Positions 1 to 27,101 of a stretch of DNA of 27,101 bases are shown here, piece by piece (positions within the stretch are counted from its first letter, which is position 1; each line of letters starts with the position of its first letter). Origin of the DNA: a virus. The notes beneath the pieces are model-generated. The model was not told the origin of the DNA. It saw nothing but the letters and a program-made list of their open reading frames with translations, and did no database searches. Made by a program: the position numbers and the translations under genes. Where the stretch lies: the IMG/VR virus record IMGVR_UViG_3300047553_000152, positions 1 to 27,101 of that record, one strand, 5' to 3'.

Positions 1-330
1 GTTGTTTCCTATGACATCATCGAAATGAAGCAGCTACTCAATCTGCCAGAGAATGTTGAGTACAAGATCGGTGACTTCAGGGAAGATCCCCTGACGTTGA
101 CCTCGCCATTCATCTTCATTGACGTTGATCCGCATGATGGTATTCAGGAACGAGACTTCCATGAGTGGTTCATCAAGTCTGGTTACAAGGGCATCACGCT
201 TTGGGATGATATCCACTGTAACCCAGAGATGAACATCTGGTGGTCGAATGTATCTGGCGATGGCGTCAAGAAGTACGACTTCACGGAAATCGGTCACTGG
301 TCTGGCACTGGCGTTATCGTGTATGGCTAA
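1..330 (+). CDS. Methyltransferase-like protein, C-terminal part (5' truncated by window)
   Basis: The reading frame is open from base 1, so the start lies upstream and only about 109 C-terminal residues are seen. The hydrophobic strand FIFIDVDPHDG followed by a short helix, the strand GITLWDDIH and a terminal GTGVIVYG strand resembles the second half of a Rossmann-type class I SAM-dependent methyltransferase as found in sugar or LPS clusters. The SAM-binding glycine loop would lie upstream and is not visible, so the activity is inferred. The gene overlaps the next one by 8 bases, and the following two genes are glycosyltransferase-like, which suggests a glycan-modification group. An unrelated Rossmann-like enzyme is possible. 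Confidence 0.5.
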   Translation, partial: VVSYDIIEMKQLLNLPENVEYKIGDFREDPLTLTSPFIFIDVDPHDGIQERDFHEWFIKSGYKGITLWDDIHCNPEMNIWWSNVSGDGVKKYDFTEIGHWSGTGVIVYG

Positions 331-1066
331 AGTTACAGTCGTAACAGCCACCACAGGCAATCCAATCCTGAAGCGTAATATTGAGTCTGTCGCAAGACAG
401 ACTCATCAGGATGTCACTCATCTTGTCTTGATTGATGGCCCAGAGCATAATACCAAAGTGCAGAATATCGAGAGCAGGCTGTATCTGCAAGATATGCATA
501 AGGTCATATTCTATACTCTGCCATGGCCCCTTGGTAAAGATCGTTGGAACGCTCATCGCATCTATCCCATGGCCACATATATGTGCGAGTCAGACTATGT
601 GATGTATTTGGATGATGATAACACAATAGACGAGACGCACATCGAAGATTGTATCAAGGTGATGGAGAAAGGATATGACTGGGCTTTCTCTATGCGCAAG
701 ATTGTCAACAAAGATGGAGACTTTCTTTGTAACGACGATTGCGAAAGCCTCGGTAAGTGGTCTAGTGTAATAGACCCAAGAGACTACTTCGTCGATGTCA
801 ACTGCTATTTCCTCCCTCTGAAGCTTGCCGTGAGCATAACGCCAGCTTGGTATCGCAAGTTCAGAGAGCCTGGCCAGATGGAAGTTGATCGTGCGCTATG
901 TCATGTTCTTCGGCAGATTGCACCGAACTTTGAGAGCACATATAACTATAGTGTCAACTACACAGTTGGTAACTCGCAATATTCAGTACAGCCAGAGTTC
1001 TTCGCTCAGGGTAATGCTGAGATGCTTCGACGAAATAATGGGTCATTGCCTTGGAGAAAACTATGA
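323..1066 (+). CDS. GT-A family 2-like glycosyltransferase
   Basis: A 247-residue protein starting MAKVTVVTATTGNP. The frame is open further upstream to 248, but the ATG at 323 gives the standard GT2 N-terminal strand and an 8-base overlap with the preceding gene, typical of this genome. Family features are a first beta strand VTVVTAT, a helix with SVARQTHQ, the strand HLVLIDGP and the acidic metal and sugar-nucleotide motif YLDDD (Asp97-Asp99). It should transfer a sugar from a nucleotide donor; donor and acceptor cannot be read from the sequence. There is no signal peptide or membrane segment, so it is cytoplasmic. It is coupled by ATGA to another glycosyltransferase-like gene. Confidence 0.82.
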   Translation: MAKVTVVTATTGNPILKRNIESVARQTHQDVTHLVLIDGPEHNTKVQNIESRLYLQDMHKVIFYTLPWPLGKDRWNAHRIYPMATYMCESDYVMYLDDDNTIDETHIEDCIKVMEKGYDWAFSMRKIVNKDGDFLCNDDCESLGKWSSVIDPRDYFVDVNCYFLPLKLAVSITPAWYRKFREPGQMEVDRALCHVLRQIAPNFESTYNYSVNYTVGNSQYSVQPEFFAQGNAEMLRRNNGSLPWRKL

Positions 1067-1773
1067 AAGCTTGTATCGCATCTTTTTTTATGGACAACAT
1101 CGACACTAAAACAGTTCAACTGCAGAAGTCTGTTGTTGAGAAGTACAATAAAAGCAAACACCACCATTATATTATGAAGGTTAACATGCCTCATGGTGTT
1201 GCGATTGATTACTTTTGGTCAGTTAATGGCTATCGTGTTGATAAGACATTCAAGCCAGAGTTTGAGATCAAGCAAGAACTAGACTATGATGTTATTCTGT
1301 TCTTGGATATTGATGCTATGCCGTTGCATGAAGATGCTATTGATTACTACATCGAGGAAGCTGCGAAGGGTAAGGTTATTGGCAATGCCCAGAGAAGCAA
1401 CCATATCAATAACAATCAACATGTCTTTGCTGCGCCATCGGCGATAGCCTTGTCTGCTGAAACATTCAATAAGATTGGTCGTCCTTCAGCATATGAAACA
1501 GCTCGTGGAGATGTTGCTGAAGAATACACTTATGCTGCTGAGTCTGCAGGAGTTCCAGTTGACTTGGTCATGCCATTAAGGTATGATGTAGCTCCTCAGC
1601 GATATGATTGGGAGAAGGATCAGCCCCCATATTGGGCTTTGGCTGATGGTATGCCAGTCTATGGTATGGGAACGACGTATGGTAGAGATGGTAAGGATAT
1701 GTTCTACCATAACTTCCAGATTCGTATGGAAGGTCAACAGGAAAGATTTGGGCTAAATGTGAAGAGGTGTTGA
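1063..1773 (+). CDS. GT-A-like glycosyltransferase with DxD motif
   Basis: A 236-residue protein. The ATG at 1063 overlaps the preceding stop (ATGA); an in-frame TTG at 1051 is less likely. The protein begins with strand MKACIASFF, then has a long hydrophobic strand VILFLDIDAMPL whose D82-x-D84 is the expected metal-binding DxD of GT-A enzymes. A late YHNFQIR stretch could supply the C-terminal metal-binding His. It resembles uncharacterised phage proteins of this class more than any named enzyme. Acting next to another glycosyltransferase and a methyltransferase-like gene, it may build or modify a glycan on the virion, the DNA or the host envelope. Activity is inferred from fold motifs only. 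Confidence 0.6.
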   Translation: MKACIASFFMDNIDTKTVQLQKSVVEKYNKSKHHHYIMKVNMPHGVAIDYFWSVNGYRVDKTFKPEFEIKQELDYDVILFLDIDAMPLHEDAIDYYIEEAAKGKVIGNAQRSNHINNNQHVFAAPSAIALSAETFNKIGRPSAYETARGDVAEEYTYAAESAGVPVDLVMPLRYDVAPQRYDWEKDQPPYWALADGMPVYGMGTTYGRDGKDMFYHNFQIRMEGQQERFGLNVKRC

Positions 1774-1974
1774 ATGGCTAATCGAAGCGACTTTTATGAG
1801 GCGAAGCTGCCGCGTTATCTGAAGCGAATGCTGACGATGGCGCAGGCCAGCGGTCATGTGACAAATGCGCATGAGGCTGGTGCTATGCGCCGAGCGTTTA
1901 TTGCTGCACATGCTAATCATGTTGGATACAAGCTGCGCCGTCCTGGTGCAGATACGTCTGAGTCTGAAGACTAA
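1774..1974 (+). CDS. Small conserved phage protein, function unknown
   Basis: A 66-residue, strongly helical and basic protein (MANRSDFYEAKLPRYLKRML at the N-terminus) whose ATG follows the previous stop directly. From memory, close relatives with the same opening and a middle of the type AHE-x-G-x-x-x-R-AF are common in marine T4-like phages, but no function is known to me. The acidic C-terminal end (SESED) contrasts with the basic body. No signal peptide or membrane segment is present. Its stop lies inside a CTAAATA string (1971-1977) just before the tRNA. Confidence 0.7.
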   Translation: MANRSDFYEAKLPRYLKRMLTMAQASGHVTNAHEAGAMRRAFIAAHANHVGYKLRRPGADTSESED

Positions 1975-1985
1975 ATAAGAGGATT

Positions 1986-2016
1986 GCGGAGTAGCGCATT
2001 TTCGGAAGCGGAGTAG
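1986..2016 (+). repeat. Nine-base direct repeat of the tRNA 5' end
   Basis: GCGGAGTAG occurs at 1986-1994 and again at 2008-2016, where it forms most of the acceptor 5' strand and positions 8-10 of the tRNA. The two copies are 22 bases apart. The upstream copy is not followed by a D-arm, so it is not a second tRNA; it may be a remnant of a duplicated or replaced tRNA. Confidence 0.5.
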
Positions 2017-2078
2017 TTCAGTAGCAGAACGCTGGACTCATAATCCAGAGGTCGATGGTGCGACTCCATCCTCCGCTA
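2007..2078 (+). tRNA. tRNA with CAU anticodon (elongator Met or Ile2)
   Basis: A full cloverleaf can be drawn by hand: a perfect 7-bp acceptor (AGCGGAG 2007-2013 with CTCCGCT 2071-2077), a 4-bp D-stem GTTC/GAAC, a 5-bp anticodon stem CTGGA/TCCAG with loop CTCATAA (anticodon CAT at 2039-2041), a five-base variable loop, and a 5-bp T-stem GATGG/CCATC. The discriminator is A2078 and CCA is not encoded. The A1-U72 pair and lack of GGG/CCC anticodon-stem pairs argue against an initiator tRNA. Met versus lysidine-modified Ile2 cannot be decided by eye. The D-loop AGTAGCA and T-loop TGCGACT are atypical. Confidence 0.9.
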
Positions 2079-2097
2079 GAAAATACTAAATAGATGT

Positions 2098-2661
2098 ATG
2101 AAACACATACACCACATAATACCCAGACATATGGGCGGATCAGACGATCCTTCAAATCTAGTCGAACTGACGGTCGAAGAGCATGCCGATGCTCATAAGA
2201 TTCTTTATGAGAAATATGGCAGAGAAGAAGATAAAATGGCTTGGCTTGGTTTATCAGGCCAAGCATCAAAAAAAGAACTTGTTAAGTTGGGCCAGAAACT
2301 GGGAAGAAAGAAGACTGATGAATTTCTAGAGAAAAAGTATGGATCTGATTGGCGGCGCATATCAGCAAAAATTGCTGGTGATAAAGGCGCAGCAAAGTAC
2401 AAACAGCTTTATAGGGACGATCCAACGTTCAGAGAACAGGTGATGAGATATCAAAGTATGGCAACTGCTGCTGCTCTTTCTGAAACTTCTAGAAACAAGA
2501 GAAAAGAAACATACTCAAAAAATGGGCACCAGCAGGGCGCCAAAAATAGTAATTATGGTAAAATGTGGATATATAATGAACACTTAAAAACTAATAAATG
2601 CATTCCGAAAGAACAACCCATTCCTGATGGGTGGTTTGTGGGTAGAAAAATGAAGTGGTAA
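2098..2661 (+). CDS. Free-standing HNH homing endonuclease-like protein
   Basis: A 187-residue protein with an N-terminal HNH core within the first 45 residues: HHIIPRHMGGSDDPSNLVEL followed by TVEEHADAH, giving the His-His, Asn and distal His pattern of the beta-beta-alpha-metal nuclease. The basic middle is helical. The C-terminal motif NYGKMWIYNEHL...PDGWFVGRKMKW is a small putative DNA-binding module seen in several phage homing endonucleases (family knowledge, from memory). It lies directly after the tRNA and before the replication genes, a typical spot for a selfish nuclease gene. It should cut a specific site in related genomes lacking it. There is no intron signature here. Confidence 0.85.
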   Translation: MKHIHHIIPRHMGGSDDPSNLVELTVEEHADAHKILYEKYGREEDKMAWLGLSGQASKKELVKLGQKLGRKKTDEFLEKKYGSDWRRISAKIAGDKGAAKYKQLYRDDPTFREQVMRYQSMATAAALSETSRNKRKETYSKNGHQQGAKNSNYGKMWIYNEHLKTNKCIPKEQPIPDGWFVGRKMKW

Positions 2662-2665
2662 TTAT

Positions 2666-2938
2666 ATGCACACTATAGTAGAGCTTCGAGAGCTGTTTCA
2701 ACAGCACAAGATCAGAATCGAAGAATCAATGGGCTGGTATTTAAGATGTAATGGTGACAGATGGACCATGTTAGACGATGTGTACTATCTGAATGATAAA
2801 CCAGTAAACAAGAAAGAAGTTATTGCATACGCAAGGAAGGGTTCAGTTGCGAAGCGGAATCCTGCATTCTCAAAAAAGATGACACCAAAAGAAGGATATG
2901 AAAATGACAGTGAAAGCATTGAAGTTGACGACGAGTGA
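2666..2938 (+). CDS. Hypothetical protein
   Basis: A 90-residue protein that I do not recognise. It starts four bases after the HNH gene stop and has only a weak ribosome binding site. The sequence suggests a mixed alpha/beta domain (residues about 1-60, with DRWTMLDDVYYLND in the middle) followed by a basic segment and an acidic end (SESIEVDDE). Its last 35 bases overlap the next gene in another frame. The overlapping tail is low in complexity, so the functional part is probably residues 1-75. Confidence 0.55.
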   Translation: MHTIVELRELFQQHKIRIEESMGWYLRCNGDRWTMLDDVYYLNDKPVNKKEVIAYARKGSVAKRNPAFSKKMTPKEGYENDSESIEVDDE

Positions 2939-3203
2939 AGAAGTTGTTGGCGAAGTCGTAAGTGAAACTGATGACGCCGTTGCGCTCAAGAATGTAGTTG
3001 TAGTTGCTATTCAGCCTGGCCCAGATGGTCGAGCAGCGTTGGGCTTCTTGCCTTTCATGCCTTATCTGGGCAAGGACAAGACTATTACATTTAGCGCAAA
3101 AAATATCATTCTGTGCGAAGCAGTTGACGATCAGATGGCAAACCAGTATAATAGCGTATTCGGCGGAATTGTTGTACCGCCAAAGCAGCTAATTACGGGG
3201 TAA
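2904..3203 (+). CDS. Small beta-rich phage protein, Sm-like barrel possible
   Basis: A 99-residue protein starting MTVKALKLTTSEEVVGEV. An ATG at 2898 is in frame, but the GAAGGA at 2889-2894 is better spaced for the ATG at 2904. The alternating hydrophobic pattern, a TTSEEVVGEV opening, a central run of valines and the ending FGGIVVPP match a group of small T4-like phage proteins that look like Sm/LSm-type five-stranded barrels. This is my recollection of the pattern, not a search result. It sits directly upstream of the DNA polymerase gene (stop and GTG start two bases apart), so co-translation is likely. RNA binding would be a guess. Confidence 0.65.
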   Translation: MTVKALKLTTSEEVVGEVVSETDDAVALKNVVVVAIQPGPDGRAALGFLPFMPYLGKDKTITFSAKNIILCEAVDDQMANQYNSVFGGIVVPPKQLITG

Positions 3204-3205
3204 GA

Positions 3206-5710
3206 GTGAAATTCTACACGAATGTTTTGGTCTATGGTAAGTCGATCCTCTATCGCGGTGTTGAAGATGGCAAGCGAGTTGCTCGCCGCATAGAGTATCG
3301 GCCTACATTCTATGTGCCCGCAAAGGGACGCTCTGAGTGGCGTACCCTTTCGGGCGACTACGTTGAACCCATCGAACCTGGGAACATCAACGATGCGCGT
3401 GAATTCATCGAGAGATACAAGGACGTCGATACGTTTCCCATCTATGGTCTCAATCGTTATGAATATGCGTTCATCTCTGATGAATTCCCAGACGATGTCT
3501 TTTGGGATAGGGATCAGGTCAGGGTCTGCTATCTTGATATCGAGGTTGCTTCTGATGATGGCTTCCCCGAGCCAGCAGATGCTAACAAAGAAATTACAGC
3601 CATCACCGTAAAGACTGGTGACTACACTCACACATATGGCTGTGGCGAATACACTCCACATAAGACTGGTCTTGGATACAGCAAGTGTTCTAACGAACAT
3701 GAGTTGTTGACTAGGTTCGTCAATGACTTCAGTGAATCACATCCAGATATCATCACTGGTTGGAACGTCAAGTTCTTTGACATTCCGTATCTCGTAAATC
3801 GTATCACGCGTGTGCTGGGCGAAGACTACACTATCAAGCTTTCGCCATGGAAGAAGGTGAGTCAGCGCGAGACTACGATTATGAATCGTGTACAGATTCA
3901 CTTCGACATCTTCGGTATCGCCATCCTTGACTATCTTGATCTGTACAAGAAGTACAGCTTCACACCTCAAGAGTCGTATAGGCTTGACCATGTTGCTTCT
4001 ATGGAACTGGGCGAGAAGAAGATCGACTACTCTGAGTTCGCTAATCTTCATGAGTTGTACAAGCATGACTTCCAGAAGTTTATCGAGTATAACATCAAGG
4101 ACGTTGAGCTTGTCGAGAAGCTAAACGATAAGGGCAGGTTGATTGAGCTTGCTCTGACTCTTGCGTACGATAACAAGGTTAACTATGATGATGTGTTCTC
4201 ACAGGTTCGTATGTGGGATACCATCATCTACAACCATCTGAAGAAGAGCAAGATCGTCATTCCTCAGGCTAAACATGGCGAGAAGGCTGCAGCATACGAA
4301 GGCGCATATGTCAAGGATCCGCTCGTTGGTATGCATAACTGGGTTGCTTCGTTTGATCTGAACAGTCTGTATCCGCACTTGATTATGCAGTACAACATCT
4401 CACCAGAGACGCTGACTCATGTCAATGGTATTCCTACGGTTGATGTTCTGACTCTGCTAAATCAAACTCATGATCTTTCTGCGCTCAAGGAATTGGAAGT
4501 TACGCTGACGCCGAACAATCAGTTCTTCAAGACCAAGAAGCAGGGTTTCCTGCCGAAGATCATGGATACGATGTACAAGGATCGTAGCCGATACAAGAAG
4601 ATGGCTATGGACGCCAAGAAGAAGATTGAGAAGGTTCGTGATGACAAGGTTCAGGTTGAGTATCTCGAGAAGGAAATCGCCAGATACAATAACCTGCAGA
4701 TGGCAAAGAAGGTATCTCTGAACTCAGCTTATGGCGCGATTGGCAATAAATACTTCCGCTTCTTCGACATCCGCATCGCCGAAGCAATCACTCTATCGGG
4801 TCAGCTGTCGATTCGCTGGATTGAGAACAAGCTTAATGGCTACATGAGCAAACTTGTACAGAAGGAACAGGACTATGTCATTGCGTCAGATACTGATTCC
4901 ATTTATCTCAACCTTGCTCCACTGGTTGATAAGTTCATACCGAAGGAAAAATCGACTGCTGACGTTATCAGACTCATGGACAAAATCTGTGAAGATAAGG
5001 TTCAACCTTTTATTGATAAGTCTTATCAAGAGCTTGCTGACTACGTTAACGCATATAGCCAAAAGATGCAAATGAAGCGAGAGACCCTCGCCAATAAAGC
5101 AATCTGGACTGCGAAGAAGCGATATATCTTGAATGCGTACAACGTCGAAGGCGTTGAGTATGCAGAGCCAAAGCTCAAGATCATGGGTCTTGAGGCGATC
5201 AAGTCGTCAACTCCTGCTGCTTGCCGTGACAAGATTAAGCAAGCGTTCAAGATTATCATGAGCCAAGACGAAGCTAGGATGATCTCTTTCATTGAGCAGT
5301 TCAGAGAAGAATTCAGGAAGCTGCCCATTGAGGATATTTCGTTCCCTCGCTCTGTGAATGGTGTGACTGAATACTATGACGCTCTACACATCTTCAAGAA
5401 GGGTACACCTATTCACGTCAAGGGCGTGCTGGTGTATAACCATGCGATCAACGAGCGCAAACTAAATAAGAAGTATCAACTCATCAAAGAAGGTGAGAAG
5501 ATCAAGTTTTGCTATCTCAAGCAGCCTAATCCGTTCAAGAACAATACTATAGCGTTCTTGAATGCTCTGCCTAAAGAGTTGCGTGTTGAAGAGTTTATTG
5601 ACTATGACATGCAGCTAGAGAAGTCGTTCATAGAACCACTTAAGATTATTCTTGATTGCATTGGATGGCGAGTTGAACACACAGCTACTCTAGAGGATTT
5701 ATTCTCATGA
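3206..5710 (+). CDS. 43: DNA polymerase, family B, T4 gp43 type
   Basis: An 834-residue replicative polymerase (T4 gp43 has 898). A GTG start two bases after the previous stop gives the expected N-terminus. The proofreading exonuclease is intact: Exo I LDIEV (D111, E113), Exo II KFFDIPYL (D192) and Exo III YNIKD (Y295, D299). Polymerase motif A is DLNSLYPHLI (D384), motif B is K502 to NSAYG (N506), and motif C is DTDS (D562, D564). A KKRY motif follows in the palm-thumb region. The C-terminal end TLEDLFS matches the short peptide with which these enzymes bind the gp45 sliding clamp. All catalytic residues are present. It works with gp41, gp61 and UvsX encoded nearby. Confidence 0.98.
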   Translation: MKFYTNVLVYGKSILYRGVEDGKRVARRIEYRPTFYVPAKGRSEWRTLSGDYVEPIEPGNINDAREFIERYKDVDTFPIYGLNRYEYAFISDEFPDDVFWDRDQVRVCYLDIEVASDDGFPEPADANKEITAITVKTGDYTHTYGCGEYTPHKTGLGYSKCSNEHELLTRFVNDFSESHPDIITGWNVKFFDIPYLVNRITRVLGEDYTIKLSPWKKVSQRETTIMNRVQIHFDIFGIAILDYLDLYKKYSFTPQESYRLDHVASMELGEKKIDYSEFANLHELYKHDFQKFIEYNIKDVELVEKLNDKGRLIELALTLAYDNKVNYDDVFSQVRMWDTIIYNHLKKSKIVIPQAKHGEKAAAYEGAYVKDPLVGMHNWVASFDLNSLYPHLIMQYNISPETLTHVNGIPTVDVLTLLNQTHDLSALKELEVTLTPNNQFFKTKKQGFLPKIMDTMYKDRSRYKKMAMDAKKKIEKVRDDKVQVEYLEKEIARYNNLQMAKKVSLNSAYGAIGNKYFRFFDIRIAEAITLSGQLSIRWIENKLNGYMSKLVQKEQDYVIASDTDSIYLNLAPLVDKFIPKEKSTADVIRLMDKICEDKVQPFIDKSYQELADYVNAYSQKMQMKRETLANKAIWTAKKRYILNAYNVEGVEYAEPKLKIMGLEAIKSSTPAACRDKIKQAFKIIMSQDEARMISFIEQFREEFRKLPIEDISFPRSVNGVTEYYDALHIFKKGTPIHVKGVLVYNHAINERKLNKKYQLIKEGEKIKFCYLKQPNPFKNNTIAFLNALPKELRVEEFIDYDMQLEKSFIEPLKIILDCIGWRVEHTATLEDLFS

Positions 5711-6387
5711 TAACAGTCATAGTACCAACCATGTGGAAGGGGAAAGAGATCAACAGGATGCTTCCCCAGCTGAATGATCACCCATTAGTTGGAGAAATTA
5801 TTCTCATTGACAATGACCCATCAGTGAGAGTTCAGGCTACATGTGATTTGTCCAAAGTTGTTTACTACACAACTGGTCAAAACATATACCCAGTTCCTTC
5901 TTGGAACTATGGTTGGGAGCATGCCAAGTTTGACAATCTGCTAATCATCAACGACGATGTGATGTTTGACGCTATTATTGTTGATGCTATGGACAGTAAG
6001 ATTTCCCCTAATGTTGGCATGATAACTATGCATGTTGACTACTGCAACAGTCCTCTGGATGATGATACTAACCTAGCGAACGTAGCCAAACTAGAAGATG
6101 TCAAGTTCGTAGACTGTAATAGGCTTCGTCATAGGGCTGCTGTTATCATTGGGATACACAAGTCAGTTTACGAGAAGATCCCAGAAGAATTGTTGATACA
6201 CTACAACGATTATTTCTTGTTTAAGCTGTGCGAGACTAGGAACAAACCAAATTATAGTTTGACTGGTGCGTATGCAAAAACTGTAATGTCAACAACAGTG
6301 AAGCATTTTAAGGAAATAATCAAGCACGAACAACGTATCTACGGTGGCGTATTTGAGAAATACGGAATAAAGGATAAGTCATGCTAA
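5707..6387 (+). CDS. GT2-like glycosyltransferase-fold protein
   Basis: A 226-residue protein that starts in the stop of gene 43 (ATGA). The N-terminal strand MITVIVPTMW, the strand EIILIDND and the motif LLIINDDVMF (N82-D83-D84) are typical of the nucleotide-sugar binding half of GT-A family 2 proteins. The second half (HYNDYFLF, then a His-rich helix near the end) would hold the acceptor site. Its place between gp43 and the UvsX group, away from the other sugar genes, is odd; this could be an inserted accessory gene. Donor and acceptor are unknown. It ends inside the start of the next gene. Confidence 0.65.
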   Translation: MITVIVPTMWKGKEINRMLPQLNDHPLVGEIILIDNDPSVRVQATCDLSKVVYYTTGQNIYPVPSWNYGWEHAKFDNLLIINDDVMFDAIIVDAMDSKISPNVGMITMHVDYCNSPLDDDTNLANVAKLEDVKFVDCNRLRHRAAVIIGIHKSVYEKIPEELLIHYNDYFLFKLCETRNKPNYSLTGAYAKTVMSTTVKHFKEIIKHEQRIYGGVFEKYGIKDKSC

Positions 6388-7280
6388 CTCTATTGGTTTT
6401 TCTTTCTGGATTTTTGTTGTCCGTTACAGCCGCATACTACTCTGTAGTTGGCTTGATCTCCATATTTCCTGGAGCAACTGTAGCTATTATTGCCATGGGT
6501 GCAACCCTTGAGCTTGGTAAGCTTGTGGCTGCTTCTTGGTTGTATAGGAACTGGAGAAATTCTCCGTTCTTGCTAAAGACGTATCTTATCATTGCAGTTT
6601 TGATGTTGATGTTCATTACGTCGATGGGCGTCTTTGGGTTCTTGTCCAAGGCGCACTTGGAGCATACTGCAACGTCATCGGCCGATGTTTCGTTTGAACT
6701 TCAGACTGTTAATGACTCGATTGAATCGAAGGAAAAGACTATTTCCCTGATCGAGCGTCAGCTGAATAACATTGACACATCACTTGAAAAGTATCTGGAG
6801 AGTGGTAACATTTCTGCTGGTCTGCAACAAAAGCGCAGACTTGATGCTGAACGTAAAGGACTTGAAGCTGAGCGCAAGACAGTAGAGCAAGAACTGGTAC
6901 AACTGAAGGCTCAGCGTAATAAGATTTCAGCTGAGGTGCAAAAGATTGAAGTTGAAGTTGGTCCGTTGAAATACATCGCAGAGTTGGTGTATGGCAAGGA
7001 AGATGCTGAAAGCCATTTCGATGCAGCTGTTCGTGGCGTCATTATCCTACTCATCATGGTCTTTGATCCGCTAGCTGTAATCCTTCTGATCGCTGGTAAT
7101 GTATCCATAGAACATAGAAAATCGCTTGAAGTTAAACCAAAAAGGAAGTATACTAGACGGAAGCCGATAGACTCTCGCGCTCACTCTATGAATAACGAGT
7201 TCGGTATTGAAATGAGTGATGACGATGAAGACGAAGCTGATGATAAAAGAACATGGGTTCCAACTGTACTGAGGAAATAA
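6381..7280 (+). CDS. Coiled-coil membrane protein
   Basis: A 299-residue membrane protein overlapping the preceding gene by 7 bases. Predicted by eye: membrane segments at about 2-27, 32-52, 66-90 and 217-241; a long charged coiled coil at about 105-190 (ERKGLEAERKTVEQELVQLK is a clear heptad stretch); and a basic then acidic cytoplasmic tail (KPKRKYTRRKP, then SDDDEDEADD). A similar protein with the FGFLSKAH motif after the third membrane segment occurs upstream of uvsX in other marine T4-like phages as far as I recall. It may anchor a complex at the inner membrane. No enzymatic motif is visible. It is not a classical holin in size or topology. Confidence 0.75.
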   Translation: MLTLLVFLSGFLLSVTAAYYSVVGLISIFPGATVAIIAMGATLELGKLVAASWLYRNWRNSPFLLKTYLIIAVLMLMFITSMGVFGFLSKAHLEHTATSSADVSFELQTVNDSIESKEKTISLIERQLNNIDTSLEKYLESGNISAGLQQKRRLDAERKGLEAERKTVEQELVQLKAQRNKISAEVQKIEVEVGPLKYIAELVYGKEDAESHFDAAVRGVIILLIMVFDPLAVILLIAGNVSIEHRKSLEVKPKRKYTRRKPIDSRAHSMNNEFGIEMSDDDEDEADDKRTWVPTVLRK

Positions 7281-7283
7281 TGT

Positions 7284-8348
7284 ATGTCACTACTTGAAAA
7301 ATTGAAGAAGAACTCTACGATCAAGGACTCAGCAATCCTGACCAAGTCGAAGTTCTTCGCAGCGAAGGATATGATTCCTACATCTATCCCCGCATTGAAT
7401 ATTGCGTTGTCTGGTAGTATTGATGGCGGATTTACACCTGGCCTGACTATGTGGGCTGGTCCATCGAAGCACTTCAAGACTGCCTTCAGCCTGTTGATGG
7501 TCAAGGCATATCAGGAGAAGTATCCTGATTCTGTAATCCTGTTCTATGACTCTGAGTTTGGTTCGCCTCAGAGCTACTTCAAGTCATTCGGTATCAATAC
7601 CGATCAGATTATTCATACTCCAATCACTGACGTTGAGCAGCTGAAGTTCGATATCATGAACCAGCTGAAGAACCTAGAGCGCGGTGAGCGTGTTATGATT
7701 GTTGTTGACTCTATCGGCAACCTTGCTTCCAAGAAGGAAGTCGAAGATGCGCTGGATCAGAAGTCTGTTGGTGATATGACTCGTGCCAAGCAGATCAAGT
7801 CGCTGTTCCGTATGGTTACGCCCCATCTGACGCTGAAGGATATTCCTATGGTCGTGGTGAACCACACCTATATGGAAATCGGCATGTTCCCCAAGGCTAT
7901 TGTTGGTGGCGGCACTGGTTCGTACTACAGCGCCGATAACATCTACATCCTTGGTCGACAGCAAGAGAAGGAAGGTACTGAGATCGTCGGCTACAACTTC
8001 ATCATCAACGTTGAGAAGTCTCGCTATGTTCGTGAGAAGGCGAAGATCCCTGTGACTGTCACCTATGAGGGTGGTATCAACAAGTGGTCTGGCCTGCTTG
8101 AGATTGCGCTCGAGACTGGTCACGTCACCAAGCCTAGCAATGGCTGGTACTCTCGCATGAATGCTGACGGCGAGATTGAGCAGAAGAAGTGGCGTGCTGC
8201 TGACACTGAGTCAGCTGAGTTCTGGGATCCTCTGCTTGCAATGCAGTCATTCACTGATGCGATTCAGGGAATGTATCAGTTCTCGTCTAACGTCATGGGC
8301 TCACCCGATGACGTTGAGCTTGTTGCTGATGAGGATGAGGAAGCATGA
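7284..8348 (+). CDS. uvsX: UvsX, RecA-like recombinase
   Basis: A 354-residue strand-exchange protein. A good ribosome binding site (GAGGA, 7271-7275) is eight bases before the ATG. The Walker A loop is GPSKHFKT (residues 59-66; T4 UvsX has a very similar GPSK-type loop), and Walker B is VMIVVDS (D142). LFYDSEFGSP carries the acidic residue after the P-loop, and the conserved VVVNHTYMEIG stretch with the glycine-rich GGGTGSYY loop follows. The C-terminus is acidic (DDVELVADEDEEA), as is usual for UvsX. It forms filaments on single-stranded DNA and drives recombination-dependent replication and repair. It is coupled by ATGA to the next gene. Confidence 0.97.
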   Translation: MSLLEKLKKNSTIKDSAILTKSKFFAAKDMIPTSIPALNIALSGSIDGGFTPGLTMWAGPSKHFKTAFSLLMVKAYQEKYPDSVILFYDSEFGSPQSYFKSFGINTDQIIHTPITDVEQLKFDIMNQLKNLERGERVMIVVDSIGNLASKKEVEDALDQKSVGDMTRAKQIKSLFRMVTPHLTLKDIPMVVVNHTYMEIGMFPKAIVGGGTGSYYSADNIYILGRQQEKEGTEIVGYNFIINVEKSRYVREKAKIPVTVTYEGGINKWSGLLEIALETGHVTKPSNGWYSRMNADGEIEQKKWRAADTESAEFWDPLLAMQSFTDAIQGMYQFSSNVMGSPDDVELVADEDEEA

Positions 8349-8875
8349 TACTTGCATATATGCTGAACAAGATTGCAACATTACAGTTCTGGTGGGTAGA
8401 TAAGACCCTGAAGTTGGATAGAGACTTCAGATATAGTCTAGACGATGCCCTAGAAGAAGATGCCTTTACGATAGAGATAATTAGTGGAAAGTTTGCTGGA
8501 GTAAAGATTCGATATGGCCAAATCAAAGTAAGAGAGGATTCAAATGGTAATGCCTTCATTGACGTTGAGTCTACTGTAGTAGCTAACCCAAAGAGCGTTA
8601 ATGTAAAGTGTAAAAAGTTTGACAGACTGTGCTCAAATATAGTAAGATTGATCCTGCTCGAATCTATTAAGGTGGCGGCTAATGAAACTAGAGACGTTGA
8701 TTTTGTTGAATTTGATGAAGAACGAGGAGTTCGCGAGGAAGACGATCCCCTATATCAAACCAGAGTACCTGCAAGAAAATCACGAAAGAGTAATGTTTCA
8801 GGAGATTCAGGAGTACATTCAAAAGTACAACGCCCAGCCAAGCGTCGCAGCCGTAAAGATCGCACTGAAGGATAA
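8345..8875 (+). CDS. Hypothetical protein in the T4 gene 40 position, overlapping gp41
   Basis: A 176-residue ORF coupled by ATGA to uvsX. Residues 1-112 look like a compact mixed fold (FTIEIISGKFAGVKIRYGQI, then a helix FDRLCSNIVRLILLES). The last 64 residues lie over the start of gene 41 in another frame and form a highly basic tail (KSRKS, PAKRRSRKDR). In T4 the gene between uvsX and 41 is gene 40, a head-vertex assembly factor of about 114 residues, close to the non-overlapping part here. That is an argument from position; I cannot show homology by eye. The 194-base overlap is unusually long. A frameshift or a short functional form are alternatives. Confidence 0.6.
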   Translation: MILAYMLNKIATLQFWWVDKTLKLDRDFRYSLDDALEEDAFTIEIISGKFAGVKIRYGQIKVREDSNGNAFIDVESTVVANPKSVNVKCKKFDRLCSNIVRLILLESIKVAANETRDVDFVEFDEERGVREEDDPLYQTRVPARKSRKSNVSGDSGVHSKVQRPAKRRSRKDRTEG

Positions 8876-10049
8876 TAAGAAACTCACCGAGACGCAGTTG
8901 AAGAACTGCGTCGAAGTCTTGAATGACATAAATAATGCTGATGCCGAGAAGGATCAACAGTGGCTTCTCGACGCGACTGAAAAGTTTTGCCAGGAACGAG
9001 CGATCTACAATGCTATCATGGATTCGATTCAAATTTTGGATGATAAAGATCCTGCAAGAGGCAAGGGGAGCATTCCTACGCTTCTCAGCGATGCTCTTGC
9101 TGTTTCCTTTGATCCTCATATTGGTCATGACTACATGGACATGTATTCTAATCGTTATGACTTTTACCATCGCGTGGAAAAGCGTATCCCGTTTGACCTC
9201 GACTACTTCAACAAAATAACCAGGGGTGGCTTGCCTCAGAAGACTCTGAACATTGCGTTGGCTGGCACTGGCGTTGGTAAGTCTTTGTTTATGTGCCATG
9301 TCGCCGCTAACTGTATGATGCAGAACTACAACGTTCTGTACATCACTCTCGAGATGTCTGAAGAAAAGATTGCTGAGCGTATCGACGCCAACCTGTTGAA
9401 TGTGACTCTAGATGATCTGATGCTTATGCCGAAGGATCTCTATGATAAGCGAATGAAGAAGCTGAAAGAAACGGTCAAGGGTAAGTTGATCATCAAGGAA
9501 TATCCAACTGCCGCCGCCAATCCAGCACACTTCAGAGCACTTATCAATGATCTTAAACTCAAGAAGAACTTTAAGCCTGATATCATTTTTGTTGATTATC
9601 TTAATATATGCGCTTCTTCAAGAATCAAGGCAGGAGCCAATATCAACTCCTACACCTACATTAAAGCCATTGCAGAGGAACTTCGAGGTCTCGCCGTTGA
9701 ATGTAATGTGCCTCTGGTGTCAGCAACCCAGACCACTCGCTCAGGCTTCACCAACTCTGATCCTGGTCTAGAAGATACCTCTGAGTCGTTTGGCCTGCCA
9801 GCTACAGCCGACTTGATGTTTGCGTTGATCAGTACCGAGGAACTGCAGAACCTGAACCAGATCATGGTGAAGCAGCTGAAGAACCGCTACAATGATCCTA
9901 CGCTAAATAAGAGGTTCACCATTGGTATTGACAAGGCCAAGATGAAGCTATATGATCTGGAGTTAAGTGCCCAGATGAACATATCTGATTCTGGTCAAGC
10001 GGAACAACCAAAGAATAGCAAGTCAAAGTTTAGCGGACTCAAGGTGTAA
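8682..10049 (+). CDS. 41: Replicative DNA helicase, T4 gp41 type (DnaB family)
   Basis: A 455-residue hexameric 5'-3' helicase (T4 gp41 has 475). The N-terminal part (LILLNLMKNEEFARKTIPYI, then a second helical section up to about residue 110) follows the T4 protein from its first residues, which fixes the ATG at 8682 despite the overlap with the preceding ORF. The RecA-like domain has Walker A GTGVGKS (about 195-201), the strand LYITLEMSEEKIAERIDANL, Walker B IIFVDYLNIC (D305), and motifs around SATQTTRSGF and LPATADLMFALI. It loads with the primase gp61 (encoded at 26008) to form the primosome at the fork. Confidence 0.97.
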   Translation: MKLETLILLNLMKNEEFARKTIPYIKPEYLQENHERVMFQEIQEYIQKYNAQPSVAAVKIALKDNKKLTETQLKNCVEVLNDINNADAEKDQQWLLDATEKFCQERAIYNAIMDSIQILDDKDPARGKGSIPTLLSDALAVSFDPHIGHDYMDMYSNRYDFYHRVEKRIPFDLDYFNKITRGGLPQKTLNIALAGTGVGKSLFMCHVAANCMMQNYNVLYITLEMSEEKIAERIDANLLNVTLDDLMLMPKDLYDKRMKKLKETVKGKLIIKEYPTAAANPAHFRALINDLKLKKNFKPDIIFVDYLNICASSRIKAGANINSYTYIKAIAEELRGLAVECNVPLVSATQTTRSGFTNSDPGLEDTSESFGLPATADLMFALISTEELQNLNQIMVKQLKNRYNDPTLNKRFTIGIDKAKMKLYDLELSAQMNISDSGQAEQPKNSKSKFSGLKV

Positions 10050-10052
10050 GAG

Positions 10053-11024
10053 ATGTTGAAGCCATCAGATTTAGGCGTTACTGGTACAAAGAGAACTATC
10101 TCTGCGCATAAAAAACTAGTTGTCGATAAATTAAAGAAGCTGGCCAACAAGAAAATATCTAGTGTATGTCTTGGCATACTAGAAACTGAAAATGGCGCCA
10201 ATGTGTACATCCCACAGGGAGTAACCAAACCCCATCTCCAAGAGATACAAAATTATTTCGCTGAGGTGGCTGGTCCTATTCTTATCGCAAAGTATAATCT
10301 TTTGCCTGGTATAAAAGAATCTAATTATTGTTTCTACTCTAAATCTGATACAGAAGCTCTGTACGACTTTATCGTATACAAACAAAATAATCCAATCCTC
10401 ATATCAAATAAGGTTGCGGATAAATCTTCTAATGTTTTGAAGCCATCCAGCGTTATTGACATCCTAGACAAAAAAGAGAACGCAGTTCTTAAGAACAAGT
10501 GGGAAAAGACCAAACAATATAAGGCCATGAAGATACTCAACGAGAACAACGTTGTATCAGGGCCAGCCATGGTTGTCCGAACTTTCTATTCTTCTGCAGC
10601 TGGTGTACCAGTAAAAGATATCGACACCATACTGGAGTATATGAAACAAGGAAACGAAACAGTTGTTCCTAAGAATGCAGTACCACCAAGCATCATGAGA
10701 ATGATTAAATCAGATCCAGCGGCAATGGCCAACTATACAAAGTATGGCGCCGCTCCTTGCGCTATGTTGAACTTTCTTTTTGAAAAAATCTTAATGCAAG
10801 AGTCTAAGGCTGACGAGAAGTACCATGATCTTTTCGTAGATGTTACTGCTGGTAATGTGCACTTTTTGAAGTTCAGTATTTCCGACAAAGGAAAAATTAC
10901 ATTTTACATTGAAGACCCAAAGAAGTCTACCAAGAAAGCTTTCCTTAGATCTAAACAAGGCGTAGAGAGAAGAAGCTCAAGTTCTGGTAAATTGAAGCTA
11001 GATAAAATGGGGTTCCAACCATAA
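10053..11024 (+). CDS. Conserved phage protein, function unknown
   Basis: A 323-residue protein starting three bases after gene 41. I recognise no named family. Visible features are an N-terminal KPSDLGVTG motif and basic helices, the segment GANVYIPQGVTKPHLQEI, a helix FAEVAGPILIAKYNLL, and a strand-rich region NPILISNKVADKS followed by NVLKPSSVIDIL. The E...(I/V)xNK pattern there is faintly like a PD-(D/E)xK nuclease core, but this is too weak to claim. The C-terminal end is rich in Lys, Arg and Ser. There is no signal peptide or membrane segment. Its position suggests a DNA-related or accessory role. Confidence 0.65.
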   Translation: MLKPSDLGVTGTKRTISAHKKLVVDKLKKLANKKISSVCLGILETENGANVYIPQGVTKPHLQEIQNYFAEVAGPILIAKYNLLPGIKESNYCFYSKSDTEALYDFIVYKQNNPILISNKVADKSSNVLKPSSVIDILDKKENAVLKNKWEKTKQYKAMKILNENNVVSGPAMVVRTFYSSAAGVPVKDIDTILEYMKQGNETVVPKNAVPPSIMRMIKSDPAAMANYTKYGAAPCAMLNFLFEKILMQESKADEKYHDLFVDVTAGNVHFLKFSISDKGKITFYIEDPKKSTKKAFLRSKQGVERRSSSSGKLKLDKMGFQP

Positions 11025-11027
11025 TTT

Positions 11028-12005
11028 ATGACAATACTTGTGACTGGCGGCTGCGGCTTTATCGGCAGCAACTTTATTAGATTCCATGCAGAAAAGCATC
11101 CAAACGAGAAGATCGTTAATGTGGATGCTCTTACATATGCTGGCTCAGTAGACATTGACATCCCAAACTATTCATTCTATCGCGCAGACATTGCTGATCA
11201 TCAGATGATGCGCAGTATCATCAATTACGAACGCCCGAGGATTATCTACAACTTTGCTGCTGAGAGTCATGTAGATAACAGTATAAGAAATCCCCTTGTA
11301 TTCGCGCAGACCAATGTAATGGGTACGCTCTCTCTGCTAGAAGCAGCCAGAGTTGTTGGTAACGGTCTGCGGTTTGTTCACATTTCTACGGACGAGGTAT
11401 ATGGAAGTCTTAACCCACATGATGAACCTTTCACTATTCGGAGCCAGTATAATCCTCGGTCTCCTTACTCTGCTAGCAAAGCTAGTTCTGACCATTTCGT
11501 TTCTGCTTATCACCACACTTATGGGATGGATACTGTTATCACTAATTGCAGTAATAATTATGGTCCGTTCCAACACCCTGAAAAACTTATTCCGACGATC
11601 ATAAGGAGAGCCGCAAATGACGAACAGATCCCTATCTACGGCAACGGCACCAATATTCGTGATTGGATTTACGTTGACGATCATTGTCTCGGTGTTTATA
11701 CAGCTGCTCAACTAGGCGTTTCAGGGCAGAAGTATCTGTTCGGTGGAGAGAACCAGATGGCTAATCTGGATATTGCAAAGTTGATTCTCTCCATCATGGG
11801 CAAGAGCGAAAACTTGATTGAGTTCGTCGAGGATCGCAAGGGACACGACTTTAGATACGATATAGATACTAGCGAGTCAAGGAAACTTCTAGGCTGGAAG
11901 CCAGAAGCAAAGTTCCAAGAGGCTCTAGTGAAAACGGTGGATTGGTACAACTCTAATATGGAATGGGTATATTCATGTCTAACAAAACACTCGGAATCAT
12001 TTTAG
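11028..12005 (+). CDS. rmlB: dTDP-glucose 4,6-dehydratase (RmlB)
   Basis: A 325-residue extended short-chain dehydrogenase. The N-terminal NAD-binding loop is TGGCGFIGSN, followed by VNVDALTYAG. The catalytic triplet of the dehydratase is intact: ISTDEVYG (T121, D122, E123) and YSASK (Y147, K151). The substrate stretch NCSNNYGPFQHPEKLIP and the RDWIYVDDHC motif are diagnostic for RmlB. It converts dTDP-glucose to dTDP-4-keto-6-deoxyglucose, the shared precursor of rhamnose and other deoxysugars. It is slightly shorter than the bacterial enzyme. The next gene (RmlA) starts inside its 3' end; here RmlB precedes RmlA, which makes its substrate. Confidence 0.95.
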   Translation: MTILVTGGCGFIGSNFIRFHAEKHPNEKIVNVDALTYAGSVDIDIPNYSFYRADIADHQMMRSIINYERPRIIYNFAAESHVDNSIRNPLVFAQTNVMGTLSLLEAARVVGNGLRFVHISTDEVYGSLNPHDEPFTIRSQYNPRSPYSASKASSDHFVSAYHHTYGMDTVITNCSNNYGPFQHPEKLIPTIIRRAANDEQIPIYGNGTNIRDWIYVDDHCLGVYTAAQLGVSGQKYLFGGENQMANLDIAKLILSIMGKSENLIEFVEDRKGHDFRYDIDTSESRKLLGWKPEAKFQEALVKTVDWYNSNMEWVYSCLTKHSESF

Positions 12006-12868
12006 CGGCAGGACGTTCTTCTAGGCTGTATCCCGCAACCCTAGCCTGCTCAAAGCAGCTTCTTCCGATCTATGATAAGCCTCTAATCTACTATCCACTA
12101 ACTACTCTGATGCTTGCTGGCATCAGAGATTTTGTCATCATCACGAATCCTAAAGAAAAACAAATGTTCGAGCAGCTGTTCGTAGACAGCTATGTCTCTA
12201 TGGGCATTCGTATTCGTTTCTTAGTTCAGGACGAGCCGAAGGGTATCGCCGATGCATTCAGGATCGTACACAATGTTCTGGGCCCAGAGATTGATCCGTA
12301 CGATCGTTATGCGCTCATCCTCGGCGATAACATTTTCCATGGTTCTTCTCTAACTGGTACACTACAGAAGGCCATTGAGCTAGATGATGCTGTAGTCTTT
12401 GCAACTAAAGTCCATGACCCAGAACGATTTGGTGTCGTTGAAGTTGACAAGAAGAACAAAGCTATCTCTATTGAGGAAAAGCCTACCGCACCAAAGAGCA
12501 ACCTAGCAGTCACTGGCCTGTACTTCTATCCAAAAGATGTAATTGAGAAGGTCTACAATCTTCGCCCATCAAGTCGCGGAGAGTTAGAGATCACTGATCT
12601 GAACAATATATACTTGAGCGAACAAAGACTCAGCGTGAATAAGTTGCTTCGCGGTACAGTTTGGTTTGATACTGGTACGCCAGATTCCATGATGGAAGCT
12701 TCGATATTCATTCAGACGTTGCAGAAACAACAGAATATTGCCATAGGATCACCCCATGAGGTTGCGTATACTTCTGGTTGGATTCAGCAATTTGAACTTG
12801 AGATGACTGCTAATCTTTGCTCTAAGACATTTTATGGTAAGTATCTATCAACTCTAACAGAGAACTAA
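11975..12868 (+). CDS. rmlA: Glucose-1-phosphate thymidylyltransferase (RmlA)
   Basis: A 297-residue nucleotidyltransferase making dTDP-glucose from glucose-1-phosphate and dTTP. I choose the ATG at 11975 (MSNKTLGIILAAG) over the in-frame ATG at 11963 because the fold begins with the GIILAAG strand; the overlap with rmlB is 31 bases. Family signatures are the long SKQLLPIYDKPLIYYPL, LILGDNIFHG with the metal-binding Asp, DPERFGVVEVD, EEKPTAPKSNLAVTGLYFY and GELEITDLN. The nucleotide loop reads AAGRSSR where the usual enzyme has GGSGTR, a small departure in a key loop. The remaining active-site motifs are intact, so activity is likely. Confidence 0.95.
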   Translation: MSNKTLGIILAAGRSSRLYPATLACSKQLLPIYDKPLIYYPLTTLMLAGIRDFVIITNPKEKQMFEQLFVDSYVSMGIRIRFLVQDEPKGIADAFRIVHNVLGPEIDPYDRYALILGDNIFHGSSLTGTLQKAIELDDAVVFATKVHDPERFGVVEVDKKNKAISIEEKPTAPKSNLAVTGLYFYPKDVIEKVYNLRPSSRGELEITDLNNIYLSEQRLSVNKLLRGTVWFDTGTPDSMMEASIFIQTLQKQQNIAIGSPHEVAYTSGWIQQFELEMTANLCSKTFYGKYLSTLTEN

Positions 12869-13621
12869 ATGATCTCCCTAGAAACATATACAAAACTGGA
12901 AGAAGCAGCCCTAGAAAACCAGCCATTCGATCATTGTATTATTGACAACTTCTTTGACGAAGAGACTGCTCTAAAGTTAGAGCAAGAGTTTCCTTCGTTC
13001 GATAGTTCCTTGTGGTACTCGTACGATAGCCCACTAGAAGTCAAGAAGACGATGAACTTCTGGGATAGGTTTCCTCCAGCGACGTATAATGCATTCTGGG
13101 ATTTGTGCTCGCCTATGATAGCCAAGTGTCTAGGCAAAAAGTTTCACACCACTCTAGAGGCTGACATTGGCCTTAATGGTGGTGGCTGGCACATTCATGG
13201 CTCTGGCGGTAAGCTTAATGTACACTTGGATTATTCTATACATCCAAAAATTAATAAGCAGCGCAAGCTAAATATTATCATCTATCTTTCTAGAGATTGG
13301 GACCCAGCGTGGGGTGGTGGATTGCAACTCTGGAGTAACAACCCGCAAACTAATAAACCAGACCAGCTGGTAAGAACAGTTGACGTCAAGTTTAACAGAG
13401 CAGTCGTCTTTGATACAACCCAACATTCTTGGCATGGGTTTGCTGGTAAGTTGCAATGTCCAGAAGGAACCTATAGAAAGTCTTTGGCGATCTACTATGT
13501 TCAGAAACCAGATCTCTCCAAGGAAGATAGATATAGAGCGCTCTATGCGCCTTCGAAAGAACAGGAAAATGATCCTGAAGTATTAGAATTAATTGAGAAG
13601 CGTAAAAACATTCAGAGGTAA
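12869..13621 (+). CDS. 2-oxoglutarate/Fe(II)-dependent oxygenase
   Basis: A 250-residue protein directly following rmlA. The double-stranded beta-helix core shows the iron facial triad H119-x-D121 (NVHLDY) and a distal His in QHSWHGF (H186 or H189), then Arg203 in RKSLAIYY, which fits the 2-oxoglutarate-binding basic residue. The GGGLQLW and FNRAVVFDT strands between them are typical of the prolyl-4-hydroxylase-like branch. It should hydroxylate or otherwise oxidise a substrate with O2 and 2-oxoglutarate. Its place in a dTDP-sugar cassette suggests a sugar or glycan-linked target, but this is context only. Phages carry many such oxygenases of unknown substrate. Confidence 0.85.
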   Translation: MISLETYTKLEEAALENQPFDHCIIDNFFDEETALKLEQEFPSFDSSLWYSYDSPLEVKKTMNFWDRFPPATYNAFWDLCSPMIAKCLGKKFHTTLEADIGLNGGGWHIHGSGGKLNVHLDYSIHPKINKQRKLNIIIYLSRDWDPAWGGGLQLWSNNPQTNKPDQLVRTVDVKFNRAVVFDTTQHSWHGFAGKLQCPEGTYRKSLAIYYVQKPDLSKEDRYRALYAPSKEQENDPEVLELIEKRKNIQR

Positions 13622-13624
13622 GAT

Positions 13625-14401
13625 ATGAAGATTCTGGTAGTTGGTCGCGGTTGGGTCGGCAATAAGATGACCGCCGAGTTACGCTCAAGAGGTCATGAAA
13701 TTGACCTAGTGTCACACAAAAAAGCATTCAACGTTGACCCAGAGGCAGAATATGACTGGGTTGTTAACTGTGCAGGCGTTACGGGGTCACCTAACGTAGA
13801 CGCATGCGAAAACGATAAGTTTGCAACGATGAAGGGTAACGTGGTTATGCCTTTGCTGCTGCAAAGACTAGCCGATGAAATTGACGCAAACTTTGCCCAC
13901 TTCTCCAGTGGCTGCATTTACCAAGGCGAAATTGTTGATCCTTGGGCTGAACCGAACTTCTTTGGCAGTACCTACTCACTGAGCAAGGGTGTTTCGGATT
14001 CTTATCTAAAGCATGTTGGTCTGATATTCAGAATTAGAATGCCGTTCACTGGGCTGAACGAGCCAAAGAACTATCTGTCCAAGGTCTTCAACTATGCCAA
14101 GAATGGTAAGCTGGTAGACTCTGGTAAGAACTCTCTGACTGATCTTGACGAAGCAGTCAAGGTGGCATGTAATCTGATTGAAGAGGGAGCAATCGGCCCA
14201 TACAACCTAGTCAACGAAGGTGCTGTTGATATGCATGAGTTGGCTGCGCTGATGGGAGTCGAGCCTCAGTGGTACACACCAGATGAGTTTAAGGCTGCTA
14301 CAGCTTGCGGAAGATCTACTTGCACCATTCCTGGTGATAAGTTGATGCGCCCAGTTAAGGAAGCTTTGGCTGACGCAATAGCAAAAATGAAAAATGCCTA
14401 A
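13625..14401 (+). CDS. RmlD-like NAD(P)-dependent sugar-nucleotide reductase or epimerase
   Basis: A 258-residue short-chain dehydrogenase. The nucleotide loop is VVGRGWVGNKM, with the acidic or basic selector following the second strand (IDLVSHKK). VVNCAGVTGSPNVDACE and HFSSGCIYQGE match the RmlD pattern, and Y117-SLSK121 is the catalytic YxxxK. It probably reduces a 4-keto-deoxysugar nucleotide made by RmlB. It is shorter than the usual RmlD (about 300 residues) with a small substrate domain. An epimerase or reductase of a different dTDP-sugar is possible. It ends the sugar cassette. Confidence 0.75.
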   Translation: MKILVVGRGWVGNKMTAELRSRGHEIDLVSHKKAFNVDPEAEYDWVVNCAGVTGSPNVDACENDKFATMKGNVVMPLLLQRLADEIDANFAHFSSGCIYQGEIVDPWAEPNFFGSTYSLSKGVSDSYLKHVGLIFRIRMPFTGLNEPKNYLSKVFNYAKNGKLVDSGKNSLTDLDEAVKVACNLIEEGAIGPYNLVNEGAVDMHELAALMGVEPQWYTPDEFKAATACGRSTCTIPGDKLMRPVKEALADAIAKMKNA

Positions 14402-14404
14402 ATA
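14398..14404 (+). promoter_or_regulatory. Possible late promoter (CTAAATA)
   Basis: CTAAATA ends the RmlD-like gene and lies 31 bases before the start of the internal-protein-like module. T4-type late promoters have TATAAATA about ten bases upstream of the transcript start, and this is a one-base variant of its last seven bases. The same string also occurs inside genes by chance (for example in gene 43 and gene 41), so support is weak and mainly positional. Confidence 0.3.
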
Positions 14405-14435
14405 AAACAAAATAGTCCCACAGTGTGGAGTATGG

Positions 14436-14468
14436 ATGTTAAAGTTCAAGAGTTTTCTCTCAGAAGCC
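14436..14468 (+). other. Capsid-targeting-like signal and protease junction 1
   Basis: Codons 1-11 encode MLKFKSFLSE/A. T4 internal proteins start with a similar decapeptide (lysine, aromatic, hydrophobic, then I/L-x-E), which targets the prohead and is removed by gp21 after the Glu. The matching pattern and its recurrence at 17266 and 20834 are seen here; the function is inferred. Confidence 0.6.
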
Positions 14469-15569
14469 AAATCAGAAGCAGGTGGTATCCTACACCTGGA
14501 ACATCCAGCAGACAGACTATTTGATGGACCTGAGGCCACCGCTCACGCAATCAAAACTCTAAGAGGCATTGTCAGTGGCCGAGTACCAATTACTCGTAAG
14601 ATCGACGACAAGATGTCGTTCCATGCTATTCGCCGCCAAGACGGTAAGGTCGGCGTCAAGTATAAAGGCTCTGGCGCCACCTACAATTTTAGCCAGTCAG
14701 ATATTGACCAGCAGCATGCTGATAAACCATATCTGGCAAATACACTCAAACACGTTCTAAAGCACATTGGTAAAGTTCTACCAGACGATCCTGGTGAGTA
14801 TCAGGGTGGGTATATGTCCACGCCTGAGGATAGAACACAGCATGGTGCTTATATAAGTCATACACCAAACACAGTTCAATACATGGCGCATCAAAATACC
14901 CCAGAGGGAGCCAGACTAAAAGCGTCAAAATTAAGCGTAACAATACACAGTAAATTAACAGGTCAAAATAGAACTGCCGAGCCTATTACAGATACTTCAG
15001 CGTTCAAAGAACACCCAGATGTTCATATGGTAAGACATACAGTAGATCCATTAGAAAGACAGTTAACTGCATATCATAAACAAGAAATAGTAGACAATAT
15101 TAGGCAGGCTGAGACATTATTAGATACACACGATCACAGTCATCATGAAGGTCATGCAGAAACACTACGTTCATACATTAATTCTACAGTAAGCAGCGGC
15201 GAGGCTCCCTCTGTTCAAGGTTACAAGACGCATTTAGAAATTAAGCATAACAAGCAAATAGAAAAGCTGAAGTCTGACAAAGGTAGGGCTGCGGCTGAAC
15301 AAAAGAAAATGGCGATTCTTAATCACGTTGATAAGAACGCAATGAAATTCAAAAAGACTTTAGCTATCCATGGTCATCTTCAGACTGCGGCAAATAAATT
15401 ATCTGATGCAATTAATCGCAATGGTTCTGGCGGTTTCATTACAAAAATGAATGGCATAATCGGTGGTGGCGAAGGCTTCGTGGGTGGTGGTCTTAAGATA
15501 GTAAACAGAACTGAGTTTACACGCCAAAATAACATGCGTAGAGAAATGCTGAGAGCACAAAATGAGTAA
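14436..15569 (+). CDS. Capsid-targeted ligase-like (nucleotidyltransferase-fold) protein
   Basis: A 377-residue protein with a likely capsid-targeting N-terminus, MLKFKSFLSE, then A11 (junction L-S-E/A). Residues about 20-130 resemble a phage family (as I recall annotated DUF6267) with the layout of an ATP/RNA-ligase adenylation domain: KIDD (K55-D58) in place of the usual KxDG, VKYKGSGATYN as the second strand pair, and EYQGGYM (121-127) where related phage proteins have a YQGDLM-like motif. The rest is helical and charged, ending with a glycine-rich segment. The changed Gly58 and acidic motif make catalysis doubtful. I infer that it is packed in the head and perhaps acts on DNA ends, or is a structural remnant. 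Confidence 0.7.
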   Translation: MLKFKSFLSEAKSEAGGILHLEHPADRLFDGPEATAHAIKTLRGIVSGRVPITRKIDDKMSFHAIRRQDGKVGVKYKGSGATYNFSQSDIDQQHADKPYLANTLKHVLKHIGKVLPDDPGEYQGGYMSTPEDRTQHGAYISHTPNTVQYMAHQNTPEGARLKASKLSVTIHSKLTGQNRTAEPITDTSAFKEHPDVHMVRHTVDPLERQLTAYHKQEIVDNIRQAETLLDTHDHSHHEGHAETLRSYINSTVSSGEAPSVQGYKTHLEIKHNKQIEKLKSDKGRAAAEQKKMAILNHVDKNAMKFKKTLAIHGHLQTAANKLSDAINRNGSGGFITKMNGIIGGGEGFVGGGLKIVNRTEFTRQNNMRREMLRAQNE

Positions 15570-17544
15570 AGCAACGTTCACTTTTGGTCGCTTTAACCCT
15601 CCGACTGAGATCGGTCATGGTAAACTCATCGACGCAGTTAAGGCGCATGCTGAGAAGACTGGTGGGCAACACTACATCTTCCCATCGCACACACAAGATA
15701 AAAAGAAAAACCCTCTGACGCATAGCGATAAAGTTGGCGCTATGCGTAGTATGTTCAAGGATACGAATGTAGTTTCTGATCCTGGAATCCACTCAGCTAT
15801 CCATGCCATGCAACATCTGCAGAGACAGGGTCACGATCACGTGACTATGGTGGTTGGTTCTGATAGAGTCGAGAACTTCAAGAAGCTTCTCAATGACTAC
15901 AATGGCAAAGAATACAACATCAAGAATATAGAAGTCAAGTCAGCGGGACATAGAGACCCAGACGCCGAAGGTGCTTCTGGTATGTCAGCATCAAAGCTGA
16001 GAGATCTGGTCAAGGCTGGCAAGAAAGACGAGTTTATTAGTCACTACTCCAATAGAAAGTTGGGCGAAAAAATCCACGATAAGGTACATAAAGCAATGAA
16101 CGAATCAGTTAAGGCCATGTTTATCATGGGTGGCCCTGGAAGCGGTAAAGATTACGTTATCAATAACATCCTCAACAGGTTTGACCTGGTAGAAGTTCAG
16201 TTGGATCAAATCCTAACTGGATCTGCCAGAGAACTATTAGAGTCTAATGCCAACCTTCTGATCAACGCACCATCTGACATGGAAAAGATTGAGCTAGTTC
16301 GCGCAGCTCTAGGCGAAGACTATGAGTATCTCTACACTCTAGTTTCAGTTACCAACAAGGTCAGCCGCGAAAGAAACGAAGATAGAACGAAGCCTATGAA
16401 CGAATCAGTTCGTATTCGTAAGTGGATAGACGCGGAAAATACAGTTAACAAGTTTGAGAACATGTTTGTGTTCAAGAACTCTATCAATCTGAAAGAGGCA
16501 TCAGAGTCAGAGCTAGAATCTTTCAAAGTTCAAATTGCTGACTATCTTGGTTTCTGTGTTGGCAATGGCCTTGAAATGAACGAAGATCTAAGAACGTGGT
16601 TCAAGCAAAAGTGGGTTAGATTTGATACCAAAGGAAAGATTAAAGGTGACTGCGCCAGAGAAGAAGGCGAGGGTAAGCCAAAGTGCCTACCCAAAGCGCA
16701 AGCACAAAATATGTCCAAGAGAGATAGAGCGAAAGCAGCGCTGAGAAAAAGAAGACAAGATCCTAATCCAGATCGTCAAGGCGCACCAATTATGGTAGCG
16801 ACAAAAGAAGAAGTTGTACTGGAAGCAAACAAGCCAACAAACCCTGAACTTTGGAGCAAAGCAAAGAGCTTGGCTAGACAGAAGTTTGATGTCTATCCAT
16901 CGGCATATGCTAATGGTTGGGCTGCCAAGTGGTACAAGTCCAAGGGTGGTGGTTGGAAGAGCGTTTCAGAATCTACTGATGAACTAGATGAAGCCTGCTG
17001 GAAAGGATACAAGGCTGTTGGAATGAAGATGAAGAATGGTCGCAGAGTTCCTAACTGCGTTCCAGTCGGAGAAGCCACGGTAGATCCTGCTGATCAACTA
17101 GATGTTAACACACAACCAACTCTAGTGGCTGCTTCTGAAACAAAGAAAAAGAAAAAACTAAAAGTTCCACCGAATGATATCAACGCCAGAATTGACGGCG
17201 CTGGTGGATATTCAATTGGCGGACTAACTCAAACATCATCAGTTTATTCTGAAGAGGAAGAATCAATGCTAAAGTTCAAAGATTTCGTAAATGAAGCCAC
17301 ACATAACGGCAGAGAAGTTCCTCTAAATAAGCCTATGAAGGGTGATGTTAAAAAGTCCAAGGTGTATGTGAGAGACCCATCGACTGGAAACATCAAGAAA
17401 GTAAACTTCGGTGATAAGAGCCTCTCAATTAAGAGCCACATTCCTGCTCGTAAGAAGTCGTATTGCGCGAGATCTGGCGGACAAGGAAATACAACAGATA
17501 AGACCAAGGCTAACTATTGGTCGCGCAGAGCATGGAAGTGCTAG
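15562..17544 (+). CDS. Modular polyprotein: NMNAT-like domain, P-loop kinase-like domain and small basic modules
   Basis: A 660-residue mosaic overlapping the previous stop by 8 bases. Residues 1-165 are a cytidylyltransferase/NMNAT-like domain: GRFNPPTEIGH (one residue longer than the usual TxGH loop), VVGSDRV and MSASKLR. Residues about 184-300 are a P-loop domain (GGPGSGKD, 190-197). Then come small modules: a DTKGKIKGDC...KCLP cysteine module (about 355-400), a FDVYPSAYANGWAAKWYKSK module (about 428-465), a CWKGYKAVGMK...NCVP module (479-501), and an RKKSYCARSGGQG...RRAWKC end. Most are preceded by a hydrophobic-x-E junction followed by A or S (E181, E281, E312, E421, E477, E504, E578). 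The first two domains together recall NadR, but the kinase substrate is unknown. I infer prohead-protease processing and packaging. Confidence 0.8.
   Translation: MSKATFTFGRFNPPTEIGHGKLIDAVKAHAEKTGGQHYIFPSHTQDKKKNPLTHSDKVGAMRSMFKDTNVVSDPGIHSAIHAMQHLQRQGHDHVTMVVGSDRVENFKKLLNDYNGKEYNIKNIEVKSAGHRDPDAEGASGMSASKLRDLVKAGKKDEFISHYSNRKLGEKIHDKVHKAMNESVKAMFIMGGPGSGKDYVINNILNRFDLVEVQLDQILTGSARELLESNANLLINAPSDMEKIELVRAALGEDYEYLYTLVSVTNKVSRERNEDRTKPMNESVRIRKWIDAENTVNKFENMFVFKNSINLKEASESELESFKVQIADYLGFCVGNGLEMNEDLRTWFKQKWVRFDTKGKIKGDCAREEGEGKPKCLPKAQAQNMSKRDRAKAALRKRRQDPNPDRQGAPIMVATKEEVVLEANKPTNPELWSKAKSLARQKFDVYPSAYANGWAAKWYKSKGGGWKSVSESTDELDEACWKGYKAVGMKMKNGRRVPNCVPVGEATVDPADQLDVNTQPTLVAASETKKKKKLKVPPNDINARIDGAGGYSIGGLTQTSSVYSEEEESMLKFKDFVNEATHNGREVPLNKPMKGDVKKSKVYVRDPSTGNIKKVNFGDKSLSIKSHIPARKKSYCARSGGQGNTTDKTKANYWSRRAWKC
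17254..17298 (+). other. Embedded ribosome binding site, ATG and capsid-targeting-like signal
   Basis: Inside the 660-residue frame, GAGGAAG (17254-17260) sits five bases before an in-frame ATG at 17266. That ATG begins MLKFKDFVNE/A, nearly identical to the N-termini at 14436 and 20834. The site could start a separate 92-residue protein (17266-17544) or mark an old gene fusion. Confidence 0.6.
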
Positions 17545-17553
17545 GGGATAAAA

Positions 17554-18054
17554 ATGATTGACAAATCAGCGATTAAAAAGAAACTTATTGAAAGAAAGAT
17601 GAACGAAGCAGTAGAAGATGCCGCTCTAGTCACTCAGCTGAACAAGGTTCTAGCTGACACCATGATCTTTTATTTCAAGGCGCATAGCTTTCATTGGAAC
17701 GTAGAAGGTCCAAACTTCAACGATTACCATGCATTCTTTGCCACCGTTTACACTCAGACGTTCGCTAACCTAGATCCTCTAGCTGAATACGTTCGCCAGC
17801 TTGGTCAGTATGCGCCAAGTTCACTTGGCCAGCTGATCAATACGGCAAATCTGGTGGAACTAAATGGTAAGCCATCTGGTCCAACCGCGATGTTTAGCGC
17901 ACTCAAGGCTGACAATGACAATATCATGATTGGCCTTGGAGTCTGCCGCAGAACTGCCGAACAGGGTGGATTCTCAGACATCGCTAATTTCCTAGATGAA
18001 ATGATCTCGGCTCATAGAAAACTGGGCTGGATGCTAGACTCACTTCTTAAATAA
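17554..18054 (+). CDS. dps: Dps-like ferritin with intact ferroxidase site
   Basis: A 166-residue four-helix protein of the Dps family (DNA protection during starvation), with a ribosome binding site GGGGATA before its ATG. The diagnostic stretch is FHWNVEGPNF followed by DYH and LDPLAEYVRQLG. The dinuclear iron residues H47, H59, D74 and E78 have exactly the spacing of E. coli Dps (H51, H63, D78, E82). It should form a dodecamer that oxidises and stores iron with peroxide. The N-terminus is lysine-rich (KKKLIERK), then MNE18/A19, which fits a DNA-binding tail or a protease junction like those in its neighbours. It lies between two polyprotein-like genes, which suggests a virion-packaged role. 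Confidence 0.93.
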   Translation: MIDKSAIKKKLIERKMNEAVEDAALVTQLNKVLADTMIFYFKAHSFHWNVEGPNFNDYHAFFATVYTQTFANLDPLAEYVRQLGQYAPSSLGQLINTANLVELNGKPSGPTAMFSALKADNDNIMIGLGVCRRTAEQGGFSDIANFLDEMISAHRKLGWMLDSLLK

Positions 18055-18066
18055 GGTTTAACTAAA

Positions 18067-20271
18067 ATGGCTGTAAAAGTTCCACCACTACTTCACAAGA
18101 TGTCACTGACTAGCCAGAGAGCATGGTACAATAAGAATGCTCCTGACCAGATGCCACCTCACTTGACTACATCAGTAGCAAAGTCGAAATCTGCTAATAC
18201 TGCTGCTCAGCGCGAAAAGGCTAAGAAAGCAGAAGCCCAGGGTCTCAAGGCTTATGGTGCTACCAGAGGAACGGCAACTGGTGGAGAAGGTGGAAACGCT
18301 GACGCTGCTCCAAGAGATACTATTGCTCCGCTAACACCAGAACAGCATGCAAGAAAAGATGCTGAAGCGAGAAAAGCAGCAGCGGCAGCGAAAGCAGCCA
18401 AACCAGTAAGGGAAAAGAAGCCAAAAGCTGTTAAAGCTGCACCACAAAAACCTGTCGATAGACTAGCGTTAATTGCTGCAGCAGCTAAGAAGTCAAGATC
18501 AGCTGCAGGAAGAGCCAAGGCTGCTGCCAAGTTTGACGTTCCTACTGAAGATCCAGATGATCAGGGACACGACGACTATCTAGATCAGCATTATGGAATG
18601 CACCACTACAAAGAAGAAATAGAGGAAACACAAATGGATGATATCTCAGAAGGTAAGATGGGCGAGCTACATGCCGATCTAGTCAGACAAGCCAAGGGTA
18701 TTGCTTTTGGAAAGCGTTACAAAGAAGGCAACATGACTGGTGCATACAAGGCTATTCAGGCTTTGGGCAAGAAGCATGGTATGGAAAATCTTGCTGATCA
18801 TCCAGAAGTTTCTTCTGCGCTTCAGAGAGCCAACGAAGAAGTTGAGTCGGTTGATGAAGCTGCAAAGTGGAGAGAAAATCCTGCTGCACATAATTATGAT
18901 ACTGATGGAACTATACTCCCAAAAACACATGGAAAGATCGACAAGTTGCAAGCAAGAAGTGAGTATTTGTCTAGGGCAAAGGCGCATATTAACAAACTTA
19001 AAAATCCTAAGAATGCCAGAAAACAATTGCAAGCATATGCAAAATCTGCAATAAAGATGTATGGAGAAGAAGTTGAGCTCGAAGAAGCTGCTTACACAGG
19101 CAAGGGAAACCACAGACCAGGTTGGATGCTTCGTGCTGATCCTGAGTTGAAGAAAAAAGTTGACGCAAATATCAAAGCCGCAAAACTTCGCAAGAAGTAC
19201 ATGGGTAAGACTGGCGAAGAAATTGCTGCTATGAAGAAGGAAGAAGTTGAGCTTGACGAAGCTAAAGACTCTCCATTCATTACCTTCTTCAATACAATTG
19301 CGAATCGTCATGCTGAGTATGCAAAGTATGCGAAGAATAAGAAAGACGCAGCTACTTTCGCTGGTGCAGCTGAAAGAGCAAAACATGCTGCTAAAATGAT
19401 AGAAGCTGGAAAATCGCACGTAGAAGCTATGGCCCATTATGATAATAAGAAAGCCACAAATGAAGAAGTTGAGCAAGTCGATGAGGTAAATTCTCGCCAC
19501 AGCTTTACTTCAGCCCAGGCTGCACTAACACCAAAGTCTTCTGACGTCAAGGCTGCTGTTGGTGCAACTGCCAGAGATAAAGCAAAGACTAACAAATATG
19601 CTCGTCGTATATCAAAAATTACTGGCGGTGAGTATTCGAAACAAGATGTCAAAGATAACCTAAAGAGTCTTGCTAACGAAGAAGTAGAGCAGATTGAAGA
19701 AGCAAGAGTAAACCATCGCGATTTCGCAACAGATGGTGTTATGCATCCTAGCATGGCAAATCATGCTTCTATGAAGACTGGCAATACTACCGATTTTTAC
19801 AGTTCAAAGGATGGCGATAAACTCACTAATGGTAAGGTCATCAAGAACGACGGCAAGCATGTACACATAAGACACGATGGTGAAGTTCACAAGTTCCGCG
19901 TATCAGCAACTGCACCTCACCAGATGCAGTCTGAAGAAGTCGAGTACATTGAAGAAAAACTATCTGCTTCTGATCCTGCCTCAGCATGGATTCATGACTT
20001 CGTACGTTCGAACAATCCTAAATTCTCTGGCAAGACCAAAGAAGAAAGAAAGAACATGGCTCTAGGCGCATACTATGCGGCCAAGAGAGGTAAGGGTATG
20101 AAGGAAGAAGTAGAGCAGGTTGAGGAATCAAGCCACGAAGGTTCTACGCCAACAACAGATAAAGAAAAAGAACTAGCTGCTCATCATGGCGATCCAAAGA
20201 AGATTACCTATGGCGATGTAGTCAAGGCAAGAATCAAATCTGCCAGAGGTGGTAAGAAGAATGGCAATTAA
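18067..20271 (+). CDS. 734-residue basic modular polyprotein with repeated EEVE-type linkers
   Basis: A very long, basic, mostly helical protein. Residues 40-155 are Ala/Lys-rich like histone H1. From about 183 on, small modules are divided by seven linkers of the form EEVE-x-(V/I/L)-(D/E)-E, ending at E264, E340, E398, E473, E545, E630 and E687 and usually followed by A or S. Modules include one ending HPEVSSALQRAN (about 196-256), GNHRPGWMLRADPELKKKV (about 347), a beta-rich segment with HVHIRHDGEVHKF (about 597-610), and a SAWIHDFV...FSGKTKEERKNMALGAYYAAKRGKG module (about 638-677) that I recall from other phage virion proteins. Each linker fits the T4 gp21 protease consensus (I/L-x-E). 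I infer a precursor cut inside the prohead into several peptides. No catalytic motif is seen. Confidence 0.8.
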   Translation: MAVKVPPLLHKMSLTSQRAWYNKNAPDQMPPHLTTSVAKSKSANTAAQREKAKKAEAQGLKAYGATRGTATGGEGGNADAAPRDTIAPLTPEQHARKDAEARKAAAAAKAAKPVREKKPKAVKAAPQKPVDRLALIAAAAKKSRSAAGRAKAAAKFDVPTEDPDDQGHDDYLDQHYGMHHYKEEIEETQMDDISEGKMGELHADLVRQAKGIAFGKRYKEGNMTGAYKAIQALGKKHGMENLADHPEVSSALQRANEEVESVDEAAKWRENPAAHNYDTDGTILPKTHGKIDKLQARSEYLSRAKAHINKLKNPKNARKQLQAYAKSAIKMYGEEVELEEAAYTGKGNHRPGWMLRADPELKKKVDANIKAAKLRKKYMGKTGEEIAAMKKEEVELDEAKDSPFITFFNTIANRHAEYAKYAKNKKDAATFAGAAERAKHAAKMIEAGKSHVEAMAHYDNKKATNEEVEQVDEVNSRHSFTSAQAALTPKSSDVKAAVGATARDKAKTNKYARRISKITGGEYSKQDVKDNLKSLANEEVEQIEEARVNHRDFATDGVMHPSMANHASMKTGNTTDFYSSKDGDKLTNGKVIKNDGKHVHIRHDGEVHKFRVSATAPHQMQSEEVEYIEEKLSASDPASAWIHDFVRSNNPKFSGKTKEERKNMALGAYYAAKRGKGMKEEVEQVEESSHEGSTPTTDKEKELAAHHGDPKKITYGDVVKARIKSARGGKKNGN
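18621..18654 (+). other. Second embedded ribosome binding site and start
   Basis: AGAGGAA (18621-18627) lies six bases before an in-frame ATG at 18634, which encodes MDDISE/G. The short peptide ends in I-S-E/G, a gp21-type junction. It could start a shorter product (residues 190-734) or mark a former gene boundary. The evidence is weaker than at 17266. Confidence 0.4.
18835..20127 (+). repeat. Seven dispersed copies of an EEVE-type linker motif
   Basis: Protein-level repeat copies are encoded at 18835-18858, 19066-19086, 19240-19260, 19462-19485, 19678-19701, 19933-19956 and 20104-20127. Five have the form EEVExφ(D/E)E and two lack the x (EEVELEE, EEVELDE). Distances between copies are about 170-255 bases (58-85 residues). 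The codons vary between copies, so this is not a recent DNA duplication; the protein motif appears to be kept by selection. Confidence 0.85.
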
Positions 20272-20833
20272 ACCCAAATCAGCTGAAGACGAAGGCGAGT
20301 ATGGCTATGAAGGCGACATGGCCATGTCTCAGTTGCGTAGCATTATTCGTAACTCTCAGGCTATCCTAGATAAACTAGAACCCGACACTGATCTTCCAGA
20401 GTGGGTTCAGTCTAAGATCACTTTGGCCGAAGACTACATCTCTACTGCTTCCAACTATCTCCACTCAGAGCTAGAGGAAGGAACTTCTTCGGCAATGAAA
20501 ATGGGTGTGTCTCGTGGTGTTAAGCTAGAAAAACCAATCCAGAGAATTCCTACTGTGAACAAAGGTGGCCGTGGAGTGCACCATACTGTAATTCAGAAAG
20601 AGCAAGTGATTAGAGAAGCTGGTGTGCCAGAGACAGCAGGCGTTACAGATACTGTAGAGCCTATGCCTAGCAAGGCCAAAAGAACTGTTCGTAAGTTGGT
20701 CGATGCGAAGAAGTCTGTCAACAAAATAAATACTGAGCCATCACTAGAGACTAAAGGAAACGATGGCTCTAACAGCCCTATAGAGGGTGGCGATAGTGGA
20801 CACAACGAATTCGCAGATAAGAAGGTAAACTAA
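20261..20833 (+). CDS. Phage virion-type scaffold or internal protein
   Basis: A 190-residue protein. I choose the ATG at 20261 over an in-frame GTG at 20249; it overlaps the polyprotein gene by 11 bases. Residues about 20-68 (MAMSQLRSIIRNSQAILDKL, then LPEWVQSKITLAEDYISTAS) form a helical module that I recall as recurring in polyproteins of T4-like phages. It is followed by L-E-E73/G, another gp21-type junction. The remainder is disordered, first basic (KAKRTVRKLVDAKK), then Gly/Ser/Asn-rich. There is no membrane or enzyme motif. It most likely belongs to the capsid-internal group with its neighbours. Confidence 0.7.
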   Translation: MAIKPKSAEDEGEYGYEGDMAMSQLRSIIRNSQAILDKLEPDTDLPEWVQSKITLAEDYISTASNYLHSELEEGTSSAMKMGVSRGVKLEKPIQRIPTVNKGGRGVHHTVIQKEQVIREAGVPETAGVTDTVEPMPSKAKRTVRKLVDAKKSVNKINTEPSLETKGNDGSNSPIEGGDSGHNEFADKKVN

Positions 20834-21295
20834 ATGCTAAAGTTCAAAGAATATCTAAACGAATCAGAAGAACTCCATATTGATATGGACACTGATTTTA
20901 TGATGCAGCATCTAGATAACCTAAATGATGCACTAGAAGCAGTTACGGAAGATCCGTTTCCAAATAGCGCAATCTTTATTAATGCCGTTCGTGGCACGCT
21001 AGAAAGATTCGGCGTTGTTCTACCACCAAACTATGTGATGCCAATGTTGAGCCAGGAAGCCGAGACAGTATACACGCTTGGCGAGAGCAACATGTATCTG
21101 TACATCGTACACAATCTGCACGATGGACTGGTAGAAGGCTATGCTCAGATCGTCAATGAAGACGAACTAAATGATCTAGTAGAGATGAATGGTGAAGAAT
21201 CAGACGAGGAAGAAGATCTAGACGCAGCCAAGCGCGAATGGACTCCTCCTGCTCGTAGAGATGATGACAGCGGGAACACTGACGAATACGCATAA
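20834..21295 (+). CDS. Acidic protein with capsid-targeting-like N-terminus
   Basis: A 153-residue protein whose ATG follows the previous stop directly. It begins MLKFKEYLNE/S, the third copy of the capsid-targeting-like decapeptide. The body is acidic: a helical DTDFMMQHLDNLNDALEAV stretch, a central domain ending MYLYIVHNLHDGLVEGYAQI, then a long acidic tail (EESDEEEDLD). An acidic internal protein among basic ones may be a scaffold or a counter-charge chaperone in the prohead; this is inference. I do not recognise the central domain. Confidence 0.7.
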   Translation: MLKFKEYLNESEELHIDMDTDFMMQHLDNLNDALEAVTEDPFPNSAIFINAVRGTLERFGVVLPPNYVMPMLSQEAETVYTLGESNMYLYIVHNLHDGLVEGYAQIVNEDELNDLVEMNGEESDEEEDLDAAKREWTPPARRDDDSGNTDEYA

Positions 21296-21297
21296 GT

Positions 21298-21684
21298 ATG
21301 TTTGATAATTTGAACGAAGACAATGCTCTAATTTACGCGATTAAGTCATACGAAGGACTCAATTACGTCAAGAGCGAATTTACTAGTGAGTATCGCGTCT
21401 TCGTTTATATTAAAAAGCTTCTGCAAAGATATAGGAAAACAGAAGATCTGAAGCAGAGCTTGGTGCTGAATCATATCATTATGATGTACAATGTGTTCGG
21501 GCAGGAAGCGGGAACTAGGTTATTGTTTTTCAAGATTGACGAGCAGGACTATTCGGCTCTTAAGACCTTCTTGGTGTATTTGAAAAGGATGCCCGAGAAG
21601 GTTCGTGGAATTAATGGGAAGGATATTATCTCTAGCGATATACCCATTGACGTCAAGCTGGCAAATATGTTACGTTCCCTTTAA
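21298..21684 (+). CDS. Conserved T4-like phage protein, function unknown
   Basis: A 128-residue helical protein starting MFDNLNEDNALIYAIKSYEG, two bases after the previous stop. Motifs YIKKLLQRY, LVLNHIIMMYNVFG, EAGTRLLFFKI and LKTFLVYLKRMPE match a family I recall as widely conserved in marine T4-like phages (perhaps DUF7207). No catalytic residues stand out and no function is known to me. There is no capsid-targeting signal, so it closes the internal-protein group and begins a mixed block. Confidence 0.7.
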   Translation: MFDNLNEDNALIYAIKSYEGLNYVKSEFTSEYRVFVYIKKLLQRYRKTEDLKQSLVLNHIIMMYNVFGQEAGTRLLFFKIDEQDYSALKTFLVYLKRMPEKVRGINGKDIISSDIPIDVKLANMLRSL

Positions 21685-21720
21685 GAACGACATAGTCTAT
21701 TATAGCGAAAGAGAGTAAAG

Positions 21721-21978
21721 ATGTCAAACGATTTAACTGAAATGGATGAGCTACCAGTAGCTGGCCCAGGTAGTGGCGCCATTCCTATCAAGGCTACCAA
21801 CATCAATACTAATCTTCGACTGCGCGCACTGAAGAAGATCAAAGAGCAGATGAGCGTAGGTGCTGGCGCGATTGCTGGTATGCCTACGGCTGACCCACCA
21901 GAGTTGACTCCAGTTCGTACTTCTACGATGCTACGAAGAAAGAAGTTGCTCGGGTTCAAAGAAAAGATGAGACCGTGA
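21721..21978 (+). CDS. Small hypothetical protein
   Basis: An 85-residue protein I do not recognise. A purine-rich site (GAGAG) precedes the ATG after a 36-base spacer with no clear promoter or terminator. The N-terminus is acidic with a Pro/Gly stretch (ELPVAGPGSGAIPIK); the middle is basic and helical (LRLRALKKIKEQM); the end is Arg/Lys-rich (LRRKKLLGFKEKMRP). Largely disordered; it may be a structural adaptor for the fibre-like protein downstream. Confidence 0.55.
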   Translation: MSNDLTEMDELPVAGPGSGAIPIKATNINTNLRLRALKKIKEQMSVGAGAIAGMPTADPPELTPVRTSTMLRRKKLLGFKEKMRP

Positions 21979-21985
21979 GGAAGCT

Positions 21986-23383
21986 GTGAAGTCACTAGAT
22001 GAAAAGAAACTTCTTGCAAGAATGTCCAGAAACATGGGGCAACCCGATCTGGCATTAGAGGAATCAATCCGCAAAGAAGAAGCTTTAATCGAGAACCTAT
22101 TCAGGCTCAAAGAGATTCAGCCTATACAACCTTCGATTCCTATTCTTAAGGAAGAACTACCCAAGCCTGCTAAGACTAACATAGTTCCCAAAGAACAGGA
22201 ACTGATCAAGCAAACTGTAGCAGCAATATCAAGTCCAAAGTTTGCCAAGTCTGCAATACCAGATCTGCAATCTAAAGAGATAGAAGGCTTGCGCAAACAG
22301 ATAGCTGACATCGTACAGAAACTTGGTACAATGTCATGGGGTAGTGGTGGTACTGGTGTTGTTAGATTCCTTGATCTAGATGATCATCAGCACCCAGAAG
22401 ATGTAAAGTACCTAAAGTTCAACACAAATGGACCAGACGTAGATCCACCAGATGGTTCTATTTCTTGGAATCCTGCTGAAGAATGTATGGATGTACATCA
22501 ACCAGACGGAACGACGCTTCAGGTTGGTCTAGAAAATTATATTAGAGTCAAGAATATAACGGGTAGTGTTCTTCCTTCTGGTACAGTTGTTCGATTTACT
22601 GGAATTAATGGTGGAGCAAATCCTACTGCTGGACCACTAACCGCAAACTCTACGTTTAATCCTGTCTACACTATTGGTGTGATGACTGAGAGTCTAGCCA
22701 ACAATGATACTGGCAGAGCTACTACATTCGGTAAAGTCAGAGAAATAGACACAACGGGAACTTCTGTCGGCGAAACTTGGTTGGTGGGTGATATTCTATT
22801 TGCTCATCCAGGTATTGCTGGCGCATTGACGAAAGACCAGCCGACTGCTCCTAATGTTGCTGTTACTATTGCTGCCGTGACGAAAGTTGGCGTAACAGAC
22901 GGTGAACTCCTTGTTCGCCCAGAAATCAGACCTAGACTCTATTACGGATCATTTTCTGCCACAAACAATCAACCATTAACAGACGCGTCTACTGCATACA
23001 CGGTTAATATTGATACTGTCAATTTCGCCAGCGGTCACCGCATAGGCGCAAACAACGATATTATATCAGACTATCATGGATTGTTTAAGTATGATGTGAA
23101 CTACAACGTAACATCGTCAAACTCAAGTAGAACATATGTCTATATGTGGATTAGAAAAAATAATGTTGATCAGCCCAACACTGCCTTGAGATTTTCTATC
23201 GAAAGTAATGGTGGCGAAGCTGTTCCGCACGCATCTTATACTGTTTCTATGCAACCAGGCGATCAAGTGCAATTGATGGTTGCAGCGGATAAAACTAGCG
23301 TGAGTTTGTTGGCTAGTGCTGCCACTGCGTTTAGCCCAAGATCTCCTGCGGCATTGATTACTGTATCACAAATCAACCAATAA
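21986..23383 (+). CDS. Virion structural or fibre-like protein
   Basis: A 465-residue protein with a GTG start and a strong GAGGAAG site that overlaps the previous stop. Residues 1-115 are helical and Pro/Glu-rich, likely a virion attachment coil, followed by a WGSGGTG turn. Residues about 180-315 (YIRVKNITGSVLPSGTVVRF ... GRATTFGKVREIDTTG ... GELLVRPEI) match a beta-sandwich repeat common in phage fibre and decoration proteins. Residues about 320-465 (YYGSFSATNNQPL, FKYDVNYNV, VYMWIRKNN, MQPGDQVQLMV) look like a C1q/TNF-type jelly roll that often ends receptor-binding or decoration proteins. Whether it sits on the head, neck or tail cannot be told. Confidence 0.8.
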   Translation: MKSLDEKKLLARMSRNMGQPDLALEESIRKEEALIENLFRLKEIQPIQPSIPILKEELPKPAKTNIVPKEQELIKQTVAAISSPKFAKSAIPDLQSKEIEGLRKQIADIVQKLGTMSWGSGGTGVVRFLDLDDHQHPEDVKYLKFNTNGPDVDPPDGSISWNPAEECMDVHQPDGTTLQVGLENYIRVKNITGSVLPSGTVVRFTGINGGANPTAGPLTANSTFNPVYTIGVMTESLANNDTGRATTFGKVREIDTTGTSVGETWLVGDILFAHPGIAGALTKDQPTAPNVAVTIAAVTKVGVTDGELLVRPEIRPRLYYGSFSATNNQPLTDASTAYTVNIDTVNFASGHRIGANNDIISDYHGLFKYDVNYNVTSSNSSRTYVYMWIRKNNVDQPNTALRFSIESNGGEAVPHASYTVSMQPGDQVQLMVAADKTSVSLLASAATAFSPRSPAALITVSQINQ

Positions 23384-23392
23384 GGAACCAAA

Positions 23393-23695
23393 ATGAGAGT
23401 AGCTGTAGCTCTCGCTATGTTTTTGTTGACTTCTTGTGATGGACATTTTAGATACCCTTGCCAAGATCCACAGAACTTTGGCAAAGCAGAGTGTAATCCT
23501 CCATTGTGCGAACTCAATGGTGAGTGCACGAAAGATCTAATCAATAAAGATTTGTCTGAAGATAAGGTCGAACAAATCACTGAGGTTGTCCCAGACAACC
23601 CAGACGAAGAAACGAATGGGATGAATCGTATGCTGAAGATGGAAGCACCTACGAGTGAAGTGATAGAATCAATTGAAGGAGAAGTAAATGAGTGA
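23393..23695 (+). CDS. Small phage lipoprotein
   Basis: A 100-residue protein with a good AAGGAA site before its ATG. MRVAVALAMFLLTSC is a lipoprotein signal with Cys15 as the acylated residue. The mature part has four more cysteines in a conserved-looking stretch (FRYPCQDP, ECNPPLC, GEC) that may form two disulphides in the periplasm, and an acidic tail. I recall similar FRYPCQDP lipoproteins in many marine T4-like phages. A superinfection-exclusion or lysis-linked role is possible. It overlaps the next membrane-protein gene by 8 bases. Confidence 0.8.
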   Translation: MRVAVALAMFLLTSCDGHFRYPCQDPQNFGKAECNPPLCELNGECTKDLINKDLSEDKVEQITEVVPDNPDEETNGMNRMLKMEAPTSEVIESIEGEVNE

Positions 23696-23978
23696 GAATC
23701 GTTATACAGCCGAAGAATTGCAAGCCAGACTGCGGTTCACTATCGGCATATGTTTGGCGCTAACGCTATCGGGTATCGTATTCGTTGTTCTGTACTCCCT
23801 GATATTCGTCACTCAACCAATTGGTGTACAGTCTCCTAACGATGCTGAGTTCTTCAAACTCATCACACCTATTGCTACTTTCTTGACTGGTATTCTCTCT
23901 GGTATTATGCTTGGACCAAAATCACCAGAGGAGAAGAAGCCAGAAGAGCCAAAACTCTCTGATGATGAGATTGCGTAA
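23688..23978 (+). CDS. Two-segment membrane protein, holin candidate 1
   Basis: A 96-residue protein with GAAGGAG upstream of its ATG. Two hydrophobic segments (about 19-41 and 56-75) are joined by a short loop VQSPNDAEFF; the tail is charged (KSPEEKKPEEPK). With the endolysin two genes downstream, a holin or lysis regulator is the best guess. It resembles the next protein in topology and in the ND-x-x-F(F/E)-x-(L/I)I-x-P motif leading into the second membrane segment. Confidence 0.65.
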   Translation: MSENRYTAEELQARLRFTIGICLALTLSGIVFVVLYSLIFVTQPIGVQSPNDAEFFKLITPIATFLTGILSGIMLGPKSPEEKKPEEPKLSDDEIA

Positions 23979-24202
23979 TGATTCCAGATAGAGACAAGGT
24001 AATCGACCTGATTCTTTTAATCACTGTCATCACTCTTGCTCTAATCTGCGTTTCCGTGACTGTCGTTATGCTATATGGATTCTTTATCGACTCAGTTAGC
24101 AATGATAAAATATTTGAAATAATTGGACCAGCGTTCAGCACTGTGATTGGCGCGTTCGTTGGATTGATAGGTGGAATTAGTTTATCGAGTAAAAAATCAT
24201 GA
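23978..24202 (+). CDS. Two-segment membrane protein, holin candidate 2
   Basis: A 74-residue protein starting in the previous stop (TAATG). Membrane segments lie at about 9-33 and 48-69, with the loop SVSNDKIFEIIGPAF between them and a short basic end (SSKKS). It looks like a shortened relative of the preceding gene; a holin/antiholin pair is an inference from the layout. It is coupled by ATGA to the endolysin gene. Confidence 0.65.
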   Translation: MIPDRDKVIDLILLITVITLALICVSVTVVMLYGFFIDSVSNDKIFEIIGPAFSTVIGAFVGLIGGISLSSKKS

Positions 24203-24669
24203 GATTATCACCAAACTTTAGTCTGAAAGAACTGACATGGTCTGAAACTGCTATTCGTAGAGGCATAGACAATATGCCGAAGTACGAGCACTTGGAAAAT
24301 CTCAGGTTGGTTTGCTTGCATATACTGGAGCCAGTAAGAATACACTTTAAGCAACCAGTCACGATTAACTCTGGGTATCGCGGACCAGCTTTGAACAAGG
24401 CAGTTGGTGGATCAGCGAAGTCTCAGCATTGCAATGGTGAAGCTGTTGACTTTGAGATCGCTGGAATACCCAACCCAACGGTTGCGAAGTGGATTGCGGA
24501 GAACAGAGACTTTGATCAAATAATCTTGGAGTTCTACAATCCAAAAGAAGGACCAAACTCAGGTTGGGTTCATTGTAGTTATACAAACAAACGAGCCAAT
24601 AGAAAACAAATCCTTACTGCTGTCAGGGTGAAGGGAAAGACAGTATACATGCCAGGATTCGTAACATGA
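24199..24669 (+). CDS. M15-family peptidase endolysin
   Basis: A 156-residue zinc peptidase. The core is SGYRGPALNKAVGGSAKSQH with H77, GEAVD (D84), and a later WVHCSY (H125): the His, Asp and His zinc ligands of the D-Ala-D-Ala carboxypeptidase-like M15 fold (M15_3). It starts LSPNFSLKELTWSETA, the usual N-terminus of phage versions. There is no signal peptide, so release would need the holin. It should cleave peptide cross-links or stem peptides of peptidoglycan. All zinc ligands are present and the length is typical of small phage endolysins. Confidence 0.92.
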   Translation: MRLSPNFSLKELTWSETAIRRGIDNMPKYEHLENLRLVCLHILEPVRIHFKQPVTINSGYRGPALNKAVGGSAKSQHCNGEAVDFEIAGIPNPTVAKWIAENRDFDQIILEFYNPKEGPNSGWVHCSYTNKRANRKQILTAVRVKGKTVYMPGFVT

Positions 24670-25082
24670 AAAAGATTCTACTGTTAGCATTATTATTTGC
24701 TCCAGTTGCTCAAGCAGCGTATGATTGGAAGATCGTTCGTGCTGTAGACGGAGACACTGTTGAAGTTCAAGCTGATTGGCTCCCTAAAGAACTAGGTGAT
24801 ACAATCAAGATTCGTATCTATGGCGTAGACACCCCAGAAAAGGGTGGGCGCGCCCAGTGTGAGTCTGAAGCCAAGAAGGGAACCTCAGCAACTCAATTTA
24901 CCAACAAGATGATTGCCTCAGGCAAGAAGATTCAAGTTGACATTAAAGAGTGGGACAAGTTTGGCGGCAGAGTTCTTGGTGACATTATCGTGGATGGCAA
25001 GAGCCTCCGTACTGAACTGATTAAGAATGGTCTTGCCAGAGAATACTTTGGCGATGCTAAGAAGTCTTGGTGCCCTGTATGA
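24666..25082 (+). CDS. Exported thermonuclease (staphylococcal nuclease-like)
   Basis: A 138-residue protein with a cleavable signal peptide (MKKILLLALLFAPVAQA/A). The OB-fold nuclease core has VDGDTV, IRIYGVDTPE and FGGRVLGDI, which give R50, E58 and R102, matching the catalytic R35, E43 and R87 of staphylococcal nuclease. It ends LAREYFG and a terminal Cys; another Cys lies in the middle (RAQCESEA). It should degrade DNA or RNA in the periplasm with calcium. It is coupled by ATGA to the endolysin before and to the spanin after. A role in clearing DNA at lysis or against superinfecting DNA is possible. Confidence 0.93.
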   Translation: MKKILLLALLFAPVAQAAYDWKIVRAVDGDTVEVQADWLPKELGDTIKIRIYGVDTPEKGGRAQCESEAKKGTSATQFTNKMIASGKKIQVDIKEWDKFGGRVLGDIIVDGKSLRTELIKNGLAREYFGDAKKSWCPV

Positions 25083-25609
25083 TTCCCTTTATACCATTTC
25101 CGTACAAGGTTATAGCACTACTGCTAATTGTTGCTAGTGTGTTCTTTTATGGGTATAAGAAAGGAAGCGATCAGGCTGAAGTTGAGATTGCAAAGTATGA
25201 GTCCAAACTGAACGATCTAGCGATCAAGTTGGAACGTGAACAGGCAAATGTGAAGGAAAAGATAGTCACAGAGTTCGTAGACAAGATTCAGGTAGTGAAG
25301 GAGAAAGAGTATGTGTTCCTCAATCAAGCTAGCAACAATGTGCCTAGTCAGTATAACCTGTCTAATGGTTGGGTGTACCTCCATGACCAGGCAGCCACAT
25401 CTGGTATTCCCGAAGCCACCAGAAGTTCTGATGCGACCGCCTCAGACGTTAGAGACAATCAAGCCCTTGCCACAGTCGTCGCCAACTACTCAAGGTGCCT
25501 CCAGAACGCCCAACAACTAATCAGTCTGCAGGACTGGGTCATTAAAACTGACAATAGTATAAATACTACCAAACCCCAACAAGAACCATTAGAAAGAAAG
25601 GGTAAGTAG
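25079..25609 (+). CDS. Rz-like inner-membrane spanin subunit
   Basis: A 176-residue protein. The ATG at 25079 overlaps the nuclease stop (ATGA); an in-frame TTG at 25067 is less likely. One N-terminal signal anchor (about 8-26) is followed by a long charged coiled coil (EVEIAKYESKLNDLAIKLER), then a Ser/Ala/Asp-rich part and a CLQNAQQLISLQDWV helix. This is the layout of i-spanins (Rz), which span the periplasm and join an outer-membrane lipoprotein to break the outer membrane. The partner gene is embedded in it at 25311-25520. Confidence 0.82.
   Translation: MIPFIPFPYKVIALLLIVASVFFYGYKKGSDQAEVEIAKYESKLNDLAIKLEREQANVKEKIVTEFVDKIQVVKEKEYVFLNQASNNVPSQYNLSNGWVYLHDQAATSGIPEATRSSDATASDVRDNQALATVVANYSRCLQNAQQLISLQDWVIKTDNSINTTKPQQEPLERKGK
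25298..25303 (+). promoter_or_regulatory. Ribosome binding site of the embedded Rz1 gene
   Basis: AAGGAG, a perfect Shine-Dalgarno core, lies seven bases before the ATG at 25311 and inside the Rz coding frame. It supports independent translation of the embedded lipoprotein gene. Confidence 0.75.
25311..25520 (+). CDS. Rz1-like outer-membrane spanin lipoprotein, embedded in Rz
   Basis: A 69-residue protein in the +1 frame, wholly inside the Rz gene. The signal is CLVSITCLMVGC with Cys22 as the lipid-modified residue. The mature 48 residues are proline-rich (FPKPPEVLMRPPQTLETIKP), as is typical of o-spanins, and have no other domain. A strong ribosome binding site supports expression. It should be anchored in the outer membrane and fuse it with the inner membrane through Rz at the last step of lysis. 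The fully nested layout is that of lambda Rz/Rz1. Confidence 0.88.
   Translation: MCSSIKLATMCLVSITCLMVGCTSMTRQPHLVFPKPPEVLMRPPQTLETIKPLPQSSPTTQGASRTPNN
25558..25565 (+). promoter_or_regulatory. T4-type late promoter
   Basis: TATAAATA is an exact match to the T4 late-promoter consensus, read by the sigma factor gp55 on a clamp-loaded template. It lies in the 3' end of the Rz gene, 45 bases before the ATG at 25611, the right distance for a short leader. It is the only exact copy I found near a gene start. Confidence 0.5.
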
Positions 25610-25610
25610 A

Positions 25611-25967
25611 ATGGATGTCGAATCTCGTCTAGCTAAAATAGAATCTGAAATGGCAGCGATGAGAGAGAAGATCAGCTTCTTCTCTGTAATATACGATAAG
25701 TTCGACGCTACTTTAGAGAAGCTGGAAAGAATGATCGAAGACAGAAGATCAGATACAAACGAAGATCTAAAGGATGTCTATTCTAGAATAGAACACCTTG
25801 AGTCTAAACTCATGGACGAGATGAGTAAGTTGCGCTCAGATATGAAAGCTCAGCATCAGGTTGAGCAAGCCAAGATAGACGATCTGAATAAGTGGCGCTG
25901 GTTTGTTGTTGGAGCGTCAGCGGTCGTTGGATTCGTAATCTCCACGATCGTAAAGGTTTGGAAATAG
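25611..25967 (+). CDS. Tail-anchored coiled-coil membrane protein, lysis-linked
   Basis: A 118-residue protein. Residues 1-90 are an almost continuous charged coiled coil (RLAKIESEMAAMREKISFF at the start), and a single membrane segment lies at about 97-114 (WFVVGASAVVGFVISTIV) with a short KVWK end. This is the architecture of XhlA-like proteins and of some phage holin partners. I recall near relatives in other marine T4-like phages without an assigned role. It may be driven by the late promoter at 25558. It could be a holin, an antiholin or a membrane tether. Confidence 0.75.
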   Translation: MDVESRLAKIESEMAAMREKISFFSVIYDKFDATLEKLERMIEDRRSDTNEDLKDVYSRIEHLESKLMDEMSKLRSDMKAQHQVEQAKIDDLNKWRWFVVGASAVVGFVISTIVKVWK

Positions 25968-25971
25968 TCAC

Positions 25972-26000
25972 TTGCTATTTCATCTAGTATGCGGTATAAT
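25972..26000 (+). promoter_or_regulatory. Sigma70-like promoter upstream of the primase gene
   Basis: TTGCTA (25972-25977; four of six consensus bases) and TATAAT (25995-26000; six of six) are separated by exactly 17 bases. The gp61 ATG is at 26008, so transcription would start about at the ATG. No Shine-Dalgarno is seen between them. This points to an early or middle host-polymerase promoter giving a leaderless message. Confidence 0.55.
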
Positions 26001-26007
26001 ATGATGT

Positions 26008-27024
26008 ATGAGCGTATACATAGACAGAAAATTCTTGGGTCATGTTTCCCACAAACTTGAGCTATTCAAGCAGAAGAATAGTGACCTGTATAATTTCAGG
26101 TGCCCATTTTGCAATGACTCGCGCAAGAACAGGTCTAAAGCGCGTGGTTATGTTTATCGTAAAAGCAACGATTATTTCTATCGTTGCCATAACTGCGGTG
26201 TTAGCATTACTTTCGCTAACTTCCTCAAAGATATTGATCCGCATTCGCACCGACAATACACACTCGAGCGTTATTCAGCTGGAGCTTCCAAGCATGCACC
26301 TGTCAAGAAACCCGACTTCGAAGAACTAAAGGGTAATGCCTTCGCTCGATTTGCGGAGGCTGAGAAGAAGGTAGCTCTGCCTACAATCTCTGAGTTGCCA
26401 CCAGAGCATTATGCGCGCAAGTATATTGAGTCGCGCAAGATCCCAACTGAGTATTGGGACGAGATCCTGTATGCCGAGAAGTTCAAGACATTCCTAGACG
26501 AACAGTTCCCAGATCATGGAAAGGAAGATATTCCTGACGATGATCGTATTGTTCTGCTATATAAAAATGAGTCTGGTGAGGTGACCAACGTAGCTGGTCG
26601 CGCACTGGGTAATACCAAAATGCGTTATATCACGGTAAAGATTAAAGATGAGAAGAAACTCTTTGGCTTGCAACGAGTGCAAAAGAAAGATCGGATATAC
26701 GTCGTCGAAGGCCAGTTCGATTCGTTCTTTCTTCCTAATTGTGTTGCCAGTGGCGATAGTAATCTTTGCGGTGCTGCAGAGCATCTGAAGTCAGCCGATA
26801 CTGTGCTGGTATTCGATAATGAGCCAAGAAACAAAGACATCGTCAAGCAGATCGGTAAGGCTGTTGACGCTGGATATTCTATCGTCATCTACCCAGAGAC
26901 TGTAGAGCAGAAGGATATCAACGATATGGTGCTGGCTGGTGTAGATGTCAGAGCTCTGGTTGAGAGCAACATATATACAGGGCTGTCGGCGAAACTCAAG
27001 TTCATAACCTGGAAGAAGTGCTAA
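26008..27024 (+). CDS. 61: DNA primase subunit, T4 gp61 type
   Basis: A 338-residue primase (T4 gp61 has 342). The N-terminal zinc-binding module has CPFC (C32, C35) and CHNC (C60, C63; His61). The TOPRIM-like catalytic domain has YVVEGQFDS (E234) and VFDNEP (D270, E272), and a DINDMV stretch follows. It makes short RNA primers for the lagging strand and works with the gp41 helicase encoded at 8682. The ATG at 26008 has no clear ribosome binding site, and no in-frame alternative lies close by. The next gene starts in its stop codon (TAATG). Confidence 0.95.
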   Translation: MSVYIDRKFLGHVSHKLELFKQKNSDLYNFRCPFCNDSRKNRSKARGYVYRKSNDYFYRCHNCGVSITFANFLKDIDPHSHRQYTLERYSAGASKHAPVKKPDFEELKGNAFARFAEAEKKVALPTISELPPEHYARKYIESRKIPTEYWDEILYAEKFKTFLDEQFPDHGKEDIPDDDRIVLLYKNESGEVTNVAGRALGNTKMRYITVKIKDEKKLFGLQRVQKKDRIYVVEGQFDSFFLPNCVASGDSNLCGAAEHLKSADTVLVFDNEPRNKDIVKQIGKAVDAGYSIVIYPETVEQKDINDMVLAGVDVRALVESNIYTGLSAKLKFITWKKC

Positions 27025-27101
27025 TGTATCTAGATGACGTTCCTTATGAATACGAAGAAATCCCTATTACCGAAATCCGCGTTCGCCACTTCGGCGACAA
27101 G
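27024..27101 (+). CDS. Start of an unidentified gene, cut by the window end
   Basis: The ATG overlaps the primase stop (TAATG). The 26 visible codons (MYLDDVPYEYEEIPITEIRV, then RHFGDK) are open to the last base. They are too short to identify; the tight coupling to gene 61 supports a real gene. Confidence 0.5.
   Translation, partial: MYLDDVPYEYEEIPITEIRVRHFGDK

Follow-up and report, generated by a model that had tools for sequence, protein, structure and literature searches.

Results

The window, by which we mean the whole stretch of DNA analysed, comes from a T4-like phage and is 27,101 bases long (an IMG/VR record). Its genes are ordered gp43, UvsX, a gp41-type helicase and nucleotide-sugar genes, followed by a cluster that holds an ORF for a Dps mini-ferritin (Table 1), and the succession of UvsX, gp41 and a multi-domain cytidylyltransferase protein is the same in Pelagibacter phage HTVC008M. 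Within the cluster the Dps ORF is part of a tight co-directional array, with the upstream stop codon 9 nt before it and the next start codon 12 nt after it. Scans for sigma-70 promoters and terminators gave no useful signal near the Dps gene, and a search with the T4 late promoter TATAAATA was uninformative, one-mismatch matches numbering 23 against 25.5 expected by chance.

Table 1. The Dps gene, its parts and its neighbours in the window.
Feature	Coordinates	Strand	Basis
DUF6267 protein, N-terminus MLKFKSFLSE/A of capsid-targeting type	14436..15569	+	Pfam PF19782 (2.5e-36); motif test
Multi-domain protein with a cytidylyltransferase/NMNAT-like domain and others	15562..17544	+	phrog_3041 (2e-51)
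In-frame internal ATG, then MLKFKDFVNE/A, within the multi-domain ORF	17266..17295	+	GAGGAAG a few nt upstream
Shine-Dalgarno AGGGGA of the Dps leader start	17543..17548	+	Sequence; 5 nt before the ATG
Dps mini-ferritin ORF, 166 aa	17554..18054	+	Pfam, PHROG, fold match 8ff9, dN/dS
18-aa leader MIDKSAIKKKLIERKMNE, predicted prohead-protease propeptide	17554..17607	+	Junction kept in clade
Internal ATG (M16) in the MNE motif, candidate second start	17599..17601	+	Weak Shine-Dalgarno; L002 begins MNEL
Ferroxidase ligands H47 (17692-17694), H59 (17728-17730), D74 (17773-17775), E78 (17785-17787)	17692..17787	+	Alignment
Repeat protein, small domains split by EEVExxDE/A-type spacers	18067..20271	+	Sequence; directly downstream of Dps
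Small protein, targeting-type N-terminus MLKFKEYLNE/S	20834..21295	+	Motif; syntenic in relatives
Homologue of S-CREM2 gp159 (phrog_407), small and conserved	21298..21684	+	Homology

The Dps protein and its ferroxidase site

The first-pass annotation of this DNA assigned the ORF to the Dps ferritins, and database and fold comparisons bear the assignment out. The protein matches Ferritin PF00210 in Pfam (1.7e-17) and PHROG_3636 (3.9e-24), and its AlphaFold2 model (pLDDT 91; helices at residues 4-49, 55-82, 91-94, 109-137 and 141-165) has the four-helix fold with a short BC helix, for which the top Foldseek matches are all Dps. This is a genuine Dps mini-ferritin. Comparison with the related locus L001 gave a dN of 0.021 against a dS of 0.235 (dN/dS 0.09), which indicates that the gene is under purifying selection.

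The four ferroxidase ligands are spaced 12, 15 and 4 residues apart, the exact Dps register that had been claimed for them, and are accompanied by W48; the same set of two histidines, an aspartate and a glutamate is kept in all 119 distinct viral Dps that we collected. The annotation had passed over a fifth canonical ligand position, that of E. coli D67, which in the window Dps is occupied by alanine (A63, 17740-17742), so that the fifth carboxylate is lacking. Among the 80 nearest cellular Dps this position holds glutamate in 55, methionine in 24 and glutamine in one. It is acidic in only 17 of the 119 viral proteins and in none of the 48 that adjoin terminase or neck genes; the second-site carboxylate usual in cellular Dps is thus missing from 102 of the 119. 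Since two His, an Asp and a Glu are described as the iron ligands of P. aeruginosa Dps (H37/H49/D64/E68; PMC10002758), and since methionine stands at the fifth position in 24 of the 80 cellular proteins, this carboxylate does not define membership of the family. Ferroxidase activity may survive in the window Dps, which has the same four ligands, and may be weakened by the loss of the second-site carboxylate.

P. aeruginosa Dps PA0962 (8ff9) is also the nearest solved structure (rmsd 1.3 Å, TM 0.83-0.88). The two proteins share the fold, the four ligands and the tryptophan; they differ in that PA0962 is chromosomal, has Glu at the position of A63 and has no propeptide-like leader. In the presence of divalent cations PA0962 cuts DNA in vitro (PMC10002758), which raises the question of whether the phage protein is mainly a nuclease acting on host DNA. 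We consider this very improbable, as the proteins are only ~32% identical and a nuclease packed with phage DNA, or made beside it, would be self-damaging.

A cluster of proteins with N-termini of capsid-targeting type

Three N-termini near Dps, MLKFKSFLSE/A, MLKFKEYLNE/S and the internal MLKFKDFVNE/A, are built like the capsid-targeting sequence of T4. In T4 this leader is 10-20 residues long and is cut off by gp21 (PMC7411985, PMC7697877), and the motif is reportedly common to IPII and IPIII and not to other core proteins. Across loci with a cluster of this kind, 48 of 586 non-Dps ORFs carried the targeting pattern, as against none of 443 in loci where Dps lies between the terminase genes and 0.3% in shuffled sequences. 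The earlier description of the surroundings of Dps as an internal-protein cluster is upheld by this enrichment, and also by the detection in virions of a homologue of the adjacent gene.

That homologue comes from the T4-like cyanophage S-CREM2, whose virions have been analysed by mass spectrometry (PMC10665884) and of whose proteins we tested 218 for the pattern. With a relaxed pattern, four of five matches were virion-detected (Fisher p = 0.011), and with the strict pattern three of four (p = 0.041); the latter figure is the fairer one, because the relaxed pattern was chosen after seeing the N-termini, and the S-CREM2 authors note that co-purification cannot be excluded (PMC10665884). The virion-detected matches are the SAM hydrolase gp6, gp13, the kinase gp14 and the cytidylyltransferase gp154, and non-structural enzymes with T4-type targeting N-termini are thus found in purified virions of T4-like cyanophages. 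The multi-domain protein that adjoins Dps is homologous to gp154 over residues 7-158 (32%, 4e-19) and to gp160, likewise virion-detected, over residues 343-473 (2e-5). S-CREM2 itself has no Dps match, and we found no published virion proteome for a phage carrying a Dps of this family. Between the S-CREM2 terminase genes lie gp136 and gp137, both virion-detected, the former beginning MQTFSMFFSE. The virion-detected Cas9-like nuclease gp12 (OR473000, locus L429) has the sequence LRFASFMAE/A near residue 25, possibly a targeting sequence placed further in.

The further domains of the multi-domain protein are parted by MNE/S, LDE/A and VNE/A junctions. At 17266-17544 this ORF has a Shine-Dalgarno sequence of its own and a complete targeting-type sequence, and with the internal ATG these suggest that the final 92 residues may be a separate product that is packaged. 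The repeat protein downstream of Dps occupies the same position in related loci. Both long neighbours (15562-17544 and 18067-20271) look like strings of small domains with protease-type junctions, as if they were capsid-interior polyproteins, and their domain content differs between the window and L001.

A leader with a conserved protease-type junction

Only the clade of viral Dps to which the window belongs has an N-terminal leader. The leader-bearing proteins placed in our tree (window, L019, L021, L038, L046 and L048) form a single branch (99/99); L336, L337, L339, L343, L345, L346, L351, L354 and L364 came from a further scan and were assigned to the clade by sequence, outside the tree. 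In the window the leader ends MNE/A, with a predicted cut between E18 and A19 (between nucleotides 17607 and 17608), which places a hydrophobic-x-Glu junction of prohead-protease type 18 residues from the start, where 10-20 would be expected. Every leader of the clade has hydrophobic-x-Glu before the Dps core, as MNE/A (window, L001), LSE/S (L364), VQE/A (L019, L351), LKE/E, LNE/E, INE/Q, VTE/Q, VVE/Q, VSE/Q or MKE/Q. The scan with alignment A4 dispelled an impression that the MNE/A tail was unique to the window and L001. In 13 of 13 leaders hydrophobic-x-Glu had a small or polar residue after it, compared with a mean of 6.7 after shuffling (none of 2000 shuffles reached 13), and with Ala or Ser demanded after the glutamate the count was 4 of 13 compared with 1.4 (p = 0.04); these figures are only indicative, since the 13 leaders share kinship and the test overstates their independence. 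The window leader, ..KLIERKMNE/AV, aligns with ..KLIEKKLSE/ST of L364 (65% overall identity), and its codons 7-18 differ from those of L001 only synonymously.

A lysine-rich N-terminal tail binds DNA in E. coli Dps. The leader could be a tail of this sort that coats or condenses phage DNA, the MNE/A being coincidental, and the six Lys or Arg among the 18-19 residues of the window and L364 leaders would suit such a role. The leaders of L019, L351, L021, L336, L339 and L345, of the same clade, have none to two such residues and net charges of -1 to -4, and the junction is still there. As lysines are lost across the clade while hydrophobic-x-Glu stays, the conserved feature is the junction and not the charge, and we regard a DNA-binding purpose as improbable; cleavage at E18 would moreover remove the Lys-rich tail. 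Of the first-pass description, a lysine-rich N-terminus ending in MNE/A, the junction therefore stands as a property of the clade and the lysine-rich character does not.

The resemblance of MNE/A to junctions in neighbouring ORFs, also pointed out in that annotation, was confirmed: [LIVM]NE[AS] occurs five times in five module proteins (~2,090 aa) and nowhere in the other window proteins scanned, so that at the level of sequence the motif is more than chance. Sequence comparison shows the same form at the inferred maturation sites of major capsid proteins in related genomes (LNE/A, LSE/A, MINE/A, LNE/T, LLTE/T and LWE/A), where gp21 itself has ITE/A or ITE/E. Cleaved at E18, the window Dps would begin almost where most phage Dps, which have no leader, begin, just before helix 1. 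The strict targeting pattern, M-x-[FY]-xx-[FYL]-[LIV]-x-E, was found in none of 73 Dps N-termini, and its relaxed form in one sub-lineage only.

M16 is encoded by an ATG, and the tail-less relative L002 starts MNEL; a second start at M16 is possible in the window. The leader is nonetheless most likely translated, given the far better Shine-Dalgarno sequence of the upstream start and the lack of a Met at this position in L364 and other homologous leaders.

Placement and descent of viral Dps

We collected 319 viral loci in five contig scans, and among them they encode 119 distinct Dps cores (<90% identity). The seeds of the scans were T4-like Dps and, in one case, cellular-type Dps, so that the placement counts describe this family and not all phage Dps. 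Fifty-nine of the 119 lie in an internal-protein cluster, assigned by at least one marker gene of the cluster in the retrieved sequence; 45 lie between gp16 and gp17, the genes for the terminase small and large subunits, three directly before the neck gene gp13 and 12 elsewhere, so that 107 are in head, packaging or internal-protein clusters. In the terminase slot, represented by L091, L079, L089 and 42 other distinct loci, the distance from the gp16 stop to the Dps ATG is -23 to +11 nt. In one sub-lineage the gene directly upstream of Dps is small and matches cupins weakly (L039:9700-9984 and equivalents).

The 25 nearest Dps of cellular origin group in a clade of their own (100/100), which argues that the window Dps is not a recent host gene; neither a recent host origin nor the scattered metabolic placement of auxiliary metabolic genes was found. 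A plasmid search gave only ordinary plasmid Dps at ~33%, with no link to the phage proteins. On the tree, the terminase-slot Dps require at least two changes of slot. As judged from these comparisons, the family is an old one among phages, and its genes keep to the company of head and packaging genes.

Placement can be read in another way, in which Dps is purely intracellular: as the product of an accessory gene it would oxidise free iron and protect replicating phage DNA and host machinery from peroxide, its place in a late cluster would reflect timing or an insertion slot, and the leader would stay unprocessed. Such a role is the published reading for the Dps of gut and Lactobacillus phages (PMC8008677, PMC6669764), and in the isolates S-SRM01 and Aeromonas LAh_8 the gene lies among metabolic or other non-head genes. 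The leader is absent from most cluster Dps and from all 45 in the terminase slot, which means that position alone does not imply packaging. In S-PM2 other, unrelated small genes lie between gp16 and gp17, without the targeting motif, so this slot also takes ordinary accessory genes. Against these points stand the 107 of 119 members in head, packaging or internal-protein clusters, the virion-detected homologue of the upstream neighbour, and the conservation of the junction across the leader clade. We hold a purely intracellular role to be the main rival to packaging, a distinct possibility though a less than probable one.

Discussion

Our best explanation of the locus is that Dps is a late, leader-processed protein that is packaged and retained in the head, where it would shield the DNA from iron and peroxide, and we regard this proposal as evenly poised between right and wrong. 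On this reading the gene belongs to the head and internal-protein programme of the phage and is not a recent host-derived metabolic gene. Dps would be made together with the head proteins, and its 18-residue leader would direct it to the core of the prohead; a gp21-type prohead protease would then cut after E18, and the processed protein would stay in the DNA-filled capsid as 12-mers, binding Fe2+ and oxidising it with peroxide, which would reduce the Fenton damage that the packaged DNA suffers. The features of the sequence that support this proposal are the Dps fold, the four ligands, purifying selection, the placement, the junction in the leader clade and the neighbour's homologue in virions. 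More tentatively, at somewhat under even chances, the T4-like lineage may pack a protease-processed mini-ferritin as ferritin-like cargo around the DNA in an HK97-fold shell, guarding the genome, with other Dps of the family aiding DNA packaging from the terminase slot.

The first-pass annotation had also offered injection, by which packaged Dps would enter the next host and protect the DNA on arrival. The tail tube of T4-type phages has a channel narrower than an assembled Dps cage, so that only monomers or dimers could pass. With a cage ~9 nm wide (PMC10002758), injection is less likely than packing, and even though the internal proteins of T4 are injected (PMC3012670, PMC7411985), we give it the slimmest chance of the explanations considered.

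Retention of Dps in the capsid would resemble two known systems. Like T4 IPI-III, the window Dps has a short leader, within the range of 10-20 residues, that ends in hydrophobic-x-Glu, and its gene lies among those for such proteins; it differs in that the cargo is a multimeric metalloenzyme, that the targeting motif's aromatic core is missing from the leader and that packaging is predicted. Encapsulins with ferritin-like cargo would be comparable, by analogy only, as they too hold a ferritin-like protein in an HK97-fold shell by means of a targeting peptide. That peptide is usually C-terminal and uncleaved. Unlike the phage head, encapsulins are cellular nanocompartments without DNA.

If Dps is packaged, the virion would be a viral equivalent of encapsulins loaded with ferritin, and iron would join the things that virions may carry. 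Packaging would also suggest a way in which environmental phages keep Fenton damage to their DNA low outside the host. To our knowledge, no phage particle is known to carry its own iron-oxidising enzyme, and this would be the first. Phage-encoded Dps are themselves already known (PMC8008677, PMC6669764), and we found no literature on Dps with terminase, virions or T4-like phages beyond these papers. The Dps described there, from Gratiaviridae, Flandersviridae and Lactobacillus phages, belong to different phage groups and are read by those papers as intracellular helpers against oxidative stress, with no link drawn to head genes. Packaged proteins of the T4 type are known; the literature searched held no Dps that is tied to head or internal-protein clusters and has a leader of processing type. 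Even without packaging, the fixed tie of an old phage Dps family to the terminase slot and the internal-protein cluster of T4-like phages appears undescribed in that literature, and the placement survey names phages suited to a direct test of virions.

Database names had suggested fusions of Dps to a 'prohead protease' (A0A6J7XDU5, A0A6J7WPK9, A0A6J7WIS1); these names were not relied on, and three further scans gave a single fusion, in L396 (3099-3908, +), where Dps follows a phrog_2859 domain. The same domain forms the N-terminus of the major-capsid-protein ORFs of S-CBS1 and CRP-811; we treat the fusion as an independent lead towards packaging and no more, because PaBG encodes the domain by itself, under the name 'putative DNA-binding protein'. 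On its opposite strand L396 encodes another Dps, a divergent one (3954-4397, -).

Follow-up and report, generated by a model that had tools for sequence, protein, structure and literature searches.

A 734-residue modular protein of a probable T4-like phage is predicted to be a polyprotein divided by prohead-protease-type linkers

Does a phage protein in which one acidic motif keeps returning work as a single chain, or is it the precursor of several products? The question is raised by a 734-residue protein encoded in an IMG/VR record of 27,101 bases; the stretch analyzed here (the window) is this entire record and therefore probably only part of a larger T4-like phage. An earlier note, made from the letters alone, had described seven linkers of the form EEVE-(x)-[VIL][DE]E ending at E264, E340, E398, E473, E545, E630, and E687, and exactly these were recovered in an intact ORF, together with an eighth, degenerate linker at residues 183 to 195 that it had missed. 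When the protein's residues were shuffled 20,000 times, 19,994 of the resulting sequences contained no linker, six contained one, and none contained more. Pieces between linkers were 57 to 85 residues long, in keeping with the roughly 55 to 85 residues first described, apart from a 47-residue tail. The chain is basic as a whole (pI 9.3), but its modules, which range from pI 6.3 to 9.7, are not all so. The hydrophobic-x-Glu sites of linkers 1 to 7 are followed by A, A, A, V, A, K, and S, respectively, hence mostly by Ala or Ser (5 of 7), as had been claimed. The proposed match to the T4 consensus I/L-x-E was strict in four of the seven and in the degenerate linker (ISE/G), with Val at P3 in the sites at 264, 473, and 687. 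Codons, said to differ between copies, do so after the EEVE half, which is itself near-invariant (GAA GAA GTN GAG in 7/7). The gene and its parts are as follows.

18067..20271, plus strand: 734-residue modular precursor, a predicted polyprotein; intact ORF, dN/dS 0.18 against the relative L001
18067..18651, plus strand: module 0 (residues 1-195), N-terminal, Ala/Lys-rich, without CTS; related N-termini in L132, L059, L072, and L101
18613..18651, plus strand: degenerate linker 0, EEIEETQMDDISE/G (residues 183-195), with a strict I-S-E/G site
18835..18858, plus strand: linker 1, EEVESVDE/A (E264), junction of the module loss in L001
18859..19086, plus strand: module 2 (residues 265-340, including its own linker), absent in L001
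19066..19086, plus strand: linker 2, EEVELEE/A (E340), in L001 joined to the linker 1 position
19240..19260, plus strand: linker 3, EEVELDE/A (E398)
19462..19485, plus strand: linker 4, EEVEQVDE/V (E473)
19678..19701, plus strand: linker 5, EEVEQIEE/A (E545), where L001 carries an extra module
19702..19956, plus strand: module 6 (residues 546-630), predicted small beta structure, with homologs in L102, L100, L083, and phage Cr30
19933..19956, plus strand: linker 6, EEVEYIEE/K (E630)
19957..20127, plus strand: module 7 (residues 631-687), predicted helical, in 22 other ORFs among the matches listed
20104..20127, plus strand: linker 7, EEVEQVEE/S (E687)

No part of the protein matched Pfam or PHROG (E 0.01), and neither a peptidase nor a recognized domain was found in these searches. 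Queried whole by tblastn against cultured phages, it gave no match; single-module queries did find modules of related chains. No CTS was found at the N-terminus (MAVKVPPLLHKMSLTSQ). The gene is under purifying selection, as dN/dS with L001 was approximately 0.18 over shared codons. In AlphaFold models, modules 6 and 7 show predicted folded cores and low-confidence linkers. Module 6 (mean pLDDT 83) had a core at 89 to 96 forming a small beta structure and a linker at about 50, and module 7 was helical, with pLDDT of 85 to 92 over residues 1 to 40 and a linker at 44. Searches of PDB folds returned no significant match for either, module 6 being weakly like small SH3-type barrels.

Module gain and loss was examined in L001, a 48-kb contig that is the closest relative among the matches listed and encodes an orthologue of 735 residues from a 94%-identical gene. 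In the gene alignment, L001 lacks a 231-nt stretch of the window gene (a linker plus module 265-333), and it carries an extra module, LKNSTLADYIIKAGEE...KLAN, with a linker of its own, inserted between SLAN and EEVEQIEEARV. All junctions of both differences lie on GAAGAAGTNGAG linker DNA, and the linkers are thus joints of cassette exchange. Other T4-like phages also contain such modules, in changed orders, and module 7 has different neighbors among its 22 other ORFs. The 197-kb genome G057 encodes a 677-residue protein with five linkers between different modules and a C-terminal module like that of the window protein. Among modular proteins, 33% of HSP ends fell in linkers vs. 13% at random positions (SD 2%; interval test), and the stricter exact-boundary test (three residues) gave a weak result at the N side, as the linkers themselves belong to the alignments. 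Persistence of the linkers in relatives had been named beforehand as the point on which the polyprotein idea would stand or fall; linkers persist, and module content and order vary.

A DNA pattern for EEVEQ[VIL][DE]EA recovered at least 120 viral stretches, compared with 34 stretches, one with two copies, in bacterial and archaeal genomes totaling 257 Gb; as the pattern required Ala at P1', the P1' statistics of this set were not used. Viral loci among the matches listed held 208 linkers in 128 proteins, with Val at P3 in 35% and GAA as the first two Glu codons of EEVE in 96%, against a 76% background. The alternative GAGGAGGT would make a perfect Shine-Dalgarno, and avoidance of internal starts may explain this GAA bias.

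Conservation at module boundaries was also examined without requiring EEVE. Directly before the STLGSY-type module, [ILV]-x-E occurred in 32/32 distinct sequences (I 18, L 12, V 2), and residues further upstream varied. At the module 7 boundary it was in register in 17 of 20 copies and within two residues in the other three, and the boundary of the NKEN module carried hydrophobic-x-Glu in 5/5. Homologous copies of a module are not independent, and the weight rests on the agreement between unrelated modules. Before these, only the last three residues, hydrophobic-x-Glu, are constant, while the EEVE half varies. A cultured example is found in the T4-like Caulobacter phage Cr30, whose 682-residue protein AGS80949 (PHROG 5709, annotated hypothetical; L139:5762-7810, equal to KF301602 29635-31683) contains four copies of one module family with hydrophobic-x-Glu sites between modules. 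It resembles the window chain in its repeated, related modules with this core between them and differs in its linker wording, which is ESEN-L-x-E. Its linkers before the STLGSY-type module read ENLEE/, EELDE/, EALDE/, and MRSKILAE/, and Cr30 offers a tractable test system for the modular chains.

Modules bounded by linkers in one phage are also encoded as stand-alone genes with T4-type capsid-targeting (CTS) leaders in others. One module occurs in three contexts: MISFKDFIDE/GKRGLWDNIHAKRKRI (L096), TTEEVEQIEE/AKPGLYANIHAKKKRI (L088), and MKSFKQFVAE/EKPGLWANIRAKRERI (inside a 614-residue protein of L001). Similarly, the leader MVPFKTFISE/ in L133 takes the place of the linker EEIEIDE/ in L119, and the stand-alone MLKFKEYFEE/ATHQGREVP of L115 corresponds to an internal MLKFKDFVNE/ATHNGREVP in the window's 660-residue protein. 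Leader end and linker end therefore seem interchangeable, which makes the strongest sequence argument for one enzyme cutting both. The CTS signal is located on neighboring and stand-alone genes. By pattern, a CTS-like N-terminus was not commoner on linker proteins (6%) than on other ORFs of the same contigs (7%), although hydrophobic-x-Glu within the first 16 residues was found in 36% of the former vs. 18% of the latter. The other ORFs gave 88 leader-pattern matches, including DUF6267 proteins and cytidylyltransferases, and not all of these are convincing.

These comparisons bear on whether the linkers are cut at all. If they were merely flexible acidic spacers whose DNA acts mainly as a recombination joint, with the chain working intact in virion or cell, the unusual uniformity of EEVE DNA and the location of the L001 junctions inside it would follow. 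Moreover, hydrophobic-x-Glu was not depleted inside modules relative to chance; depletion would be expected if stray cuts were harmful, which counts against strong selection to avoid them. Such sites are also present in folded enzymes, and the motif alone is therefore no proof of cutting. What is conserved across phages, however, is the last three residues at the protein level and not the EEVE DNA, the core being unchanged in the differently worded linkers of Cr30 and in the CTS leaders of homologous stand-alone modules. We consider an uncut chain quite improbable and, judging from these sequences, cutting of the linkers by a prohead protease likely.

Cleavage by T4 gp21 takes place after L/I-x-E (PMC9026906). 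Of the relatives among the matches listed, all nine with genomes longer than 140 kb carried both an S77 gp21 and a gp23. The 27-kb window, itself a fragment, yielded no gp21, gp23, or head genes, and no gp21 was found on the L001 contig, also a fragment. Candidate L/I-x-E sites, assigned by position in the sequence, were present in 17 of 18 MCP N-termini and V-x-E in the remaining one, so that Val at P3 is rare in these putative sites compared with 3/7 window linkers. The core conserved in the linkers, hydrophobic-x-Glu, by this comparison corresponds broadly to the T4 gp21 cleavage rule, which the putative MCP sites appear to follow too. L002 and L003 each encode a linker protein between gp20 plus a small ORF, which we take to be gp67-like from its position and what is generally known of T4 gp67, and gp21, gp22, and gp23. 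The G057 protein that immediately follows gp20, between gp20 and gp21, has two linkers. Weak matches to PHROG 683 place two of the small head-operon proteins in one family. The T4 prohead-protease connection suggested at the outset thus gained support from the hydrophobic-x-Glu core, the putative MCP sites, the CTS-led stand-alone modules, and the linker proteins between gp20 and gp21. The accompanying proposal, that at least eight packaged peptides result, stays a prediction.

Linker proteins inside head operons also invite a reading in which the chain belongs to the prohead core or scaffold, as a disposable component of the gp22/gp67/gp68 kind, its gp21 fragments leaving to make room for DNA and none serving as payload. 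T4 gp22, gp67, and gp68 are cut by gp21 into several fragments, which mostly leave the head (PMC9026906), and the linker proteins of L002, L003, and G057, including the two-linker protein directly after gp20, occupy the gp67/gp68 position. The window gene, however, adjoins CTS-led enzymes and is not in the head cluster, its modules are folded and highly diverse, and stand-alone CTS versions of such modules exist. Rapid cassette turnover is also more like internal proteins than scaffold. We regard a disposable core as rather unlikely, yet with T4 core fragments mostly departing, the window pieces may either stay or leave.

The neighborhood of the window gene was compared with that of cyanophages. 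The precursor gene sits between helicase and primase-like genes, not between gp20 and gp21, and the following features accompany it.

14398..14404, plus strand: CTAAATA, late promoter-like motif that precedes the first CTS gene by 38 nt
14436..15569, plus strand: DUF6267 protein with CTS-like leader MLKFKSFLSE/A
15562..17544, plus strand: cytidylyltransferase/P-loop protein, C-terminal half also module-built; PHROG matches to separate small families along its length
17266..17295, plus strand: internal CTS-like peptide MLKFKDFVNE/A in the preceding ORF; stand-alone version in L115
20834..21295, plus strand: protein with CTS-like leader MLKFKEYLNE/S, with an orthologue in L001

CTAAATA, which we take to be a cyanophage-type late promoter-like motif, occurs seven times on the plus strand of the window and not at all on the minus strand, with about three expected per strand. 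Candidate sites in the ORF at 15562..17544 are VLE/A 421, LDE/A 477, VGE/A 504, and VNE/A 578. Cyanophages share the gene order DUF6267-like, cytidylyltransferase, the place of the precursor, and later DUF7207-like, primase, and ribonucleotide reductase. At the window gene's place, their clusters carry S-CAM22 gp185, with linkers EEVEVEE/G and EEVEQVDE/A, or SSM1_191, with EEVENVEE/G. The syntenic cyanophage cytidylyltransferase has the leader MKKFSAFLNE/A and belongs to group T4-GC190, which is reported to have been detected in purified S-SM1 virions (PMC3037559).

A position among replication genes (helicase, primase) would suit a modular accessory protein of an ordinary kind, one that stays unpackaged and has sites resembling those of gp21 by coincidence. 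We give this reading almost no credence, since CTS leaders are present on the cluster neighbors and the cytidylyltransferase among these has a syntenic counterpart that is a virion protein. In addition, the cluster is preceded by a late-type motif, and relatives encode linker proteins in the head operon.

Several smaller observations concern the same cluster. At 17242-17295, the internal ATG of MLKFKDFVNEA is closely preceded by an SD-like GAAGAGGAAGAA, and the C-terminal module may additionally be translated on its own. Between 15562-17544 and L001:1885-3729, the C-terminal half differs in module content, the last CTS-led module being exchanged. A Dps/ferritin-like gene at 17554-18054 has an N-terminal extension ending in the leader-like KKLIERKMNE/A, and its product might be a packaged DNA-binding protein.

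The explanation we favor, and hold to be fairly probable as a whole, is a prohead-targeted precursor cut in trans by gp21, its pieces acting as internal proteins and its linkers as evolutionary joints. The gene product would be a chain of small, independently folding modules joined by flexible, acidic linkers, with a gp21-type site, hydrophobic-x-Glu, at the end of every linker. Built first into the prohead core, the chain would be processed in trans by an S77 prohead protease that the phage itself encodes in another part of its genome, yielding about eight or nine pieces. All of these, or a subset, would stay behind in the capsid as internal proteins and may accompany the DNA into the next host; we see the chances of such retention and delivery as about even. 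The linker DNA, being short and conserved, would be where unequal recombination adds, deletes, or swaps whole modules in frame. Targeting, cleavage, retention, delivery, and any module function are what we infer, and by analogy we would expect the modules to have early host-directed or DNA-associated roles. A broader reading, which we put forward tentatively and with somewhat less than even confidence in its parts taken jointly, is that prohead cargo in the T4-like phages of natural waters is organized as a general cassette system. Any small folded module with hydrophobic-x-Glu would then serve as cargo, released by gp21 and injected. Modules would come either as leader-bearing stand-alone genes or inside linker chains, giving each phage a quickly exchangeable set of early-acting peptides, with true polyproteins as their precursors and processing in trans.

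To our knowledge, no tailed phage is known in which the head-maturation protease processes a multi-product polyprotein in trans, and no such trans-processed modular precursor was described in the literature we searched. Partial parallels exist. T4 IPI-IPIII and Alt are small proteins brought into the prohead core, cut after L/I-x-E, and poorly conserved between phages, and their CTS-type leader is also found on neighboring genes in the window. The T4 internal proteins, however, are single-product genes with one N-terminal cut, in contrast to the many modules, repeated internal sites, and missing N-terminal CTS of the window chain. T4 gp22, gp67, and gp68 would resemble it in multiple cutting, and linker proteins hold the gp67/gp68 position in some relatives, but these core proteins are not known as exchangeable folded cassettes. 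Lacking an N-terminal CTS and lying outside the gp67/gp68 position, the window chain is not assigned to the T4 internal-protein system or to the core system, although it would work in a similar way to both. The long N-terminal propeptides of head proteins in giant phages (SPN3US gp53/gp54, phiKZ) receive several prohead-protease cuts per chain (PMC10052503); there, the propeptide alone is chopped, one mature protein results, and the motif in SPN3US is A-x-E. Polyvalent proteins such as P1 DarA/DdrB are multi-module, thought to be packaged and injected, and have been compared to RNA-virus polyproteins (Iyer et al. 2017, PMC5512222). They are predicted to be released by an embedded peptidase and contain known enzyme domains, neither of which was found in the window chain, where the protease would act in trans.

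If the proposed precursor is real, many unannotated proteins of T4-like phages could be read as processed cargo whose true N-termini are predictable from the linkers, and existing virion spectra could be searched again for these N-termini. A cut site that doubles as a recombination joint would also help explain the fast diversification of injected anti-host proteins.

Elsewhere in the window, an ORF at 2098-2661 has an HNH-like start (HHIIPRHMGG..NLVELTVEEHADAH) and is probably a homing-type endonuclease. Between the helicase and the CTS cluster, 11028-13621 contains dehydratase-like and nucleotidyltransferase-like sugar-nucleotide genes and a 2OG-oxygenase-like ORF. All large genes are on the plus strand, and a perfect 12/12 sigma-70 consensus promoter, TTGACA-17-TATAAT, lies on the minus strand at 21727-21699.
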